64,000 bases of DNA from Pseudomonas abietaniphila. Its GTDB lineage: Bacteria > Pseudomonadota > Gammaproteobacteria > Pseudomonadales > Pseudomonadaceae. Where the stretch lies: contig NZ_CP155619.1 of the NCBI RefSeq assembly GCF_039697315.1, positions 682,001-746,000 on the forward strand. The letters are read 5' to 3'. Made by a program: the position numbers and the translations under genes. This document shows, piece after piece, positions 1-64,000 of the stretch. How positions within the stretch are numbered: position 1 is the stretch's first letter; every line of letters starts with the position of its first letter. The notes beneath the pieces are model-generated. The model was given only the letters and a program-made list of their open reading frames with translations. It made no database searches and was not told the origin of the DNA.

Positions 1-404
1 GCAGCTACGATCAGGGCGTGCGAGACAGTGACCCTGAACCGCTTTTCGTGCAGGCGGCGAAGATGCTCTCAGGTATCGGTATCGCTCACCTCGAGCTGCG
101 CGAGCCGCCGCTGGACGGTACCTTCGGAGCATCGGAGCGACCACCTATGGCGGCGACGATTCGTCGAGCATTCAAGGGCGTGCTGATCCTCAATTCCGAT
201 TACGACGTTGACCGGGCGCAGGCCGCCGTTGAAGCAGGTCTGGCGGACGCCATCGCATTCGGCCGCCCCTTCATTGCCAACCCTGATCTGCCGAAGCGCT
301 TGCGCGATCAGCTGCCGTTGTCACAGGACGACGCCGGCACCTGGTTCACGCAAGGCGTCGAAGGCTATACCACCTACCCGCCTTTCGAATCCGCCTTTGC
401 CTGA
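1..404 (+). CDS. Old Yellow Enzyme family alkene reductase, C-terminal part
   Basis: The reading frame is open from the left edge and ends at TGA 402-404, so only the last 134 or so residues are present. The visible piece carries the late beta-strands of an FMN TIM barrel: a VLILNSDYD strand, then the phosphate-binding GLADAIAFGRPFIANPDL segment, and ends in the family-typical GYTTYPPF tail. Members reduce activated C=C bonds (enones, nitro compounds, maleimides) with NAD(P)H and FMN in the cytoplasm. A full-length relative lies at 48272-49402 and ends GYIDYPPY. A good terminator hairpin follows 14 bases after the stop. Family is certain; substrate is unknown. Confidence 0.9.
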   Translation, partial: SYDQGVRDSDPEPLFVQAAKMLSGIGIAHLELREPPLDGTFGASERPPMAATIRRAFKGVLILNSDYDVDRAQAAVEAGLADAIAFGRPFIANPDLPKRLRDQLPLSQDDAGTWFTQGVEGYTTYPPFESAFA

Positions 405-417
405 CCACAACAGACAT

Positions 418-442
418 GGCCGCCATCCGTGACGGCCTTTTT
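418..442 (+). terminator. Rho-independent terminator of the alkene reductase gene
   Basis: GGCCG (418-422) pairs with CGGCC (433-437) and the stem can extend through an inner CA/TG pair. Five T residues (438-442) follow directly. It lies just after the reductase stop codon. Confidence 0.75.
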
Positions 443-606
443 CGCGCGGATGACGACCGGATTCTACCTATAGGTCCCATGCTTGCGTGTACAGAGCAGC
501 CCGACAGCGCAGGCAACTGCCTGTCGTTGTCGCAAAAAGTTTTCTGACACTCAGGCTTCAAAAATCTCCCGGCACCATGTCCAAACCCCAGATCTCATGG
601 GTGATT

Positions 607-1452
607 CTAATCGTACTTTCTCCAGAACTCGCTCAACGCTTCGCAGATGAAATCCGTTTTCTCTTCAAACACCCAATGCCCGCAATCCTCAATAACCCCT
701 CCGACCACTGACTCCGCTATAGCATCGGCGCTCCGATAGCAGTGGTCCCCGAAAGACACACTGCCTCCCCATGCCAACACCGGGACCTTGAGCTTATTTT
801 TGGTCAGTTCGGCCGTTTGTTCAGCCATCTGAGGGATATAACCGTAATGATTCAAGCTGGCGCGCAAGTTGCCAGGCTGCTTCATCTGCATGACGTAATA
901 TTGAACCTGCTCCTCGGAAATGGCCGATGGGTTGTAGGCAAAGTCCCTGAAAAAATGCCGCAGGTATTGCTCCTCACGACCCTCGATCAACATCCGCGTG
1001 ATGTCCATGTTCATGTGCATGCTCAGGTGCCAGTAAGGTACGCGGGGGTCAACGTAGCCCGGAAAGTCCAAACCGAAATAGGGAGTCTCGATGGTCGAGA
1101 GTGACAGTACGTTGTCCGGGAACATGTACGCCAGAGCGACGGAGGGCGGACCTCCCAGGTCATGACTGAGCACATGGAACTGCTCAATGCCTTCGATCCT
1201 GACCAGTTCGATCATGTCCTGAGCGATAGTCTTGGGTTCATACCCGGTGTATGGCTTGTCACTGTCGGCAAACCCTCTCAGGTCCGGTGCGATGAACGTG
1301 AAGTGCTCAGCCAGCTTCTCAATGACAGGGAAAAACTCTCGGTGGTTCTGTGGCCAACCGTGCATACACAAAACCGCTGGTCCGTGGCCTACGACCACGT
1401 AGTGCAAGTTGACACCATTAACGCTGGCACGTTTTTCGACAAGACCTTGCAT
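607..1452 (-). CDS. Alpha/beta hydrolase of the epoxide hydrolase / haloacid dehalogenase type
   Basis: 281 residues, the usual size for the family. The oxyanion-hole motif HGWPQ is at residues 31-35. The nucleophile elbow reads SHDLGG, putting Asp98 where serine esterases have Ser, and the catalytic His is His259 in CGHWVFEE. An Asp nucleophile points to an ester-enzyme mechanism as in epoxide hydrolases and haloalkane/fluoroacetate dehalogenases rather than an esterase. No signal peptide, so cytoplasmic. AGGAG lies 7 bases before the ATG. The gene is alone and faces the terminator of the preceding reductase. Choice between epoxide hydrolase and dehalogenase cannot be made by eye. Confidence 0.85.
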   Translation of the reverse strand: MQGLVEKRASVNGVNLHYVVVGHGPAVLCMHGWPQNHREFFPVIEKLAEHFTFIAPDLRGFADSDKPYTGYEPKTIAQDMIELVRIEGIEQFHVLSHDLGGPPSVALAYMFPDNVLSLSTIETPYFGLDFPGYVDPRVPYWHLSMHMNMDITRMLIEGREEQYLRHFFRDFAYNPSAISEEQVQYYVMQMKQPGNLRASLNHYGYIPQMAEQTAELTKNKLKVPVLAWGGSVSFGDHCYRSADAIAESVVGGVIEDCGHWVFEEKTDFICEALSEFWRKYD

Positions 1453-1832
1453 GTTGAGACTCCTGGGCTATGGCATGAAATTCAGGGAGGAAGTTACGCG
1501 GGGTCATTCCTTGATTTGCAAAACATTTGCGGCCTCGTTCGCTCCCCCATCAACGGTGCAAATCGATTCAGACAGCTGCCTTTTCAGAGAGAGGGCTTTT
1601 TTGCAAAAACATCGAACAGGCAGGCTGCTGCCGAACACGTTGCAAGGAAGAGGGATGCTCGCAAACAGAAATCAAGGCCATTAAGGCCGCCGCATGGAAG
1701 TTGAACCCAGCGGCCTGTACCTGATATTTACAAGCGCCGGACGCGTTTGATAAAGACCCACCTGAAGTAAGGACCTGCACTTCCAAAGTGCAGATAACTC
1801 AGCATATGCACGCAGGTTGAGGTATCAACCGA
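1453..1832. other. Intergenic stretch with one small hairpin
   Basis: No supported gene. The reading frames here are short and lack family features. CTGCACTT (1775-1782) and AAGTGCAG (1786-1793) form a perfect 8-bp stem about 40 bases beyond the LysR stop codon. There is no T tract on either side, so its role as a terminator is weak. Confidence 0.5.
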
Positions 1833-2771
1833 TTACCTGCCAGTAGCGGTCCGCGCATCAAGCCGCTGTGCCCATTGCCCTTGCCGGGCGTGCCCAACCA
1901 CAAAATCGACGAATGCCCTGGTTTTGGCAGGAAGCAGTTTCTGGCTGGAAAAATACAGAGAGATCTTGCCTGCGTTCACATACCAGTCAGGAAGAACCCG
2001 AGACAGACTCCCGTCTTCAAGGTGCTTTAGAACGTCAGGTACAGCCAGCAACGCGATGCCCAATCCAAGCAAAACACTTTGGCAAAGCGCCTGTGGGTCG
2101 TTGACTAGAAGGCGAGGCTTCATTTCCAACGTGCGCTGCTGTGACTCAGGGCCTTGCAGCATCCAACTTCTGACTTTGCCTGTTGTTGTAGAGCGCATGG
2201 CCAAGTGTTCCAGCCGAGACAGGTCGTCAAGATGAGTAATGCGACCTTTTCCCGCCAGATAATCTTTCGACGCAACGAGTATCAAGTGCGCCGGAGCAAT
2301 TTCCCTGGCTACTTGACCAGGAGCGAGTTCGAAGCCTCCACCAATAGCAGCATCAAACCCTTCAGCGACCAGATCCACTTGCCGGTTGTCCAGATGCCAC
2401 TCCGGTATCACGCTTGGGTATTGATTCAAAAAAGCGGGCATCAGCGGCAGTAAAAAGTCACGACCGAAGCTCGGTGCAGCTGTGAGTTTAAGCACTCCGG
2501 CGGGCTCGCCCGCATGACTGGTGATATCCGCTATTGCCGCCTGAACGCCCTCAAGACCAGGCTCAACATTCAAGAGAAAACGCTCGCCAGCCTCAGTCAA
2601 CGTGACCCGACGCGTACTGCGCTGGAATAGCTGTACGCCAAGGTTGGCCTCTAGTTGGGCGACGTTGCGACTGACCGCGGCCGGCGTTAAGCCGAGTCGG
2701 CGGGCCGCCGCAGAAAAACTGCCGGATTCAGCGCTGCGAACAAACGAAAGCAGATTTCCCAACGTCTCCAT
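1833..2771 (-). CDS. LysR family transcriptional regulator (CrgA/DmlR-like)
   Basis: 312 residues with the standard LysR layout. The winged helix-turn-helix covers residues 1-60 and includes LTPAAVSRNVAQLE and the QRSTRRVTLTEAG turn; the rest is the periplasmic-binding-protein-like effector domain. AGG lies 8 bases before the ATG. It is divergent from the SDR at 2883 with 111 bases between them, the classic arrangement for a LysR that controls its neighbour and itself. The SDR / reductase / MFS run (2883-5473) is therefore the likely target. Effector unknown. Confidence 0.92.
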   Translation of the reverse strand: METLGNLLSFVRSAESGSFSAAARRLGLTPAAVSRNVAQLEANLGVQLFQRSTRRVTLTEAGERFLLNVEPGLEGVQAAIADITSHAGEPAGVLKLTAAPSFGRDFLLPLMPAFLNQYPSVIPEWHLDNRQVDLVAEGFDAAIGGGFELAPGQVAREIAPAHLILVASKDYLAGKGRITHLDDLSRLEHLAMRSTTTGKVRSWMLQGPESQQRTLEMKPRLLVNDPQALCQSVLLGLGIALLAVPDVLKHLEDGSLSRVLPDWYVNAGKISLYFSSQKLLPAKTRAFVDFVVGHARQGQWAQRLDARTATGR

Positions 2772-2799
2772 TCAAACGACCTTCAAGTAACGATTGAAA

Positions 2800-2815
2800 C
2801 TGATTATAGCGACTA
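2800..2815 (-). promoter_or_regulatory. -10 element shared with another LysR promoter
   Basis: Read on the minus strand this 16-mer contains GCTATAATCAG with a perfect TATAAT, 32 bases upstream of the LysR start. The same 16-mer, with one base changed, lies in the same place before the LysR gene at 6972-7871. No good -35 hexamer is visible, as expected for an activator-dependent promoter. Confidence 0.5.
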
Positions 2816-2882
2816 CGTACTACTCGTAACATTATCAAAAGCGTCTCATAGCCTCACCACTTACACACCTGAGGCTTCAACG

Positions 2883-3635
2883 ATGAACACGACTACCCGC
2901 CCCCTTACTGGCAAGATTGCAATCGTCACTGGCGGCTCGCGCAGCATCGGCGCTGCCATCGCCAAGCGCCTTGCCGCTGAAGGCGCGACCGTCACCATCA
3001 CATATAACGCATCGCCCGACCGTGCTGATTCGGTTGTGAACGACATCATCGATGCGGGCGGCAAGGCCATCGCCCTGTCTGCTGATGCTGGCAACCCTGA
3101 TGCGGTGCGTACCGCCATCAGCGAAGTCGCCAAGCGTTTCGGCAAAGTCGACATTCTCGTCAATAACGCCGGTATCAGTGTCCTCGGTGCGCCCGAAGAC
3201 ATTGCGTTCGAGGACTTCCAGAGAATCCTCGCCGTTAACGTCACCGGTGTCTTCGTCGCCACTCAAGAGGCGCTGAGACATATGGGCCAGGGTGGCCGGA
3301 TCATCCACATTGGCAGCTCAATGGTTCAGTACGCAGCGTTTGGTACAGCATCGGCTTACACCCTGACCAAAGGTGCGGTTGCAGGCTTCAGTCGCGGACT
3401 GGTTCGTGACTTGGGTCCTCGCGGCATCACGGTCAACACTGTTCATCCAGGCCCTACCGATAGCGACATGAACCCTGGTGATGGCCCCGTCGCTGATTTT
3501 GTTCGTCCCAATATCGCTGTGGGTCGCTACGGCGAAGGCAAAGACATCGCGAGCGCGGTGGCGTATCTCGCCAGCCCGGAAGCCGGCTTTGTCAGCGGCG
3601 CCGAGTTAATGGTCGACGGTGGTTTCACCGCCTGA
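2883..3635 (+). CDS. SDR family NAD(P)-dependent oxidoreductase
   Basis: 250 residues, classical short-chain dehydrogenase. Cofactor motif TGGSRSIG at 16-23, NNAG at 94-97, catalytic Ser145/146, Tyr159 and Lys163 (YTLTK), and the PG motif at 189-190. GAGG lies 8 bases before the ATG. The protein resembles the SDR at 10427-11176 closely, including a shared DMNP/EMNP stretch after the PG motif, so the two look like paralogues and both sit opposite a LysR gene. The next gene follows 10 bases later, so they are probably co-transcribed. Substrate unknown; ketone/aldehyde or quinone reduction is likely. Confidence 0.92.
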   Translation: MNTTTRPLTGKIAIVTGGSRSIGAAIAKRLAAEGATVTITYNASPDRADSVVNDIIDAGGKAIALSADAGNPDAVRTAISEVAKRFGKVDILVNNAGISVLGAPEDIAFEDFQRILAVNVTGVFVATQEALRHMGQGGRIIHIGSSMVQYAAFGTASAYTLTKGAVAGFSRGLVRDLGPRGITVNTVHPGPTDSDMNPGDGPVADFVRPNIAVGRYGEGKDIASAVAYLASPEAGFVSGAELMVDGGFTA

Positions 3636-3645
3636 GGAGGCTGCC

Positions 3646-4239
3646 ATGAACATCAGCATCATAGGCGCAGGCGCCATCGGCGCAGCCATTGCCCATTTGG
3701 TCGTCAAAGCAGGTTTGAACGTCAGCGTCGCCAACAGTCGAGGACCGGACAGTCTCGCAAAACTGGTCGCCGAGCTGGGCCCGCTCGCGCAAGCGGTGAC
3801 GGTCCAACAGGCCAGCGAGGCGGACATCGTCTTCCTGGCGGTGAACTGGTCGAAGATTGCGAAAGCGGTTGAAGGTTTGGGCCCGTGGGATAGCCGGATA
3901 GTGGTGGACACCAACAACCCTATCGAAGCTCCACTGTTCAAACCTTTCGATCTGGGCGGCAAAACTTCTTCTCAGGTCGTCGCGGAGATGGTGCCGGGCG
4001 CTCGGCTGGTGAAGGCATTTAACCATCTGGCGCCGCCACTGCTCGTCAATCCAGCGGCTGAAGGAGGGAAGCGAGTGCTGTTCTACGCAGGTGAGGACGC
4101 AGAGGCTAAGTCGCAAGTCGCCGAGCTGATCAGTCAACTTGGATTTTACGGCCTCGATCTGGGAGGCCTGCAACAAGGTCGACTGGCGCAGTTTCCGGGT
4201 GGCCCTTTACCCGGCCTCAACCTCGTCAAACACAACTGA
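3646..4239 (+). CDS. NADP-binding reductase of the F420:NADP-oxidoreductase-like family
   Basis: 197 residues. A Rossmann GAGAIG motif at residues 7-12 is followed by NSRGP at 31-35, the phosphate-binding signature of F420-dependent NADP reductase relatives. GAGGAGG precedes the ATG at 3646, so this start is preferred to upstream alternatives that would overlap the SDR. In Pseudomonas, which is not known to make F420, such proteins are usually annotated only as NAD(P)-binding; a direct NADPH-linked role is inferred. It sits in a probable operon between an SDR and an MFS pump. Confidence 0.8.
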   Translation: MNISIIGAGAIGAAIAHLVVKAGLNVSVANSRGPDSLAKLVAELGPLAQAVTVQQASEADIVFLAVNWSKIAKAVEGLGPWDSRIVVDTNNPIEAPLFKPFDLGGKTSSQVVAEMVPGARLVKAFNHLAPPLLVNPAAEGGKRVLFYAGEDAEAKSQVAELISQLGFYGLDLGGLQQGRLAQFPGGPLPGLNLVKHN

Positions 4240-4279
4240 CAAGCAGGCCGGTAACCCGGCCTCGCTTTAGGAGATTTTT

Positions 4280-5473
4280 GTGCAACCCTCCTCTTCTTCA
4301 AGTGCTGCATCCCCCTGGCTCTCAGTAGCAGCGGTAGGGATTGGCGCGTTCGCTCTGGTGACGACCGAGTTCCTTCCAGTCGGACTGCTGCCACAGGTCG
4401 CGCGGGAACTCTCAATGACCGAAGGGCAAACCGGACTGATGGTGACATTACCCGGTCTGCTCGCCGCGCTGACCGCACCGTTGACGCTCCTGTGGGCTCG
4501 TACGTTTGACAGACGCCATGTGCTCTGTGCTCTTCTGGCCTTGCTCGCCTTGTCCAACATGACCGTGGCTATTGCTTCGAATCTTTGGAGTTTGCTGCTT
4601 GGCCGCGCGTTTCTCGGTATCGCTGTAGGAGGCTTCTGGACAATCGGTGGCACGCTCGGACCGCGGCTACGCCCCGAGCAGGCGGCGAAAGCCAGCTCAT
4701 TGATTTTTTCGGGCGTTTCAATCGGTACAGTCGCGGGAGTGCCTGCCGGTACACTCTTGGGCGAGATGCTGGGGTGGCGCGTGGTATTCGGCGTTGCCGC
4801 AGGATTGTCGGTCATCGTCACATTGCTGCTCTGGCGGACGCTGCCTCGGCTGCCCGCACAATCCGGAGCCGGGCTTGGAGTGCTGGGAGAAGTCCTTCGC
4901 ATGCGTAAAACCCGAGTAGGACTGCTGGCGGTGCTGTCGATCTTCGTTGGGCAATTCGCGGCATACACCTACCTGTCGCCTTACCTGATCAACGAGGCGG
5001 GTATGTCCTCAGTGTCACTCAGTGCGATCTTGCTGGGGTTCGGTGCCGCTGGTTTTGTCGGCAACCTGGCAGGAGGCTGGGCGGTGGCCAAAAGCTCAAC
5101 CTGGACGTTGATTGGAACGGCCTTGCTGATGGGGCTTCCGATGATCCTGTTATCAGCGGTCGCCTCGCTCGCACCGGCCGTTGTGCTGTTCGTCATGGTA
5201 TGGGGCGTCGGTTTCGGCCTGTTGCCTTTCGCGATGCAGAGCTGGCTGTTCGCAATGGCACCGGACAAGCTGGAGGCCATGGGGGCCATTTTCGTGTCCA
5301 GCGCGCAAGCGTCGATCGGCGTTGGTGCACTGGCGGGTGGGCTGATTGTGGACCATCTCGGCGTGCTGAGCGCACTGACCGTTGGCGGGACGCTGGGTGT
5401 GCTGACGGCCGTCGTGATCCTTATCAGTCAGTTCAGGACATCCAAGGAAGTACAGTGGAGCCCTGAAGTTTAG
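4280..5473 (+). CDS. MFS transporter, DHA1 family (AraJ/YdhP-like efflux)
   Basis: 397 residues with about twelve hydrophobic spans. The N-terminal TTEFLPVGLLPQ stretch is typical of DHA1 sugar/drug efflux permeases of the AraJ-YdhP group. It starts at GTG 4280 with TAGGAG 6 bases upstream. It follows the reductase gene after 40 bases and probably closes the SDR-reductase-MFS operon. A second transporter of the same type, with TTEFLIVGLLPA in the same place, is at 36884-38074. The substrate is unknown; export of a small toxic compound or sugar is inferred from the family. Confidence 0.88.
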   Translation: MQPSSSSSAASPWLSVAAVGIGAFALVTTEFLPVGLLPQVARELSMTEGQTGLMVTLPGLLAALTAPLTLLWARTFDRRHVLCALLALLALSNMTVAIASNLWSLLLGRAFLGIAVGGFWTIGGTLGPRLRPEQAAKASSLIFSGVSIGTVAGVPAGTLLGEMLGWRVVFGVAAGLSVIVTLLLWRTLPRLPAQSGAGLGVLGEVLRMRKTRVGLLAVLSIFVGQFAAYTYLSPYLINEAGMSSVSLSAILLGFGAAGFVGNLAGGWAVAKSSTWTLIGTALLMGLPMILLSAVASLAPAVVLFVMVWGVGFGLLPFAMQSWLFAMAPDKLEAMGAIFVSSAQASIGVGALAGGLIVDHLGVLSALTVGGTLGVLTAVVILISQFRTSKEVQWSPEV

Positions 5474-5795
5474 ATGCATTGAGGAGCGCCGCGACCGGAG
5501 CCAGTGAAGCTGCAATGCTTTTGTCCCCCGCATCTGCCGCCCCCCGAAGAACCGATTTTATGTCTGAAAGCGCAAGTGCTCACCTTCGCAGGCAGTGTCT
5601 GCGGCTTAGGGGCTCTGGGATCATCGTTTGGTTCATACCGGAGATGGCAAAGCCACTCGGCGAGCGGATGGGCGCGGATGTGTATTGCCGGTTGCATTAG
5701 TAGCCCGCGAACAGCCGACAGTTTACCCGCCCTCACCTGATCCTGCGTATGGGCGTATCGATGTCGGACGTTACCCACCAGACAAAGGCTCAAGA
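5474..5795. other. Intergenic stretch without recognisable content
   Basis: Only short frames with no family features. The codons upstream of the esterase ATG stay open but lack a ribosome-binding site and would precede a clean signal peptide, so they are treated as non-coding. Confidence 0.5.
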
Positions 5796-6827
5796 ATGAA
5801 AAAATCTACGAAATCGGCTTCTGCAGTTCTCGCAACCGTTTTGGCGCATTCAGCACTGGCTTCAACGCCGGTGGAAACCGATGGTCACCTTGATCCGCAG
5901 ATCCGCGCTTTCCTGTCTCAAGTGAACAAGGACAGCAGCCCTTTCTGGACTTTGCCCGGCCCGCAGGTGCGGGCCACACTGACCGGGCTTCAATCCAAGT
6001 CGGACGTTGACGTGTCTGGAATAGTGATCAACGAAAAGACCATCTCCCAAGACGGTCGAAACGTAAAGCTGTATGTCGTCAAACCGGAAAACGCCAAAGG
6101 CTCTCTCCCAGTCGTCTTGTTCATTCACGGCGGTGTATGGCTAGCAGGTAACTTTGAAAACCATAAACGTCTGGTTCGAGACATAGCTGTAGGATCAGGG
6201 TCTGCAGTCGTGTTCGTGGAATACACCCCTATCCCAGACGCGGTCTTTCCAACGCAGTTGGAAGAGAGCTACGCGGCGGCAAAATGGGTCGCGGCTAACG
6301 GCGATCAAATTGGTGTCGACGGATCCAGGATGGCTGTTGCGGGTAACTCGGTGGGTGGCGATATGTCCGCGGCATTGACTCTGATCGCCAAAGAGCGCGG
6401 CGGTCCGAAACTACGCTTTCAGGCGCTCTTGATCCCGGCCACAGATGCCAATTTCGAGACGCAGTCCTACAAAGACTTCGCCACAGGACGGTTCCTGGCG
6501 CGGGATTTCATGAGCTTCGGCTGGAACATCTATGCACCTGATGCCGCTACCCGCAAAAACCCTCACGCTGCCCCCTTGCAGGCCAGCATTGCACAGCTTC
6601 AGGGATTACCGCCTGCACTGGTCATCACTGCAGAAAACGACCCGTTGCGCGACGAGGGCGAGGCTTATGCCCGCAAGTTGAAAGAAGCGGGGGTGCCAGT
6701 CACTGCTACGCGTTACAACGGAACTATCCACGACTTCGTGCTGCTAAACGGACTTCGTCAGGTACCGTCGACCATTGCCGCGCTGGATCAGCTCAATCAG
6801 GAACTGCACAAACATCTTCAGCCCTGA
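5796..6827 (+). CDS. Exported alpha/beta hydrolase (HSL-type esterase)
   Basis: 343 residues beginning with a basic signal peptide (MKKSTKSASAVLATVLAHSALAS, quoted in part: cleavage near ALAS-T). The oxyanion motif HGG at 111-113, GNSVGG with the nucleophile Ser185, Asp282 in NDPLRDEG and His312 in HDFV form the triad of the hormone-sensitive-lipase family. It should act in the periplasm on short esters. The ATG at 5796 is chosen because the signal peptide starts there; the ribosome-binding site is weak (AAAGG). It may be transcribed separately, as 322 bases separate it from the MFS gene. Confidence 0.88.
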   Translation: MKKSTKSASAVLATVLAHSALASTPVETDGHLDPQIRAFLSQVNKDSSPFWTLPGPQVRATLTGLQSKSDVDVSGIVINEKTISQDGRNVKLYVVKPENAKGSLPVVLFIHGGVWLAGNFENHKRLVRDIAVGSGSAVVFVEYTPIPDAVFPTQLEESYAAAKWVAANGDQIGVDGSRMAVAGNSVGGDMSAALTLIAKERGGPKLRFQALLIPATDANFETQSYKDFATGRFLARDFMSFGWNIYAPDAATRKNPHAAPLQASIAQLQGLPPALVITAENDPLRDEGEAYARKLKEAGVPVTATRYNGTIHDFVLLNGLRQVPSTIAALDQLNQELHKHLQP

Positions 6828-6971
6828 TCAGCAGGACAGATGACATGCGCGATAAGGGCGCGTGAAGCCTTCCGAAACTTCGGTCTTAACGCGCGATGGA
6901 CTGACCTCATAGCCGTCGTGGTAGAAATGCCTGTTCCCGGGCATTTCAACCGCGGCCGCTTAGAGGCTGCG

Positions 6972-7871
6972 TTACCAATCTGCGAGCCTCTCGACCAAAT
7001 GCGCTACCGCTTCATCTGCAAATCGGCTGACCGCTAACGGAATATGTTTCCGACTGGGGAGCACGACGGATAAGTCGTTGTTGAGATGGCCATACGCAGG
7101 TAATACATGAACCAATTGCTTGCTTTGTAACGCAGATCGCATGAGTGACTCGGGCATCAGACAAATGCCCAGCCCAGCCATGGCGGCCCTGATTTGGGCC
7201 TGGGCTGTGCTCGCCTGAAAACGACAACTAATCTCGACCCGGGCCGAACCGTCCGGACCGACCAAGTCCCACCACAGTTGGCTGGAGGGATGAGAGAAGC
7301 TAATACAGTTGTGCTGATTGAGGGAGTGCACATCTGTGGGCAAACCGAAGCTTTCCAAATATTCAGGGCTTGCAGCCAAGATACGGCGGACAGCGCCAAT
7401 CTTCCGGACGATTAGTGCAGAGTCACGCATTGCACCCGATCTAAATGCAATATCTATCCCCTCCGCAATCAAATCGTTGTGCTGGTCTCCGAGCACGAAA
7501 TCCACTTGGGTTTTTGGATGGCGAGCGAGAAATCCGGCAACAAATTCCATCTGAAACACTTCAAAAAAATCGGCGTGAGCTGCGACCCTAATCCGCCCTG
7601 CCGGCTCTTGCCCTTGGTCGATCAACTGACGACTGACTTCGATCAGCGCATTGACCGGGCTCGCACTTTGTTTATAGAGCAATTTTCCCGCGTCAGTTAA
7701 CGTCAGCTTACGGGTTGATCGGTGGAGCAGCCGTGCGCCTAGACTCTCTTCAAGCAGCTTGATACGTCGACTTAAGGTGTTGGACGGCGCCCCGGTAGAT
7801 CGTGCCACTTTTGCGAAACTGCCCGCATCGGCAATCTGGACGAAAATTGCCAAGTCATTTAGGTCGAACAT
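6972..7871 (-). CDS. LysR family transcriptional regulator
   Basis: 299 residues. N-terminal HTH (DAGSFAKVARSTGAPSNTLS, then HRSTRKLTLTDAG), followed by a substrate-binding-like domain. It converges on the esterase at 5796-6827 and is divergent from another LysR gene at 8325 across 453 bases. The HTH resembles the one at 1833-2771 and both share a 16-base promoter element. No clear Shine-Dalgarno sequence is visible before the ATG. Target genes are not obvious; the neighbouring esterase is the closest structural gene. Confidence 0.9.
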   Translation of the reverse strand: MFDLNDLAIFVQIADAGSFAKVARSTGAPSNTLSRRIKLLEESLGARLLHRSTRKLTLTDAGKLLYKQSASPVNALIEVSRQLIDQGQEPAGRIRVAAHADFFEVFQMEFVAGFLARHPKTQVDFVLGDQHNDLIAEGIDIAFRSGAMRDSALIVRKIGAVRRILAASPEYLESFGLPTDVHSLNQHNCISFSHPSSQLWWDLVGPDGSARVEISCRFQASTAQAQIRAAMAGLGICLMPESLMRSALQSKQLVHVLPAYGHLNNDLSVVLPSRKHIPLAVSRFADEAVAHLVERLADW

Positions 7872-8324
7872 GATTAAGCCATTTTTGGATTACTGATTGC
7901 TGATTATAGCCACTAATCATCCCAAACAATCGCATCTATGATTGAACGCACTGCAAGCGCGACAACGCTTTTTTTTAACTAAATCATTGTTTTAGAAACA
8001 ACACGCTGATTGCCAAAAAACCTGGCTCAACCCTGAAAACGATGTGCAGGTCAGCGCTCCTTTCAGGCTGTCTCCCTTCGAATGCGACTTCAGAATTCAC
8101 GGTTAGAGGAGCTGCATCAGGCTGGAAGTTCTCGACCGCCGTTCAAAGCAGCGCGTGGATTTTCCGCGCGCTCGGTCACGTACTTTTCCAAGAACTACAC
8201 GACGCGGGAATGTTTTTAGCCAGATGGTTACCCACACTCACATCACAGCCATTTATACACCCCCTGAATCACAGAACTTACTGAATCGAATCAGTACTCT
8301 GAATGACAAAGGCGCTGAACTATC
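7872..8324. other. Divergent control region between two LysR genes
   Basis: AT-richer than its surroundings and without a supported gene. It holds CTGATTATAGCCACTA at 7900-7915, which read on the minus strand gives a perfect TATAAT box for the LysR to the left. TTGTTT (7987-7992) and AAACAA (7996-8001) form a 6-bp inverted repeat beside a run of eight T. Nothing else recognised. Confidence 0.5.
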
Positions 8325-9248
8325 ATGATTCGGATTGACGACCTGATCATTTTCTTACGCGTTGTTTCTCTTGATAGCTTTTCAGCTGTGGGTAGAGAGA
8401 TGGATCTGCTTCCCTCCCAGATTAGCGCTTCGGTAAAAAGGCTTGAGCGAGAGCTCGATATACGGTTATTTGCACGTTCTACGCGCAGCCTTCGATTGAC
8501 GCCAGAAGGTGAGCAGTATTTGCCCTATGCCAAGACCGTGGTGGACTCCTTGAACGAAGGCAGAGCCTGTCTGCAGCAAAGCAGCAATGACCTGAAAGGT
8601 CCGATACAGCTCGCATGCCCTTCCGATCTCGGCCGGAATATCTTGCTACCTGAGTTAATCGAGTTCCGGCAAAAAAATCCGTGCATCTCGCTGAAACTAT
8701 CTCTGTCCGACCGAATAGTCGATATTTACCGCGAGCCGATCGACGTAGCGATCCGCTACGGTGTGATTCCGAATTCAGATTTTGTGTCTATCCCGCTCTT
8801 GCCGTTCAACCGCAAGACGCTTGCCGCTGCGCCGTCCTACCTGAAGAAAAAAGGGAGACCCAACAGTGTTCAGGATTTAAACGACCATGCATGCCTGACC
8901 AGTCATTCAAACGGGAAATCACATGACAGATGGGTGTTCCCTGACGCGGGTAATGACCTGACAGTTCGCGTATCAGGTCCCATCATTAGTGATGACACAG
9001 ATGTCATTCGCCAATGTGCTATCGCTGGCGAAGGCATTCTCTACAGGTCATGGCTCGATATATGCCAGGACGTGACCGCCGGCCATCTTGAGGTTCTTCT
9101 TCCCGACCAGCCTGGGGAACGCCTCCCGCTTCAGTTTATCTGTCCGCACCGCAAACAGCTTTCAACGTCGATTCGGTCACTTTACAGCTACCTCAAAAAC
9201 CGCTTTGAACAGCTTGCCGGCAATGGTTCATGTGGTGAACGGCCGTAG
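8325..9248 (+). CDS. LysR family transcriptional regulator
   Basis: 307 residues with the usual HTH (LDSFSAVGREMDLLPSQIS and ARSTRSLRLTPEG) and effector domain. It belongs to the same broad DmlR/CrgA-like subgroup as its neighbours but is more divergent and has a lower-GC codon use by eye. Start ATG has only a weak upstream purine stretch. It converges with the quinone oxidoreductase gene at 9348-10319; the target is unknown. Confidence 0.9.
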   Translation: MIRIDDLIIFLRVVSLDSFSAVGREMDLLPSQISASVKRLERELDIRLFARSTRSLRLTPEGEQYLPYAKTVVDSLNEGRACLQQSSNDLKGPIQLACPSDLGRNILLPELIEFRQKNPCISLKLSLSDRIVDIYREPIDVAIRYGVIPNSDFVSIPLLPFNRKTLAAAPSYLKKKGRPNSVQDLNDHACLTSHSNGKSHDRWVFPDAGNDLTVRVSGPIISDDTDVIRQCAIAGEGILYRSWLDICQDVTAGHLEVLLPDQPGERLPLQFICPHRKQLSTSIRSLYSYLKNRFEQLAGNGSCGERP

Positions 9249-9347
9249 CTCAGCGCATGTCGGGAACCCACCAAGAGTCTCCCGTATATAGGACTACCGC
9301 GCGTACGACTTCACTCTCGGCATGGCATCAGTCCAATATTACAAGGC

Positions 9348-10319
9348 TCAACTGACCTGAGGAATCAGCACAATCGACCCGGTATGCTTGCGCGCTGCGA
9401 TGGCTTTATGGGCCATTGCCGCTTCTTCCATCGGGTAGCGGGAAAGTTCTAAGTGGCCGAGCGCGCCTGCCCGGAAGCGCTCGAACAACTCGGATGCAGC
9501 CCTGTTCTGGTTCTGCGTGTTGACGTATTGCGGCGTCGAGGGTTGGACGTATCGAATGCCCCGTGCCGCCAGCAGCTCGGCGTCCGCAGCCACACCGCCC
9601 GAAGCATTGCCGACGTGAATGAGGTCGCCACCTTCACGCAGCGCGCTAATTGAGGCGTCCAGCGTCTGCCGCCCGACTAGGTCGTATACCACGTCGACAC
9701 CGACGCCACCATTCACGGCTTTGATCCGTGCGGCCAGATCCGGCTCGTCAGAGCGCAACACATGGTTCAGCCCCCAGCCCTCGACGATTCGAGACTTATC
9801 GGCTGACCCGACCGTAGCGATGACGGTGGCGCCCAGCGATTTGGCCCAATGTACGAGCAGGCTCCCTACGCCACCTGATGCGCCATGTACGACAACGGTC
9901 TCACCGGCTCGCACCTGATGGACCTGCTTAACCAGCGCCCAGGCTGTGAGCCCCTTTGATAGCAGCCCGGCGGCCTGCTCGCTGGAGATATCGTCGGGAA
10001 GTTTGATCAGCGCACTGGCATCGATCACTCGACGATCGGCATACGCGCCGAACGCGAAGAAATAGCCCACACGGTCACCCACTTTCAAGTCCTGCGCACG
10101 CGAGCCGACAGCCTCCACGATGCCCGCCGCCTCCACGCCCATGCTGAATGGCAGTGGAACCTTGAAGGTGCCGTCCCTGAACATGGTGTCGACGAAATTC
10201 ACCCCGATGGCTTCGTGGCGTATCACGACCTGCTCACGCGCGGGTGACTCCAGATCAAAGGTTTCGTGATGAAGTACAGCGGGTGTGCCTTGCTGGTAAA
10301 TCCGGATGCGTTGAGTCAT
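9348..10319 (-). CDS. Quinone oxidoreductase (zeta-crystallin type MDR, zinc-free)
   Basis: 323 residues. The GroES-like N-terminal half is followed by the NADPH motif GASGGVG at 146-152. The cysteine and histidine ligands of zinc alcohol dehydrogenases are absent, which with the sequence VNFVDTMFRDG places it among quinone reductases. It reduces quinones or enones with NADPH in the cytoplasm. GAGG lies 5 bases before the ATG. It follows the SDR at 10427-11176 on the same strand after 107 bases, so the two may be co-transcribed from the promoter opposite LysR 11337. A related partial gene is at the right end of the window. Confidence 0.9.
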   Translation of the reverse strand: MTQRIRIYQQGTPAVLHHETFDLESPAREQVVIRHEAIGVNFVDTMFRDGTFKVPLPFSMGVEAAGIVEAVGSRAQDLKVGDRVGYFFAFGAYADRRVIDASALIKLPDDISSEQAAGLLSKGLTAWALVKQVHQVRAGETVVVHGASGGVGSLLVHWAKSLGATVIATVGSADKSRIVEGWGLNHVLRSDEPDLAARIKAVNGGVGVDVVYDLVGRQTLDASISALREGGDLIHVGNASGGVAADAELLAARGIRYVQPSTPQYVNTQNQNRAASELFERFRAGALGHLELSRYPMEEAAMAHKAIAARKHTGSIVLIPQVS

Positions 10320-10426
10320 GGCCGCCTCGGCTATTGAAAACGTGATCAGCGAAAAACCTCAGAGGTAAGCAGTGCCTCGTTGCTGGAGCGCGGCACCGCC
10401 GATCGGATCGCAGGATGAGAGGTCGA

Positions 10427-11176
10427 TCAGGCGCTCTGGCCGCCATCGACGTTGAGCGTGGCGCCGGTGATGTACGACGCCTCAGGACCTGCCAGGAAAG
10501 CCACGGCTGCGGCGATGTCTTCGGGTTGACCGTAGCGGCCCAGCGCTGCCAGGCCCGCAAGGAACGGAGCATGGTCGGCGGTTTCAGGGTTCATCTCGGT
10601 GTTGATCGCACCCGGCTGGATGACATTGACAGTGATGTTGCGAGGGCCCAGGTCGCGGGCCCAGCCACGGGTGTAAGCAGCGACGGCGGCTTTGGTCGCG
10701 ATATAGTCGGCAGCACCCGGGAATGGCACGTGGTCAGCGCCCGTCGTGCCCAGGGAAATGATTCGTCCACCGTCATTCATCAGGCCAACCGCCGTGCGCA
10801 CTGCGGTCACCACGCCGCCCACGTTGACGGCTTGCTGGCGATCGAATGCTGCGATGTCGGCGTCAGGAGCACCCACGGGGCCCGTGACAAAAACGCCAGC
10901 ACTGTTGACCAGGATGTCCAGTTGACCAAAGTGTTGATGAACCTGTTTGACCAGCGCGATAACCTGCGCGGTGTCACCTTGGTCGGCCTGGATCGCCAGT
11001 GCCTGCACGCCCTGACGCTCAATCTCGGCGACCACGTTTTGCGCCTGCTCAGGGGATCTTGCGTAGCTGAATGCGACGTGTGCGCCGTCTGCTGCGAGAC
11101 GTTTCGCGATGGCTGCACCAATGCCACGAGAGCCGCCGGTTACCAGTGCCACCTTACCTTTGAGTTGCTGAGTCAT
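10427..11176 (-). CDS. SDR family NAD(P)-dependent oxidoreductase
   Basis: 249 residues: TGGSRGIG at 13-20, an NSAG instead of the usual NNAG, and a YIATK active site. The start at 11176 is preferred because GGAG lies 9 bases upstream of that ATG; a GTG five codons earlier is possible. It ends in the family-typical NVDGG. It is a close relative of the SDR at 2883-3635. Divergent from the LysR at 11337, it very likely forms a LysR-controlled unit with the downstream quinone oxidoreductase. Confidence 0.9.
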   Translation of the reverse strand: MTQQLKGKVALVTGGSRGIGAAIAKRLAADGAHVAFSYARSPEQAQNVVAEIERQGVQALAIQADQGDTAQVIALVKQVHQHFGQLDILVNSAGVFVTGPVGAPDADIAAFDRQQAVNVGGVVTAVRTAVGLMNDGGRIISLGTTGADHVPFPGAADYIATKAAVAAYTRGWARDLGPRNITVNVIQPGAINTEMNPETADHAPFLAGLAALGRYGQPEDIAAAVAFLAGPEASYITGATLNVDGGQSA

Positions 11177-11336
11177 CTGTCTGATCTCCACTTGGAGCCA
11201 ACCGGATTGGCCGGCTTCGTTTCGGTGAGATCAATGTATGAGATGGCTAACGCAGGATAAACTAGCTAAAAAGAACACCACTGTTCCTTAATACGGGCTA
11301 ATAGACTTAGCCCTGATCTGATGAGCGATAAACAAC

Positions 11337-12242
11337 GTGGACTATTTCAACGCAGTCAAAGCGTTTATCCAGGTGGTGGAGGCCGGAAGCTTCGTCAAGG
11401 CCGCGCAATCTCTGAACCTTCCACGCAACACCGTCACCAAGCACATCCAGTCGCTGGAAAGTCACCTGCGGATCAAACTGCTTAACCGCACCACGCGACG
11501 CATTTCACTCACCAACGACGGAACCGCCTATTACGAACGCATGGTGCGTGTGGTGGATCAATGGCTGGAGGCTGAGTCGGATCTGGTCAGCGCCCAGGCC
11601 CGTGCTCACGGTCGTTTGCGTGTGGACATGGGCTCGACCATGGCGACCATGCTGGTATTGCCTGCGTTGCCGGACTTCCAAAAACGCTATCCCGAATTGC
11701 AACTGGACATTGGAGTGAGCGACAGGCCGGTCGACCTGCTCGGTGATCGGGTCGACTGCGTTATTCGCGGCGGCACGTTGAATGACCCGTCGTTGATTGC
11801 CAGACGGCTGGGCAGCCTCAAGTTCGTGACTTGCGCGACGCCTGAATACCTCGGCACTCATGGCGTGCCTTCCCACCCGAAAGATCTGGAAACGAACCAC
11901 CAGATGGTTCGCTACTTTTTCGCCGGAACCAATCGACGGCTGCCTGTGGAGTTCGTGAAAGGTGACGAGCGTATCTCGGTGGATGCTAACTATTTCGTAT
12001 CAGTGAACGATTCGAATGCGCTGCTCGCTGCCGCGCTCGCCGGTATGGGCGTGTTGCAGACATTGATGTTCATGGCTGAACCCCACTTTAAATCAGGCGC
12101 GCTGGTGCAGTTGCTGGAGGACTGGACGTTGGAGCCGAATCCGACCTATATCGTTTACTCACCCAATCGACACCTCAGCGCCCGCGTGAGGGTCTTCGTA
12201 GATTGGCTTGTCGAATTGTTTGAAACGAAGGGATTACGCTGA
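11337..12242 (+). CDS. LysR family transcriptional regulator
   Basis: 301 residues; HTH at residues 1-60 (EAGSFVKAAQSLNLPRNTVTK, then NRTTRRISLTNDG). It starts with GTG at 11337; no strong Shine-Dalgarno is visible. It is divergent from the SDR / quinone oxidoreductase pair across 160 bases and is the obvious candidate to regulate them. The effector is unknown, but the targets suggest a quinone or electrophile. Confidence 0.9.
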   Translation: MDYFNAVKAFIQVVEAGSFVKAAQSLNLPRNTVTKHIQSLESHLRIKLLNRTTRRISLTNDGTAYYERMVRVVDQWLEAESDLVSAQARAHGRLRVDMGSTMATMLVLPALPDFQKRYPELQLDIGVSDRPVDLLGDRVDCVIRGGTLNDPSLIARRLGSLKFVTCATPEYLGTHGVPSHPKDLETNHQMVRYFFAGTNRRLPVEFVKGDERISVDANYFVSVNDSNALLAAALAGMGVLQTLMFMAEPHFKSGALVQLLEDWTLEPNPTYIVYSPNRHLSARVRVFVDWLVELFETKGLR

Positions 12243-12256
12243 AGAGTTGCACACGG

Positions 12257-12282
12257 CCAGGCGCTTCTTTTCTGACGCCTGG
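12257..12282 (+). terminator. Hairpin after the LysR gene
   Basis: CCAGGCG (12257-12263) and CGCCTGG (12276-12282) form a perfect 7-bp stem with a 12-base loop, 15 bases after the LysR stop. There is no T tract, so this may be a weak terminator or only an mRNA-end structure. Confidence 0.4.
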
Positions 12283-12494
12283 ACAACAGCTCGTTTGGGA
12301 ATGGGGCATTCGTACGAGTGGGGACGACATGCGGTCCAGTGACCGCAATCGGCTGTGGATTTAACCAATCTGTTGCGCTGACCGGTTGAATACACATTCG
12401 ATTGCTGCCTGTGCTCGATGACTGCCATCCGCCCCAAGCGGGCGATCCACACGCCCCCGGTTAGACATCCGCCCCTCAAAACCACCCCTCCCCA

Positions 12495-14903
12495 TCACCC
12501 CTCAGGCTGCACCAGCTTCTCCCCACCCTCAGTCACCAACACCATGCTCTGCGGCGACGACAACGCAATACCCAACTCGCGCAACCGTCCGAGGACGGTG
12601 AACAGCAGATCGCTGCGGGCGCCGCCCACTGAGCGTGGGCTGTTGACGTAGCCGCTGACGGCGATGATCACGCCGGTGTTCGTCAGGTCCTTGAAGGACA
12701 CCGAGGGTGCCGGGGTGTCGAGGATCGCTTCGTGCTCGGTGAATGCTTGCATCAGCAGGTCGCGGATTTTCAGTACATCGGTGTCCAGCGGCAGGGTCAG
12801 GGTGATGCCGACCACGCCCAGTGCATTGCCCATGGTGACGTTGCGCACGTTCTGGGTGATGAATTGCGAGTTGGGCACGATCACGGTGGAGCGGTCGGAC
12901 ATCTGGATTTCCGTTGCACGGACGTTGATCCGGCGAATGTCCCCTTCCACGCCAGCCAGGCTGACCCAGTCGCCCACTTTGACCGGCCGCTCGGTGAGCA
13001 GAATCAGCCCGGAAATGAAGTTCTGCACGATGGCTTGCAGACCGAAACCGATACCCACGGACAGTGCGCTGACCACCCAGGTCAGGTTAGTGAGGCTGAC
13101 GTGCAGCGTGGACATGACGACGATCGCGAGCAGGACGACGCCGATGTAACCGACCAGCGTCACCAGCGACGCTTGCATGCCGGCGTCCATGTTGGTTTCA
13201 GGCAGCAGCCGTTCGGCCAGCCAGTCCTTGAGGATCCGAATGCTCAGCATCCCGATGACCAGGACGCCGATGGCCAACAGAATGTCGCTGGGCGCGATTT
13301 CCAGACCGCCCAACGGTTTGTTGCCGAAGTCCAGCTGAGTGAAGCCTTCAAGCAGTTCGCCCGGACTGGAACCCGACGGCATGAAGGCGAGCACGACTGC
13401 GGTGAACAACAGCAAGGTCCGGCCAATGCCCGCGAGCGCGGTACTCGCTTGCGCCTGGTGACGCGGCGCCAGGCCCAGCGCGGCCCCCAAGGCTTCGCCA
13501 CCGGGTTGTTTGGGCGACAGCAAGGTCTCGCAGATGTCGCCAAAACACGCAATCAGCAGATAACCGGTAGCGGCCACCACGCTCATCCAGAGCAGTTTCA
13601 CCGTCAGGAAGTACGCCAGGGTGAGGTAACCGGCCAGCAGCGCCAGCAGGCTGAACCCCACCCAGACCGCCACCACGAACGGAACCAGGCCGGCGAAACC
13701 GGGGAGACGCTCCAAACCCTGCTTGCGGCGGGTTCGGCGATAGCGCAACAAGGTAAAGAAGAACACCAGCGAAACCGCCAGCGCGGTCAGACCGTTCACC
13801 GCCACGGTCAACGCCAGGCTGCTGGCGATCACGCTGTTGATTCGCTCCTGGGTGCCGATGATGACCAGCGCCAAGGCCAGCAGCACGGGGAAATGGCCGA
13901 TGGCTTCGGCGATCGGATCAGGTATCTGCGGCAAGCGCCATGACGGGTGAGAAAGCATCAATAGCCCGCGACCGAGGCCGACGATGAAGGCGCAGAAGAT
14001 GATCAGCGTTTGCATCTGGTCAAGCAGGTTGACCACGTCAGCGCTCAATACTGCATTGGTCTCAATGCCCCAATGCAGCAAAGACGTCGCGGCGCCGATG
14101 GTCAGAATGGTCGTCAGCCCGACTGTGAGCGCCAGGGCACTGCGTCGCAGGCGTCCCTCGGGCAGCCAGCGGATCATCATCCAGATCAGCACATGCTCTA
14201 TCAGGCGCCGGCCGGCGACCCAGATCAGCAACGCACCAGCGAACACGCAGAAGAAGAAAAACCGCTTGCCCGGCGCCAGCGCAGCGCTGGAAGCGCTCTT
14301 TAGATCATCGAGCAGCCCATGCAAGCGTCCCAGATCGTCGTCGGTCGGGCGGATCATCGTTGACCAGAACACGGTGCTGAGCGGGCTGGCCGAGCGCGTG
14401 GTGATCTGGGAGTCGAAGAGACTGCGGCGCAAGCTGAAGATCTGGCTGGCCAGGTCGCGAGCCGACTGGCTCAGCGTGTTGGTCTGACGCTGATCGTCAA
14501 CCAGCGCATTCTTCTTCGCCGTCAGCGCTTTACGCTGGCTGCTGATGGTGGGCGGTTCGTCGGGCTGGGGAGCACCGAGAATATTCAACTGATCGTTCAG
14601 GTGTTCGATGCTGGTGGTTTGTTGGGCGACGAGCGTATCGGCCTGTTTCTGCACCTGAAGCGCGGCCTGGCGCAAGTCCGAGAGCACGTCGTCATTGGCG
14701 CTTCCCGTTACCTTTTGCCGAATCTGGTCGAGTTGGTCGTTGAGCTGCTCCAGCGTCGGGCCCTCGGCCGGAGGCTGCAACGCGCTGAGGTCGTTAGCGG
14801 GAGCAGGAGCAGGACTCGATTGAGCGAGGGCTGGCAAGGTGACGCACAGTGACATCAGGACAAGCAGTCCAGCAAAAAAGCGGTTCAGCATGACGGGCTG
14901 CAT
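12495..14903 (-). CDS. Large MscS-family mechanosensitive channel with DUF3772 N-terminus
   Basis: About 802 residues. A signal peptide (LLVLMSLCVTLPALAQ) leads into a Gln-rich periplasmic region with coiled-coil character, then about ten membrane spans. The C-terminal 200 residues carry the MscS pore helix and beta domain (ERPVKVGDWVSLAGVEGDIR and VPNSQFITQNV). Such channels open on membrane tension and release solutes during hypo-osmotic shock. I place the start at the ATG at 14903, where AGG lies 8 bases upstream; ATGs at 14909 and 14957 are less well placed. It stands alone between a LysR and a TetR gene. Function beyond family is inferred. Confidence 0.85.
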   Translation of the reverse strand: MQPVMLNRFFAGLLVLMSLCVTLPALAQSSPAPAPANDLSALQPPAEGPTLEQLNDQLDQIRQKVTGSANDDVLSDLRQAALQVQKQADTLVAQQTTSIEHLNDQLNILGAPQPDEPPTISSQRKALTAKKNALVDDQRQTNTLSQSARDLASQIFSLRRSLFDSQITTRSASPLSTVFWSTMIRPTDDDLGRLHGLLDDLKSASSAALAPGKRFFFFCVFAGALLIWVAGRRLIEHVLIWMMIRWLPEGRLRRSALALTVGLTTILTIGAATSLLHWGIETNAVLSADVVNLLDQMQTLIIFCAFIVGLGRGLLMLSHPSWRLPQIPDPIAEAIGHFPVLLALALVIIGTQERINSVIASSLALTVAVNGLTALAVSLVFFFTLLRYRRTRRKQGLERLPGFAGLVPFVVAVWVGFSLLALLAGYLTLAYFLTVKLLWMSVVAATGYLLIACFGDICETLLSPKQPGGEALGAALGLAPRHQAQASTALAGIGRTLLLFTAVVLAFMPSGSSPGELLEGFTQLDFGNKPLGGLEIAPSDILLAIGVLVIGMLSIRILKDWLAERLLPETNMDAGMQASLVTLVGYIGVVLLAIVVMSTLHVSLTNLTWVVSALSVGIGFGLQAIVQNFISGLILLTERPVKVGDWVSLAGVEGDIRRINVRATEIQMSDRSTVIVPNSQFITQNVRNVTMGNALGVVGITLTLPLDTDVLKIRDLLMQAFTEHEAILDTPAPSVSFKDLTNTGVIIAVSGYVNSPRSVGGARSDLLFTVLGRLRELGIALSSPQSMVLVTEGGEKLVQPEG

Positions 14904-15134
14904 TCTCATTACCTGTTCTGGGCGGCGGCACGAAAGCCTGCCTGCGCCGGGTACCAATAGATTCGGACGCCAGTTTAGGGAAGTCGGGTCGTGGCCGCAT
15001 CACCGCTAATCCATTTCACGGCTTATTGATGAAATGAAACGGCGGCGACGCCTGCCCGGCGCTGCATGTGAGCCATCCAAGCGGTCAGGGATCATCGGGA
15101 CGGTCAGTGACTTCACACTGGCAAGCGGGGTGAA

Positions 15135-15153
15135 GGCTCACGTACAGTGAGCC
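15135..15153. promoter_or_regulatory. Candidate operator upstream of the TetR gene
   Basis: GGCTCAC and GTGAGCC, separated by five bases, form a perfect 7-bp inverted repeat 36 bases before the TetR start. Size, symmetry and position fit a TetR operator for autoregulation. No copy was noticed before the GH3 gene. Confidence 0.5.
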
Positions 15154-15189
15154 ACCAACGATGCCGGTTGTCATAAAAACAGGGATGAT

Positions 15190-15816
15190 ATGTCAGGAAA
15201 CACGCCAAATTCCGCACCTCGCACCCGCCGAGCGCCCAAAGGCGAGAAACGCCGCGAAGAACTACTGGATGCCGCGTTAGGGCTGTATTCGATCGAAGGC
15301 TATGCCGGCGCGTCCATCGCCCGGATCGCCGAGCTCGTCGGGATCTCCGTGGCAGGTGTGTTGCACCACTTTCCCAATAAGGTCGCACTGCTGATGGCGG
15401 TGCTTACCCGTCGCGACGAAGTCAATCAGAAGATTGTTGACGAGGTGCAGAGCGAACCGACCCTGGATGGCTTCATCGAAGGGTTGCAGCAGATCAACCG
15501 ATCGAACGCGACAGCGCCGGGGGTGATTCGCGCGTTCAGCATTCTCAATGCCGAAAGCCTGGTGGACAGCCATCCGGCCTGGGAATGGTTCCAGTCTCGC
15601 TATCTGACGATTCATCAACGGATGCGTGCCCGCCTCGATCACTTGGTGGCAGCAGGAGAAGTGCGTACGGATGTGGATCTGGACGCGATCGTGTATCAGG
15701 TGCTGGCGATGATGGACGGCTTGCAGCTGCAATGGCTGCGTTTTCCGGAAAAAGTTGATCTGGTGAAAAGCTTCGAAAGCTACATGGCACAGGTCAAGCG
15801 CGACATCCAGGCATAA
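15190..15816 (+). CDS. TetR family transcriptional regulator
   Basis: 208 residues. The N-terminal HTH covers about residues 20-67 (GYAGASIARIAELVGISVAGVLHHF, quoted in part), and the remainder is a helical ligand-binding domain. The ATG follows GGGATGAT. It is convergent with the GH3 glycosidase gene and separated from it by a terminator; this and the palindrome at 15135 make autoregulation and control of the glycosidase possible, though the latter is only suggested by proximity. Confidence 0.9.
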   Translation: MSGNTPNSAPRTRRAPKGEKRREELLDAALGLYSIEGYAGASIARIAELVGISVAGVLHHFPNKVALLMAVLTRRDEVNQKIVDEVQSEPTLDGFIEGLQQINRSNATAPGVIRAFSILNAESLVDSHPAWEWFQSRYLTIHQRMRARLDHLVAAGEVRTDVDLDAIVYQVLAMMDGLQLQWLRFPEKVDLVKSFESYMAQVKRDIQA

Positions 15817-15825
15817 AACGAAGGT

Positions 15826-15859
15826 AAAAAAAGGGGCGATCCAAACGCTGGATCACCCC
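15826..15859 (-). terminator. Terminator of the GH3 gene
   Basis: On the minus strand GGGG-T-GATCCA pairs with TGGATC-G-CCCC (15833-15859, one mismatch) and is followed by seven U (15826-15832). It sits about 70 bases after the GH3 stop codon. The stem may also stop TetR transcription from the other side. Confidence 0.8.
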
Positions 15860-15927
15860 GATAGGTCACAGGCCGCAAGGCCGGTGTCGAACCCTCAGGC
15901 TCGCCCCCTGCCCTGCGGCTTTCTGGA

Positions 15928-18666
15928 TCAGTAGTCGGTGTTGCCGTCGTAGTCGGCGTTACCGGTACTGTCGTCGACGCTTTCATCCTGATCGAAGATA
16001 CCGCCAGTCTTGACCGCTGGCAGCGCCACTTTGACCGAGTTCAGCGCCGAGCGTGGCAGCGGGTTACTGGTGGTGGTCGACAGTTCCTGACGGAACGAGT
16101 TGACCAGTTTGGCGTTGAGACGGAGGTCGTCCGACGCCGCGCCCACGCTGAGGTTGAAGGTGTCGGCATCGATAACCCACTGCTTGCTGGTGTCGTCGTA
16201 GTAAGCCAGCGAACGGTCATTGAGTTCGATGGTGACGTGACGGGTTTCGCCCGGCTGCAGGAAGACCTTCTTGTAACCCTTGAGCTCTTTGACGGCGCGC
16301 TCGACTTTCGGGTTCTGTTGACCGACATACAGCTCGGCGACTTCTGAACCGGCGCGCTTGCCGCTGTTGGTGAGGTCGAACGAGACCTTGATCGGCGTGT
16401 TGCCCACCGCAACACCCGGGGTGACCGAGATGTTGTTGTAGGTGAACTGGGTGTACGACAGGCCGTGACCGAAGGCAAACAGCGGTTTGGTGCCGGTCTT
16501 GTCGTAACCGCGATAGCCGAGCATCGTCAGGTCATTCTTGTAGCTGATTTCTTTCAGTGTGCGGGTGTTGTCGAAGTGCGGGAAATCCGCATACAGCGGG
16601 TTGTCTTCGATGTTGCGTTCGATACTGATCGGCAGTTTGCCCGACGGGTTGACCTTGCCGAAGAGGATCTCGGCCAGCGCCTGACCGCCGTTCTGACCCG
16701 GATAGAACGCATGCAGCGCGGCCGGAACCTGATCGATCCAGTCGCTCATCTTCAAGCCCGTACCGCCGTGCATGGTGACGATGGTGTTCGGGTTGGCCTT
16801 GGCGATGTTCTGGATCAGTTCGTTCTGGTACTCAGGCAGGTCGAAGCTGTGGTCAAACCCTTCGCCTTCGTATTCGGCGCTGTTACCGACGGCAACGACC
16901 ACCGCGTCGTACTTGGACAGGTCCTGCGGCGCGGCCAGCGAAGCCCAGGCCATCTGCACGCCGACCAGCCCGCCCATGGTGGACAGGTAACCGTCGCGGC
17001 GCGAGTACTCCAGCTTCACGTCATAGGCTTTGCCCGCTTCGAGCTTGATCTTGCCCGACACGGGAATGGTTGGGGGAATGCTCTTGTTGGTGATGTTCTC
17101 GCCATCGCCGTTGTCGATGATCTTTTCACCGTTGACCCACAGACGGACAGCACCGTCAGCGCGGACCTTGAAGACCTGCTCGCCACTGGTGACGGGCTTC
17201 ATCTGGCCGCTCCAGCGGATCGAGGTGTTGGCCGTGTCGCCGTTGCTCGGCAGGTCATCGGTGGACCAGTCCATGTCGACGTGGGTGTCGATGCGGGTGG
17301 CCGACGGGTCACCGGACCAGTTGGCGTTGGTGAAGAACTCGGTCTTCAGACCGGCGACCGCGTTGCCTTTGCTGTCAGTGGTGGTCCAGTTCGATGCGGC
17401 CGGATCCAGCGACAGGCCGTCGAGGAACTCGACCTTGGCGCCAGGGGCGATTTGCTGCAGGCCGCTCAGCTCACTGACGTAGTGAGTGGCGTCTACGTGC
17501 GCACTGCCGAAACCGGTCGGTGGCGCGTACTTGGCCAGATCGCCGACCACGGCAATGCGTTTGACCTTGGCCTTGTCCAGCGGCAGGACGTCGTTCTGGT
17601 TTTTCAGCAGCACGATGCCTTCACGGGCGATGTTCAGCGCAACCTTGTTGCTGGTGGCGCTGTTCATGTTGTGGGTGGTCAGCGGTGCGAATTTGTCGAA
17701 CTGGTACAGGTAGATGTTCTTGAGGATGCGGCGGACCTTGTCATCGATGGTCGCCATGTCCAGCTCGCCACTGTCCAGGTACGGCTTGAGCACCGAGCTG
17801 TTCATCTGCCCGCCCATCATGTCCAGGTCGGACCCGGCCTGAGCGGCTGGCAGACCATGCACGATGGCGTTGTAGTCGCTCTGCACCAGCCCTTTGAAGC
17901 TCCATTCCTTTTTCAGAATGTCAGCAATCAGGTGCTTGTTTTCGCACGCGTACTCGCCGTTTACCTTCTGGAACGAGCACATCATCATCGCGACGGTGCT
18001 GTTCTTGGTGGCCGATTCGAACGGCGGCAAGGTCATCTCGCGCAGCACCCTCTCGGGCATGACCTGATTGAGGATAAAACGGTTGGTCTCCTGATCGTTA
18101 CCCGCATAGTGCTTGGCTTCGGCCCAGACACGACGTTGCTGAATACCGTTGATCACCGCAGGGCCCAGGCTGGCACCGAGGAAAGGGTCTTCGCCGGAGA
18201 GGTATTCGAAGGCGCGACCGCTCCATGGCATGCGATAGAGGTTCATGCCTGGGCCGGTGACGAACTGATAGCCACCGGTGGCGGTGTCATAGCCCAGTGC
18301 GCGACCGAAGTCGATGGCGCGACGCGGGTTGAACGTGGCGGCCAGGTTCGGACCCGACGGATAGACCACGCCTGGATCGTTGCCTTCGCTGGTGTAACGG
18401 ATACCGGCGCCGCCGTCGGCACCATGGATCTGAGGGACGCCGTACTGAGACAACGGTTTGACGTCCCACCCGCCGATCCCGCCGATGTAGGCCAGCTTTT
18501 CTTCCTGGGTCATCTTCGCCAGGGTTTTCTCAGCGGCCTTGTCGGCACGGACCTCTTTGGCCGCCAACTGCTCTTGAGTCGTGGTCTGTGCCGCGTTGGC
18601 ATGACCGATTGCCAGACTCAACAGCGCCAATGCCGAATGAGCACCTAAAGTTCTACGGGTTCGCAT
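15928..18666 (-). CDS. Secreted GH3 beta-glucosidase with PA14 domain
   Basis: 912 residues from the ATG at 18666, which begins a clear signal peptide (LALLSLAIGHANAAQ) and has GGAG 11 bases upstream. The GH3 N-terminal barrel carries the QSDYNA nucleophile motif. The alpha/beta domain is interrupted by a PA14 domain (from AGLKTEFFTNANWSGDP to about GGLVGVQMAW), and the acid/base region reads EYEGEGFD. A fibronectin-III-like domain (GSEVAELYVGQQNPKVER) closes the fold, followed by an unusual acidic, Asp/Gly-rich tail. It should hydrolyse beta-glucosides or other beta-linked oligosaccharides outside the cytoplasm. It lies next to the secretion operon and could be a substrate, but no gene order proves that. 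Confidence 0.93.
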   Translation of the reverse strand: MRTRRTLGAHSALALLSLAIGHANAAQTTTQEQLAAKEVRADKAAEKTLAKMTQEEKLAYIGGIGGWDVKPLSQYGVPQIHGADGGAGIRYTSEGNDPGVVYPSGPNLAATFNPRRAIDFGRALGYDTATGGYQFVTGPGMNLYRMPWSGRAFEYLSGEDPFLGASLGPAVINGIQQRRVWAEAKHYAGNDQETNRFILNQVMPERVLREMTLPPFESATKNSTVAMMMCSFQKVNGEYACENKHLIADILKKEWSFKGLVQSDYNAIVHGLPAAQAGSDLDMMGGQMNSSVLKPYLDSGELDMATIDDKVRRILKNIYLYQFDKFAPLTTHNMNSATSNKVALNIAREGIVLLKNQNDVLPLDKAKVKRIAVVGDLAKYAPPTGFGSAHVDATHYVSELSGLQQIAPGAKVEFLDGLSLDPAASNWTTTDSKGNAVAGLKTEFFTNANWSGDPSATRIDTHVDMDWSTDDLPSNGDTANTSIRWSGQMKPVTSGEQVFKVRADGAVRLWVNGEKIIDNGDGENITNKSIPPTIPVSGKIKLEAGKAYDVKLEYSRRDGYLSTMGGLVGVQMAWASLAAPQDLSKYDAVVVAVGNSAEYEGEGFDHSFDLPEYQNELIQNIAKANPNTIVTMHGGTGLKMSDWIDQVPAALHAFYPGQNGGQALAEILFGKVNPSGKLPISIERNIEDNPLYADFPHFDNTRTLKEISYKNDLTMLGYRGYDKTGTKPLFAFGHGLSYTQFTYNNISVTPGVAVGNTPIKVSFDLTNSGKRAGSEVAELYVGQQNPKVERAVKELKGYKKVFLQPGETRHVTIELNDRSLAYYDDTSKQWVIDADTFNLSVGAASDDLRLNAKLVNSFRQELSTTTSNPLPRSALNSVKVALPAVKTGGIFDQDESVDDSTGNADYDGNTDY

Positions 18667-18922
18667 GATAAACAACTCTCCAGATATCGCCTGCGCGCAA
18701 ATGCCGCAGTTGACACGCCACAACCCTTTTATTCAGGGCAATAGATCGCCTATACCGAAGTTCCAGAACGAAACAGCGGACAAAGAAAAGTGACGCACCC
18801 GCAAGCAAAAACTTGGGCGACAGGTTAGGTAAAACCAAAGTTACTGGCACTGCGCCAGTTAAAAACGCGGCAGACCTCCGCGCCATTTAAATTAAGGCAA
18901 TTGTTTTTAGTTGAAGTCAAAC

Positions 18923-18953
18923 AAAAATATCGACATTGAAAAATATCGACATT
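18923..18953. repeat. Tandem 15-bp direct repeat
   Basis: AAAAATATCGACATT occurs at 18923-18937 and again, identical, at 18939-18953, giving a 16-base period. Two in-phase copies about 260 bases upstream of the GH3 start and 180 bases upstream of the small secreted gene look like a binding site for a direct-repeat-recognising activator. Confidence 0.7.
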
Positions 18954-18977
18954 TTTTGATACACACGCTGAACTCTC

Positions 18978-19053
18978 GCTAAACCAACAGGTCTGTAGGT
19001 TTAGCAAAAATGATCAAGACCTGCCTGAACCCCTTTAGATACGGGGCTTTTTT
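18978..19053 (+). ncRNA. Candidate structured leader or small RNA
   Basis: GCTAAACC (18978-18985) pairs with GGTTTAGC (18998-19005) around a 12-base loop. The loop's CAGGTC can alternatively pair with GACCTG further on (near 19018-19023). CCCC (19030-19033) then pairs with GGGG (19043-19046) followed by CTTTTTT. Two mutually exclusive helices before a T-tailed hairpin resemble a small RNA or an attenuator for the small secreted gene downstream. The terminator stem is only 4 bp, so the call is tentative. Confidence 0.3.
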
Positions 19054-19135
19054 CGAGCAGAAGCACCAAAACAGAGCCCTCCCTCCTCGGAGCGAGATCA
19101 TTTCAACACGGGTACATACACTGGAAAATCATCAT

Positions 19136-19363
19136 ATGAAATTGCCATTACTTGGTGCCGTTGCCGCCATGACATTCGCAATCGCCACCACCACAATGGC
19201 GGCAGAATCAAGCACTCAGGATTCCGCATCTGCCGCTCCTGACTCCACCGTTATGACACAAACGAAAAATGTAAAAGCCGAAACGAAACAGCATAAGCAA
19301 GTTCAGGCCGATGAAAACAAGCGGGGTCGCCCTGCCGCGTCATCTTCAAAGTCGGCTAACTAA
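19136..19363 (+). CDS. Small exported Lys/Gln-rich protein
   Basis: 75 residues. The N-terminus is a clear signal peptide (LLGAVAAMTFAIATTTMAAE, cleavage after MAA), followed by about 52 residues rich in Ser, Thr, Lys, Gln and Asp with no Cys and no aromatic residue: an intrinsically disordered, basic periplasmic or secreted peptide. The upstream frame is open, but the signal peptide fixes the start here. The Shine-Dalgarno sequence is poor. I do not recognise a family. It lies directly before the secretion operon, separated by a strong hairpin. Confidence 0.6.
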   Translation: MKLPLLGAVAAMTFAIATTTMAAESSTQDSASAAPDSTVMTQTKNVKAETKQHKQVQADENKRGRPAASSSKSAN

Positions 19364-19387
19364 TACACCCAACTTTATTTATTAATC

Positions 19388-19426
19388 ACGAACGAGGGGG
19401 ACTGAAAAGAGTCCCCCTCTGTTCGT
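19388..19426 (+). terminator. Long hairpin between the small exported gene and gspE
   Basis: ACGAAC plus GAGGGGGACT pairs with AGTCCCCCTC plus GTTCGT around a GAAAAG loop: 10 perfect pairs, then one bulged T, then 6 more. No T tract follows. The helix ends only 19 bases before the GTG of gspE, so it could end the upstream transcript, protect an mRNA end, or limit access to the gspE start. Confidence 0.6.
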
Positions 19427-19445
19427 CGCTACTTGAAGCCTCGTC

Positions 19446-21170
19446 GTGTCCGATACGTTAAATCCTGTCCACCTTGATCACCTGACCGGGCATTCGTCAG
19501 ATGTGTTGTGTGCCTGGTTAATGGTCCATGCCGGGCTCAAATCAGCCGATCTGGACCGGGCACGGCGAATCACGCAGGAATCGGCAGGCAGTTCATTGAC
19601 CGAGATGCTGACGCGTCTTGGCCTGGTGTCCGAACTGGACCTGGCCCGGGCGTGGGCATCGACCCTTGAAGCACCGTTACTGATCGCCGACGCCGTTCCC
19701 CTTCCCGCCGATGCCTTGCCCTCATTGAGTGAGCGCTTTATGCGTCACCATCGTCTGCTGCCCATCGGCTGCCACGCGAACGGCGTCCATGTGCTGGCGG
19801 CCAATCCTGGCAATGCATACGGCCTGGAGGCGGTGCGCTATGCCTGCCAGACACCGGTGTATGTGTCGGTGGGACTGTCCAGCGAAGTGGACGGCCTGAT
19901 CGAACGGTTCTACGGTCAGGGCCGTTCGGCAATGGGTTCGCTGATCGAGACGATGGACGATGTCGGTGGCGCAGAGGAAGACATCGAGCACCTCAAGGAC
20001 CTGGCTTCCGAAGCCCCGGTCATCCGCTTGGTTAACCTGATTCTGCAGCGCGCGGTCGAGCAACGCGCTTCGGACATCCATATAGAACCCTTTGAAAGCC
20101 AGCTGAAAGTGCGTTACCGCATCGATGGCGTGCTGCACGAAGCCGAAGCCCCGCCGTCCAGTTCGTCCGCCGCCATCATTTCGCGTCTCAAAATCATGGC
20201 CCGGCTGGACATCGCCGAACGTCGTCTGCCTCAGGACGGGCGGATCATGCTGCGAATCCAAGGCAAGGAACTGGACCTGCGGGTGAGTACGGTGCCCACC
20301 AGTTTCGGCGAATCGGTGGTCATGCGCCTGCTCGACCGCCAGACCGTGAGTTTCGATTTTCCCAGCCTCGGCATGGACGGCGAACGCCTGCAGAACTTTC
20401 TCGACGTGCTGGAAAACCCCCACGGCATCCTCTTGGTGACCGGCCCGACCGGATCGGGCAAGACCACCACCCTGTACACCGCGCTGTCGCGCCTGAATAC
20501 CGCCGAACGCAAGATCATCACCGTCGAAGACCCGGTTGAATACCAACTGGAGGGCATCAACCAGATTCAGGTGAAGCCTTCCATAGGCCTCGACTTCGCC
20601 GGAGCACTGCGCTCCATCGTGCGCCAGGACCCGGACGTCATCATGATCGGCGAGATGCGCGACCTGGAAACCTGTCGCATCGCGATCCAGTCCTCGCTCA
20701 CCGGCCACCTGGTGCTGTCCACCCTGCACACCAACAGCGCGGCGGCGAGTATCACCCGTCTGCTCGACATGGGGGTCGAGAGCTACCTGATCGCGTCGAC
20801 CGTCAAAGGCATTCTGGCTCAGCGTCTGGTGCGCCGCCTCGACCCTGTGACGCGCATCGCGTTTGAGGCACCGGCCGAACTGATTGTCGAACATGGCCTG
20901 GAACGCTTCACCGAACAGCGGCCGATCATTCTGTACCGGCCAGCCAGTGAACTGCCCGGCGGTGGTTATCACGGCCGCAGCGCGATCACTGAATTGCTGG
21001 TGATGAACGAAGAGCTTCGCAGCCTGCTGATGCGCCAGGCCGATGCCGCGACACTGGAACAGGCGGCCCGGCGCGGTGGACTGCGCACCTTGTATGAAGA
21101 AGGCCTGCGCCAGGCGGTCGCCGGTGTGACCTCGCTCGAAGAGGTGCTGCGCGTCACGCGCGGCGATTGA
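19446..21170 (+). CDS. gspE: Type II secretion ATPase GspE
   Basis: 574 residues, starting at GTG. The N-terminal MshEN-like region (about 1-160) would contact GspL. The motor domain has Walker A GPTGSGKTT at 333-341, the Asp box, Walker B DPDVIMIGEMRD and the His box. It powers pseudopilus assembly from the cytoplasmic face. An oddity: the zinc-binding CM domain that normally has four cysteines is present by length (from about LAQRLVRRLDP to GYHGRSAITELL) but contains no cysteine at all. It is the first gene of an eleven-gene operon with mostly overlapping stops and starts. Confidence 0.96.
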   Translation: MSDTLNPVHLDHLTGHSSDVLCAWLMVHAGLKSADLDRARRITQESAGSSLTEMLTRLGLVSELDLARAWASTLEAPLLIADAVPLPADALPSLSERFMRHHRLLPIGCHANGVHVLAANPGNAYGLEAVRYACQTPVYVSVGLSSEVDGLIERFYGQGRSAMGSLIETMDDVGGAEEDIEHLKDLASEAPVIRLVNLILQRAVEQRASDIHIEPFESQLKVRYRIDGVLHEAEAPPSSSSAAIISRLKIMARLDIAERRLPQDGRIMLRIQGKELDLRVSTVPTSFGESVVMRLLDRQTVSFDFPSLGMDGERLQNFLDVLENPHGILLVTGPTGSGKTTTLYTALSRLNTAERKIITVEDPVEYQLEGINQIQVKPSIGLDFAGALRSIVRQDPDVIMIGEMRDLETCRIAIQSSLTGHLVLSTLHTNSAAASITRLLDMGVESYLIASTVKGILAQRLVRRLDPVTRIAFEAPAELIVEHGLERFTEQRPIILYRPASELPGGGYHGRSAITELLVMNEELRSLLMRQADAATLEQAARRGGLRTLYEEGLRQAVAGVTSLEEVLRVTRGD

Positions 21171-21172
21171 TC

Positions 21173-22375
21173 ATGGCCCATTTCAAATACCGCGCACTGG
21201 ACGCCGATGGCGTCGCGCAGAACGGCACGCTGGAAGCGAGCGATCAGAACGCCGCAGCGGCGATCCTGCAAAAGCGCGGTCTGTTGCTGCTCAGTCTGGA
21301 AGCCGGCACTCACAGCGGACTCGGCGGCGTCATGCGTCGCAGCGTGCTGAACGGCGCTGCGCTGGTCAGCTTCACCCAACAACTGGCGACCCTGATCGGT
21401 GCGGGCCAACCGCTGGAGCGGGCACTGGGCACATTGCTCAGGCAACACCACGACACCAAGCGCCAGGCGTTGTTTGAGCGGGTACGCGAGCAGGTCAAGG
21501 CGGGCAAGCCGTTGAGCCAGGCGCTGGAAGAAGAGCACGGGGAATTTTCCAGCCTCTATATCAGCATGGTCCGGGCCGGTGAGGCCGGCGGCTCGCTGGA
21601 AAACACGCTGCGTCAACTCAGCGATTACCTGGAACGCAGCCAGAAGCTGCGCGGCGAAGTGATCAACGCGCTGATCTACCCGATCTTTCTGGTGGTGGGC
21701 GTTCTCGGCTCACTGGCCCTGTTGCTCGCTTATGTGGTGCCGCAATTCGTGCCGATCTTTCGCGACCTGGGCGTTCCCATTCCATGGATCACCCAGGCCA
21801 TTCTCGGACTGGGTGAGTTCTTGAGCGCCTACGGCCTCGTCCTGTTGGGAGCCCTCGTGGCGACGATCTGGAGCGTCGCGGTCTTGCGGCGCGATCCCCA
21901 ACGACGACAACGACACGACCGCCGCGTGCTGTCACTGAACATCATCGGCCCACTGCTGCAGCGCATCGAAGCCGCACGGCTGGCCCGAACGCTGGGCACC
22001 TTGCTGAGCAATGGTGTCGCTCTGCTCCAGGCCATGAACATTGTTCGCCAGGTCTGTGGCAACCACGCCCTGCGCGCTCAGGTTGAGCAAGCGACGGACT
22101 GGGTCAAAGGCGGCGGCACGCTGGCCCAGGCGTTTGGCGAACAACCGCTGCTGCCGGAACTGGCGCTGCAGATGATCGAAGTCGGCGAACAGGCCGGCAA
22201 CCTCGACAGCATGCTGCTCAAGGTCGCCGACGTTTTCGATGTCGAGGCCAAGCGTGGCATCGACCGCATGCTCGCCGCGCTGGTTCCCAGTCTGACCGTG
22301 GTCATGGCCGTCATGGTCGCGGTGATCATGCTGGCCATCATGCTCCCGCTGATGAGCCTGACCAGTAACATTTGA
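21173..22375 (+). CDS. gspF: Type II secretion inner-membrane platform protein GspF
   Basis: 400 residues. Two homologous cytoplasmic helical domains (LVSFTQQLATLIGAG and its partner ARLARTLGTLLSNGV) alternate with three membrane spans (about LIYPIFLVVGVLGSLALLLAYV, the 210-235 region, and the C-terminal VVMAVMVAVIMLAIMLPL). This is the standard T2SF layout. It anchors GspE and GspL/M during pseudopilin assembly. The ATG at 21173 is 2 bases after the gspE stop; a TTG overlapping that stop is less likely. Confidence 0.96.
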   Translation: MAHFKYRALDADGVAQNGTLEASDQNAAAAILQKRGLLLLSLEAGTHSGLGGVMRRSVLNGAALVSFTQQLATLIGAGQPLERALGTLLRQHHDTKRQALFERVREQVKAGKPLSQALEEEHGEFSSLYISMVRAGEAGGSLENTLRQLSDYLERSQKLRGEVINALIYPIFLVVGVLGSLALLLAYVVPQFVPIFRDLGVPIPWITQAILGLGEFLSAYGLVLLGALVATIWSVAVLRRDPQRRQRHDRRVLSLNIIGPLLQRIEAARLARTLGTLLSNGVALLQAMNIVRQVCGNHALRAQVEQATDWVKGGGTLAQAFGEQPLLPELALQMIEVGEQAGNLDSMLLKVADVFDVEAKRGIDRMLAALVPSLTVVMAVMVAVIMLAIMLPLMSLTSNI

Positions 22376-22385
22376 GGACACACAC

Positions 22386-22811
22386 ATGACTCGATTCAAA
22401 CCCGTCCATGGCCGTCGCCAAGGCGGCTTCACCCTGTTGGAAATGCTCGCGGTAATCGTCCTGCTGGGCATCGTCGCTACCATCGTCGTGCGCCAGGTCG
22501 GCGGCAACGTCGACAAGGGCAAGTACGGCGCAGGCAAGGCCCAGTTGGCGAGCCTGAGCATGAAGATCGAAAGCTACGGCCTGGACGTCGGTTCGCCGCC
22601 GGCCAACCTCCAGCAACTGGTGACTAAACCCGCCAATGCCACCGGTTGGGCGGGTCCCTACGCGAAACAGTCCGACCTCAAGGACCCGTTCGGCCACGCC
22701 TTCGGTTACCGCTTCCCCGGCGAGCACGGCAGCTTCGACCTGATTTTCTTCGGCCAGGACGGTCAGCCAGGCGGCGACGGCTACAAGGCCGACCTGGGTA
22801 ACTGGGAATAA
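22386..22811 (+). CDS. gspG: Major pseudopilin GspG
   Basis: 141 residues. A short basic leader ends at the prepilin peptidase site GG-FTLLEM, with the conserved Glu5 of the mature protein. The hydrophobic helix is followed by a globular domain ending in the GspG calcium-loop segment (FGQDGQPGGDGYKADLGNW). It polymerises into the periplasmic pseudopilus. No prepilin peptidase gene is in the window, so a PilD encoded elsewhere must process it. Confidence 0.96.
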   Translation: MTRFKPVHGRRQGGFTLLEMLAVIVLLGIVATIVVRQVGGNVDKGKYGAGKAQLASLSMKIESYGLDVGSPPANLQQLVTKPANATGWAGPYAKQSDLKDPFGHAFGYRFPGEHGSFDLIFFGQDGQPGGDGYKADLGNWE

Positions 22812-22812
22812 C

Positions 22813-23250
22813 ATGCACGCCCTGCCCCGCGCCCGCGGCTTTACCCTGTTCGAACTGCTGGTGGTGATCGTGCTGATCGGCATCAGCGTCGGCCTGGTGG
22901 GCTTTGGCGTGGGCAAGGGTCTGCACGCCGCCAGCGAACGCCGCGCCTTAAGCGAGGTGGTGCAGGCACTGCGTGCAGCGCGGGTTCAGGCGATCGTCAC
23001 CGGGCAACCGGCGCAAACGCGTTTCGATCTGAAGGACGGGCGTTTTCAGGGGCCGCAGCAAAAAGCCAGGCAACTGCCCAGCGACATGCACGTCCAGCTG
23101 CAGACGGCCGACGGACTGGGCCCGGCCTTCGAGTTCTACCCCGACGGCGGATCGAGCGGCGGGCACCTGTTGCTGACGCGGGATGACAAGCGTTGGCGGG
23201 TCGACATCAACTGGCTCACGGGCAACGTTCAGTTGCGCACGCTCAATTGA
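22813..23250 (+). CDS. gspH: Minor pseudopilin GspH
   Basis: 145 residues. Prepilin site RG-FTLFELLVVIVLIG, hydrophobic helix, then the GspH beta-rich domain with the HLLLTRDDKRWRVDINWLTG C-terminal strands. A pseudopilus-tip-associated subunit. The start codon comes one base after the gspG stop. Confidence 0.92.
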   Translation: MHALPRARGFTLFELLVVIVLIGISVGLVGFGVGKGLHAASERRALSEVVQALRAARVQAIVTGQPAQTRFDLKDGRFQGPQQKARQLPSDMHVQLQTADGLGPAFEFYPDGGSSGGHLLLTRDDKRWRVDINWLTGNVQLRTLN

Positions 23251-23615
23251 GCGCCGAGCGCGGGTTCACGCTGCTGGAGATGCTCGCTGCCCTCGCAGTG
23301 CTGGCGGTGTGCAGCAGCGTGCTGGTGGTCGCGTTCGGTCAGAGCGCCCGCGCCCTGCAACAGGCGCAACGCAGCGATCTGTTGAGCCTGACCGCGCGCT
23401 CGTTGATGGACGAAGCCATCGCGGGTCGCTTGCAGGCCGGCGTCACACAAGGGCGATGGTCCGGCGTGAGCTGGCGGTTGAACGTCAGCGCGTTGCCCGC
23501 TGCCAACGCGCCGCTGGATACCTGGCGGCTGGACCTGGACGTCAATGACGGGGCTCGACAGGCGCACTACAGCACGCTTCAGGTGCGCAGCGCAGGCTCG
23601 GGGGCGGGCCGATGA
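23247..23615 (+). CDS. gspI: Minor pseudopilin GspI, TTG start
   Basis: 122 residues. The reading begins at TTG 23247, in the overlap TTGA with the gspH stop, and at once gives MSAERG-FTLLEMLAALAVLAV, a normal prepilin signal. A GTG or ATG further upstream would add an unlikely charged leader inside gspH. Translation probably couples to gspH. The short globular part ends WRLDLDVNDGARQ..., as in the GspI family. Part of the tip complex I-J-K. Confidence 0.9.
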   Translation: MSAERGFTLLEMLAALAVLAVCSSVLVVAFGQSARALQQAQRSDLLSLTARSLMDEAIAGRLQAGVTQGRWSGVSWRLNVSALPAANAPLDTWRLDLDVNDGARQAHYSTLQVRSAGSGAGR

Positions 23616-24223
23616 TCCGTCGGGCGCAAGGCTTCACTTTGCTGGAAGTGCTGGTGGTGCTGAGCCTGCTCGGCGTGCTGCTGACCCTGATCGGGGGCGC
23701 AATCACGGGTGCCAATCGGGCCATGGGCAAGGCCGAACGCTACAGCACGCGACTGGACGAAGTGCGCTCGACGCAAAACTTTCTGCGCACTGCCGTTGGC
23801 CAGGCCCTGCCCTTGGCGGCAGGCGCCCCGGGAGTGGAGCCATCGCCGGTATTCGTTGGCGAGTCGCACCGCATGAGTTTTTACGCGCCGCTCGTGGCCA
23901 CCCTCGGCGGTGGCATATATCGATACAGCGTCTCGCAGGCACCGGGACAACGCTTGCAGGTGAGTCTGGAGCGGTTGCGTGATCAAGGCTTGTTGCCGGC
24001 GGATGAACCGCAGGTGTTGCTGCATCAGGTGCAGGACGTGCAGTTCAGCTACCGCGGGATCTCGCCCAAGGGTGAGGCAACGGACTGGCTGGATCACTGG
24101 CCCTGGCCCGGGCGACTGCCAGTGAGCGTACGCGTCGATGCGCAACTGGCCGGCCCCGTACCGTGGCCGTTGCAAAGCATCGACCTGCGCCTGGACTTGT
24201 CGTCCGAGGCGCGCACGTTATGA
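23612..24223 (+). CDS. gspJ: Minor pseudopilin GspJ
   Basis: 203 residues. Prepilin site QG-FTLLEVLVVLSLLG and a two-lobed beta domain typical of GspJ (LRDQGLLPADEPQVLLHQVQDVQFSYRG, in part). ATGA overlap with gspI. It joins GspI and GspK in the pseudopilus tip. Confidence 0.92.
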   Translation: MIRRAQGFTLLEVLVVLSLLGVLLTLIGGAITGANRAMGKAERYSTRLDEVRSTQNFLRTAVGQALPLAAGAPGVEPSPVFVGESHRMSFYAPLVATLGGGIYRYSVSQAPGQRLQVSLERLRDQGLLPADEPQVLLHQVQDVQFSYRGISPKGEATDWLDHWPWPGRLPVSVRVDAQLAGPVPWPLQSIDLRLDLSSEARTL

Positions 24224-24942
24224 ACCGCGAGCGCGGCGTGGCGCTGCTGTTGGTGCTGTGGGTCCTGGCGCTGCTGGGCACCTTGCTCGCCGGCCTTCTG
24301 GGTTGGGTGCATCTGCAGAACCGTCAGGCGCTGTGGCAGCGCCAGCATACCCAGGCGGTGCTGGCCGCTGAAGCGGGAGTGGGCATGGCCGTGCTGGCGC
24401 AGCTGGACCGCGATCCGCTACGCCGCTGGAAGGCTGACGGTCAGCCGCATGCCCTGCGATTCGACGACGCGTCGTTGGCGGTAAGCGTGACCAGCGAGGC
24501 CGGAAAGCTGGACCTCAACGCTGCGCCGGTCGAGTCGTTTGCCCGGCTGGTGCTGGCGTGCGGCGGATCGAGGGAGCAATCGGCGGACCTGTCGCAAGCG
24601 CTGAACCAGCGCCGGGGCGGTGACCGCGCCCCGCTGCGCACGATCGAGGAAGTTCGAGAATTGCCAACCATGGACCAGCGGCTTTACAGCTGTGCCAGTG
24701 CGCAGTTGACCTTGTGGAGCGGTCTGCCCGCTCCCGATCCGCGACTGGCCTCGCCCTGGTTGCGGCGTGCCCTGAACCTGCCTCAGGGCGGCGCAATCAC
24801 CGGCGATGCAGGCCCTGTGATCACCGTACACAGCCAGGCGACATTGCCCGGCGGCTTTACCACGACGCTGAGCGTCACGCTGTTACTGAACCCATCGAAG
24901 GAGGGTGCCAGGCCTTACCGGGTCCTGCGCTGGCAAGAATGA
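24220..24942 (+). CDS. gspK: Minor pseudopilin GspK, short form
   Basis: 240 residues against about 300-330 in most systems. Leader RERG-VALLLVLWVLALLG: as in other GspK proteins there is no Glu at position 5. The family motif DLNAAP is at about residues 110-115, followed by a helical region with LPTMDQRLYSC. The shortening falls in the helical SAM-like part. ATGA overlap with gspJ. GspK caps the pseudopilus tip. Confidence 0.9.
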   Translation: MNRERGVALLLVLWVLALLGTLLAGLLGWVHLQNRQALWQRQHTQAVLAAEAGVGMAVLAQLDRDPLRRWKADGQPHALRFDDASLAVSVTSEAGKLDLNAAPVESFARLVLACGGSREQSADLSQALNQRRGGDRAPLRTIEEVRELPTMDQRLYSCASAQLTLWSGLPAPDPRLASPWLRRALNLPQGGAITGDAGPVITVHSQATLPGGFTTTLSVTLLLNPSKEGARPYRVLRWQE

Positions 24943-25970
24943 AGCATTTATCTTTCAAACGGCTCGCCCCGCTCCACGCCAGCCTTCACAGTCAATGGCG
25001 TAGCAGCCGCGCACAACAACTGTGGCGCGCCTGGCTGAACGAGCTGCAGGCCCTGCTGCCCGCTCCCGTTCGTGCGCGTTTGCTGCCGCAGGTGCGCGAA
25101 CGGCTGATCGACTGGCCACTGCCCGTCCCGATCGATGAGCGCCACGATGAGCGTGTGGTGCTGGTCTTGCCCGCGAGCATGATGCTGGTTCAGACGTTGT
25201 TATTGCCGACGGCTGCCGTGCGTGATCTGCACAACGTCATCGGCTTCGAGCTCGACAAATACACGCCCTACCCCCGCGATCAGATGCAGTACGTCGCGCG
25301 GGTTATCGGTAAGGAAGGCGCGCTCGCGCAAGTGATGCTGGTCGCGGTTTTGCGTGAACGTCTGCAGCCAGCGCTCGATGCCTGCAACGCACAGGGCCTG
25401 GCCCTGCATGCCGTCGATGGCCGCGATGCACAGGGTCGCAGGCTGGGCGTCGACCTGTTGCCCGCCGGGCAGCAGCCGCCCCGCCGGGGACGTGCGCGGC
25501 TGCCACGTTATCTGGCGCTGGTCTGCTGCGCGCTGCTGGTGAGCTGCATGGTGCTCTGGCTGAACGCCCGCAGTGCCATGGTCGACGCCATGCGCAGCAG
25601 CGTCGATGAACAACGCACACAGGTCCAGGCCGTGCAAAACCTGCGGCGGGAATTGATCAACACCCAGGGTGCCGCCCGTTATCTGGCCCAGCAGAAAGCC
25701 GCTCAACCCACGCTGTCCAGCGTGCTGGTGGACCTCACCGGATGTCTGGGGGCTGACACCTGGGTCGAGCAGCTCGAAATCGCCGACGGTGGAGGTGTTT
25801 CCCTCTCCGGACAAAGCGCCAAGGCCAGCGCACTGATAACCCGCATGAAGGACTGCAAGACCCTGAGTGACGCCCAGTTCCAAGGGATCATCCAGCCCGA
25901 TGCGCAGACCGGCAAAGAGCGCTTTTCCCTGAGAGCGCACCTGCGCAAGGAGGTCGTCGATGCGCCGTGA
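24939..25970 (+). CDS. gspL: GspL, inner-membrane assembly protein with PilN-like domain
   Basis: 343 residues, shorter than the roughly 400 of typical GspL. The cytoplasmic part contains FELDKYTPYPRDQ (103-115), a motif shared with PilN-type proteins. A single membrane span covers about 190-209, and a periplasmic coiled-coil and ferredoxin-like domain follows. It recruits GspE to the membrane and pairs with GspM. The start overlaps the gspK stop as ATGA. Confidence 0.88.
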   Translation: MKHLSFKRLAPLHASLHSQWRSSRAQQLWRAWLNELQALLPAPVRARLLPQVRERLIDWPLPVPIDERHDERVVLVLPASMMLVQTLLLPTAAVRDLHNVIGFELDKYTPYPRDQMQYVARVIGKEGALAQVMLVAVLRERLQPALDACNAQGLALHAVDGRDAQGRRLGVDLLPAGQQPPRRGRARLPRYLALVCCALLVSCMVLWLNARSAMVDAMRSSVDEQRTQVQAVQNLRRELINTQGAARYLAQQKAAQPTLSSVLVDLTGCLGADTWVEQLEIADGGGVSLSGQSAKASALITRMKDCKTLSDAQFQGIIQPDAQTGKERFSLRAHLRKEVVDAP

Positions 25971-26616
25971 ACTGACCCCTCGAGAACGCCGTGGCGCGGC
26001 ATTGATCGTCCTCGCCTTATTGCTATGGGTCGCGTGGTGGTTGCTGGTGCAGAGCTGGTTCCTCGACCCGCTGAACGCCCTCGACGAGCAGGCCGATACG
26101 CTGCGCGCACAGCAACAGCGCTACGCCGCCATCCTGCAACAACGCGACGGCCTGGAGCAGCAGTTGCAGGCAGCGCGCCGTGATCCGTCCAGCCGCACCA
26201 GCCTGCTACCCGGCGAAGACCCCAGCGCCGTGGCGGCTGACCTGATGCAGCGCAGTCTCGATCTGGTGAAGGCCCACGCCGATCAGGGCCCCGGCTGCCA
26301 GGTCACGCAACGCATGCCGATCACCCCTGAGCACGACAGCGCCGAGCCTTATCGCCAGGTGAAAGTCAGCCTGACACTGGAGTGCGCCATGGAGCCGCTC
26401 GCCAACCTGCTGCATGACGTCGAATACGGGCAACCGTTTCTGTTCGTCGACAACCTGAGCCTGCGCCGCGCGACCTCCGCGCCCGCCAGCGGCGGGGCCG
26501 GCCGGTTACAGGTGCACCTGTTGCTGCGCGGCTATCTGCAACAGCCACCAGCGTCGTCGGCTCGGGAAAAACAGCCTGAACAACCGCCCGCACCCGGCGA
26601 GGAGCCCGACGCATGA
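25960..26616 (+). CDS. gspM: GspM, inner-membrane partner of GspL
   Basis: 218 residues. A short basic N-terminus, one membrane span (about residues 13-32, ALIVLALLLWVAWWLLVQSW), a coiled coil rich in Gln, and a ferredoxin-like periplasmic domain with the FVDNLSLRR strand. The C-terminal tail is Pro/Glu-rich. It overlaps gspL by 11 bases. Identified by topology, position and the typical LLHDVEYGQPFLFVDNL segment. Confidence 0.88.
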   Translation: MRRELTPRERRGAALIVLALLLWVAWWLLVQSWFLDPLNALDEQADTLRAQQQRYAAILQQRDGLEQQLQAARRDPSSRTSLLPGEDPSAVAADLMQRSLDLVKAHADQGPGCQVTQRMPITPEHDSAEPYRQVKVSLTLECAMEPLANLLHDVEYGQPFLFVDNLSLRRATSAPASGGAGRLQVHLLLRGYLQQPPASSAREKQPEQPPAPGEEPDA

Positions 26617-27128
26617 GGTTCGACACCCTGACCCTGACGTTGCTGGCGAGCACCGCCCTGTTGACCGCAGCGGCCGTCAGCCTGGCCATGGGCGCCGGGC
26701 AGACTGTCGACTGGCTACCGGCGAGCGCAACCCGCGAAGCCGCGCCTGCCGCCAAGCCCCCGACACTGTCGCCCCTGTCGGCCCAGGCCCTGTCGCTGAC
26801 CTGGCAGCAGTCGATGTTCAGCCCGGATCGCAAAGGCGATCTGGCCATCGGGAAACATCAGGCCTCCTCCCTCGACGGCATCAGCCTCAGCGGCGTAATC
26901 ATCGACGGTCAAGCCCAGTGGGTGCTGTTGCGCATGCCGGATAAACACAACCTGAAACTGGCCGTCGGCAGCTCCCTCGATAACGGCTGGACCCTGACCG
27001 CTGCCACGCCCCAGCAAGCCACCTTCAGCCACCAGGGACAGACCCGCGAACTGCGCCTGCCCCTGCTTCGACTTCCACCGCCTTCGAAGGCGCCCCTTAT
27101 TACCCTTCCAGACGTACCCACACCATGA
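26613..27128 (+). CDS. gspN: GspN/GspC-like inner-membrane protein
   Basis: 171 residues. One N-terminal membrane span, a Pro/Ala-rich linker, then a homology-region-like domain: FSPDRK, GISLSGVIIDGQAQWVLLR, and a GWTLTAATPQQATF strand. That pattern matches the HR domain of GspC and of the small XpsN-type protein. No other GspC candidate is present, so it likely links the inner-membrane platform to the secretin. ATGA overlaps with both neighbours. The name gspN follows gene position. Confidence 0.75.
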   Translation: MRFDTLTLTLLASTALLTAAAVSLAMGAGQTVDWLPASATREAAPAAKPPTLSPLSAQALSLTWQQSMFSPDRKGDLAIGKHQASSLDGISLSGVIIDGQAQWVLLRMPDKHNLKLAVGSSLDNGWTLTAATPQQATFSHQGQTRELRLPLLRLPPPSKAPLITLPDVPTP

Positions 27129-29419
27129 ACAATCGCTACCTTGAGTTTCCCCGTTTGCGCAGCCCTCTGTTTTGTCTGGCTACCGCAGTCGCACTGGCCG
27201 GTTGTGCCAGCACGCCGGAGCACTTTGAAAACGACCCGGCACTGATGCAGGAAGCACTCGATGGTACAGGCTCGCAACGAGCTCCCCTGACCGAACCGGC
27301 ACCCTTGACGAACCCGTCGAACGCGAGCGCCAGGGCGGTGCCGCGCCAGCAGATCATTCGTGGCACTCAGACATTCGTGCACAGCCCGGGCACGGCGGCA
27401 GGCGCAAACGGCCCGGCGCAAGCGATCGGCGATATCGTCTTCAACTTCACCAATCAGCCCATCGAGGCGGTGATCAACAGCGTGATGGGCGACCTGCTGC
27501 ACGAAAACTACAGCATTGCCCAAGGCGTCAAAGGCGACGTGAGCTTTTCCACCTCCAAGCCGGTAAACAAGCAACAGGCGCTGTCGATTCTGGAAACCCT
27601 GCTGTCGTGGACCGACAACGCCATGATCCGTCAGGGCGACCGTTATGTGATCCTCCCCGCGAATCAGGCGGTGGCCGGTAAGCTGGTCCCCGAAATGCCC
27701 GTGGCGCGACCTTCCAGCGGGCTTTCCGCGCGGCTGTTTCCGCTGCACTACATCTCGGCGACAGAGATGCAGAAGCTGCTAAAACCCTTCGCGCGGGACA
27801 ACGCGTTCCTGTTGGTCGATCCGGGTCGCAACGTGCTCAGCCTCGCCGGTACGCCGGATGAACTGGCCAACTATCAGGACACCATCGACACCTTCGATGT
27901 CGACTGGCTCAAAGGCATGTCGATCGCTGTCTATGGGCTGCAACGTGCGACCGTCGGCGAGCTGATGCCTGAACTGAAGAAGATGTTCGGCCCCGACAGC
28001 GGCATGCCCATGGCAGGCATGGTGCGCTTTCTGCCCATCGACCGAACCAACTCGGTGGTGGCGATTTCCGCGCAACCGCGCTACCTGAGTGAAGTCGGTG
28101 ACTGGATTCATACCATCGACGAGGGCGGCGGCAACGAACCCCAGATGTACGTGTATGACGTGCGCAACATGAAGGCCTCCGACCTGGCTAAATACCTGCG
28201 TCAGATCTACGGCAACGGACAGATCAAGGATGACAGCGCCGCCAGGGTGGCGCCCGGCTTGCGCACACGCTCGCTGTCGTCGCTCAATGGCAACGGTAGC
28301 AGCGCGGGCGGCATGGGACTGAGCGGCACCGGTCAGGGAATGGGCTCGGGCGCCGGGATGGGCGTGAGCGGCAGCAACGGCAGTCTGCAGAGCGGCATGC
28401 AGCAGAACGAGGAAGAGACGGACGACGAGCCAACCGATGATAACGCCGGCGGCGTCGAAGGCACCGACAGCGAGACGGCCAGCTCAGACTCCGGTGCCAG
28501 CAAACGACTGGACGACAGCACCCGCATCACTGCACAGAAAAGCAGCAATCAGTTGCTGATCCGCACCCGTCCCGCGCAATGGGCGGAGATCGAGTCTGCC
28601 ATCAAGCGACTGGACAACGCGCCGATGCAGGTGCAGATCGAAACGCGGATTCTGGAAGTCAATCTGAGCGGTGAACTGGACCTGGGCGTGCAATGGTATC
28701 TCGGCAAACTGGCCGGTAACTCCGGCAGCACCACCGTCGCCAATGCCTCCGGCAGTCAGGGCGCGTTGGGCGGCGGCGGAGCCGGACTGGGCGCCACTGA
28801 CTCGCTGTTCTATTCGTTCGTCAGCAACAACCTGCAAGTGGCGCTGCATGCGCTTGAAACCAATGGCCGCACCCAAGTGCTGTCAGCGCCTTCGCTGGTG
28901 GTCATGAACAACCAGCAGGCGCAGATTCAGGTCGGCGACAACATCCCCATCAGCCAGACCACGGTCAACACCAACGTGTCCAACACGACGTTGAGCAGCG
29001 TCGAATACGTTCAGACCGGGGTCATCCTCGACGTGGTGCCGCGCATCAACCCGGGTGGACTCGTCTATATGGACATCCAGCAGCAGGTGAGCGACGCCGA
29101 CAACACTGCCGCTTCCGACAGCAACGGCAACCCGCGCATCTCCACCCGCTCGGTGTCGACGCAAGTCGCGGTGCAGAGTGGACAGACCGTCCTGCTCGGC
29201 GGGCTGATCAAGCAGGACAACAGCGACACCGCCTCATCCGTGCCCTACCTGGGCCGCATACCGGGATTGCGCTGGTTGTTTGGCAGCACGAGCAAAAGCA
29301 AGAAACGCACGGAGCTGATCGTGCTGATCACCCCGCGCGTGGTCACCAGCAACAGCCAGGCCCGACAGGTGACCGATGACTATCGCCAGCAGTTACAGTT
29401 GATCAAGCCGACGCTGTAA
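27125..29419 (+). CDS. gspD: Lipoprotein secretin GspD
   Basis: 764 residues. Signal peptide ends in the lipobox LAGC with Cys27; the +2 residue is Ala, not Asp, so outer-membrane targeting is expected. N0-N3 domains follow, then the secretin core (VPYLGRIPGLRWLFG and ELIVLITPRVV). Between N3 repeats there is a long Gly/Ser-rich stretch that passes into an acidic Glu/Asp/Thr stretch (about residues 383-455). It forms the outer-membrane channel. Self-lipidation explains why no pilotin gene is present. It is the last gene before a strong terminator. Confidence 0.96.
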   Translation: MNNRYLEFPRLRSPLFCLATAVALAGCASTPEHFENDPALMQEALDGTGSQRAPLTEPAPLTNPSNASARAVPRQQIIRGTQTFVHSPGTAAGANGPAQAIGDIVFNFTNQPIEAVINSVMGDLLHENYSIAQGVKGDVSFSTSKPVNKQQALSILETLLSWTDNAMIRQGDRYVILPANQAVAGKLVPEMPVARPSSGLSARLFPLHYISATEMQKLLKPFARDNAFLLVDPGRNVLSLAGTPDELANYQDTIDTFDVDWLKGMSIAVYGLQRATVGELMPELKKMFGPDSGMPMAGMVRFLPIDRTNSVVAISAQPRYLSEVGDWIHTIDEGGGNEPQMYVYDVRNMKASDLAKYLRQIYGNGQIKDDSAARVAPGLRTRSLSSLNGNGSSAGGMGLSGTGQGMGSGAGMGVSGSNGSLQSGMQQNEEETDDEPTDDNAGGVEGTDSETASSDSGASKRLDDSTRITAQKSSNQLLIRTRPAQWAEIESAIKRLDNAPMQVQIETRILEVNLSGELDLGVQWYLGKLAGNSGSTTVANASGSQGALGGGGAGLGATDSLFYSFVSNNLQVALHALETNGRTQVLSAPSLVVMNNQQAQIQVGDNIPISQTTVNTNVSNTTLSSVEYVQTGVILDVVPRINPGGLVYMDIQQQVSDADNTAASDSNGNPRISTRSVSTQVAVQSGQTVLLGGLIKQDNSDTASSVPYLGRIPGLRWLFGSTSKSKKRTELIVLITPRVVTSNSQARQVTDDYRQQLQLIKPTL

Positions 29420-29471
29420 CTGTTGGGGATTCATGAGGCGAACACGAGGTGCGCCGACGAGTTCCGGACTT

Positions 29472-29504
29472 AAAAAAAAACCGCCCATCCAGGGCGGTTT
29501 TTTT
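29472..29504. terminator. Bidirectional terminator between gspD and the transketolase operon
   Basis: CCGCCC (29481-29486) and GGGCGG (29492-29497) flanked by nine A before and seven T after. It serves gspD on the plus strand and the transketolase C-subunit gene on the minus strand. Confidence 0.92.
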
Positions 29505-29519
29505 ATGGGATGGCGTTCT

Positions 29520-30527
29520 TTATAGCCACGCTTTTATCTGGGCACTCACCGCATCGGTGGAGATACCGTAGCGGTCATGCAGGGTCGGTAGCGCGCCCGC
29601 GTCCAGAAACGCATCCGGCAGCGCAATCTGGCGGAACGTCGGTGTCACGCCATTTCGCATCAGCAGCCCCGCCACTGCCTCACCCAAACCACCGATGATC
29701 GACGCGTTCTCGGCCGTCACCACCAGCCGTCCGGATTTACGCGCTTCAGCCAGAATGGTCTGCTCGTCCAGTGGCTTGACCGTGGGCACGTGCAGCACCG
29801 CCACGTCGACACCATCGGCTTTCAGCTTCTCGGCCGCCTCGAGGGCGCGCATGGTCATCAGGCCGGTGGAAATGATCAGCACATCGTTGCCCGTGCGCAG
29901 GGTCTTCGCTTTGCCGATTTCAAACGTGTAACCGTACTCGTCCAGTACGACCGGTACGTTGCCGCGCAGCAAGCGCATGTACACCGGGCCCTGGTGCGCC
30001 GCGATGGCGGGCACCGCCTGCTCGATTTCCAGCGCATCGCAGGGGTCGACGATCATCAGATTGGGCATGGCGCGGAAGATCGCCAGGTCATCGGTTGCCT
30101 GGTGGCTGGGGCCGTAACCGGTGGTGAGGCCGGGCAAACCGCAGACGATTTTCACGTTGAGGTTTTCCTCGGCAATCGCCATGCAGATGAAATCGTAGGC
30201 ACGACGCGACGCGAACACCGCGTAGGTCGTGGCGAACGGCGTGAAACCCTCGCGCGCCATGCCCGCGGCGGCGCTCATCAGCAGTTGCTCGGCCATTCCC
30301 ATCTGGTAGAAGCGGTCCGGGTGCGCCTTGGCGAAGATGTGCAGGTCCGTGTATTTCGACAGATCGGCAGACAGGCCGACGATGTCCTGGCGTTGCTCTG
30401 CCAGCGCCGCCAGCGCATGCCCGAAAGGCGCGGATCGGGTGGCCTGACCTTCAGAGGCAATGGAGGCGATCATGGCCGAGGTCGTCAGTCGTTTCTTGCC
30501 GCTTTGAGGGGTATTTACCGTGCTCAT
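29520..30527 (-). CDS. Transketolase, C-terminal subunit
   Basis: 335 residues containing only the pyrimidine-binding and C-terminal domains of a transketolase. GLSADLSKYT, the conserved Glu region around QMGMAEQLL and GLTTGYGPSHQATDDLAIFR are all present. It pairs with the N subunit to make one active enzyme that moves two-carbon ketol units with thiamine diphosphate. The ATG at 30527 has GGGAG 7 bases upstream and overlaps the N-subunit stop as ATGA, so the two are translationally coupled and the split is not a frameshift. Confidence 0.93.
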   Translation of the reverse strand: MSTVNTPQSGKKRLTTSAMIASIASEGQATRSAPFGHALAALAEQRQDIVGLSADLSKYTDLHIFAKAHPDRFYQMGMAEQLLMSAAAGMAREGFTPFATTYAVFASRRAYDFICMAIAEENLNVKIVCGLPGLTTGYGPSHQATDDLAIFRAMPNLMIVDPCDALEIEQAVPAIAAHQGPVYMRLLRGNVPVVLDEYGYTFEIGKAKTLRTGNDVLIISTGLMTMRALEAAEKLKADGVDVAVLHVPTVKPLDEQTILAEARKSGRLVVTAENASIIGGLGEAVAGLLMRNGVTPTFRQIALPDAFLDAGALPTLHDRYGISTDAVSAQIKAWL

Positions 30528-31372
30528 TTGTCGCTCCCGACCTGAAGGTTTTGCAATGCCAGATCCCATTCGTTTTCATCGACGCGGATGAAGTGGGTCT
30601 TTTCCCGGGTTTCGAGGAAGTCCACGCCTTTGCCCATCTTGGTGTCGCAGATGATCACGCGAGGTTGACTGCCGGTGTGGCTGCGCGCAGCGTCGAAGGC
30701 GTCGACCAACGCTTGCAGGTCGTTCCCGTCTACCCGTTGCGTGAACCAGCCAAATGCCTGCCAACGATCCACGATGGGCTCGAACGCCAACACTTCGCTG
30801 GAATGGCCGTCCGCCTGTTGGTTGTTCACGTCGATGATCGCGATCAGGTTGTCGAGCTTCCAGTGCGAGGCCGACATCGCAGCTTCCCAGGTCGAACCCT
30901 CGTTCAGCTCACCGTCAGAGAGCAGGTTATAGACGAACGAGTCGGATTTTTTGCGCTTGAGTCCCAGACAGGCGCCGACCGCGATCCCCAGTCCGTGCCC
31001 GAGCGAGCCGCCGGTGATCTCCATGCCCGGGGTGTAAGCGGCCATGCCCGACATCGGCAAACGGCTGTCATCCGAGCCGTAGGTTTCCAACTCATCCAGC
31101 GGGATGACACCCGCCTCGATCAGTGCGGCGTACAAGGCTATCGCGTAGTGACCGATGGACAGGTAAAAGCGGTCGCGCGCTTCCCACTCTGGGTTTTCCG
31201 GCTGATAGCGCAGCGCGTGGAAGTACGACACGGCCAGCAGATCGGCAGCGCCCAACGCCTGCCCGACGTAACCCTGGCCCTGAACCTGCCCCATGCGCAG
31301 GGCGTGGCGACGAATGTTGTAAGCGCGCTCGGTCAGTGACGCGAGACTGGTGTGTGATGCATGAACCGTCAT
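30524..31372 (-). CDS. Transketolase, N-terminal subunit
   Basis: 282 residues covering the thiamine-diphosphate-binding domain: HALRMG near the start, the GHxxxALYA region (SIGHYAIALYAALIEAG, in part) and SDGELNEGSTWEAA ... IAIIDVNNQQADG, which holds the Mg/diphosphate motif. The start at 31372 has GGAG 9 bases upstream; the ATG 15 bases before it contains that GGAG. Partner of the preceding subunit. It follows the MFS gene after 19 bases in an SDR-MFS-tktN-tktC operon, which implies catabolism of an imported sugar-like compound whose oxidised or ketose form is the ketol donor. Confidence 0.93.
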   Translation of the reverse strand: MTVHASHTSLASLTERAYNIRRHALRMGQVQGQGYVGQALGAADLLAVSYFHALRYQPENPEWEARDRFYLSIGHYAIALYAALIEAGVIPLDELETYGSDDSRLPMSGMAAYTPGMEITGGSLGHGLGIAVGACLGLKRKKSDSFVYNLLSDGELNEGSTWEAAMSASHWKLDNLIAIIDVNNQQADGHSSEVLAFEPIVDRWQAFGWFTQRVDGNDLQALVDAFDAARSHTGSQPRVIICDTKMGKGVDFLETREKTHFIRVDENEWDLALQNLQVGSDK

Positions 31373-31391
31373 TTCAGAAGACTCCATTGAC

Positions 31392-32693
31392 TCAACGATT
31401 GACCGACGCGGCCGGAATGCGCAGCACTAGGGTGGCGCCGATAAACAGCACGGCGGTGATGAGGTACATCCCGATGGCGCTTGATCCGGTCGTGGTCGTG
31501 ATCCAGCCGATCAGATAGGGCGAGCAGAACCCCGCCAGGTTGGCGAAGCTGTTGATGCCCGCGATGCCTGCTGCCGCGGACACGCCGCCCAGAAGCGTGG
31601 TGGGCAACATCCAGAAGAGTGAAGACGCAGACAGCACGCCCGCTGCCGCCAGACAGAGACTCAGCACAGAGAGCACCAGATTGCCGCCCAGCAACGCCGC
31701 CAACGTAAGGCCGATGGCCCCGGCGATCATGGGCGCAACCAGGTGCCAGCGGCGCTCGCGGTGTTTATCGCCACTGCGCCCCATCAGCAGCATCGCGACG
31801 ATGGCGCACATATACGGCAGGCTGGTCAGCAGGCCGATGTGCAGCGGGTCGGACACCCCGGCGTTGCGTATCAGCGTGGGCAGCCAGAAGGTGATTGCGT
31901 ACTGGCCCATGACCACGCAGAAATAGATGCAGGCCAATAACCAGAGACGGCGATCACGAATGAATTCGCGCGGCGACGCATGGGTCACTTTGCGGCTGTT
32001 GTCTTCGGCCAGTTCCTTGTTCACCAGCGCCTTTTCGTCGTCGGTGAGCCAGGTGGCCTGATGCACGCCATCTTTGAGGTAGGTCAGCACCAGCAGCCCG
32101 ACGATGACCGTTGGAATGGCTTCGATCACGAACATCCACTGCCAGCCGGCCCAGCCGTGCATGCCGGCGAAGTGGTTCATGATCCAGCCTGACAAGGGGC
32201 CGCCGACCATGCCCGACAACGGGATGGCGACGAACCAGAGCACGGTCATCTTTGCCCGGCGGTAAGACGGAAACCAGTAAGTCAGGTACAGCAGCAAGCC
32301 AGGGGCCAGCCCCGCTTCGGCAATCCCCAGCAGGAAGCGCAACGCGTAGAACTGCCAGGCCGTTTCCACGAAGGCAAAGAGCGCCGAGATGATCCCCCAC
32401 GAGATCATGATGCGTGCAATCCAGCGCCGGGCGCCGACTTTATGCAGGATCAGGTTGCTGGGGACTTCACAGAGAAAATAACCGAGAAAGAACATGCCGG
32501 CGCCAAGCCCGTAGACGGTCTCGCTGAGCGACAGGTCGTTCATCATTTGCAGCTTGGCGAAGCCGACGTTGACCCGATCCAGATACGCGCAGAGGTAGCA
32601 CAGCATGAGGAATGGCATCAGGCGCCAAGCCGTTTTGCGATAAGCATTCGAGCGCACGGCCGATGCCGCGTCGAGCGTCATAGTGGTAATCAT
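31392..32693 (-). CDS. MFS transporter, anion:cation symporter (ACS) family
   Basis: 433 residues, about twelve spans. The N-terminus has the ACS signature LCYLCAYLDRVNVGFAK and the following EVPSNLILHKVGAR. Relatives import sugar acids, hydroxy acids and phthalate-like anions in symport with protons. The ATG at 32693 is preceded by GAGA; upstream residues would be polar and unlikely. It is the second gene in the operon and gives the likely substrate class: an organic anion or polyol acid. Confidence 0.9.
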   Translation of the reverse strand: MITTMTLDAASAVRSNAYRKTAWRLMPFLMLCYLCAYLDRVNVGFAKLQMMNDLSLSETVYGLGAGMFFLGYFLCEVPSNLILHKVGARRWIARIMISWGIISALFAFVETAWQFYALRFLLGIAEAGLAPGLLLYLTYWFPSYRRAKMTVLWFVAIPLSGMVGGPLSGWIMNHFAGMHGWAGWQWMFVIEAIPTVIVGLLVLTYLKDGVHQATWLTDDEKALVNKELAEDNSRKVTHASPREFIRDRRLWLLACIYFCVVMGQYAITFWLPTLIRNAGVSDPLHIGLLTSLPYMCAIVAMLLMGRSGDKHRERRWHLVAPMIAGAIGLTLAALLGGNLVLSVLSLCLAAAGVLSASSLFWMLPTTLLGGVSAAAGIAGINSFANLAGFCSPYLIGWITTTTGSSAIGMYLITAVLFIGATLVLRIPAASVNR

Positions 32694-32790
32694 GATGATC
32701 TGATCTCTTGTTTTTATAGACCGCCAGACTGCAGAGCCCGGCGAATCATCGATCCAGAACAGTACGGGCTGATGGCCCGGCCACATGTCG

Positions 32791-33540
32791 TCAGTGAATT
32801 AGCATGCCGCCGTTAACATCCAGCGTAATGCCTGTCAGGTAGGAAGACAGGTCGCTGGCCAGGAACAGTGCGGCGTTGGCAACGTCCTGCGCTTCACCCA
32901 GACGGCCCAGCGGAATGCCGTCGATGATCGCGTGGCGGCGCTCATCATGCATCAGACCGCCGGTGATGTCGGTGTGGATCAAGCCGGGGGCGATGGAGTT
33001 GACGCGAACATTGTCAGGGCCCAGTTCCCGGGCCATGGCCTTGGCCAGACCGAGCACACCGGCTTTCGCGGCGCTGTAGTGAGGACCGCCGAAAATACCG
33101 CCGCCACGCTGCGCGGACACCGAGGACATGCACACGATGCTGCCCGAGGACTGCTTGCGCATCAGCGGAATGACGGCCTGAGACATCAACAACGTGCCGC
33201 GCAGACTGACATCGAGCACTTTGTCGTAATCCGAGTGGCGGATGTCGAGGGTCTTGAGGGGTTGGGTAATACCGGCGTTGTTGACCAACACGTCGATACG
33301 GCCGAAGTGCTCGATGGCCTGGGCCACGGCGTTGTTAACCTGTGCCTCGTCGGCGACGTTGGCAGCGAGTCCGAGATGACCTTCGCCGAGGGACGCTGCT
33401 GCGTCGCGTGCGGCGGCTGCATCGAGATCGAGAATGACGACCTTGGCCCCGTGGCGAGCGAAGGTGGCGGCGGTGGCACGGCCAATACCACGCGCAGATG
33501 CTGCACCCGTGATGATTGCAACTTTGCCTTGAAGAAGCAT
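32791..33540 (-). CDS. SDR family oxidoreductase of the split-transketolase operon
   Basis: 249 residues. TGAASARGIG cofactor loop (two residues longer than usual), NNAG, YSAAK active site and DVNGG end. It would oxidise a polyol or hydroxy acid to a keto compound that the downstream transketolase could use. The gene is the first of the operon, divergent from the GcvA-like LysR at 33747, with about 200 bases between. Substrate unproven. Confidence 0.9.
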   Translation of the reverse strand: MLLQGKVAIITGAASARGIGRATAATFARHGAKVVILDLDAAAARDAAASLGEGHLGLAANVADEAQVNNAVAQAIEHFGRIDVLVNNAGITQPLKTLDIRHSDYDKVLDVSLRGTLLMSQAVIPLMRKQSSGSIVCMSSVSAQRGGGIFGGPHYSAAKAGVLGLAKAMARELGPDNVRVNSIAPGLIHTDITGGLMHDERRHAIIDGIPLGRLGEAQDVANAALFLASDLSSYLTGITLDVNGGMLIH

Positions 33541-33746
33541 GAGCGAAACCTCTGATTATTGTTATGAGATTTTGGGTGGCTTCGATCCCTGAGAATCGAT
33601 GGACTCAGATTGATCTTCGAGATGAGGGCGAGCAATAACGCAAAAGTCATTGGATGCTGAAAAAAATTCAGCCCTCGTCAAGAGGCTTGCAGGAGTGCTT
33701 GAATAGAAACCGCCGAATCACAACAAGAACACAGGAGTCACCAACC

Positions 33747-34664
33747 ATGGCAACTGGCGGAGAAGCCTCACCACCGCTCCCACCCTTGAGAGCAATTCAG
33801 GCCTTCGAACAGACAGCACGCTTCGGCAACGTCGCACGAGCCGCAGAAGCGCTGGACCTCACGCCCTCGGCCGTCAGCCATCAACTGGCCAATCTTGAAG
33901 CGATGATCGGGCGCCAATTGTTCGTCCGTAACGCCCGAGGCGTGACGCTGACGCCGGTAGGCGAGCAATACCTGAAGGAAATTTCCGGCCTTCTACACAG
34001 CCTGGCCATTGCGACCGAGCGAGCCACCAGCGATGTCAGCCTCGATTGCCTGCGCCTGCACTCCTCGCCCAGTTTCGGGCTGTTGTGGCTGATGCCTCGA
34101 CTGGAGGCGTTTCGCGTCAGCCATCCCGATATCCAGATCAACCTGTCCTGTTCATACGAGTCCCTGCACTTCAGCCGGGACAAGATCGACGTGGACATTC
34201 GTCATGGCGTGCCGAACTGGCCAAGTTATGAAGTGCGCACCGTGCGCAACGAAACCTTCGCGGTGCTGGCCGCGCCCAAATTGCTCGCCCGCAGGCCGAT
34301 CAGCGCCGCAGCCGATCTGCTGGACTGTGAGTTGATCCTCTCGGAAGCTACGTTGCTGAAGTGGCCCGCCTGGTTTGCCCAACACGGCCTGGCACGCCCG
34401 GAGAATCCCTATGCACTGAGCTTCGATCGCTCCTACATGACTCTCGAAGCCGCGAGCCATGGGCTGGGCTTCGCACTTGAAAGCTCGCTGCTGGCGCAGA
34501 AGTACCTGGCCTCCGGGGACCTGGTGGAAGTATCACCTGAATCCTTGAGTGCGCCGGTGGCGGCGCATCACCTCGTATTTCCGAAAGCACACTCCAGCTT
34601 TCCGCGTGTCAGACGGTTTCTGGAGTGGATGGAAAGCGAGCTGGGGCACGGTTTCGTTTTTTGA
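33747..34664 (+). CDS. LysR regulator, GcvA-like subgroup
   Basis: 305 residues from the ATG at 33747, which has AGGAG 9 bases upstream. LPPLRAIQAFEQTARFGNVARAAEAL and TPSAVSHQLANLE (quoted in parts) are diagnostic of GcvA-like regulators rather than the CrgA/DmlR group seen elsewhere in the window. The effector domain ends in the FLEW motif. Divergent from the SDR-MFS-transketolase operon, which it very probably controls. Confidence 0.92.
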   Translation: MATGGEASPPLPPLRAIQAFEQTARFGNVARAAEALDLTPSAVSHQLANLEAMIGRQLFVRNARGVTLTPVGEQYLKEISGLLHSLAIATERATSDVSLDCLRLHSSPSFGLLWLMPRLEAFRVSHPDIQINLSCSYESLHFSRDKIDVDIRHGVPNWPSYEVRTVRNETFAVLAAPKLLARRPISAAADLLDCELILSEATLLKWPAWFAQHGLARPENPYALSFDRSYMTLEAASHGLGFALESSLLAQKYLASGDLVEVSPESLSAPVAAHHLVFPKAHSSFPRVRRFLEWMESELGHGFVF

Positions 34665-34834
34665 TCGGCAGCTCATCGGGCGTCCAGGTTCGGCGCGCGG
34701 GTGCAAGGCCGTCGCCGTCATGAGCGAGATCGTCGATTCGGGAATTTCGTTCATCAAGGTCGATCCAAAAGATCGGTAATCGGCTGCCGGTTCAACACTA
34801 GACTGGTGCGATCTGTTTTCAAACCGGGGTACGC

Positions 34835-35809
34835 ATGATGAATCAGGACAGTCACTCGAACGATCTGGCACACCATACGGCGTTCAACCAGACCTTTCAG
34901 CAAGGCCAGTTAACCATCGGCTTTATTTCGCCCGCCTGTGGTTACCCGGACAGTCCCTTCCCGAGCCTGTCGGATCAAGCCGAAATCGTCCAGCGCCTTG
35001 ACCAGAGTGATGCTGCGACGCTGTGGCTGCGCGATGTGCCCTTTTACGATCCGTCATTTGGGGATACCGGCCAGGTGCTGGACCCACTGGTGTATGCCGG
35101 CTGGCTGGCAGCGCTGACCCACCGGATCGCGATCGGCACGGCCGGAATCGTCACGCCATTGCGCGAACCCGTCATCACCGCCAAGCAGATCGCCAGCGCG
35201 GATCAGCTATTGGGTGGCCGCTTTCTCGCCGGCATGGCCTCGGGTGACCGGCCCGCCGAATACCCGGCCTTCGGGGTCGATTTCACGAGCCGTGTGGAGC
35301 GCTATCAAGAAGCGATCACCTTGGTGAAGACCTTGACGTCAGAGTCATTCCCTGGCCTGCAGACCCGGCATTTCGGTCAATTGCGAGGGGACATCGACCT
35401 CGTGCCCAAACCGGCGGCGACCCGTATTCCCATCGTTGCCATCGGCCGTGCTGGCCAGACGCTGGAATGGCTCGCGGGAAATGTCGATGCATGGATCTGG
35501 CACGGCGACCCGATGCGCATGACAGCCGCCGTAGCCCATTGGCGCGAAGCGACCGAGACGCGAGGATTTGTCCCGTTCGGCTATGGCGCAATGTTCGACC
35601 TGGACGTCGATCCCGATGCACCTCTGCAAACGGGAAGAATGCTTAGAGGGGGTCGACACGCACTCAAGGACTTCCTGGCGAGTCAACGCGAGTCCGGAAT
35701 CAACCACGTTGCCCTGAACCTCAAGCCTACCCGACGCCCTGCGCTGGACGTCATCGATGAACTGCAAACGCACATTCTTCCCGAGTTCGCGGTGTCGCCT
35801 GGTCAATAA
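34835..35809 (+). CDS. LLM class flavin-dependent oxidoreductase
   Basis: 324 residues of the bacterial luciferase-like monooxygenase fold. LTIGFISPACG and GTAGIVTPLREPVITAKQ form early barrel strands, and RFLAGMASGDRPAEYPAFG holds the GxGxG-like phosphate loop region. Such enzymes use FMNH2 and oxygen, or F420 in other phyla. GGGG lies 5 bases before the ATG pair at 34835/34838. It is transcribed away from the LysR 33747 gene and converges with LysR 35855; no reductase partner lies beside it. Substrate unknown. Confidence 0.88.
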   Translation: MMNQDSHSNDLAHHTAFNQTFQQGQLTIGFISPACGYPDSPFPSLSDQAEIVQRLDQSDAATLWLRDVPFYDPSFGDTGQVLDPLVYAGWLAALTHRIAIGTAGIVTPLREPVITAKQIASADQLLGGRFLAGMASGDRPAEYPAFGVDFTSRVERYQEAITLVKTLTSESFPGLQTRHFGQLRGDIDLVPKPAATRIPIVAIGRAGQTLEWLAGNVDAWIWHGDPMRMTAAVAHWREATETRGFVPFGYGAMFDLDVDPDAPLQTGRMLRGGRHALKDFLASQRESGINHVALNLKPTRRPALDVIDELQTHILPEFAVSPGQ

Positions 35810-35854
35810 GTCACTCGCTTGGCCACCACGCCACGCATCGCAAGCGTACCCGGC

Positions 35855-36775
35855 TCAGCGACGCCCGGCTGGCGTGAGATGGGCACTCAGGTAGGTAAGT
35901 AACGCGCTCACCTTTGGCAACGCCTCACGACTTTTGAGCCATACCAGGTTCATCGGCATGCCTTCGGTGGCGAGGTGCGGCAGCACTTCGATCAGTCTGC
36001 CGCTGCTCAGATGCGTTTGAACCAGCCAGGTCGGTAATTGCGCGATGCCAAGCCCTGCCAGAACGGCCATGACCTCACCCTCCCCGTCCCCCACGGCGAT
36101 GTGGGGATGAATGATCCTGCGCTCCCTGTCTCCCGGTTGTCGGCCTTTGAAATACCACGGGATGGTCATCCCATCGTTCTGCCCGTAGCCCACGCATTGG
36201 TGCCGGTCCAGATCGGCCTCCGAAGCCGGTTCCCCGTAGCGTTCCAGGTAGTCAGGCGACGCGCAGAAAATGAGTTTCTGGGTGCCGAAGAACTGATGCC
36301 CTATGGTCGAGGGCCACGCATCGGAGCCCCCGATCCTCACGACGATATCGATACCCTCGTGTACCGGGTCGACGTAACGGTCGGAAAACGAGACATGCGG
36401 AGAGAGTCGCGGGTGCAGCTTCATGAACTCGAGAATCAGCGGCAGAACGTGCAAGCGGCCATAGGACGCGGGCAAATCGATACGGACCTTGCCCTGTGGC
36501 TCGGTCTGCGTCGACGTCAGGGCAATCTCGACCTCCTCCAGATCGGAAAGCACCGTGGTGCAGGTGCGGTAGAAGGTCTCCCCGGCTTCCGTCAGCGACA
36601 ATCGACGCGTGGTGCGTTGGAACAACCGCGTACCCAGGCGCCCTTCCAGTCGCGCGATGCTTTTGCTGACGGCAGAGTTGGTAAGGCTCAGGCGTTCAGC
36701 TGCCGCAGTGAAGCTGCCCATATCGGCAACGATGACGAACACATCAATGCCCTTGAGCCGTTCGGAAGAAAACAT
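35855..36775 (-). CDS. LysR family transcriptional regulator
   Basis: 306 residues; HTH ADMGSFTAAAERLSLTNSAVS and QRTTRRLSLTEAG. GGAG lies 5 bases before the ATG. Divergent from the DHA1 transporter at 36884 across 108 bases, so the pump is the likely target; this matches a common inducible-efflux arrangement in pseudomonads. Effector unknown. Confidence 0.92.
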   Translation of the reverse strand: MFSSERLKGIDVFVIVADMGSFTAAAERLSLTNSAVSKSIARLEGRLGTRLFQRTTRRLSLTEAGETFYRTCTTVLSDLEEVEIALTSTQTEPQGKVRIDLPASYGRLHVLPLILEFMKLHPRLSPHVSFSDRYVDPVHEGIDIVVRIGGSDAWPSTIGHQFFGTQKLIFCASPDYLERYGEPASEADLDRHQCVGYGQNDGMTIPWYFKGRQPGDRERRIIHPHIAVGDGEGEVMAVLAGLGIAQLPTWLVQTHLSSGRLIEVLPHLATEGMPMNLVWLKSREALPKVSALLTYLSAHLTPAGRR

Positions 36776-36883
36776 AGCCGCTCCAATTAGTGAATCTGGT
36801 TCCAGTCACTCGGTAAAAACCAGCCAAGATAAAACACAATTTCTCCAATAGGCTATGCCGAAATCCGTTTGGAGTTAAGCACC

Positions 36884-38074
36884 ATGCAGTCCCCTTCCAC
36901 GGCAAGCGCCACGCTGAACCCTGCTGAAACCTCAGGTTCAGGGCTTCAGATCCTGATCATGGCGGTCGCGGCCTTCATCATCGTCACCACCGAATTCCTG
37001 ATCGTCGGTCTGCTGCCCGCCCTGTCCCGAGACCTGAACATCTCCATCGCCCTGGCGGGTCAGGTGGTCACCCTGTTCGCCTTTACCGTCATGCTGTTCG
37101 GGCCTGTTCTCACTGCCAAACTGGCTCACGTTGAACGCAAGAAGCTGTTCACGTTGATCCTCATGGTATTCGCCGCCTCCAATGTCCTGGCGGCGGTCTC
37201 CACCAACATCTGGATAATGGCATTGGCACGCTTCATCCCCGCTCTGGCATTGCCCGTATTCTGGGGAACAGCCAGCGAAACCGCTGGACAGCTCGCAGGT
37301 CCGGGTCAATCGGGCAAGGCCGTAGGACGGGTCTATCTGGGCATTACGGCAGCGCTGGTATTTGGGGTGCCGCTGGGCACGCTGGCGGCCGACTCGGTGG
37401 GCTGGCGCGGAAGTTTCTGGATTCTGGCCGCGATCTCCTTTTTCATCGGCGTGCTGATGCACCTTGTGATGCCACAGTTGCCGGTGTCCGCCAGTGCGCA
37501 CCCTGATCAGAAACAAACCGCGATCCTGCGCCAACCGCGCTTCCTCGCTCATCTGTTGCTGTCGATCCTGACCTTCACCTCGCTGTTCACCGCTTACACC
37601 TACCTGGCGGACATCCTTGAGCGACTGGGTGGCATTCCTGCAGGTCAGGTGGGCTGGTGGCTGATGGGCTTCGGCGCGATCGGCATGGTCGGTAACCACC
37701 TGGGCGGCAGCATGGTCGACCGCAAGCCGCTCGCCGCGATGGTGCTGTTTCTCGTGCTGGCTGGTGCAGGCATGCTCGCGGCGGTGCCTCTGGCGCCGAA
37801 TCACACGTGGCTGATCGTTGCGCTGGTGGCATGGGGTATCGGATACACCGCGCTCTTCGTCGTGTGCCAGGTTCGGGTCATGCAAGCCGGGTCGCACGCT
37901 CAAGCACTGGCCGCTTCCATGAACATCTCCGCAGCCAACGCCGGCATCGGCCTGGGTGCCATCTTCGGCGGTATCGGCATTGGCCACTTCGGCCTGGGCT
38001 CGATCGGCATCATCGCCACCCTCATCGCTGCGCTGGCAGTGATCGTCGCATTGCTGATGATGCGTCGTCAGTAA
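36884..38074 (+). CDS. MFS transporter, DHA1 family (AraJ/YdhP-like efflux)
   Basis: 396 residues, twelve spans. TTEFLIVGLLPALSRDL near the start and the GxLADxxGRK-like loop (AKLAHVERKK) mark the DHA1 sugar/drug exporters. The ATG at 36884 has GGAG 9 bases upstream; a TTG at 36869 is possible but poorer. It is alone with its divergent LysR. It resembles the exporter at 4280-5473. Confidence 0.9.
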   Translation: MQSPSTASATLNPAETSGSGLQILIMAVAAFIIVTTEFLIVGLLPALSRDLNISIALAGQVVTLFAFTVMLFGPVLTAKLAHVERKKLFTLILMVFAASNVLAAVSTNIWIMALARFIPALALPVFWGTASETAGQLAGPGQSGKAVGRVYLGITAALVFGVPLGTLAADSVGWRGSFWILAAISFFIGVLMHLVMPQLPVSASAHPDQKQTAILRQPRFLAHLLLSILTFTSLFTAYTYLADILERLGGIPAGQVGWWLMGFGAIGMVGNHLGGSMVDRKPLAAMVLFLVLAGAGMLAAVPLAPNHTWLIVALVAWGIGYTALFVVCQVRVMQAGSHAQALAASMNISAANAGIGLGAIFGGIGIGHFGLGSIGIIATLIAALAVIVALLMMRRQ

Positions 38075-38309
38075 TCACAAGGGCTGCAACCTTTCTGCAG
38101 GTCGCGGCCCTCGTTTACTTCCTGATTCCGTCCGTGAAAAAGATACTCTCGGCCTGTTCAGCCAACGCAGGCCGGGTCGTGTGGCGTAGCGAAGCGGTCG
38201 TCGACATACTGAGTGAACGCATGAGGCGTGCACGAGTGAGTGGCGCCCCTGGCTTTCTCGTGGGCCAAGCCATGGCTATATTTATGGGGAGAAAAGCAGC
38301 CGAAGAGCT
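38075..38309. other. Start of a gene-poor accessory patch
   Basis: Short frames only; no family features. Together with 38529-38715 this makes more than 400 bases of weakly coding DNA on either side of a doubtful small ORF. From here rightward the dispersed CTTTGGGTCGA motif begins to appear. Confidence 0.5.
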
Positions 38310-38528
38310 ATGAAAAATCTTGTTGCTCGTTTCCCTTGGTGGACAGAGTTGCTGGGGCCGATTGTATGGGGGCTAATCTTAGGCTGGCGTGCTATCGATT
38401 TGCCGGGCGCTGCAGACAGGAAAACTATACCAGCGCTCCTGTACCTGGGAATTGTTCGCTTGAGAGATGTTCAGAAGACAGCGAGGCTTTCTGGGGCGAG
38501 CCAGCACACGTCTAATCCCCCAGCTTGA
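38310..38528 (+). CDS. Doubtful small membrane protein
   Basis: 72 residues with one hydrophobic stretch (WWTELLGPIVWGLILGWRAIDL, in part) and a charged tail. A GAAGAG lies 2 bases before the ATG and GGGGAG 18 bases before, so initiation is uncertain. It could be the remains of a longer membrane protein or a genuine small one. I do not recognise it. Confidence 0.3.
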   Translation: MKNLVARFPWWTELLGPIVWGLILGWRAIDLPGAADRKTIPALLYLGIVRLRDVQKTARLSGASQHTSNPPA

Positions 38529-38620
38529 TTTATGTGAAGATGCCGGAGCTAAAACCATATGCAATAAACGCCTCGCTCCGGGCATCAGCAAAATCGCCGC
38601 AGAGAGACGATTCTGACCGG

Positions 38621-38645
38621 CAGCTTTGGGTCGAAAGCGGACATG
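38621..38645 (+). repeat. Dispersed motif, copy 1 (CTTTGGGTCGA form)
   Basis: CAGCTTTGGGTCGAAAGCGG: GCTTT and AAAGC form a 5-bp stem around GGGTCG. It belongs to a family seen at least nine times between 38.6 and 63.2 kb. Confidence 0.7.
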
Positions 38646-38715
38646 CGAGCCACCGAAATGAACCCGAAACCGACAAGATCAACTATTCCGGCGGGATTGA
38701 GGGCGATCTGAATGC

Positions 38716-39392
38716 TCACTCCTTGATACTGAAGCGCTCAATCATCTCTAACGACGCGGCCTTGAGTTTTTCCCGATCATCCAGTAATGCAGCAGCAAAA
38801 CGCACGGTTACTAGCGCGGGGACTCGATCAAGGAAGTAACTCAGCTTGCATGTATCTGTGGCCCTTGGGTTATCAGGGTAATACCGGCATTCCACCAATT
38901 CTATAGAGGGGCCAGTCGCCGGTTTCCAATATAATTTGAAGGGGCCTCTTCCGTACACAGGATCGATACCATCCAAGCCGGTAAATCCATTCGACACCAG
39001 CGCCGATACCGGCCCCAGATGCTCCATCTCGCCAGTATATCTAGCAACAGTCGCATCGAAGGTGTGTGTTCCCGAAACCACAGAAAGGAGAGTAACGGTG
39101 ACAGCAATGTGCTTTTTGTTCGGATCGTTGTGTTGATTGAAACCAGTGGCTGGCGACAGTGAAGGGTAATAAAACTCTAGTGTCACCGTCTGGATTTTTC
39201 TCTCGCATTTTGCAGGGTCTTGCCGTGGCTGGTTTTTTGCCCACACATCACCTACTCGCTCCATGGGAAAGTAAAGGTAGCCGCTGGGTACCGAGAAAGT
39301 GAGGCTACCAAGCGTGCCACAGGTATCCCCTGTGCCGAAGCCGCTACGGCCCACGAGGAACAGAGTATAAATAGCAGCCGACCGACCGTCAT
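38716..39392 (-). pseudogene. Exported protein gene with a one-base frameshift
   Basis: Two frames must be joined. From the ATG at 39392 (AGGGA 8 bases upstream) one frame gives a clean signal peptide, MTVGRLLFILCSSWAVAASAQ. The other frame then carries a long cysteine-containing mature domain (GDTCGTLGSLTFSVPSGYLYF and on to FSIKE). The switch falls at a run of four G (plus-strand CCCC 39327-39330); a fifth G would read AQ-GDTCG without a break. So either a real inactivation or a homopolymer sequencing error. The mature domain, about 200 residues with four or more Cys, is exported, of unknown family. Confidence 0.7.
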
Positions 39393-39585
39393 TCGATCAT
39401 TCCCTGACCAGTACTGTAGTTGACCGATTCCGATGCCTGCCGGGCATGTGCTTCGCCGCAATCAGTTTGAATTCATGAGTGTGCTTTGCCGTTGGTGCCG
39501 CCGATTCCACAAATTGCATGCTGGCTCTACTAATTGGCACCGGCGATCCCTGCTACGAGAGTACGTGCTTCAGCTAACCCCGAGC

Positions 39586-39610
39586 GGCAACTATCGGCCA
39601 GGAGCAGCCG
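39586..39610 (+). repeat. Dispersed motif, copy 2 (TCGGCCAG form)
   Basis: GGCAACTATCGGCCAGGAGC, ending 4 bases before the stop codon of the acetyltransferase. TCGGCCAGAAGCGG-type copies are close to the reverse complement of the CTTTGGGTCGA type. Confidence 0.6.
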
Positions 39611-39614
39611 CTCG

Positions 39615-40094
39615 CTAAAGCGATTTTCGGTAGACGACAAAACCAGATTTTTCAGCGACCTTGTCGTACAAGCGCATAGCGGTAGTATTGGACTCGTGCG
39701 TTTGCCAGTAGACCCGGCCTATCTCCTGCTGTTTGGCATAGGCGTAAACTTCCTCAATTAGCAAGCGAGCTACGCCCTTGCCTCTGGCGCTTTCCGCTGT
39801 GAAAACGTCTTGCAAATAGCAGCTCGGTTGCAGCTGGATTGTGCTGCGATGAAATAAGCAGTGTGCCAACCCAATCAATCGGTTTGCTCGTTCGGCAACA
39901 AAAGCATGCATTGGCTCGTAGGCATCAAAAAAGCGCAGCCAAGTTGTATGTGTGACTTCGTCCGGTAACGCAGTGTTTCCAACCCGCCCGTAAAAAGCGT
40001 TGTAGCCGTCCCACAGCACCTTCCAGGCCTCGAAGTCAGCAGGGTTTGCCTTGCGGATTATCACCTGATCGTCACCGGCATCACACATCTGCAT
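39615..40094 (-). CDS. GNAT family N-acetyltransferase
   Basis: 159 residues. IIRKANPADF at the start, the acetyl-CoA loop motif in ARGKGVARLLIEEVYAYAKQ and the terminal RLYDKVAEKSGFVVYRK strand. The ATG at 40094 has GGGGAG 5 bases upstream. It transfers acetyl from acetyl-CoA to an amine of unknown identity. It sits between mobile-looking sequences and probably arrived with the accessory patch. Confidence 0.9.
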   Translation of the reverse strand: MQMCDAGDDQVIIRKANPADFEAWKVLWDGYNAFYGRVGNTALPDEVTHTTWLRFFDAYEPMHAFVAERANRLIGLAHCLFHRSTIQLQPSCYLQDVFTAESARGKGVARLLIEEVYAYAKQQEIGRVYWQTHESNTTAMRLYDKVAEKSGFVVYRKSL

Positions 40095-40190
40095 AAAATC
40101 TCCCCTTTGCATTCTCAGCGTCCCACAAAGTCTATCGGGTTTCTGCGAAAGGGCTTTGGCTGGAGGCAGTTTTGGGTCGACATAGGCCGC

Positions 40191-40252
40191 TGCTCACGGA
40201 GCATGATGGTCAAACCCGATGCAAACGGGTGGTCAAGTCTGTGCAATTACCC
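40191..40252 (+). repeat. Left end of the cassette
   Basis: Outer TG plus two 23-base units: TGGTCAAACCCGATGCAAAC and TGGTCAAGTCTGTGCAATTA. The second unit resembles the third unit of the right end, as if one central unit were lost. Confidence 0.6.
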
Positions 40253-40442
40253 AGATGATTGCGAAACTCTCCGAGGATGCAGATCGGCTGGCTCCCAAGA
40301 GATTTGAACGCACGACAAGAAAACTTACCGGAGAGCCGGAATAGTGGGCACTATGGCGTGATCTCTCGAAAGCATCGAAGCTGCCCCCGAGCAGCTACAC
40401 TTCACAATGACATACGATCCCCCTAGCGCCTAAGCCGAAAGT

Positions 40443-40463
40443 CCGGCTAAGCGCCGGTTTTTT
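40443..40463 (+). terminator. Rho-independent terminator
   Basis: CCGGC (40443-40447) pairs with GCCGG (40453-40457) and is followed by six T. An overlapping AGCCG/CGGCT stem begins just before it. No gene clearly precedes it, so it may be a relic of the sequence the cassette came from, or insulate the glycine-zipper gene. Confidence 0.6.
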
Positions 40464-40511
40464 CTTAATTCGTTCCCCCCCAACGCCACTTCACTTATCA
40501 AGGTTGAAATC

Positions 40512-40928
40512 ATGCGAATTACTCTGCCCATATTAGTTTTAGGGTTTCTTGCCACTCAAGGTGCAATGGCTGCCGGCGATGGCACGGCTGCCGTTGGTGG
40601 GGGTATTGGCGGCGCGCTTGGTAATGTCATCGGCCAGCAGATGGGCGGAAGTACAGGCGCAGCTGTAGGAGCGGGTGTGGGGGGTGCGGCTGGCGGCGCT
40701 TTAGGCGCTGGGAAAGGTAACAAGACTGAGGCCGCAATTGGCGGCGGGCTGGGCTCGGCTGGCGGATCGATAATCGGCAACCAGTTAGGCGGAGCAACCG
40801 GTTCGACGGTTGGCGCAGGCCTGGGCGGGGCTGCTGGCGGCGCAGTGGGTAATAACGTAGGCAATAGTGACGGCGGTGGTCGATCTCACGGAAAGCGACA
40901 CGGTCACAAAAAGAATAAACACGATTGA
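40512..40928 (+). CDS. Glycine-zipper domain exported protein
   Basis: 138 residues. Signal peptide LPILVLGFLATQGAMAAG, then two near-identical glycine-zipper modules of about 37 residues (28-65 and 77-113; each contains a GGxTGxxVGAGxGGAAGGAxG run), and a His/Lys-rich tail. Glycine zippers form tightly packed membrane helices and often occur in outer-membrane or cell-envelope proteins. The ATG follows AAGGTTGAAATC. The gene is the only one inside the inverted-repeat cassette. No specific role can be assigned. Confidence 0.85.
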   Translation: MRITLPILVLGFLATQGAMAAGDGTAAVGGGIGGALGNVIGQQMGGSTGAAVGAGVGGAAGGALGAGKGNKTEAAIGGGLGSAGGSIIGNQLGGATGSTVGAGLGGAAGGAVGNNVGNSDGGGRSHGKRHGHKKNKHD

Positions 40929-40970
40929 GATTCAGGGTGTTTATTCCCGAACTCTAGTGCTCGTGCGAAA

Positions 40971-41050
40971 TTGCACTCCACCTGACCATCCGCTTGCATT
41001 TGACCTGACCAGTCATTTGCATCGGATTTGACCAGCACCCTGCGTGGCCA
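40971..41050 (-). repeat. Right end of the cassette
   Basis: Read on the minus strand from 41050: 16-base outer part, then three 23-base units starting TGGTCAAATCCGATG, TGGTCAGGTCAAATG and TGGTCAGGTGGAGTG. It faces the left end in inverted orientation. Confidence 0.6.
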
Positions 41051-41146
41051 TGACTGGGAGAGAACGGCCCGAGGCGGACTGTGGACAGCTTCCCGTTCAG
41101 CCCCATACGCCGTTTGGTCTGAATGCAATTTTCTGAGGGGGTCATG

Positions 41147-41515
41147 ATGCTGGTAGTTGCCATTGATCGAGACAGCGTCCACCCGGGAGACGATCTGATC
41201 AGCCATGCTAACTCAGTCAAGCTCGATCCGGTTGCAACACTGCGTATAGCGTTAGAAGCCATACAGGCCATGCACTACCTTTCCAGCATCAGTGGGGATG
41301 AGGCTACCTGGATTATCTGCGCGTCAGGCCAACCAATTGGAGTTATCGCACAGCAATGGGCGGCGCCCAAACTAGTGGTACCCATCGAGAGTCTGGTAAC
41401 GCAGTTTTTTGGAGGAGACGAACCTGTCCTTTTCTTTAAATACTGGTGCCAGACAGATCCTCACGTTGTTTTTTCACGCATCGAAGCAGGAGAGGTGTTG
41501 CCTTCCCGATATTAG
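41147..41515 (+). CDS. Hypothetical protein
   Basis: 122 residues from ATG 41147, which has GAGGGGG 5 bases upstream (a second ATG three bases earlier is too close). It starts MLVVAIDRDSVHPGDD and contains a cytoplasmic alpha/beta pattern with no signal peptide. Length, ribosome-binding site and codon use support a real gene. I do not recognise the family; small immunity-type or orphan accessory proteins look like this, but that is only an impression. Confidence 0.65.
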   Translation: MLVVAIDRDSVHPGDDLISHANSVKLDPVATLRIALEAIQAMHYLSSISGDEATWIICASGQPIGVIAQQWAAPKLVVPIESLVTQFFGGDEPVLFFKYWCQTDPHVVFSRIEAGEVLPSRY

Positions 41516-41546
41516 CGTTCCCAGTTGAAGAGGCAGCCGGGTGTCC

Positions 41547-41560
41547 GCTTTGGGTCGATT
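41547..41560 (+). repeat. Dispersed motif, copy 3, abutting the MITE
   Basis: GCTTTGGGTCGATT, ending one base before the terminal inverted repeat of the MITE-like element. Confidence 0.7.
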
Positions 41561-41561
41561 G

Positions 41562-41729
41562 TGTTGAAAAAGTCGGTCCTTCCAGACTGCCCGCGTACTG
41601 ACTGCTGAAAACGCTGTTTTTGCGCGCAGCTACGCAAAATCTGAGCCCGCAATCTTCTGCTCAAAGTAAAGATTTCAATCTCAAGCGCGTACTTTTCTGC
41701 CGTGGAAACCATGGCCTACTTTTTCAACA
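41562..41729. mobile_element. MITE-like element, 168 bp
   Basis: Perfect 12-bp terminal inverted repeats: TGTTGAAAAAGT at 41562-41573 and ACTTTTTCAACA at 41718-41729. The interior has no gene. CTTTGGGTCGATT lies directly outside the left end and ATCGGTCGATAGCGGTC outside the right end, which suggests it landed inside, or always travels with, the dispersed motif. No transposase with matching ends is in the window. Confidence 0.75.
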
Positions 41730-41732
41730 GAA

Positions 41733-41750
41733 TCGGTCGATAGCGGTCGC
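41733..41750 (+). repeat. Dispersed motif half beside the MITE
   Basis: TCGGTCGATAGCGGTCGC, a degenerate TCGGCCAGAAGCGGAC-type copy on the right flank of the MITE-like element. Confidence 0.45.
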
Positions 41751-42087
41751 TCGTGCGCAGAGGCCTTCGTAGCGGAGAAAACCACGCTGGCTTGAGATTC
41801 AGGATTTGCGAAGGGGCACAGATACTGGGGAGATAGGCAGACTCAATACCTATCGGCTGCATACTCTTATCGAGTTCAAAACTGCCGACGCATCCCTAGC
41901 CGGGTAGCTATGCATTCACGACATCGACATTTTGAGTGGCAAGCTAAAGGGTGAGCGATGAAACGAATGTTGTCATCGACGACGCCGCAGACCAATGCGC
42001 ACCGGGATGTCTTAACGGCTTTAAACAAACTTACGACAGCGGTGAGCGAGCTACCAGTGGCGCCGTGGCAGCGATGTAGCACGCTGC

Positions 42088-44493
42088 TCAGCTATCTACC
42101 AGCAGCTTATCCATGGTAATGGGGAGGTCACGAACACGCTTGCCGGTGGCGTGGTAGACAGCATTGTTGATAGCCGCTGCCACGCCGACTATTCCCAGTT
42201 CGCCCACCGCTTTACCGCCCAGAGCAGTAGCCTGCAGGTCTGGTACGCCCACTGAAATCGTCGTTATTTCAGGCACATCGGCGTTCACCGCAACCAGATA
42301 GTCGGCGAGACTTGCGCTGACAACTCGACCCGTCCGGGGATCGAAAACACCATCCTCCAGAAGAGCCTGTCCTAGCCCCATAATCATGCCCCCCATCCAC
42401 TGACTTCTTGCAAGTGTCGGGTTAAAAACCTTACCACTGTCGAATGCGCCGACCATGCGCCGTACTCGGACGGTACCGAAATCCTCGTCTACCCGGACCT
42501 CGACGAATTGAGCGCTCCATGCGTGAGCCGATAATCCGCCCATGGTCGGAGCGACCATTTGCTTAAAGGTTCGACCTGCCTGAAAACGATCTTGCGCGGT
42601 GGCGTTCTCACCGAAGGTATCGCCACTCGCCTCTACGGTCTCACGGCCGGAGAGGGTCATCAGCGCGACAAGGTCGAGCCCGCTTGCTGGCCTGCGCTTG
42701 AGACGTATCTGGCCGTCCCGGATAACCAGGTCCTCGATCCTTGTGTGCAGGAGCGGTGATTGATTCGCCTCGGTGGCCAGTCTCAGCAAAGCGCTCTTCA
42801 GATTCAGTGCGGCCTTGTGCACAGCCCCCACCAGGACATTCGCCAGCTGCGAGCCTCCCGCTAAAGGGGCGAGCGGCAAGCTGGTATCTCCCAATAGAAC
42901 AGTAACGCGATCGGTCGATACGTCGAAGACTTGCGCAACGGTTTGCGCCAGGATGGTGTAGGTTCCGGTGCCCATATCGATCCCGGCACTGCGAACTATC
43001 CATTGTCCATCCTGGCGGAATGTAAGCTGGGCCTGGCCAGGCGTTCGGCGTACCGGGTAGGTTCCTGAAGCCATCCCCCAGCCGATCAGCTCACGCCCCT
43101 CACGCATCGAGCGAGGCTGGTGGGACCGCCTTGCCCAGCCAAAGGCCTGCGCCCCGGCAGCGTAGGCTTCCTTAAGGCGGCGAGTGGTCCATGGCGCGTT
43201 GGCCTGATGATCGAATTCTGCATAGTTCTTCAGTCGCAGCTCGAGGGGATCCATGCCCAGCGCATAAGCCAGCTCGTCCATCGCGGTTTCAAGCGCATAG
43301 GCGCTGGGATTCTCTCCAGGTGCACGCAGCCATCCGGGATTTACGGTATGCACCCGCCGAAGGGAATGTGTCGACGAAAAGTTGGGCACCGCATACATCA
43401 GGGGCGTGACTGCATTGCAAGGTTCCTGATGTATATCCTCCATGGCCGTCTCATTCCAGCTGGTGTGACTGATCGCCAATAGCGTTCCGTCCTCCCTGGC
43501 GCCGATGGACAGAGCCTGTCGGGTCTTGGGGCGTCCCCCGTAACCTGTGAACGTCTGTTGACGCGTCAGCGAGGTCTTGATGGGGCGCCCTAATGCTCGC
43601 GCAGCTGCACAGGTAATGGCGACATGTGGATGTGGAGACACCTTGCTCCCGAAGCCACCCCCGATGAAAGGCGATAAGACGTGAACGTTGTCCACATCGA
43701 TGCCCATCCATTCAGCGATCACCCCGCCTGCCCCGCCGACCCACTGACTGGGCTCCCATACCGTCAATTCGTCCCCATCCCACGCCGCGATGCAGGCGTG
43801 CAATTCGATCGGAACGTTGTATTCCCTCGGTGTGGTATACACCCCGTCTACACGCACCTGCGCTGTCTTCATAGCTTGCGCGGCATCCCCCCAGCTAACG
43901 TTCAGTTCTTCAACCGGCAGCTCGGGTGAATCATCAGCTTGCGCCTGTAGAGTCGGTGTGAACGCCTCATACTCGACCTGAATCAGATGTGCTGCCTCGG
44001 TGGCCTGCTCCAAGGTTTCAGCTACGACGAAGCCGATATGCTGGCCATTCCAGAGCACGCGGTCGTCCTGCAGCGGAAGGAAATTTTCCGTTGCTGCTCC
44101 CCCTTTGCTGTAAACCAGTGCCGGCAAGATTTTTGGTGCGTTGAGGTGGGAGTACACCGCAAGTACCCCGGGCGCCGCCATGGCCTCTTTCACGACCATC
44201 CGGGTGATTCGGCCTGAAGCGATCGTGGATTGCACGAGAACGCCGAAAGCCAAACCCTCGACGTGGTGTTCAATGGCGTAGGGGGCTAGCCCTGTTACCT
44301 TCAGCTTCCCGTCCACCCGCTGCACTGGAGCGCCCAAGCCCGCTTTTTCCATCGGTGCGTTGGCCGATGCAGAACTCGGTGCGGTTGGAGCGTCACTGGC
44401 AGCGACCTGGGCTGGCAACACGCCTGCGGCGGCACCGACAGCCATGGCTTGAAGCATCTCGCGGCGGGTGAGATCAAGATTAATCGGGTCCAT
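42088..44493 (-). CDS. Aldehyde oxidoreductase, molybdopterin-binding subunit (PaoC/XdhB-type)
   Basis: 801 residues of the xanthine-oxidase-family large subunit. GFGSKVSPHPH and KAVGELGIVG are molybdopterin contacts, the latter with the catalytic Glu765. The N-terminus has a Tat-like signal (LTRREMLQAMAVGAAAGVLPAQVAASDA, in part), unusual because in E. coli PaoABC the Tat signal is on the 2Fe-2S subunit. The complex oxidises aldehydes or N-heterocycles to acids or lactams, probably in the periplasm. It overlaps the FAD subunit gene as TAATG. No maturation chaperone (XdhC/PaoD-like) is nearby. Confidence 0.93.
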   Translation of the reverse strand: MDPINLDLTRREMLQAMAVGAAAGVLPAQVAASDAPTAPSSASANAPMEKAGLGAPVQRVDGKLKVTGLAPYAIEHHVEGLAFGVLVQSTIASGRITRMVVKEAMAAPGVLAVYSHLNAPKILPALVYSKGGAATENFLPLQDDRVLWNGQHIGFVVAETLEQATEAAHLIQVEYEAFTPTLQAQADDSPELPVEELNVSWGDAAQAMKTAQVRVDGVYTTPREYNVPIELHACIAAWDGDELTVWEPSQWVGGAGGVIAEWMGIDVDNVHVLSPFIGGGFGSKVSPHPHVAITCAAARALGRPIKTSLTRQQTFTGYGGRPKTRQALSIGAREDGTLLAISHTSWNETAMEDIHQEPCNAVTPLMYAVPNFSSTHSLRRVHTVNPGWLRAPGENPSAYALETAMDELAYALGMDPLELRLKNYAEFDHQANAPWTTRRLKEAYAAGAQAFGWARRSHQPRSMREGRELIGWGMASGTYPVRRTPGQAQLTFRQDGQWIVRSAGIDMGTGTYTILAQTVAQVFDVSTDRVTVLLGDTSLPLAPLAGGSQLANVLVGAVHKAALNLKSALLRLATEANQSPLLHTRIEDLVIRDGQIRLKRRPASGLDLVALMTLSGRETVEASGDTFGENATAQDRFQAGRTFKQMVAPTMGGLSAHAWSAQFVEVRVDEDFGTVRVRRMVGAFDSGKVFNPTLARSQWMGGMIMGLGQALLEDGVFDPRTGRVVSASLADYLVAVNADVPEITTISVGVPDLQATALGGKAVGELGIVGVAAAINNAVYHATGKRVRDLPITMDKLLVDS

Positions 44494-45485
44494 TAGGCAG
44501 ATCTCCTGGCTTGGAGCAAGGCTCGCGTCACGACACGGGGGATAAGGGCAATTTTATATGCATTGTGCTCGTAGACCTGAGCACCATCGGTTGCGCGCAT
44601 AGCTGCTTGCCTGATGACCGGTTCAGTGAAGTGCTGCCCAATCAGCGAAGTTTCGACGTCGCGTAATCGCCAGGGCTTGGTTGCCACCCCGCCTAGCGCA
44701 ATCCGTACTTCTTTGATCGTCTGACCGTCGTTCTCCAGTTCCACGCCTGCGGCTGCACTGGCCGCCGCAAACTCATAAGAGGCGCGGTCGCGGACTTTTA
44801 AATAGTGAGAGCTCTGAAGCGCAGGAGTGACGGGAATTTCGATGGCGGTAATGACCTCTCCGGCTCTGAGGTCGTTTTCAACATCAGGTGTGCCGCCGGG
44901 TGCTCTGAAAAAATCTTCTGCCCGAACGACCCGAAGCTGCTGACCCTGGATATGAATCTGTCCGTCGAAGGCCGCTAACGCGACGGCAAAGTCGCCTGGG
45001 TAAACGGCAATGCATGATTCGCTGGTGCCCAGTACCGCGTGATTGCGATTGATGCCACGCAGTGCCGCACACCCGCTGCCGGGGCTGCGTTTGTTGCACT
45101 GCGCATTGCCAGTAGCATCTCGGAAATACGAACAACGTGTCTTCTGCAGCACGTTACCGCCAAGCGTCGCCATATTCCGGATCTGCGCGGAGGCCGCCCG
45201 CCAGAGACTTTCGGAGATGGCGGGTGCGAGACGCATTATTTCCGGGTGATCGGCCACTGCGCTCATCCTGGCGAGGCTGCCGATAAGCATCCGCGAGGAA
45301 TCAACGTAAATTTGATCGAGGCCGTTGATTCTAGTGAGATCCAAGAGTGTTGCAGGTCGCTCAACGCCACACTTCATGAGATCGACCAGATTCGTCCCCC
45401 CACCCAGCAGTCGAGTGCCGGGTTGGCCTGCGAGGCGAACGGACTCGGCAATGTCCGATGCACGCTGGTACTCAAAGCGTCTCAT
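44493..45485 (-). CDS. Aldehyde oxidoreductase, FAD-binding subunit (PaoB-like)
   Basis: 330 residues. LLGGGTNLVDLMK is the FAD diphosphate loop. The cysteine cluster CSYFRDATGNAQCNKRSPGSGC (positions roughly 135-157; in part) is the extra 4Fe-4S motif that marks PaoB-type subunits and is missing from ordinary xanthine dehydrogenases. The ATG at 45485 has GGGG 7 bases upstream and overlaps the 2Fe-2S gene by 14 bases. It passes electrons from the molybdenum subunit to the acceptor. Confidence 0.93.
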   Translation of the reverse strand: MRRFEYQRASDIAESVRLAGQPGTRLLGGGTNLVDLMKCGVERPATLLDLTRINGLDQIYVDSSRMLIGSLARMSAVADHPEIMRLAPAISESLWRAASAQIRNMATLGGNVLQKTRCSYFRDATGNAQCNKRSPGSGCAALRGINRNHAVLGTSESCIAVYPGDFAVALAAFDGQIHIQGQQLRVVRAEDFFRAPGGTPDVENDLRAGEVITAIEIPVTPALQSSHYLKVRDRASYEFAAASAAAGVELENDGQTIKEVRIALGGVATKPWRLRDVETSLIGQHFTEPVIRQAAMRATDGAQVYEHNAYKIALIPRVVTRALLQARRSA

Positions 45486-45972
45486 GTTCGATCCCCTTGG
45501 CCAGCGATCCTGCCGCGTCTTTGATCGCCTCGAGAATGTTTGCATACGCTCCGCAGCGACAAATATTGCCGCTCATGTATTCGCGAATGTCGCTGTCAGA
45601 ACCCGCATGCCCCTCACGAATACACGCCACTGCGGACATGATTTGGCCCGGCGTGCAGTAGCCGCACTGAAAGGCATCGTGTCTGACGAAAGCAGCCTGC
45701 ACGACGTGCAGCTCATCAGCATTGCGAGACAGGCCCTCAATCGTAACCACCGGTAGGCCCTCCGCCTGCGCGGCCAGTGTCAAACAGCTCAGGATGCGTG
45801 CACCGTTCACATGGACCGTACAAGCGCCACATTGGCCGTGATCGCAACCTTTTTTGGTGCCAGTCAGCCCTAGATGCTCACGCAGTGCATCAAGTAATGT
45901 GGTACGGGGATCAATAGCCAATGCACGATCCAATCCGTTGATATGCAGCGTAATGGTTTCGACGTTTTTCAT
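45472..45972 (-). CDS. Aldehyde oxidoreductase, 2Fe-2S subunit (PaoA-like)
   Basis: 166 residues with two clusters: [21 protein letters not shown] is plant-type ferredoxin-like, and CGYCTPGQ...CRCGAY the alpha-helical one. Unlike E. coli PaoA it begins directly with the ferredoxin domain and has no Tat signal. It either stays cytoplasmic or is carried with the Tat-bearing large subunit. First gene of the operon; the start is ATG 45972 (a TTG two codons earlier is possible). Confidence 0.93.
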
Positions 45973-46152
45973 TCCCAAGCCCGACGTACTTGAGCCTTGG
46001 TTAGCGCTGGCTCCTGTCCAGACTATAGGGGCGACAACGAGTACCTTGAGAGCCTGTTTCTCTTCGATGATTGCCTATTACTCTTGTGCGCAATAAGCCA
46101 TGAACAGCGCCTTGGCAACAGGCTGAGCCAATCCGGACAAATTGCCCGGCGG

Positions 46153-47085
46153 CTATGACATATCCATGATTGACCGCATGTCTCGAATCGGGGGCTGGCC
46201 AAATTGTCGGCGGTACTCACGACTGAACTGGGTACTGCTCTCGTAACCCACTCTGAATGCAACGGTGGATGCATCTGCCTGTTCTGCCAGTAAAAGCCGC
46301 CTGGCTTCATGCAAACGCAGCTGTTTCTGATATTGCAGGGGACTCATCGATGTCATCGCCCGAAAATGATGATGAAACGTTGAAACGCCCATGCCTGCTT
46401 TTCCCGCCAGGTCTTCTACTTTAATGGGAAGAGTGAAATTGTCTTTAAGCCAATTGATAGCTTTCGCGATACGGTTACTTTGCGTACCTGTCAAAACTGT
46501 CTGGCGCAACCTCGCGCCCATGGGGCCGACCAGCAGTCGATAAATGATCTCTCGCTGCAGGATTCCCCATAAATAAGCGGGGTTACCCGAGTAGTCGCAC
46601 AGATCCAGGGTTTTGGAGACCAACTCCAACATTTCGTTTGTGGCTGGCCCGGTCGCCATCCCGGAATCTGAACAGATCTCTCCATAGTTGTTCAGCTCCA
46701 GATCGGCTAACACTTCGCGCGCGATATCAAGGTTGAGCTTTATCAACACCGACACATAAGGATCATCTTCCGTGGCTCCCAAGACTTCGGTCGTTGTAGG
46801 CAAGTTCATGGACGTCAGCAAAAACCTTGAGGCGTCATAGTGAAAAACCGAATCGCCCAGCTTAATTCGTTTCGCACCTTGGAGAATAACCGCAAAACTG
46901 GGCTCATAAAAGTAACCGGTTGGCGGTAAAGGCTGATCCCGAAAGTGCAGCCCGACGCCCGGTAATAATTCGGCGTCGGAAGAGTGTTTCGCAATAAGCC
47001 CCAAAACTCTTTTTGCCAAAGAACTCCGGATCGGAGATGTGAGACGCAAGAGATTCAAATCCGCTTCACTCATTTCGTGTTTCAT
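46153..47085 (-). CDS. AraC family regulator, YqhC-like
   Basis: 310 residues. An AraC_N domain of the cupin-less type (about 30-190: GYFYEPSFAVILQGAKRI and DDPYVSVLIKLN) followed by two HTH motifs in the last 100 residues (VEDLAGKAGMGVSTFHHHF and FRVGYESSTQFSREYRRQFG). This combination is typical of YqhC, which responds to aldehydes. GAGG lies 5 bases before the ATG. It sits between the aldehyde oxidoreductase operon (same strand) and the SDR/OYE/SDR operon (divergent), making it the likely hub of an aldehyde/enone response. Confidence 0.9.
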   Translation of the reverse strand: MKHEMSEADLNLLRLTSPIRSSLAKRVLGLIAKHSSDAELLPGVGLHFRDQPLPPTGYFYEPSFAVILQGAKRIKLGDSVFHYDASRFLLTSMNLPTTTEVLGATEDDPYVSVLIKLNLDIAREVLADLELNNYGEICSDSGMATGPATNEMLELVSKTLDLCDYSGNPAYLWGILQREIIYRLLVGPMGARLRQTVLTGTQSNRIAKAINWLKDNFTLPIKVEDLAGKAGMGVSTFHHHFRAMTSMSPLQYQKQLRLHEARRLLLAEQADASTVAFRVGYESSTQFSREYRRQFGQPPIRDMRSIMDMS

Positions 47086-47413
47086 GAATTCCTCACTTTA
47101 CTGAAGCGCTGAAGGAGCTTGAGCTTAGCCCAAAGCCGCGGCCGACCAGATAATCGGGCATCCCATGCGAAAGGTCCACCGCTTGCATCTAAGAGCTTTT
47201 ACCCGTCGGTAGGATAGCTCAATCGCAGCACACCTGTCGGCCTCGATCCTCGGTAACTGCATCGCAAGAGGATCGGGCAATCAAAAGGAAGGATTCGGCT
47301 AACCCTCGTATCGCTTCCCGAAATATTATGAAATAACTGTATCGCATAAATAATTCGTTGATTCTAACGACGCCATCTAATTAGTGAGAAATGGATATAT
47401 GTAGGAGGTGTAA
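47086..47413. other. Divergent control region AraC / SDR
   Basis: 328 bases without a gene, AT-rich toward the SDR. A good AGGAGG ribosome-binding site stands 5 bases before the SDR ATG. No clear palindrome; AraC-type sites are usually direct repeats and none was obvious by eye. Confidence 0.5.
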
Positions 47414-48250
47414 ATGAGGACTTGGCTAATCACCGGCGCAAACCGTGGCCTGGGCTATGAAATGGCAAAGTCAGCGCTGCTCCAGGGCGACCAAGTAATA
47501 GCGACCGCTCGAAATATGAAACATCTTCATGAAAAGTTTGAAATGTTTCACCCACGTGTACTCACCCTTTCTCTAGATGTGACTGACAGTACATCGATCT
47601 CTTTGGCTATCGACGCAGGTGTGAAGCGGTTCGGACGAATCGACATATTGGTCAATAACGCAGGGTTCGGGCAACTGGGTCCATTCGAACAGATTTCGGA
47701 ACAGGCCGTAGAGCGGCAGTTCCAGACCAACGTGTTTGGTGTCTTCGCTGTGACCCGTGCGGTGCTGCCTATCATGCGCAGCCAGCGCAGCGGACACATT
47801 ATCTCCATTACTTCTCTGGCCGGGCTGAAAGGAATGGGCGGATCGTCAATCTACTGCGCGTCCAAGTTTGCCGTAGAGGGTTGGTCTGAGGCGCTTAGGG
47901 AAGAGGTTGAACACTTCGGCATCAAAGTAAGCCTGGTCGAACCTGGACAGTTCAGAACCGATTTTCTTGATAAAACTTCTGTTCAGTATGCAGACACGTG
48001 GATGGACGAATATGCCGATTACGCACAGGCCCAGCGTAGTCGTCTTGACGCCGTCAGCCATCAACAATTGGGGCATCCCGAGAAACTCGGAGCGGCTGTC
48101 CTGGCCTTGGTCGATGCCAAATCCCCGCCCACCCGTTTGCCATTGGGCTCTGATGCCTACGCGGTGCTGATCAAGCGTTCGGAGCAGCAACGTCTAGAGG
48201 CACAGGCGTGGCGCGAACTGTCGCTCTCGACCGATTTTCCATCCAGCTGA
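47414..48250 (+). CDS. SDR family oxidoreductase (classical, 278 aa)
   Basis: TGANRGLG cofactor loop near the start, NNAGFG, and YCASKFAVEG with catalytic Tyr and Lys. An EPGQFRTDF segment and the longer C-terminus place it with broad-range aldehyde/ketone reductase-type SDRs. AGGAGG precedes the ATG by 5 bases, one of the strongest sites in the window. Co-directional with the Old Yellow Enzyme gene 21 bases later; probably one operon under the AraC regulator. Confidence 0.92.
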   Translation: MRTWLITGANRGLGYEMAKSALLQGDQVIATARNMKHLHEKFEMFHPRVLTLSLDVTDSTSISLAIDAGVKRFGRIDILVNNAGFGQLGPFEQISEQAVERQFQTNVFGVFAVTRAVLPIMRSQRSGHIISITSLAGLKGMGGSSIYCASKFAVEGWSEALREEVEHFGIKVSLVEPGQFRTDFLDKTSVQYADTWMDEYADYAQAQRSRLDAVSHQQLGHPEKLGAAVLALVDAKSPPTRLPLGSDAYAVLIKRSEQQRLEAQAWRELSLSTDFPSS

Positions 48251-48271
48251 TACTCAAAAGCGAGCCAACAA

Positions 48272-49402
48272 ATGAGCGCTTTATTCTCTGAATTCAACTT
48301 GTCCGGCCTGGTCCTGCCCAATCGCATCATCATGCCGCCCCTCACCCGATCCCGCGGTCCTGAGGACGCAGCTACCGAACAGGTTGCGCTGTATTACACA
48401 CAGCGTGCCACCGCCGGGTTAATCATTGCTGAAGGTTCGCCGATTTCCAATGAGGGCCAAGGATACCTGTTCAACCCAGGCATCTTTACGCCTGAACAGA
48501 TCGCCGGTTGGCGGTTGGTCACCGACTCGGTTCACAGCGTGGGCGGGCGGATGTTCCTCCAGATCTGGCACGTAGGACGTATTTCGCACACTTCCATTCA
48601 ACACGAAGGGCGTGCACCGGTAAGTTCCACCCATCAGATCGCTGAGGGCTCCATGGCGTTTGGCCGTGATGAAGAAGGAAACGTGGCGTTCTTGCAATCT
48701 TCAGCTCCCCGCGCGCTTGAAACGGACGAAGTATCCCGCGTCGTTTCAGATTTCGCCCAAGCGGCCAGAAATGCCATTGAAGCGGGGTTCGACGGCATAG
48801 AGCTGCATGCTGCCAATGGCTACCTGTTCGATCAGTTTATGAACCCGCTTATCAACGATCGGACCGACAAGTATTCGGCGCAGACCATGGAAGGCCGCCT
48901 GAGATTCACTCTGGAAGTGGTTGATGCAGTCGCGCAGACCATCGGCGCCGAACGTGTGGGTATCCGGCTGACACCTTACGGCGTTATCAATTCGGTGCCG
49001 CTCTTCGATGAAACTGCCGAGACATATATTGCGTTGGGCAAGGCTTTAGAAGAGAAAAAAATCGCCTACATCCACGTGATGGATCAGACCGGCTTCTTCA
49101 ACACTCCTGAAGGCCAGAAGCCAACCAGTGAAGCCATCCATGACATCCTTTGGCAATGGCGAAAAGTTGCACCAAATGTCGCACTCATGCTTGATGGCGG
49201 ATTGACTAAGGCCCGTGCCGAACAAATGATCAGTGATGGTCTCATCGATCTGGCAGGGTTCGGTCAACCGTACATTGCCAATCCCGATCTGGTCGAAAGA
49301 CTGCGCTTTGATCGCCCACTTGCTCAAGCAGACAGACCAACCTACTACACCGGCGGAGCCAAGGGTTACATCGACTATCCGCCCTATCGCCTCGGGCGTT
49401 GA
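48272..49402 (+). CDS. Old Yellow Enzyme family alkene reductase (NemA-like)
   Basis: 376 residues, full length. FMN TIM barrel with LIIAEGSP, QIWHVGRISH, the substrate-binding HAAN at 179-182 followed by Tyr184, and the phosphate loop GFGQPYIANPDL. The end reads GYIDYPPY like its relative at the left edge. It reduces alpha,beta-unsaturated carbonyls and electrophilic nitro compounds. Position between two SDRs beside a YqhC-like regulator fits reactive-electrophile detoxification. Confidence 0.95.
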   Translation: MSALFSEFNLSGLVLPNRIIMPPLTRSRGPEDAATEQVALYYTQRATAGLIIAEGSPISNEGQGYLFNPGIFTPEQIAGWRLVTDSVHSVGGRMFLQIWHVGRISHTSIQHEGRAPVSSTHQIAEGSMAFGRDEEGNVAFLQSSAPRALETDEVSRVVSDFAQAARNAIEAGFDGIELHAANGYLFDQFMNPLINDRTDKYSAQTMEGRLRFTLEVVDAVAQTIGAERVGIRLTPYGVINSVPLFDETAETYIALGKALEEKKIAYIHVMDQTGFFNTPEGQKPTSEAIHDILWQWRKVAPNVALMLDGGLTKARAEQMISDGLIDLAGFGQPYIANPDLVERLRFDRPLAQADRPTYYTGGAKGYIDYPPYRLGR

Positions 49403-49448
49403 GTCTGAATGATCCCTCTTTAACCGACTAAATCATCAGGACCATAAA

Positions 49449-50222
49449 ATGCCTCGTTATCTGGAAATGCAAGACAAAGTCGCTCTGGTTACAGGAGCTG
49501 GGTCTGGGATCGGCCAAGCGGTCGCGCTGGCGTTCGCGAAACAAGGCGCCCGTGTTGTCGTTTCCGATGTTAATACTCAAGCAGGAGAACAGACTGTCAG
49601 CCTAATTACTGAGTTGGGAGGGGAAGCGATTTTCATCAAAACTGACGTCAGTGATGACACTCAGGTCGGTCATCTGGTCGCACACTCTGTGGCCAAATAC
49701 GGTCGAATTGACTACGCACTCAACAATGCCGGCGTGACTCAGAACTCACAGAAACTCGCCGAGCAGCCTGTCGAGACCTACGACAAAATATTCGATGTAA
49801 GCGTCAGAGGGATGTGGCTATGCATGCGCCACGAAATCGATCAGATGCTCAAACAGGGCGGCGGCGCGATCGTGAACATGGGCTCCATGTCGAGCGTCGT
49901 CGGTATCCCAGGACTTTCGACGTATTCAAGCTCAAAGCATGCAGTGCTCGGGCTCACCCGAGGCGCAGCGTTGGACTACGCCAAGCAAGGGATACGCGTG
50001 AATGCAGTAGGCCCTGGCACGATTGATACGCCCATGATTCAGCGATTTATCGAATTGGCCGGTAGCGAAGACGTCATGGCACCGATCCGAGCAGCGCATC
50101 CCATAGGACGTACAGGACGTCCCGAGGAAGTCGCTGATGCAGTTCTATGGCTCTGCTCTGACGCGTCTTCGTTCGTAGTAGGCCATATGCTCATGGTTGA
50201 TGGCGGATATTCAGTCCAGTGA
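49449..50222 (+). CDS. SDR family oxidoreductase
   Basis: 257 residues: TGAGSGIG at 15-22, NNAGVT, YSSSK active site, GPGTIDTPM after the PG motif, and the terminal VDGGYSV. AGGA lies 7 bases before the ATG. Third gene of the SDR/OYE/SDR group, 46 bases after the alkene reductase. Substrate unknown. Confidence 0.92.
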   Translation: MPRYLEMQDKVALVTGAGSGIGQAVALAFAKQGARVVVSDVNTQAGEQTVSLITELGGEAIFIKTDVSDDTQVGHLVAHSVAKYGRIDYALNNAGVTQNSQKLAEQPVETYDKIFDVSVRGMWLCMRHEIDQMLKQGGGAIVNMGSMSSVVGIPGLSTYSSSKHAVLGLTRGAALDYAKQGIRVNAVGPGTIDTPMIQRFIELAGSEDVMAPIRAAHPIGRTGRPEEVADAVLWLCSDASSFVVGHMLMVDGGYSVQ

Positions 50223-50532
50223 CAAATGTCGAGGCGGCCATGGCGATTAATCCGTCGTCGTGGCCGGCTTCTAGTTTGAGTCATCACTATAACGATTCAC
50301 TCAAGCAAACCATGGCGCTAACCGTAGGCCATACCAAATATCAAATTCAGCAAAAGGTAGCTGTCGGCCAGAAGCTGCCTGTCGTAATCGATTCAATCAG
50401 CCAGAGGCGGACTCGCCCCACCATCCTTCTGTACTTTTATGCTCGATTATGATGACGAGGCTGGTGTGGCTCGCTCGTGAAAAAAGGGAGCAACTTGGGA
50501 GCCTGAGCATGCTTGGCAGCGCGGTCTACCGG
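50223..50532. other. Gene-free stretch between two operons
   Basis: Short frames only. It includes dispersed motif copy 4 (50356-50379). The two flanking genes converge here; no convincing terminator is visible. Confidence 0.5.
50356..50379 (+). repeat. Dispersed motif, copy 4 (TCGGCCAG form)
   Basis: GGTAGCTGTCGGCCAGAAGC, then TGCC. A looser remnant (CAGCCAGAGGCGGAC) follows about 20 bases later. Confidence 0.55.
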
Positions 50533-52035
50533 CTACTGTGAAACGCCTAATGATAAAAGCCGCCCGATCTTTCTGGTCGCTTCCTGCATCAAAAGAGTAA
50601 GACGAGGCAGGTCACGCTCATCTTTGCGATATTGGGGGATCGTCGCGGAAATTGAGCCACGGATTTTGCCATCAATAAAGAACGGTACCGCCAAACCAAA
50701 AGCGCCGAGAACACGCTCCCCTGCCCCGGTCGCCCAGCCACGCTCAGCGATCACTTGAAGGTCAGCCTTGAGCTCGATACGGTCGGTAATCGTTGCCTCA
50801 GTCAGCTTGATCAGCTCAATGGATTCAATCGTCTCCTGGTCACAGAACGCGAGCACCGCTTTGCCTGCCGCACCTGCATAAAGTGGCACATCCGTATTCA
50901 CCGAGAGCTGGTACTGAATGGGCCGCCACCCCTGAATCACGTCTAAAAATTCAGCGCGTTTGAGCTCCTCATCGAATGACAGAATGGCGATGGTCTCACC
51001 GGTTTCCTGAACAAGACTTTGAACCGTAGGGCGCGTCAGGTCTGCAATGTTTTCTCGAAAACCCAGCCTGGATGCCCACTGAAAAAGCTTTGGGCCGGGA
51101 TACAACATTGAGCCTATTAAAACCACTACCCCAGACTGTATTCCGGACTGCACTAGACGCTTAGCGGTAGCTGCATTGCACAACAACTGATCGTGCAAAC
51201 CGACGGTATTTTTCACACCTTGAGGCAGGGCACAAGCGATGAGCAGAAGCCGTTCAAGGCGCGAGGCCGTGGACTTCGTATCTTCGAGCGAGACAATAGG
51301 CTGGGACACTTCTCGTTTGCACAAAGTCTCGTCAATCATCTTTACGAGCTCGTCAGAAAAACTCAACACACCATCATTGAATAGCTCTGCATTATGCGTT
51401 GGCTTGCCATCGGCTGAATGGACAGAAATGGCAATCACTAGACCGCTCTGTAGTCTTCGGACAACTACAGACAGCGGCTCTGGGAATTCATACTCAGATG
51501 AGTCGGAGACGTTCAGCGGCCCAGATTGAATCAGCTCTTCCATTCCCAAGAATGCTGCTAGCTGCCCTCCGATTCCTCCAAACGACAACGGATGCATAGC
51601 CCCCAACTCGGGCCGGAAGGTCAGCGAGGCCTTAGGTTCACTGCATGCCGCAACAAAATATCCGCCGGCTCCCGGGCTGTAGATCGACAACAGCGCAGTG
51701 GCATTAGTGGAGTCTGCCAACTCAGCAAGCCTCGCACTGCAAATCTGCAGCAACACGCTTCTCGCAATCAGCGCGTTGGTCAGAACACTCACCCTGGGGC
51801 CTACGATGTACTTCCCGGCACCCGCCTCGAGGGCAAAACCTTGCTCGACGAGTGTGAGCAATATCCGATTAATGGTGCTTCGACTCTCCCCCAGCTTGGC
51901 GGCTAGCTCTCGGACGCCCCAGGGCTCTGCGCTGGCCCTCAATACAAGCGCATCTATCACCTCAATCAGCCTTGTGTGACTGGACGCAATTGAATTGGGC
52001 TGTGAGCGTTGATTTACGGGGGTTTCTTGAGCCAT
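50533..52035 (-). CDS. Tandem IclR-type regulator (two IclR units in one protein)
   Basis: 500 residues, twice the usual IclR length. The first unit has an HTH at about 20-80 (GVRELAAKLGESRSTINRILLTLVEQG, in part) and an effector domain to about 240. A second unit starts near residue 255 (STASRLERLLLIACALPQG) with a weaker HTH, then a full IclR effector domain with PLYAGAAGKAVLAF. The start is placed at ATG 52035, where no good Shine-Dalgarno is seen; TTG 52095 is the alternative. Divergent from the MHS transporter across 170 bases containing three palindromes; very likely controls the 52206-58526 island. Confidence 0.88.
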   Translation of the reverse strand: MAQETPVNQRSQPNSIASSHTRLIEVIDALVLRASAEPWGVRELAAKLGESRSTINRILLTLVEQGFALEAGAGKYIVGPRVSVLTNALIARSVLLQICSARLAELADSTNATALLSIYSPGAGGYFVAACSEPKASLTFRPELGAMHPLSFGGIGGQLAAFLGMEELIQSGPLNVSDSSEYEFPEPLSVVVRRLQSGLVIAISVHSADGKPTHNAELFNDGVLSFSDELVKMIDETLCKREVSQPIVSLEDTKSTASRLERLLLIACALPQGVKNTVGLHDQLLCNAATAKRLVQSGIQSGVVVLIGSMLYPGPKLFQWASRLGFRENIADLTRPTVQSLVQETGETIAILSFDEELKRAEFLDVIQGWRPIQYQLSVNTDVPLYAGAAGKAVLAFCDQETIESIELIKLTEATITDRIELKADLQVIAERGWATGAGERVLGAFGLAVPFFIDGKIRGSISATIPQYRKDERDLPRLTLLMQEATRKIGRLLSLGVSQ

Positions 52036-52126
52036 CGGAAGACTAAATTGAAATGCAGGGTCTCCATTCTGCGGGTTAACCAAGTCCCGCCGCAATGACG
52101 CTCGGCAGTTGACAACCTCCTCGCCC

Positions 52127-52141
52127 TTCTAGATTCTAGAA
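52127..52141. promoter_or_regulatory. Palindrome 1, candidate IclR operator
   Basis: TTCTAGATTCTAGAA: two 7-base arms around one T, 92 bases upstream of the IclR start and 64 before the transporter ATG. Near the middle of the divergent region. Confidence 0.55.
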
Positions 52142-52153
52142 AAAACAAAAGCA

Positions 52154-52164
52154 GGACACTGTCC
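52154..52164. promoter_or_regulatory. Palindrome 2
   Basis: GGACACTGTCC, two 5-base arms around C, overlapping the next palindrome by one base. Confidence 0.4.
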
Positions 52165-52179
52165 CATTTTTTGAAATGG
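52164..52179. promoter_or_regulatory. Palindrome 3, candidate IclR operator
   Basis: CCATTT / AAATGG, six-base arms with a four-base centre. The arms resemble the AAATGG/CCATTT-like boxes known for IclR-family sites, 27 bases before the transporter ATG. Confidence 0.5.
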
Positions 52180-52205
52180 CAAGTGTTCGACTACCTGGAG
52201 AGGCC

Positions 52206-53552
52206 ATGAATAACAATAACGTTATGGCGGAGCCCGCCGTGCTGCCGACAAAAACCAAGGAGCAGGTATCGAAGGCCAAGAAGGCTACGCGAGCGGCTGT
52301 GTTCGGAACCTTCGTCGAGTACTACGATTTCAGCGTGTATGGTTACGTCGCCGCCACGCTCGCGATGGTGTTCTTCCCATCTGACGATCCCACCATCGGA
52401 TTGCTGAATACGTTTCTGGTGTTTGGCTCGGCGTTCCTTGTTCGCCCGCTGGGAGCGATAGGCTTTGGGTGGCTTGGCGACAAAGTCGGTCGGCGTGCCA
52501 GCCTTATCGCCAGCATCACTTTGATGGGCGCGGCGGCGACCTTGATCGGACTGCTACCGGGTTACGCAGTCATTGGCGTTTGGGCGCCCATCCTGTTGGT
52601 AGCGCTGAGGATGCTCCAAGGGTTCTCGGCTGGCGGCGAGATTGGCGGTGCTGCCAGCTACATCCGCGAGTGGGCACCGCCCAGTCGGCGCTCCTTGTAT
52701 ATTTCTTTCCTGCCCTCCATCGCCCAGCTCGGGAAAGGCCTGGCCGCAGCATTCGCTGGCTTGGCGGCAGCAACCCTGACCGATCCTCAGATGTTCGAAT
52801 GGGGTTGGCGTATACCGTTCCTTTTGGCGCTTCCCCTCGGCATCATCGGCCTGTGGATGCGTCTGAGCATCGAGGACAGTCCTGAGTTCGAATCGAAGAA
52901 AGACGACACCGCCGTCAAGAAAGGGCAACCTTTTGCCGAGTTGATCAGCACCTATCCTCGTGCGCTTTTTAAGGTGATCTTGATTTCGCTAGTGCAGAAC
53001 ATTGGTACCTACATCGGAACTGTTTTTATCGCCGCTTACTTCAGCTCCATCCTGGGTTACACCAAGGGGCAAGCTTCGACAATTGTTCTGATCGCAGTGA
53101 TCCTGGCTGCCTTTTTAATTCCGCTGGCTGGCCAGCTCGGCTCTTATCGTGGCGCCAAGTCGGTATTGCGCCTCTCCTACCTCGCTTACGCCGTGCTTTC
53201 AGTTCCTTCTTTCATGCTAATGCAGCAGGGGTCGGTCAATCTCGCAATCGCGGGTTTGGCGCTTGGCATGATCCCGTACGCACTTTGCCAAGCAGGTACT
53301 TACTCGGTAATGCCTGAGTTCTTCCCTATGCACATCCGCCACACGGGTGTCGCGTTCGGCCATAGCGTGGGAGCGGTTATTGGCGGCGGTGCCGGCCCTT
53401 ACTTTGCCACGTGGCTCATCGGCGCCACGGGTAACCAATACGCCCCCGCCTACATCTTGTGTGTTGCCGGCCTCATTGGGCTGATCGTCATTTCGACCGT
53501 TCGCAAGAACGCCCCAACTGACCAAGACACCACCACACATCAATATTCCTGA
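52206..53552 (+). CDS. MFS transporter, metabolite:H+ symporter (MHS) family
   Basis: 448 residues. The N-terminal AAVFGTFVEYYDFSVYGYVA, RPLGAIGFGWLGDKVGRR and EIGGAASYIREWAP are signature MHS motifs (as in shikimate, citrate and alpha-ketoglutarate permeases). Imports an organic acid in symport with protons. GGAG lies 5 bases before the ATG at 52206. First gene of a run with a hydroxyacid dehydrogenase, RraA-type protein and lactonase. Confidence 0.92.
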   Translation: MNNNNVMAEPAVLPTKTKEQVSKAKKATRAAVFGTFVEYYDFSVYGYVAATLAMVFFPSDDPTIGLLNTFLVFGSAFLVRPLGAIGFGWLGDKVGRRASLIASITLMGAAATLIGLLPGYAVIGVWAPILLVALRMLQGFSAGGEIGGAASYIREWAPPSRRSLYISFLPSIAQLGKGLAAAFAGLAAATLTDPQMFEWGWRIPFLLALPLGIIGLWMRLSIEDSPEFESKKDDTAVKKGQPFAELISTYPRALFKVILISLVQNIGTYIGTVFIAAYFSSILGYTKGQASTIVLIAVILAAFLIPLAGQLGSYRGAKSVLRLSYLAYAVLSVPSFMLMQQGSVNLAIAGLALGMIPYALCQAGTYSVMPEFFPMHIRHTGVAFGHSVGAVIGGGAGPYFATWLIGATGNQYAPAYILCVAGLIGLIVISTVRKNAPTDQDTTTHQYS

Positions 53553-53553
53553 G

Positions 53554-54537
53554 ATGCCGATCATGCCTTTGATTTACGTTACAAGCCCCGTTCATAAAGA
53601 CGTACTGACTCAGCTCGCCACGGTCGGAGAGGTTCGTCTTGGCTATGGCCCCAACGCTGTTTCGTACGAAGAAGTTCAAAAGCAGGTCGATGCTGTGTTC
53701 CTTCGCGGAGGGCACATCTCTGCCGAAATGATTGCAGGCTCACCCAAACTTCAGATCGTTGCACGTCATGGTGCAGGTTATGACAACGTCGACTTCCAGG
53801 CAGCAGCTGAATACGGCGTGTGGGTGACCAACACGCCTGGCGCCAACAGAAGAAGTGTCGTGGAACACGTGTTCGCATTGCTTCTGAGCCTGGGTCGCAA
53901 ACTTCAGATGGCATCAGATCAGACTCGAAACAGTGTCTGGGCTGAGGATCGCCTGTCGCTGACCGGCATCGAACTGGAAGGTCGCACGATTGGACTGATT
54001 GGGTTCGGTGACATCGGCCAACATGTTGCACCCGTTGCAGAAGCCTTCGGCATGAAGGTATTGGCGACCGATCCGGCCTACGACTCGAGCTTCGACAAGC
54101 GCTTGGTCAGCCTGGAAACCCTTCTCGCAAACTCTGACGTCGTGAGCCTCCACGTCCCACTTCTACCTGGAACCCGTCAGCTTATCGGTGGCGCGGAACT
54201 GGAGAAGATGAAGGACGGCGCCATCCTGATCAACACCAGCCGTGGCGGTGTCATGGACGAGACAGCGGTCGCCGCTGCTCTCCAATCGGGAAAACTTGGA
54301 GGTGCGGGCGTGGACGTTCTGGACGCTGAGAACATCGACATGATCCACCCGTTCAAACATAACACATTCCCTGTTTCCGACCTTCCAAACCTGATCGTCA
54401 CGCCGCACGTAGCAGGGCAGACAAACGAGTCGCTCCTGCGTGTAGGGATAAGTGCTGTCGAAGCCATCGCTGCGGTACTCCGAGGCGAAGCTCCTCAACA
54501 CCCAGTGAACAAGCCAGTCGCCAAATCATTCCATTAA
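53554..54537 (+). CDS. D-isomer-specific 2-hydroxyacid dehydrogenase
   Basis: 327 residues. NAD-binding GFGDIGQHV, the catalytic Arg in INTSRGGVMDE, the Glu in the following helix and the active-site His in VTPHVAGQT are all present. Interconverts a 2-keto acid and a D-2-hydroxyacid in the cytoplasm. The start is ambiguous between ATG 53554 and ATG 53563. One base separates the transporter stop and the first ATG, so the two genes are tightly linked. Confidence 0.92.
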   Translation: MPIMPLIYVTSPVHKDVLTQLATVGEVRLGYGPNAVSYEEVQKQVDAVFLRGGHISAEMIAGSPKLQIVARHGAGYDNVDFQAAAEYGVWVTNTPGANRRSVVEHVFALLLSLGRKLQMASDQTRNSVWAEDRLSLTGIELEGRTIGLIGFGDIGQHVAPVAEAFGMKVLATDPAYDSSFDKRLVSLETLLANSDVVSLHVPLLPGTRQLIGGAELEKMKDGAILINTSRGGVMDETAVAAALQSGKLGGAGVDVLDAENIDMIHPFKHNTFPVSDLPNLIVTPHVAGQTNESLLRVGISAVEAIAAVLRGEAPQHPVNKPVAKSFH

Positions 54538-54567
54538 ATCACCCGCTCACTATCATCAGAGGTCACC

Positions 54568-55206
54568 ATGTTTATCAATGCATCAGATGAAAACATCGCA
54601 GTGAGCGATAACTGGGAACGCGCTCCCCTCAATCTGATTGAAGACATTTCGCACTACCCTGTTGCTCTGATCGGCGACGTTCTTCAACGCTTGGGAATGA
54701 TGGCGTCGGCCATCCACCATGTCGCCGGCAAGCCATCCTTTTTCGGGACTGTGCTACCGATTCTTACCTGGGAGGGGGATAACCTCGCGATCCATCGCGC
54801 ACTGGATGATGCTCAGCCGGGAGATGTTCTGGTCATCAATGCCAACGGTGAAACCAACCGCGCTGTTTTTGGTGATCTGCTTGGCGAAGTTTGCCTGGCA
54901 CGCAAGGTGGCGGCAGTCGTCATCGACGGCGCAGTCCGGGACGTCCAGGAACTCGACACCATGGGTCTGCCCGTATACGCGCGGGCGGTGAATCCAGCGG
55001 GCCCATCCAAATACGGCCCAGGTCAGGTGGGTGCGCCGGTCGCTTGCGGAAATGTCGTATGCAATGCCGGCGATGCCATCGTGGGAGATCGCGACGGCAT
55101 CATTGTGATCAGCCGGCACGTCCTGCCAACCTTGGCGGAAAAGCTGAAAATCCAGGACGGCATCGAGAGCTCGTTTCGGGAGCGTGTGAGAGCGACCATC
55201 CGCTAA
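54568..55206 (+). CDS. RraA family protein (HMG/CHA aldolase-like)
   Basis: 212 residues. The family signature DGAVRDVQEL (Asp-Gly-x-x-Arg-Asp) and VYARAVNPAGPSKYGPG with VVCNAGDAIVGDRDGIIVI define the RraA / 4-hydroxy-4-methyl-2-oxoglutarate aldolase fold. Here, next to a hydroxyacid dehydrogenase and a lactonase, an aldolase or decarboxylase role on a keto acid is more likely than RNase E inhibition, which is a different branch. A 12-bp-arm palindrome follows the stop. Confidence 0.9.
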   Translation: MFINASDENIAVSDNWERAPLNLIEDISHYPVALIGDVLQRLGMMASAIHHVAGKPSFFGTVLPILTWEGDNLAIHRALDDAQPGDVLVINANGETNRAVFGDLLGEVCLARKVAAVVIDGAVRDVQELDTMGLPVYARAVNPAGPSKYGPGQVGAPVACGNVVCNAGDAIVGDRDGIIVISRHVLPTLAEKLKIQDGIESSFRERVRATIR

Positions 55207-55217
55207 CGAGCAGTCCA

Positions 55218-55243
55218 AAGCGAAGCCATTAATGGCTTCGCTT
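55218..55243 (+). terminator. Perfect 26-base palindrome after the RraA-type gene
   Basis: Arms AAGCGAAGCCAT (55218-55229) and ATGGCTTCGCTT (55232-55243) around TA. No T tract follows. Strong hairpin 12 bases after the stop; likely splits the island into two transcription units or stabilises the upstream mRNA. Confidence 0.65.
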
Positions 55244-55344
55244 GTGACAACACTTTCGAGAGGTCGCCAGCTCGAATTTTGGGAGGCCCGCCCCCCCGCC
55301 TCACCGCAAACCGCCCTAAAACACAACAATATGGGAGTTTGACC

Positions 55345-56643
55345 ATGCGTAAGCGCTACGTAGTTTATGGTCTGCTATTCTCGCTGACCGCGATCAACTA
55401 CATCGACCGGATGGCTCTCGCCATCGCGTCTCACCAAATCACCGCAGAATTCGACATCAGCCCCTTTATGCTGGGTTTGCTGCTCTCATCGTTCCTGTGG
55501 CTTTACCTGTTTGCCCTCATCCCAATGGGCATGCTGGTCGACCGTTTCGGAACACGTTTGGTAAATGCATGGGGCATCGGCGTCTGGTCAGTCGCAACCT
55601 TACTGTCCGCAGCATCGGGGGGCTTTTTGTCGATGCTGATTACGCGTTTGTTGATGGGCGTCGGGGAGTCGACTTCCTACCCCGCAGGCGGACGGGTTCT
55701 CAGAGAGTGGGTGCCTGCGCGCGAGCGCGGCATGGCAACGTCACTGTTTCACGCAGGTAGCTTGATTGGCCCCGCCATAGCGGCACTGGGCTTGAGCATC
55801 ATCGTCAACAGCTATGGATGGCGGTGGTCGTTCGTCCTGGCTGCAGCGATAGGCTTTGTCTGGCTCACTGCCTGGCTAGTCTGGTTCAGACAACCTGAGA
55901 GGGCTTCATGGTTATCGGAGGAAGAGCGATCCCTTATCCTCAGCACTCGTGATACCGCCACAGTCGCCCAGATCCCTGACGTACCGAGACTGGGTCTAAA
56001 AGCTCTGCTTCGTTCCAAAACATTGTGGGCCATCACGTTTACACACGGCTGCGCCGTTTACACGACCTACCTCTTCCTCACCTGGCTACCGAGCTACCTG
56101 CAGGCAGAGAAAGGCCTGACACTGTTAAAGAGCGGCCTCTACACGGCCATTCCTTATCTGGGTGCAGCCTTGCTGGGAATAGTCATCGGTACGCTCGGTG
56201 ACCGGATCATGGCGGGAAAATCGTTGGGGGATGGACAACGCAGGGTCGTCGTTGCGGCTTGCCTGCTGATGTCCACGCTGATTTTTTTCGTGCCCTTCCT
56301 CGACGACATTCGCCTCATTCTTGCAGTCTTTACCCTGTCACTCACGGGCTGTACTGCTGCCGTAGCGGCCAATCTTTCGCTGATCAACGACCTTATTCCC
56401 TCGAAAGAAGACTCGGGAACAGCGATTGCTGTGATCAGTACCGGCGGCAATTTTTTCGGCATCTGCGCACCTATCGTCACTGGGTACGTGATCTCCATGA
56501 CCAACCAATATCAATACGGATTTGTCATCGCTGGAGTTCTACTTGCGGTAGGCGCACTGGTATCGATGTTTCTTACCCGCAAGCCCATTGGCCAGGCGCA
56601 GGAGGTTCAAGATGTTCGAGTTGCCCACAGTACTCCACAGTGA
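55345..56643 (+). CDS. MFS transporter, ACS family (hexuronate/galactarate-like)
   Basis: 432 residues, twelve spans. RKRYVVYGLLFSLTAINYIDRMAL is the N-terminal ACS motif and MGVGESTSYPAGGRVLREW is typical of hexuronate/glucarate carriers. GGGAG lies 7 bases before the ATG 55345. Imports an organic anion such as a sugar acid. The next gene starts inside its last codons, so they are co-translated. Confidence 0.9.
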   Translation: MRKRYVVYGLLFSLTAINYIDRMALAIASHQITAEFDISPFMLGLLLSSFLWLYLFALIPMGMLVDRFGTRLVNAWGIGVWSVATLLSAASGGFLSMLITRLLMGVGESTSYPAGGRVLREWVPARERGMATSLFHAGSLIGPAIAALGLSIIVNSYGWRWSFVLAAAIGFVWLTAWLVWFRQPERASWLSEEERSLILSTRDTATVAQIPDVPRLGLKALLRSKTLWAITFTHGCAVYTTYLFLTWLPSYLQAEKGLTLLKSGLYTAIPYLGAALLGIVIGTLGDRIMAGKSLGDGQRRVVVAACLLMSTLIFFVPFLDDIRLILAVFTLSLTGCTAAVAANLSLINDLIPSKEDSGTAIAVISTGGNFFGICAPIVTGYVISMTNQYQYGFVIAGVLLAVGALVSMFLTRKPIGQAQEVQDVRVAHSTPQ

Positions 56644-57556
56644 AGTATTCGCAAGGTACCCACTCTCTCTTCAGAACGGGAGCGAGCATTCAAGCTGGAG
56701 CAAAGCGCAGCCGGGGAAGCACGTCTATAAGAGCTTCCTGGAAGGCCCATCCTTCGATAAAGCAGGCGTGCTTTGGTGCGTGGACATCGTCAACGGACGT
56801 CTGCTAAACGTTGATCGCACAGGGGGCTTCTCAGTGGCGGTTGAGTACGACGGCTGGCCAAACGGGCTCAAAATTCGGGAAGACGGTCTTGTCTTCATCG
56901 CTGATTACAAGCACGGGATCATGACCCACGAGCCGGGCTCTGGAAAGGTAGTGCCACTGCTTGAGCGTGCAGGCGTAGAGCGCTTCAAGGGCATCAACGA
57001 CCTCTTCTTCGCGCGCAACGGAGACTTGTACTTCACCGATCAAGGGCTCACCGGATTGCAGGATCCGTCCGGGCGCGTATTTCGCCTGAAGCCAGGCGGG
57101 CGAATTGATTGCATCCTTGACGCAGTGCCGAGTCCTAATGGGCTTGTCATGAATCTGGACGAGGACGCGCTACTTTTGGCGGTCACCCGGGCGAATGCGG
57201 TCTGGCGCGTGCCACTGACAGAATATGGCGCTGCCAAGGTGGGGACGTTCATCCAACTGTCAGGAGGCGTAGGGCCTGACGGGTTGGCGCTTGATGCGCA
57301 GGGAGGTTTGTGGATCGCTCACGCCGGCCTCGGATCAGTCTGGGGGTTCAACGCTATCGGCGAGCCGCAGACACGGATCAAAGCTCAAGGTGGCTTGCTT
57401 ACCACCAACCTGGCTTTCGCCTGCGACACAGGCAATGAGCTCTACCTGGTTGAGTCGGCCTCTGCCACGATACAGCGGGTGAGAAGCCCTGTAGCGGGGA
57501 AAGCAATGCAGTCGCACCGAATCTCCTCTGCCCACCGAGAGAAGTACTTAACCTGA
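56612..57556 (+). CDS. SMP-30/gluconolactonase family lactonase
   Basis: 314 residues, six-bladed beta-propeller. EYDGWPNGLKIREDGLVFIAD, the FKGINDLFFARNGDLYFTDQ blade and GPDGLALDAQGGLWIAH (quoted in part) include the metal-binding Glu, Asn and Asp. Hydrolyses a sugar-acid or similar lactone with a divalent metal. GGAGG lies 6 bases before the ATG 56612, which overlaps the transporter end by 32 bases. Confidence 0.92.
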   Translation: MFELPTVLHSEVFARYPLSLQNGSEHSSWSKAQPGKHVYKSFLEGPSFDKAGVLWCVDIVNGRLLNVDRTGGFSVAVEYDGWPNGLKIREDGLVFIADYKHGIMTHEPGSGKVVPLLERAGVERFKGINDLFFARNGDLYFTDQGLTGLQDPSGRVFRLKPGGRIDCILDAVPSPNGLVMNLDEDALLLAVTRANAVWRVPLTEYGAAKVGTFIQLSGGVGPDGLALDAQGGLWIAHAGLGSVWGFNAIGEPQTRIKAQGGLLTTNLAFACDTGNELYLVESASATIQRVRSPVAGKAMQSHRISSAHREKYLT

Positions 57557-57566
57557 GGTAATGCCG

Positions 57567-58526
57567 ATGATGGGTTCGGTTTTCCAGGCACTGATCCCTG
57601 TAGTCACACTGATCGTACTGGGCTTTCTGATCGTTCGTCTCGGATGGCTCCGCGCAGAAGGGATGAGGGACATCTCGAACGTCGCGTTTCTGGTGTTAGC
57701 TCCGGCGTTGCTGTTCCGTAGCATGGCCACCGTACATCTCTCACAAATTGATTTCACGCCCGTAGCGGTCTACTTCTGCGCCATATGGGTGGTGTTTGCC
57801 ATGGTGATGGTAAAGCATGGATTCAACAAGCGAGCCGCAGTCCTAGCCTTGTCTACAACGTTTTCAAACACCCTGATGATCGGCGTGCCCCTGGTGAGCA
57901 TGGCCTACGGCCAAGAAGGTCTTGTCACCCTTTTCGCGCTGATGTCGGTGCACTCTCTCATCATGCTGACAATGGTCACCAGTATCGTAGAGTTCGCGGA
58001 CGCTCGGGAGGCCAACTCCGGTTCGGCTTCTCCGGGAGAAGGTTTGCGGATTGCCAGGTTAGGCGTGACTCTTCTGAAGGCAACGAAAGCGACGCTACTT
58101 CACCCCGTTCCCCTGCCCATATTGCTCGGGCTGCTCTACTCAACTACAGGGCTGGCTCTCCCCTCCATTCTGGATCAGACACTCCAGCTGATCGGCAGCG
58201 CCTTCTCCCCCATCGCCTTGATGCTCGTAGGGGCGACGCTTGCGATTAATAGAGACCTCGGACATATCAGAACAGGTCTGTTGCTGGCTCTGACCAAAAA
58301 CTGCATTCACCCTCTGGTAATGTTCGCGCTAGGCATGGTCGTGGGTTTAAAAGGCGTCGGCTTCAAAGTGATGATTTTGTCCGCTGCCTTACCCATCGGG
58401 GCCAATGTCTATCTCTACGCCACGCGCTACAAAGTCGCGGAGCAAGAGGTGACGGCCAGTATTGCGGCTTCGACGGTGCTTGCACTGGCCACATTGAGTG
58501 TCGTCATGTTGGGATTGCACATTTAG
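57567..58526 (+). CDS. AEC family transporter
   Basis: 319 residues with about ten membrane spans in two repeats, the auxin-efflux-carrier fold that in bacteria moves malonate, malate and other dicarboxylates. The ATG at 57567 has GAGG 8 bases upstream; ATG 57561 is only 2 bases after it. Last gene of the catabolic island, 10 bases after the lactonase stop. Confidence 0.9.
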   Translation: MMGSVFQALIPVVTLIVLGFLIVRLGWLRAEGMRDISNVAFLVLAPALLFRSMATVHLSQIDFTPVAVYFCAIWVVFAMVMVKHGFNKRAAVLALSTTFSNTLMIGVPLVSMAYGQEGLVTLFALMSVHSLIMLTMVTSIVEFADAREANSGSASPGEGLRIARLGVTLLKATKATLLHPVPLPILLGLLYSTTGLALPSILDQTLQLIGSAFSPIALMLVGATLAINRDLGHIRTGLLLALTKNCIHPLVMFALGMVVGLKGVGFKVMILSAALPIGANVYLYATRYKVAEQEVTASIAASTVLALATLSVVMLGLHI

Positions 58527-59031
58527 GACGATGACAGAAGAGGGGATTCTCCGAAAACTCCCGGAAGCGTCAGTTTATGTCCGTGACTGGCAGAAACCCG
58601 ATTTTCAAGTTTCCTTTGCACGCAATCCCCTTCATGCCGGACAGCCAAGCCTCAGGTAACTGCAAGGGCACTGGGTTCCACACATATCCTGCTGCGCCAC
58701 CCGACTGTCCGCTATGGGTCCTTTGCTGACCTCCTCGACCGACCGCTATGGGTCGGTAGCTGCCGCGAGTGGGTAAGACCCCGCTCAGGTATCAGCTGCG
58801 GACGGCGCACATCACCAAACTGACCACGCCCTCTGCACCACTGCGAGATCGAGTAAGAGCACTCCTCATGCCAGCTCATCCGAAGCGCTGCGCCGCTGCC
58901 CAGCCCAGAAACTCGGAGCGGCTAGATTACTCCCATTGGATGAACCGAGGACTTCAGGCTGCTACGCTCACAGGATGGATAATTTGTCATGGGCATGGCA
59001 ATCAAATACCAAAGATAGCAGTGAATATTGG
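58527..59031. other. Gene-poor stretch after the IclR island
   Basis: No supported gene. Two copies of the dispersed motif lie at 58706-58763. Reading frames here are short and without family features. Confidence 0.5.
58706..58763 (+). repeat. Dispersed motif, copies 5 and 6
   Basis: TGTCCGCTATGGGTC (58706-58720) and GACCGCTATGGGTCGGTAGC (58741-58760). In the second, CCGACC and GGTCGG can pair around GCTATG. Confidence 0.6.
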
Positions 59032-59286
59032 ATGAAATGGATCAGAGCGTTCTCAATAGCGTCATCTGCGGTGGCGCTGGGCTATCTGATCTTGGTATCG
59101 ATTGCCAGCCTGAAGCAGGGCTATGCCTGGGCGGAAATGGACTGGGATCAAAAAGGCCACACCACATTCGCAGACTTTCTGGCTGCAAGCGATATCGGAA
59201 TGCGAGAAACTGATATAGACGGTATGCACTGCACGGAATTTTTTGCGTATAAGGACGGCCTTGCGATAAAAACTGTTTGTCCATAG
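59032..59286 (+). CDS. Small membrane-anchored hypothetical protein
   Basis: 84 residues from ATG 59032: one N-terminal membrane span (SIASSAVALGYLILVSIASL) then a small soluble domain with two cysteines (MHCTEFF and KTVCP). The upstream frame is open to earlier ATGs at 58936 and 58975, but those residues look non-protein-like. The ribosome-binding site is weak. Family not recognised. Confidence 0.55.
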   Translation: MKWIRAFSIASSAVALGYLILVSIASLKQGYAWAEMDWDQKGHTTFADFLAASDIGMRETDIDGMHCTEFFAYKDGLAIKTVCP

Positions 59287-59310
59287 CGACCCGTGGCGCG
59301 GCTAACGACA

Positions 59311-59334
59311 GGCAGCCATCGGCCAGAAGCGGAC
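59311..59334 (+). repeat. Dispersed motif, copy 7 (TCGGCCAG form)
   Basis: GGCAGCCATCGGCCAGAAGC then GGAC, the fullest example of the TCGGCCAG form. Confidence 0.65.
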
Positions 59335-59398
59335 GCTGGACAGTCCACCGCGGGATGAGTAGCGTGCACTCGAAACATCGTCTAATTAGAGTTGGCTC

Positions 59399-60187
59399 AT
59401 GGTTTCTATCGTTGTTCAAGAAGAGGTTCGAGACCGGCTACGTCGTGCTGAGAACGAGCATGACGTGAAAGTTCTTTTAGCTATTGAGTCTGGCAGTCGT
59501 GCCTGGGGATTTGCCTCTCCCAACAGCGACTACGACGCACGCTTCATCTACGTAAATAAACCCGAGTGGTATCTCTCTGTCGGCCTCGAGGAGCAACGCG
59601 ACGTCATCGAGTATCCGATCATTGACGACATGGATATCAATGGCTGGGATCTACGTAAGGCACTCAGGCTATTTTGGAAGTCCAATCCCGGCTTTGTGGA
59701 GTGGATACAGTCGACCATCATTTACGAGCATGCTGGCTGTTTCCACGAGCGGGCAAAGGAGTTATTGCCGCAGGTGTATTCGGTGGAGAGTGGTATCTAT
59801 CACTATCGCAGCATGGCCAAAACCAACTATAGGGGATATTTGCAGGCCCCTCAGGTACCGCTGAAAAAATACTTCTACGTTCTGCGCCCGCTGTTATCGG
59901 TGCGGTGGCTTGAGCAGTTTGGTACACCTGCCCCCATAGAGTTTGAGAAGCTGCGCGGTGTCATCGAGCGAGAGTCCGGGCTCCAGCAGGCCATTGATGA
60001 ATTGCTTGCGATCAAGCGCGCGTCTCCGGAGATGGGGTTATCACCTCAGATCACTCCCATTCAACAATTCATTGAGCGTGAACTGAATCGACTTGAGTCC
60101 ATTAAGCCGATACGCACCGAGCGCAAAGACGTTGAGCCATTACTTTCGGAACTGTTTCGAACTGTACTCAAAGAAACTTGGGGATGA
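59399..60187 (+). CDS. RlaP-type nucleotidyltransferase, orphan
   Basis: 262 residues. The polymerase-beta superfamily motif reads GSRAWGFASPNSDYD, with Gly-Ser at 32-33 and metal ligands Asp44 and Asp46; the rest matches the RlaP family (YIIDDMDINGWDLRKALRLF-type helix, in part). In RNA-repair operons RlaP relatives occur with RNA ligase and RtcB. Here there is no ligase or RtcB beside it. Family is clear; substrate is unknown. Confidence 0.85.
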   Translation: MVSIVVQEEVRDRLRRAENEHDVKVLLAIESGSRAWGFASPNSDYDARFIYVNKPEWYLSVGLEEQRDVIEYPIIDDMDINGWDLRKALRLFWKSNPGFVEWIQSTIIYEHAGCFHERAKELLPQVYSVESGIYHYRSMAKTNYRGYLQAPQVPLKKYFYVLRPLLSVRWLEQFGTPAPIEFEKLRGVIERESGLQQAIDELLAIKRASPEMGLSPQITPIQQFIERELNRLESIKPIRTERKDVEPLLSELFRTVLKETWG

Positions 60188-60262
60188 GGTGCCCAATGGA
60201 ATAAAGCGTTTGAAAGGCCGATGACGGATCGTCAAAGCAATGCGCACGCGTTCACTTTGACC

Positions 60263-60284
60263 GTCCGCTTTGGGTCGAAAGCAG
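60263..60284 (+). repeat. Dispersed motif, copy 8
   Basis: GTCCGCTTTGGGTCGAAAGC then AG; the best match to the CTTTGGGTCGA consensus, in the gap between the nucleotidyltransferase and the acetyltransferase. Confidence 0.75.
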
Positions 60285-60319
60285 TCAGACTGCACGCGAG
60301 TTGCCGTGTATTGACTAGA

Positions 60320-60802
60320 TCAAAGTGGCATCCCCATCTCAAAAGCACGCGTCTCGAACCCCATCTCTTCATACAACCGAACAGCAGGGGCATTGAAAGT
60401 CCACACGGCTAATCTGATGTCTTTGGCACCTTGTTGAATTCCCCACTCCTGAACCAAATTCACCAGCTTTCGACCGATACCGTTGCCCCAAAAGCGCTCT
60501 GCCACACATACCGACCCAATTCGAACGAACTTAATCGGCTGCATGAGTGGACCACTGCCTGACGACAGGCTGGCAGTGATAAACCCCGCAGCTACCCCAT
60601 CGACATGACCAATGAAGACCATCTGCCCCGGTTCCTCGAAGAAACTCATCCAGTGCGAAGCATCCCGAGAAAAATCCTGGGTGGCAGCGGTGTAGATATC
60701 TGGCCGTACCGCGTGGTGAATCGTGTTGAGCAACTGGCCCAACTCACAGATGGCAGGCACATCACTGATGTTTGCCTGGCGGCAATTGATCGACGTGCCC
60801 AT
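60320..60802 (-). CDS. GNAT family N-acetyltransferase
   Basis: 160 residues. RQANISDVPAICELG start, acetyl-CoA loop in RFWGNGIGRKLVNLVQEWG and the final RLYEEMGFETRAFEMG. Cytoplasmic; substrate unknown. The following gene on the other strand is also an acetyltransferase but is not closely similar. Confidence 0.9.
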   Translation of the reverse strand: MGTSINCRQANISDVPAICELGQLLNTIHHAVRPDIYTAATQDFSRDASHWMSFFEEPGQMVFIGHVDGVAAGFITASLSSGSGPLMQPIKFVRIGSVCVAERFWGNGIGRKLVNLVQEWGIQQGAKDIRLAVWTFNAPAVRLYEEMGFETRAFEMGMPL

Positions 60803-60988
60803 TTTTCATGACGCTTCTGTTTGCGGTAACGCAATACCTCCGCTGTCACACAGAGGATCTGGCCCTGCCCTTTTCTCGACATCACATCCCTACGTTTACC
60901 GCAACCCCGCACTGCCCGGAGATTTCTCAGTCTGATTGGCGCTTCAATTGCTTGTAAGCGCGGCACCGAACAGAAAGGGAGATACACC

Positions 60989-61429
60989 ATGCAAGAATGG
61001 ATCACGAATGAACACGTAGACGCAAATACTCTGCAAGCAATCAAAAGTGGTGTGATCGATACAGGCCGTGAGTTGGCTCGAACGTATGGGGGCTACGCTC
61101 AACCTATTGCCTGTGCCCTTATCGAGCACTCGTCCTTGATCGGAGGCGTCACAGGTCGCACGGAGTTCAATCGTCTGTTCATAGACTTTCTATGGATCGC
61201 CCCCCAGTGGCGCCTCCGTGGTTTAGCAGCCGAAGCATTGCACAAGATAGAGGCACTCGCCGCACAACGAGGTTGCATAGACGCCATCATTGAAACCCTG
61301 GATGACGGCATCGCTCAGTGGTATCAACGAACGGGCTATTTGCCTATCGCGCAACTGCCTGGTTACTGCGGCCCTTGGAGCCGACATACATTGCTGAAAT
61401 CACTCACTTCCCCGAAATCGTCGGTATAG
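60989..61429 (+). CDS. GNAT family N-acetyltransferase
   Basis: 146 residues. IDFLWIAPQWRLRGLAAEALHKIE holds the acetyl-CoA loop, and QWYQRTGYLP the C-terminal strand-helix. GGGAG lies 7 bases before the ATG. The next frame (61443) starts 13 bases after its stop, so they were probably co-transcribed. Confidence 0.88.
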   Translation: MQEWITNEHVDANTLQAIKSGVIDTGRELARTYGGYAQPIACALIEHSSLIGGVTGRTEFNRLFIDFLWIAPQWRLRGLAAEALHKIEALAAQRGCIDAIIETLDDGIAQWYQRTGYLPIAQLPGYCGPWSRHTLLKSLTSPKSSV

Positions 61430-61442
61430 AAGATCAATCAAC

Positions 61443-61667
61443 ATGACTGGCAATCTAAGTACCTTCTTAGAGCAACAACGCTGGTTGAGAGAGCATCTTG
61501 CGGACGATCCAGCGCGGATGCGAATTCTCAAGCATGTTCGCGCACTGAACGCCCCGGACTGCTGGGTGGCAGCAGGTTTCATACGAAGTCTGGTGTGGGA
61601 CAAACGTCACCAGCGAGCCCATTCCCCACTGCCAGACGACATTGATGTCATCTGGTTCAAATCCTAA
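61443..61667 (+). pseudogene. Truncated nucleotidyltransferase-like protein
   Basis: 74 residues, against about 190 for relatives. The N-terminal part is typical: CWVAAGFIRSLVWDK and the metal motif DDIDVIWF. A stop follows at once, and no downstream frame continues the domain. Probably a remnant cut by a deletion or rearrangement; the breakpoint lies in the accessory patch. Confidence 0.65.
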
Positions 61668-61758
61668 TGCCCGCAAGCAATGAGCGGCAATGCGGTGCGC
61701 ATCATCTGACACCTCCACAGTGCCACTAAATTGTCGGCTCAAGCCATGATGATCGCCA

Positions 61759-62898
61759 TCACGCTGCCGGCTTCAGAATGACCTTCGTCCATCCCTCATC
61801 CCGCGCATCAAAATGCTTGTAAGCATCAGGCCCTTCAGCCAGTTTCAGGCTGTGGGAAATGATCTGCGAAGGTTTGGCGCGGTCGTGGTGAATCAGCTCC
61901 GCGAGCCGACGATTATAGGCCTTCACATTAGCTTGCCCGGTGCGAATCTGCTGACCCTTGAACCAGAACGCACCGAAGTCGAACGCCATCTTCCCTTCTT
62001 TGGCGAGTTCATTCTGTGCACCTGGATCCTGAGGCACGAACACCCCGACGACGCCAATACCACCAGTGGCCTTGGTCGAAGCCACCAAGTTGTTCATGGT
62101 CAGATGATTGGCTTCATGACCATGTTTGTCACAGCATTGATACCCAACACATTCACAGCCCCGGTCAGTACCTTTGCCGTGAGTCAGGTTGAGAATCTGG
62201 TCGACCGCGTCCTTTTCCAACGAGTTGATCGGCGTGGCACCCATCTGCGCCGCCAGCTTCAATCGATCCGGATGACTGTCAACTACGAACACCTGCGAAG
62301 CGCCTTTGATCATCGCGGCATGTGCAGCCATGAGTCCCACCGGCCCCGCGCCGTAGATAGCAATGCTTTCGCCCGGCATCAGGCCGGCCAGCTCCGTTGC
62401 ATGCCAACCGGTAGGAAAAATGTCCGACAGCATCACGTAGTCGTTTTCTTTTTCCTGCGCATCTTCTGGCAGAACCAGACAGTTGAAGTCGGCATAGGGC
62501 ACCCGGAGCAGCTCAGCCTGGCCGCCCTGATAAGAGCCCATGTCGGCAAAACCATAAGCAGCACCGGCAGTGCCGGGATTGGCCGTGAGGCAAAAGCCGG
62601 TCAATCCTTTTTCGCAGTTCTCGCAGAATCCGCAGCCGATGTTAAAAGGCAGGCAGACACGATCACCCACCTTGACGCGATCTACTCCGACCCCGACCTC
62701 AACGACTTCTCCGAGATTCTCGTGACCAAAGACTCGACCGGTTTCCATGGAGGTGCGGCCCTCGTACATATGCAGGTCGGAGCCGCAGATATTGGTGGTG
62801 GTAATGCGCACTACTGCGTCGGTAGGCTTTTCGATCTTAGCGTCGGGGACGTTTTGCACGCTGACGTCGCGTGGCCCGTTGTACACGATGGCTTTCAT
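61759..62898 (-). CDS. Glutathione-independent formaldehyde dehydrogenase-type zinc MDR
   Basis: 379 residues. Catalytic zinc site CGSDLHMYEG and GHENLGEV; structural zinc cluster in GCGFCENCEKGLTGFC; nucleotide loop GAGPVGLMAAH. The long ECVGYQCCDKHGHEAN insertion is typical of the P. putida formaldehyde dismutase/dehydrogenase (FdhA) group, in which NAD(H) stays bound. Oxidises formaldehyde to formate. It follows no operon; one gene with its own promoter. Confidence 0.93.
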   Translation of the reverse strand: MKAIVYNGPRDVSVQNVPDAKIEKPTDAVVRITTTNICGSDLHMYEGRTSMETGRVFGHENLGEVVEVGVGVDRVKVGDRVCLPFNIGCGFCENCEKGLTGFCLTANPGTAGAAYGFADMGSYQGGQAELLRVPYADFNCLVLPEDAQEKENDYVMLSDIFPTGWHATELAGLMPGESIAIYGAGPVGLMAAHAAMIKGASQVFVVDSHPDRLKLAAQMGATPINSLEKDAVDQILNLTHGKGTDRGCECVGYQCCDKHGHEANHLTMNNLVASTKATGGIGVVGVFVPQDPGAQNELAKEGKMAFDFGAFWFKGQQIRTGQANVKAYNRRLAELIHHDRAKPSQIISHSLKLAEGPDAYKHFDARDEGWTKVILKPAA

Positions 62899-63345
62899 TG
62901 TATTCTCCCGTTCAAACTGAGTTGGATTCGTCTGCTACGAGATATTTGACTGGTCGGTGCCTCCCTTCGATCAAAGATCCAGTGACTACCGGACCGACGG
63001 CGATCCGGGCCACCGGCGATCACAAGCACTGAATCTACAGCGCCACGTTAAGTCAGAGCCTTTCATTTATAAGATATTTAAAATGTGCGATGGACCCACC
63101 CAAGGCCCATACGACTCTCTGGGCCAGCGCGAGGATACGATGTCCGCTTTGGGTCGAAAGCTGTCCGTGAGGAGGAGCCTATGGTTCTGGTGTGTTTGGT
63201 CTTTTATCGCGTTGCTTGAGGCCGATCGCGGCCCGGCAGTTTCGGGCTTCGGTGCTTTCCGTGCGTGTCCAAGCGCCTGAAGCAACACGGTTTGCGTGAT
63301 GGGTACCTGGAGCTGGAGATTACCCAGTCGTTTCTGTGGTACCTC
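62899..63345. other. Gene-free stretch with a dispersed motif
   Basis: Promoter region of the formaldehyde dehydrogenase gene, then short frames. Motif copy 9 at 63141-63164. No family features. Confidence 0.5.
63141..63164 (+). repeat. Dispersed motif, copy 9
   Basis: TGTCCGCTTTGGGTCGAAAG then CTGT. The right-most copy in the window. Confidence 0.75.
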
Positions 63346-64000
63346 TTAGAAGCCCTCCAGAACGATCTTGCCTTTCGCCTTGCCGCTTTCCAGCAGAGCA
63401 TGGGCACGACGAAGATTTTCTGCGCTGAGGCGTCCGTAGTTATCGCCAAGAGTGGTGCGCAAGAGACCCGAATCGACGTGCCGCGCAATTTCGTTGAGGA
63501 TGTTGTGCTGCTCCTGCATGTCCTCGGTTTCGTAAAGCGAGCGGGTATACATCAGCTCCCAGTGCAGCGACAGGCTCTTACGCTTCAGCGGCACAGCGTC
63601 AAGCGTGGCCGGATCATCGATCAGGCCCAGCCTGCCCTGAGGCTTCAGTGATTCGATGATTTGCTCGTAGTGCCGATCAGTCTGGGTCAGGCTTGCGACA
63701 TAGCTGACTTGTGCAATGCCAATGCGCTTGAGCTCTTCGCTGAGTGGCTTGGTATGGTCGATGACGTGATGCGCACCCAGCTCGGTGACCCAGGCCTGGG
63801 TTTCCGGGCGCGAAGCCGTGCCGATGATTGTTAGTCCGGTCAGTTGACGCGCCAACTGAGTCAGGATCGAACCCACCCCGCCCGCAGCGCCGACGATGAG
63901 CAGCGTTTCGCCCCGGTCGGTGGTATCACGTGCAACACCGAGGCGATCGAAGAGTAACTCCCAGGCGGTCAGGGAAGTCAGTGGCAATGCCGCAGCCTGG
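63346..64000 (-). CDS. Zinc-free quinone oxidoreductase, C-terminal part
   Basis: The frame is open at the right edge, so the N-terminal GroES-like domain lies outside. The visible 218 residues carry the NADPH loop VGAAGGVGSILTQLARQ and the C-terminal ENLRRAHALLESGKAKGKIV. It resembles but is not identical to the quinone oxidoreductase at 9348-10319. Reduces quinones or enones. Stop at 63346-63348. Confidence 0.9.
   Translation of the reverse strand, partial: QAAALPLTSLTAWELLFDRLGVARDTTDRGETLLIVGAAGGVGSILTQLARQLTGLTIIGTASRPETQAWVTELGAHHVIDHTKPLSEELKRIGIAQVSYVASLTQTDRHYEQIIESLKPQGRLGLIDDPATLDAVPLKRKSLSLHWELMYTRSLYETEDMQEQHNILNEIARHVDSGLLRTTLGDNYGRLSAENLRRAHALLESGKAKGKIVLEGF

Follow-up and report, generated by a model that had tools for sequence, protein, structure and literature searches.

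An Xps-type type II secretion cluster with a probable shortened GspC and an adjoining predicted glycosidase gene in Pseudomonas abietaniphila

Gene content and component identity

The window analysed here comprises 64,000 nucleotides of Pseudomonas abietaniphila DNA (contig NZ_CP155619.1). An earlier note had read type II secretion system (T2SS) genes in the order E-F-G-H-I-J-K-L-M-N-D at 19446..29419, and this reading is borne out: all eleven genes lie on the plus strand, stop and start codons overlap at most junctions from gspE to gspD, and the operon is complete. A terminator-like hairpin with a T-run, identified by eye, is located 3' of gspD (29481..29504, plus strand). Among 80 named Pseudomonas loci, the eleven-gene order was complete in 46, with one or two genes missing from 31 loci and three or more from another 3, as judged from open reading frame (ORF) calls.

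Curated NCBIfam cut-offs for T2SS proteins were exceeded by the 574 aa ATPase GspE/XpsE, which carries a degenerate MshEN domain (19446..21170; TIGR02533, 646 vs 630; also assigned by tree and motif), the inner-membrane platform protein GspF/XpsF (21173..22375; TIGR02120, 456 vs 424), the major pseudopilin GspG/XpsG (22386..22811; TIGR01710, 101 vs 89) and the 764 aa secretin GspD/XpsD (27125..29419; TIGR02517, 462 vs 351; also assigned by N-terminus and tree). GspM/XpsM (25960..26616) scored 165 against a cut-off of 60 bits with the NF040576 T2SS_GspM_XpsM model. The minor pseudopilin GspH/XpsH (22813..23250) and GspL/XpsL (24939..25970) passed the Pfam GspH and T2SSL cut-offs, respectively, with GspH falling under its NCBIfam cut-off. 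The remaining minor pseudopilins were recognized through weak models, N-termini and position. GspJ/XpsJ (23612..24223) matched the PRK08808 GspJ model and Pfam T2SSJ below cut-off, while GspI/XpsI (23232..23615; N-terminus RGFTLLEML) and GspK/XpsK (24220..24942; Pfam PilX_N below cut-off) were called from pilin-type N-termini, position and profiles built in this analysis. Start codons were read at 21173 for gspF, 24220 for gspK and 24939 for gspL, and at about 23232 for gspI, where the start is uncertain.

Some of these proteins resemble components of type IV pili. GspE also scores against PilB models and finds its best solved-structure sequence matches in PilB, and the fold of GspC (see below) also resembles PilP. 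A type IV pilus, or a system resembling one, is nonetheless extremely improbable, as GspE, GspF, GspG, GspM and GspD all pass T2SS cut-offs, GspE falls below the PilB cut-off, and genes reading as pilB-pilC-pilD (L016; by ORF order and N-termini) and as pilMNOPQ are present elsewhere in the genome.

The earlier note held that a small N protein stands in for a separate GspC, a view that we revise. The 171 aa product of this gene (gspC, or xpsN/xpsC; 26613..27128) matched T2SS/Xps models below cut-off, and consists of one membrane helix, a linker and an HR domain; given this fold and its position, it is most likely the GspC of the system. GspN identity is ruled out by the fold, and Xanthomonas is listed among those without gspN in an excerpt of PMC12802150. 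The HR domain is present, whereas the C-terminal (2P) region of Xanthomonas XpsC is absent: GspC proteins of Pseudomonas Xps loci are about 171–176 aa long, compared with about 260 aa in Xanthomonas. The same excerpt implicates the GspC C-terminal region in the secretion of specific substrates elsewhere (PMC12802150), and a GspC made up of a membrane helix and HR domain would test whether this region is needed at all.

As the earlier note observed, neither a prepilin peptidase nor a pilotin gene was seen within the cluster. GspD carries its own lipobox (LAGC, at Cys27), and a pilotin may therefore be unneeded. Of the Pseudomonas Xps secretins, 88 of 100 showed the lipobox pattern, as did 8 of 9 from Xanthomonadaceae; it occurred in 1 of 5 Xcp secretins and in none of 16 secretins of other types. 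For GspE, we set aside control by c-di-GMP via the MshEN domain, as several key residues are not conserved. Binding domains contain two RLG...LxxxLxxQ motifs, according to an excerpt of PMC5013675, and this motif pattern is not present in GspE, where S, T, W and T replace MshE residues R38, G40, L58 and Q61. Residues Q32, L39, G47 and L54 are retained; R9 and G11 were absent by eye. The GspE of X. campestris has likewise lost c-di-GMP binding (PMC5013675, same excerpt).

Affiliation with Xps systems

Phylogenetic trees of GspE (86 rows) and GspD (93 rows), built with a quick method and anchored for Xps by L278 (by 2d27), placed the cluster with Xps of Xanthomonadaceae. In both trees, 29 of 31 Pseudomonas Xps rows formed one clade, joined with nine Xanthomonadaceae rows and L193, and a branch marked 100* separated the Xps rows from the Xcp, Xcp2, 650-aa and Hxc-like rows. 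Approximately unbiased (AU) tests, which covered 40 GspE rows out of the 86 and in which groups B and C were named once the first trees were known, rejected a grouping of the cluster with Hxc-like or Xcp-like rows from Pseudomonas. The proposal that the cluster is of Xps type rather than Xcp or Hxc-like thus stands on both trees and AU tests. Membership in Xcp was rejected, with GspD and GspE falling outside the Xcp clade (anchored in the GspD tree by XcpQ, 5wln). Hxc membership was likewise rejected against the clade labelled Hxc-like, a label that we presume to be correct from secretin length and lipobox, with no named Hxc sequence as anchor. The Xcp2 and 650-aa type Pseudomonas groups were also separate from the GspE and GspD of the window, in trees that included no named Xcm sequence.

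Gene order, an XpsM-type GspM and the grouping of GspE and GspD with Xanthomonas Xps all point to the same type. Strict NCBIfam Xps models gave scores below their cut-offs (XpsF, 427 of 650; XpsH, 98 of 160; XpsN, 20.5 of 400 bits), and we therefore use the label Xps-type rather than Xps itself. The cluster stands out by its shortened GspC and by adjoining genes for a predicted family 3 glycoside hydrolase (GH3) and a small protein.

Comparison with known systems illustrates both shared and distinct features. The Xps clusters of X. campestris and X. euvesicatoria have the same order, E-F-G-H-I-J-K-L-M-C(N)-D, and likewise lack genes for GspA, GspB, a pilotin and a prepilin peptidase, as described in excerpts of PMC11981180. 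The XpsM-type GspM is also common to both, although the Pseudomonas sequences form a separate clade that neighbours that of Xanthomonadaceae in both trees. In the short Xanthomonadaceae stretches covered, there was no match to the GH3 or small gene, whereas Pseudomonas has both upstream of gspE. The T2SS cluster of P. syringae pv. tomato DC3000 ends in gspM, gspN and gspD, as does the present one (PMC9436044, in part), and P. syringae-group loci (e.g., L080 and L090) have this secretin type together with the GH3 and small gene. The DC3000 T2SS is thus probably of the same type; in the sections of PMC9436044 drawn on here, this system differs in having PlcA1 and PlcA2 as known substrates, and is neither called Xps-type nor linked to a GH3. 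For P. fluorescens Sub-clade 3, Loper et al. (2012) described a fourth, "novel" T2SS that is unlike the Xcp- and Hxc-related ones of the sub-clade (PMC3390384, in part). Many Xps-type loci carry P. fluorescens-group names and this may be the same system, whose genes are not given in the part of that source drawn on. The Hxc of P. aeruginosa shares the lipobox (5 of 7 Hxc-like secretins) but differs in gene order and lies on the other side of the tree, under a label that is not anchored. The Xcp of P. aeruginosa has core T2SS components in common, but is separate in the tree and has D before or apart from E, whereas D comes last in the present cluster.

The divergent glycosidase gene and the small gene

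Upstream of gspE, a gene on the minus strand (15928..18666) encodes a predicted secreted GH3 glycosidase of 912 aa with a predicted signal peptide (MRTRRTLGAHSALALLSLAIGHANA), making it a candidate exported substrate. Pfam identified GH3 N and C domains with an inserted PA14 and an Fn3-like domain; glycosidase activity is predicted, and the best solved relatives are mostly beta-glucosidases. A signal-like N-terminus (by pattern) was present in 57 of the 59 named loci whose GH3 reached 70% identity or more. A divergent intergenic region (18667..19135), where promoters are presumed, separates this gene from one on the plus strand (19136..19363) for a small predicted secreted protein of 75 aa, with a conserved core near DSTVMTQ and GRP across 59 named loci and the window. 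All 58 named loci whose GH3 was 70% identical or more had the small protein, against none of 18 other named loci. Its median dN/dS was 0.14 (66 of 78 close pairs gave a value), and of its 179 homologues at E ≤0.001, all named organisms among the 120 listed were Pseudomonas. A hairpin with no T-run lies between the small gene and gspE (19388..19426, plus strand; 85-base fold of -31 kcal/mol). Most spacers of other loci also fold strongly, with different sequences (single folds, without shuffled control).

The association of this GH3 with Xps genes extends across the genus. Of the 119 Pseudomonas genomes sampled, 32 carried the Xps GspM, and all 23 genomes with such a GH3 (E ≤1e-60) were among these carriers, compared with 0 of the 87 others (Fisher P 1e-17, kinship ignored). 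A GH3 was located within 12 kb of 26 out of 37 Xps GspM genes, in every case with one upstream and divergent; the other 11 loci had no adjacent GH3. Among the titles and abstract starts listed in literature searches, with subscription papers mostly outside this scope, none joined a Pseudomonas Xps-type T2SS with GH3. The linkage is new here, and hints at what the T2SS exports.

Alternatively, the GH3 and small protein could be neighbours through inherited synteny only, with the GH3 being periplasmic or exported another way. GspE and GH3 are mostly inherited together, and their divergence is correlated (Mantel r of 0.92 for 55 loci and 0.74 for all 61); in addition, several solved GH3 relatives are named periplasmic beta-glucosidase. 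We nonetheless regard this explanation as unlikely, because such GH3 genes are absent from all 87 sampled genomes lacking Xps GspM, the divergent position beside second Xps copies is occupied by a different GH3, and L082 and L093 combine a GspE close to one clade with the GH3 type of another. In contrast to the GH3, neither of the transketolase halves downstream of the cluster in the window found a match among the 80 named loci, of which 65 had at least 5 kb after gspD; best matches to the downstream MFS and SDR genes in named loci were 39% and 30% identical, respectively.

Candidate substrates and proposed mechanism

T2SS substrates cross the inner membrane by means of a signal peptide and then fold in the periplasm. 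We consider that the cluster encodes a complete, probably functional Xps-type T2SS, with the adjacent GH3 as its probable main linked substrate and the 75-residue protein as a probable partner of that enzyme (rough probability 0.7). Folded substrates would be pushed through the GspD ring by a growing pseudopilus driven by GspE, while GspC would link the platform to the secretin through its HR domain. GspD likely reaches the outer membrane through a lipid anchor of its own rather than a pilotin, and pseudopilin processing would fall to PilD, whose gene lies elsewhere in the genome. Based on gene linkage, the GH3 is probably exported via the T2SS, and would act extracellularly to free sugars from glycosides of plant or other origin; on the same grounds, the small protein is probably its partner, either co-secreted or as a periplasmic helper. 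For the unsolved problem of T2SS substrate choice, this linkage names the GH3 and small protein as testable candidates.

The GH3 is unlikely to be the exclusive substrate, because further substrates are known for the T2SS of P. syringae, namely the phospholipases PlcA1 and PlcA2 (PMC9436044, in part); in the same portion of that paper, its authors knew of no DC3000 T2SS substrates beyond these two. A broader role has about an even chance of being correct: a general-purpose T2SS would serve many hydrolases and phospholipases encoded genome-wide, with the GH3 as one substrate among them, its proximity maintained by shared regulation. Excerpts of two studies report that the X. euvesicatoria Xps secretes degradative enzymes (PMC11981180), and that a Xanthomonas T2SS gspE mutant, in a system not called Xps there, loses degradation of several substrates (PMC10784570). 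The earlier note had envisaged an exporter beside Xcp and Hxc machines, neither of which was found in this genome; the Xps-type cluster is its only canonical T2SS found, and 15 of the 32 Xps carriers similarly had no further GspD over the cut-off (counted by hand). The genome also contains one PF04185 phosphoesterase, and the 11 loci with no adjacent GH3 are likewise consistent with general use. General use does not, however, require the arrangement in G389, G391 and G420, three genomes that each carry two or three copies of Xps: every one of these seven copies has a GH3 of its own next to it.

As a tentative and rather unlikely extension of the GH3-linked reading, the Pseudomonas Xps with its shortened GspC could be a transferable one-machine-one-enzyme module, with a divergently encoded GH3 for each copy, cargo that can be swapped between lineages of the machine (L082 and L093), and the 75-residue proteins as a new secreted family that provides a GH3-specific adaptor or a co-secreted partner. 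Among GH3-less Xps loci, no clear secreted hydrolase was seen upstream (8 loci) or downstream (6 of them) in a scan of N-termini by eye among the longest ORFs listed, by which a gene may be missed; the neighbouring genes at these loci suggest LacI-type regulators, TonB-dependent receptors or polysaccharide-export genes.

Type and published relatives of the secretion operon

The genes from gspE to gspD (19446-29419) lie in a window at positions 682001-746000 of one single 6.55-Mb contig. As read from the window, they comprise 11 complete same-strand genes. In most cases, the stop codon of one gene overlaps the start codon of the next, and a terminator-like hairpin lies 3' of the operon. Five of the encoded proteins exceeded curated NCBIfam T2SS cut-offs, including the model for XpsM (the Xps-type GspM), and the operon described in the earlier note was borne out, as was its lack of prepilin peptidase and pilotin genes, neither of which was seen within the cluster. 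Genes read as pilB, pilC and pilD sit together elsewhere in the genome (locus L016).

To place the operon among T2SS types, GspE (86 rows) and GspD (93 rows) trees were built by a quick method and anchored on solved sequences, namely, the N-domain of Xanthomonas campestris XpsE (2d27; 94.9% identical to L278) and XcpQ (5wln; 74.6% identical to L220). No named sequence anchors the groups labeled "Hxc-like" and "650-aa type," nor does Xcm have an anchor in the trees. All Xps-type rows fell on one side of a branch with support of 100* in both trees, and one clade held 29 of the 31 Pseudomonas Xps-type rows, joining nine Xanthomonadaceae rows and L193 (100* for GspE, 99* for GspD). A position among Hxc-like or Xcp-like systems was rejected when 40 selected GspE rows were subjected to AU tests (P = 0.003 for grouping with Pseudomonas Hxc-like rows; P = 3e-36 for Xcp, Xcp2 and 650-aa-type rows). 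Hence, both trees and the AU tests support the proposed Xps typing, with the operon on the Xps side rather than the Xcp or Hxc-like side. The remaining two Pseudomonas rows (L237 and L238) form a separate, distant Xps-type lineage; by eye, these loci (genomes G423 and G382) have polysaccharide-export-like neighbors, and a lipoprotein-like gene follows gspD. A further Pseudomonas T2SS group (L214-L218), with secretins of about 650 aa, stood apart from the Xcp and Hxc-like groups in both trees.

The operon resembles the Xps system of Xanthomonas euvesicatoria, for which the published account gives an identical gene order, with N renamed XpsC, and no pilotin (PMC11981180). Other reports describe a novel fourth T2SS in Pseudomonas fluorescens Sub-clade 3, noted by Loper et al. 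(PMC3390384), and, in Pseudomonas syringae DC3000, reduced disease in gspD or gspE mutants and the T2SS substrates PlcA1 and PlcA2 (PMC9436044). Together, these reports indicate a machine of known kind, and the Xps type has probably already been studied in P. syringae. A literature search of titles and abstract beginnings returned no account joining Xps typing with the glycosidase and small-protein linkage described below and the shortened GspC of this operon.

Distribution and other secretins

XpsM exceeded the cut-off in 36 of the 370 genomes sampled class-wide, in 32 of 119 Pseudomonas genomes, and in 54 of 60 genomes from the family that includes G147. This family was taken for Xanthomonadaceae because its member G503 matches 2d27. 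A scan of named genomes gave 160 encoding stretches, of which 80 were kept, every one titled Pseudomonas. The Xps type is therefore common in Pseudomonas. The T2SS model of a published survey, when run with its default settings, overlooked an Xps-type system (PMC4793230).

Among the 32 Xps carriers, another GspD over the cut-off was present in 16 and absent from 15 (hand count, unlisted rows being below the cut-off; G445 was left out because its GspD was not found). The P. abietaniphila genome itself yielded five secretin domains. Besides the Xps-type GspD, these were read from neighbors and N-termini as pilQ adjoining a pilM-like gene, a secretin adjoining a TadA-type ATPase, a 621-aa secretin in a minus-strand pilus-like cluster (L014, ~203-210 kb), and a short protein with a secretin domain. 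No Xcp or Hxc operon was recognizable among the five, and the Xps-type operon is the only canonical T2SS found here; the earlier suggestion that it may operate beside Xcp or Hxc machines finds no support in this genome. "Dedicated" exporter is probably too strong a term, the idea being possible but unproven.

The L014 cluster also encodes a GspE-like ATPase (583 aa) and a GspM-like protein, and a protein whose repeats look curlin-like by eye is encoded ~5 kb past it. Locus L017 (6731-7549; near genome position 1210159) encodes a 272-aa protein (279-aa open frame) with only a partial secretin domain. An orphan GspE-like ATPase of 594 aa (L015, 8858-10642) is distant from any T2SS seen and is perhaps, as a guess, of the c-di-GMP-binding PA14_29490 type.

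Linked glycosidase, small protein and flanking genes

Upstream of the operon and divergent from it lies a GH3 glycosidase gene (15928-18666, minus strand) whose product carries an inserted PA14 domain and begins with a signal-like sequence. At E ≤1e-60, 47 GH3 matches were found in 23 of the 119 Pseudomonas genomes, all 23 being Xps carriers; none occurred in the other 9 carriers or in any of the 87 non-carriers. GH3 lay within 12 kb of 26 of 37 Xps GspM matches, each of the 26 having one upstream and divergent. The other 11 had no GH3 within that distance (two of them, in G455, are cut by contig ends), and 14 of the 47 GH3 matches were not near any Xps copy. Genomes with two (G389 and G391) or three (G420) Xps copies have a GH3 beside each. 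Among the 80 named loci, 58 had a GH3 of ≥70% identity, six had one of <50%, and 12 had none (four were dropped, their upstream sequence being too short). GH3 and GspE distances correlated, with r = 0.92 across 55 loci and 0.74 across the full set of 61. In L082 and L093, GspE from one lineage is paired with a GH3 type from another, a combination suggestive of cargo exchange. Some lineages may have lost the enzyme, given stop codons inside the GH3 matches of four genomes (G391, G395, G450 and G484) and matches beginning only at residue 180 (L058) or 55 (L080).

Between GH3 and gspE, a gene at 19136-19363 (plus strand), ending 82 bases before gspE, encodes a protein of 75 residues that has a predicted signal peptide. 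This small protein was present in all 58 named loci with GH3 of ≥70% identity and in none of 18 others. With a median dN/dS of 0.14 (66 of 78 pairs giving a value, from 13 close sequences), the ORF is very probably a genuine gene. Its 179 homologs were retrieved by a profile search; among the best 120, those with an organism name were from Pseudomonas and called hypothetical or secreted, and none of the 120 had a Pfam domain. A hairpin between the small gene and gspE may raise output of the small protein above that of the secretion machine. In the spacer (19364-19445) and its counterparts in L034, L038, L051 and L054, a hairpin fold occurs in most loci despite differing sequence, and REP-like repeats were seen by eye in this spacer in several P. 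fluorescens-group loci.

The gene neighborhood downstream of the operon is not conserved. Of the 80 named loci, 65 of which extend ≥5 kb past gspD, none matched the two transketolase halves, the best identities for the MFS and SDR genes were ≤39% and ≤30%, respectively, and the luciferase-like gene at 34835 had a 57% match in one locus (L073).
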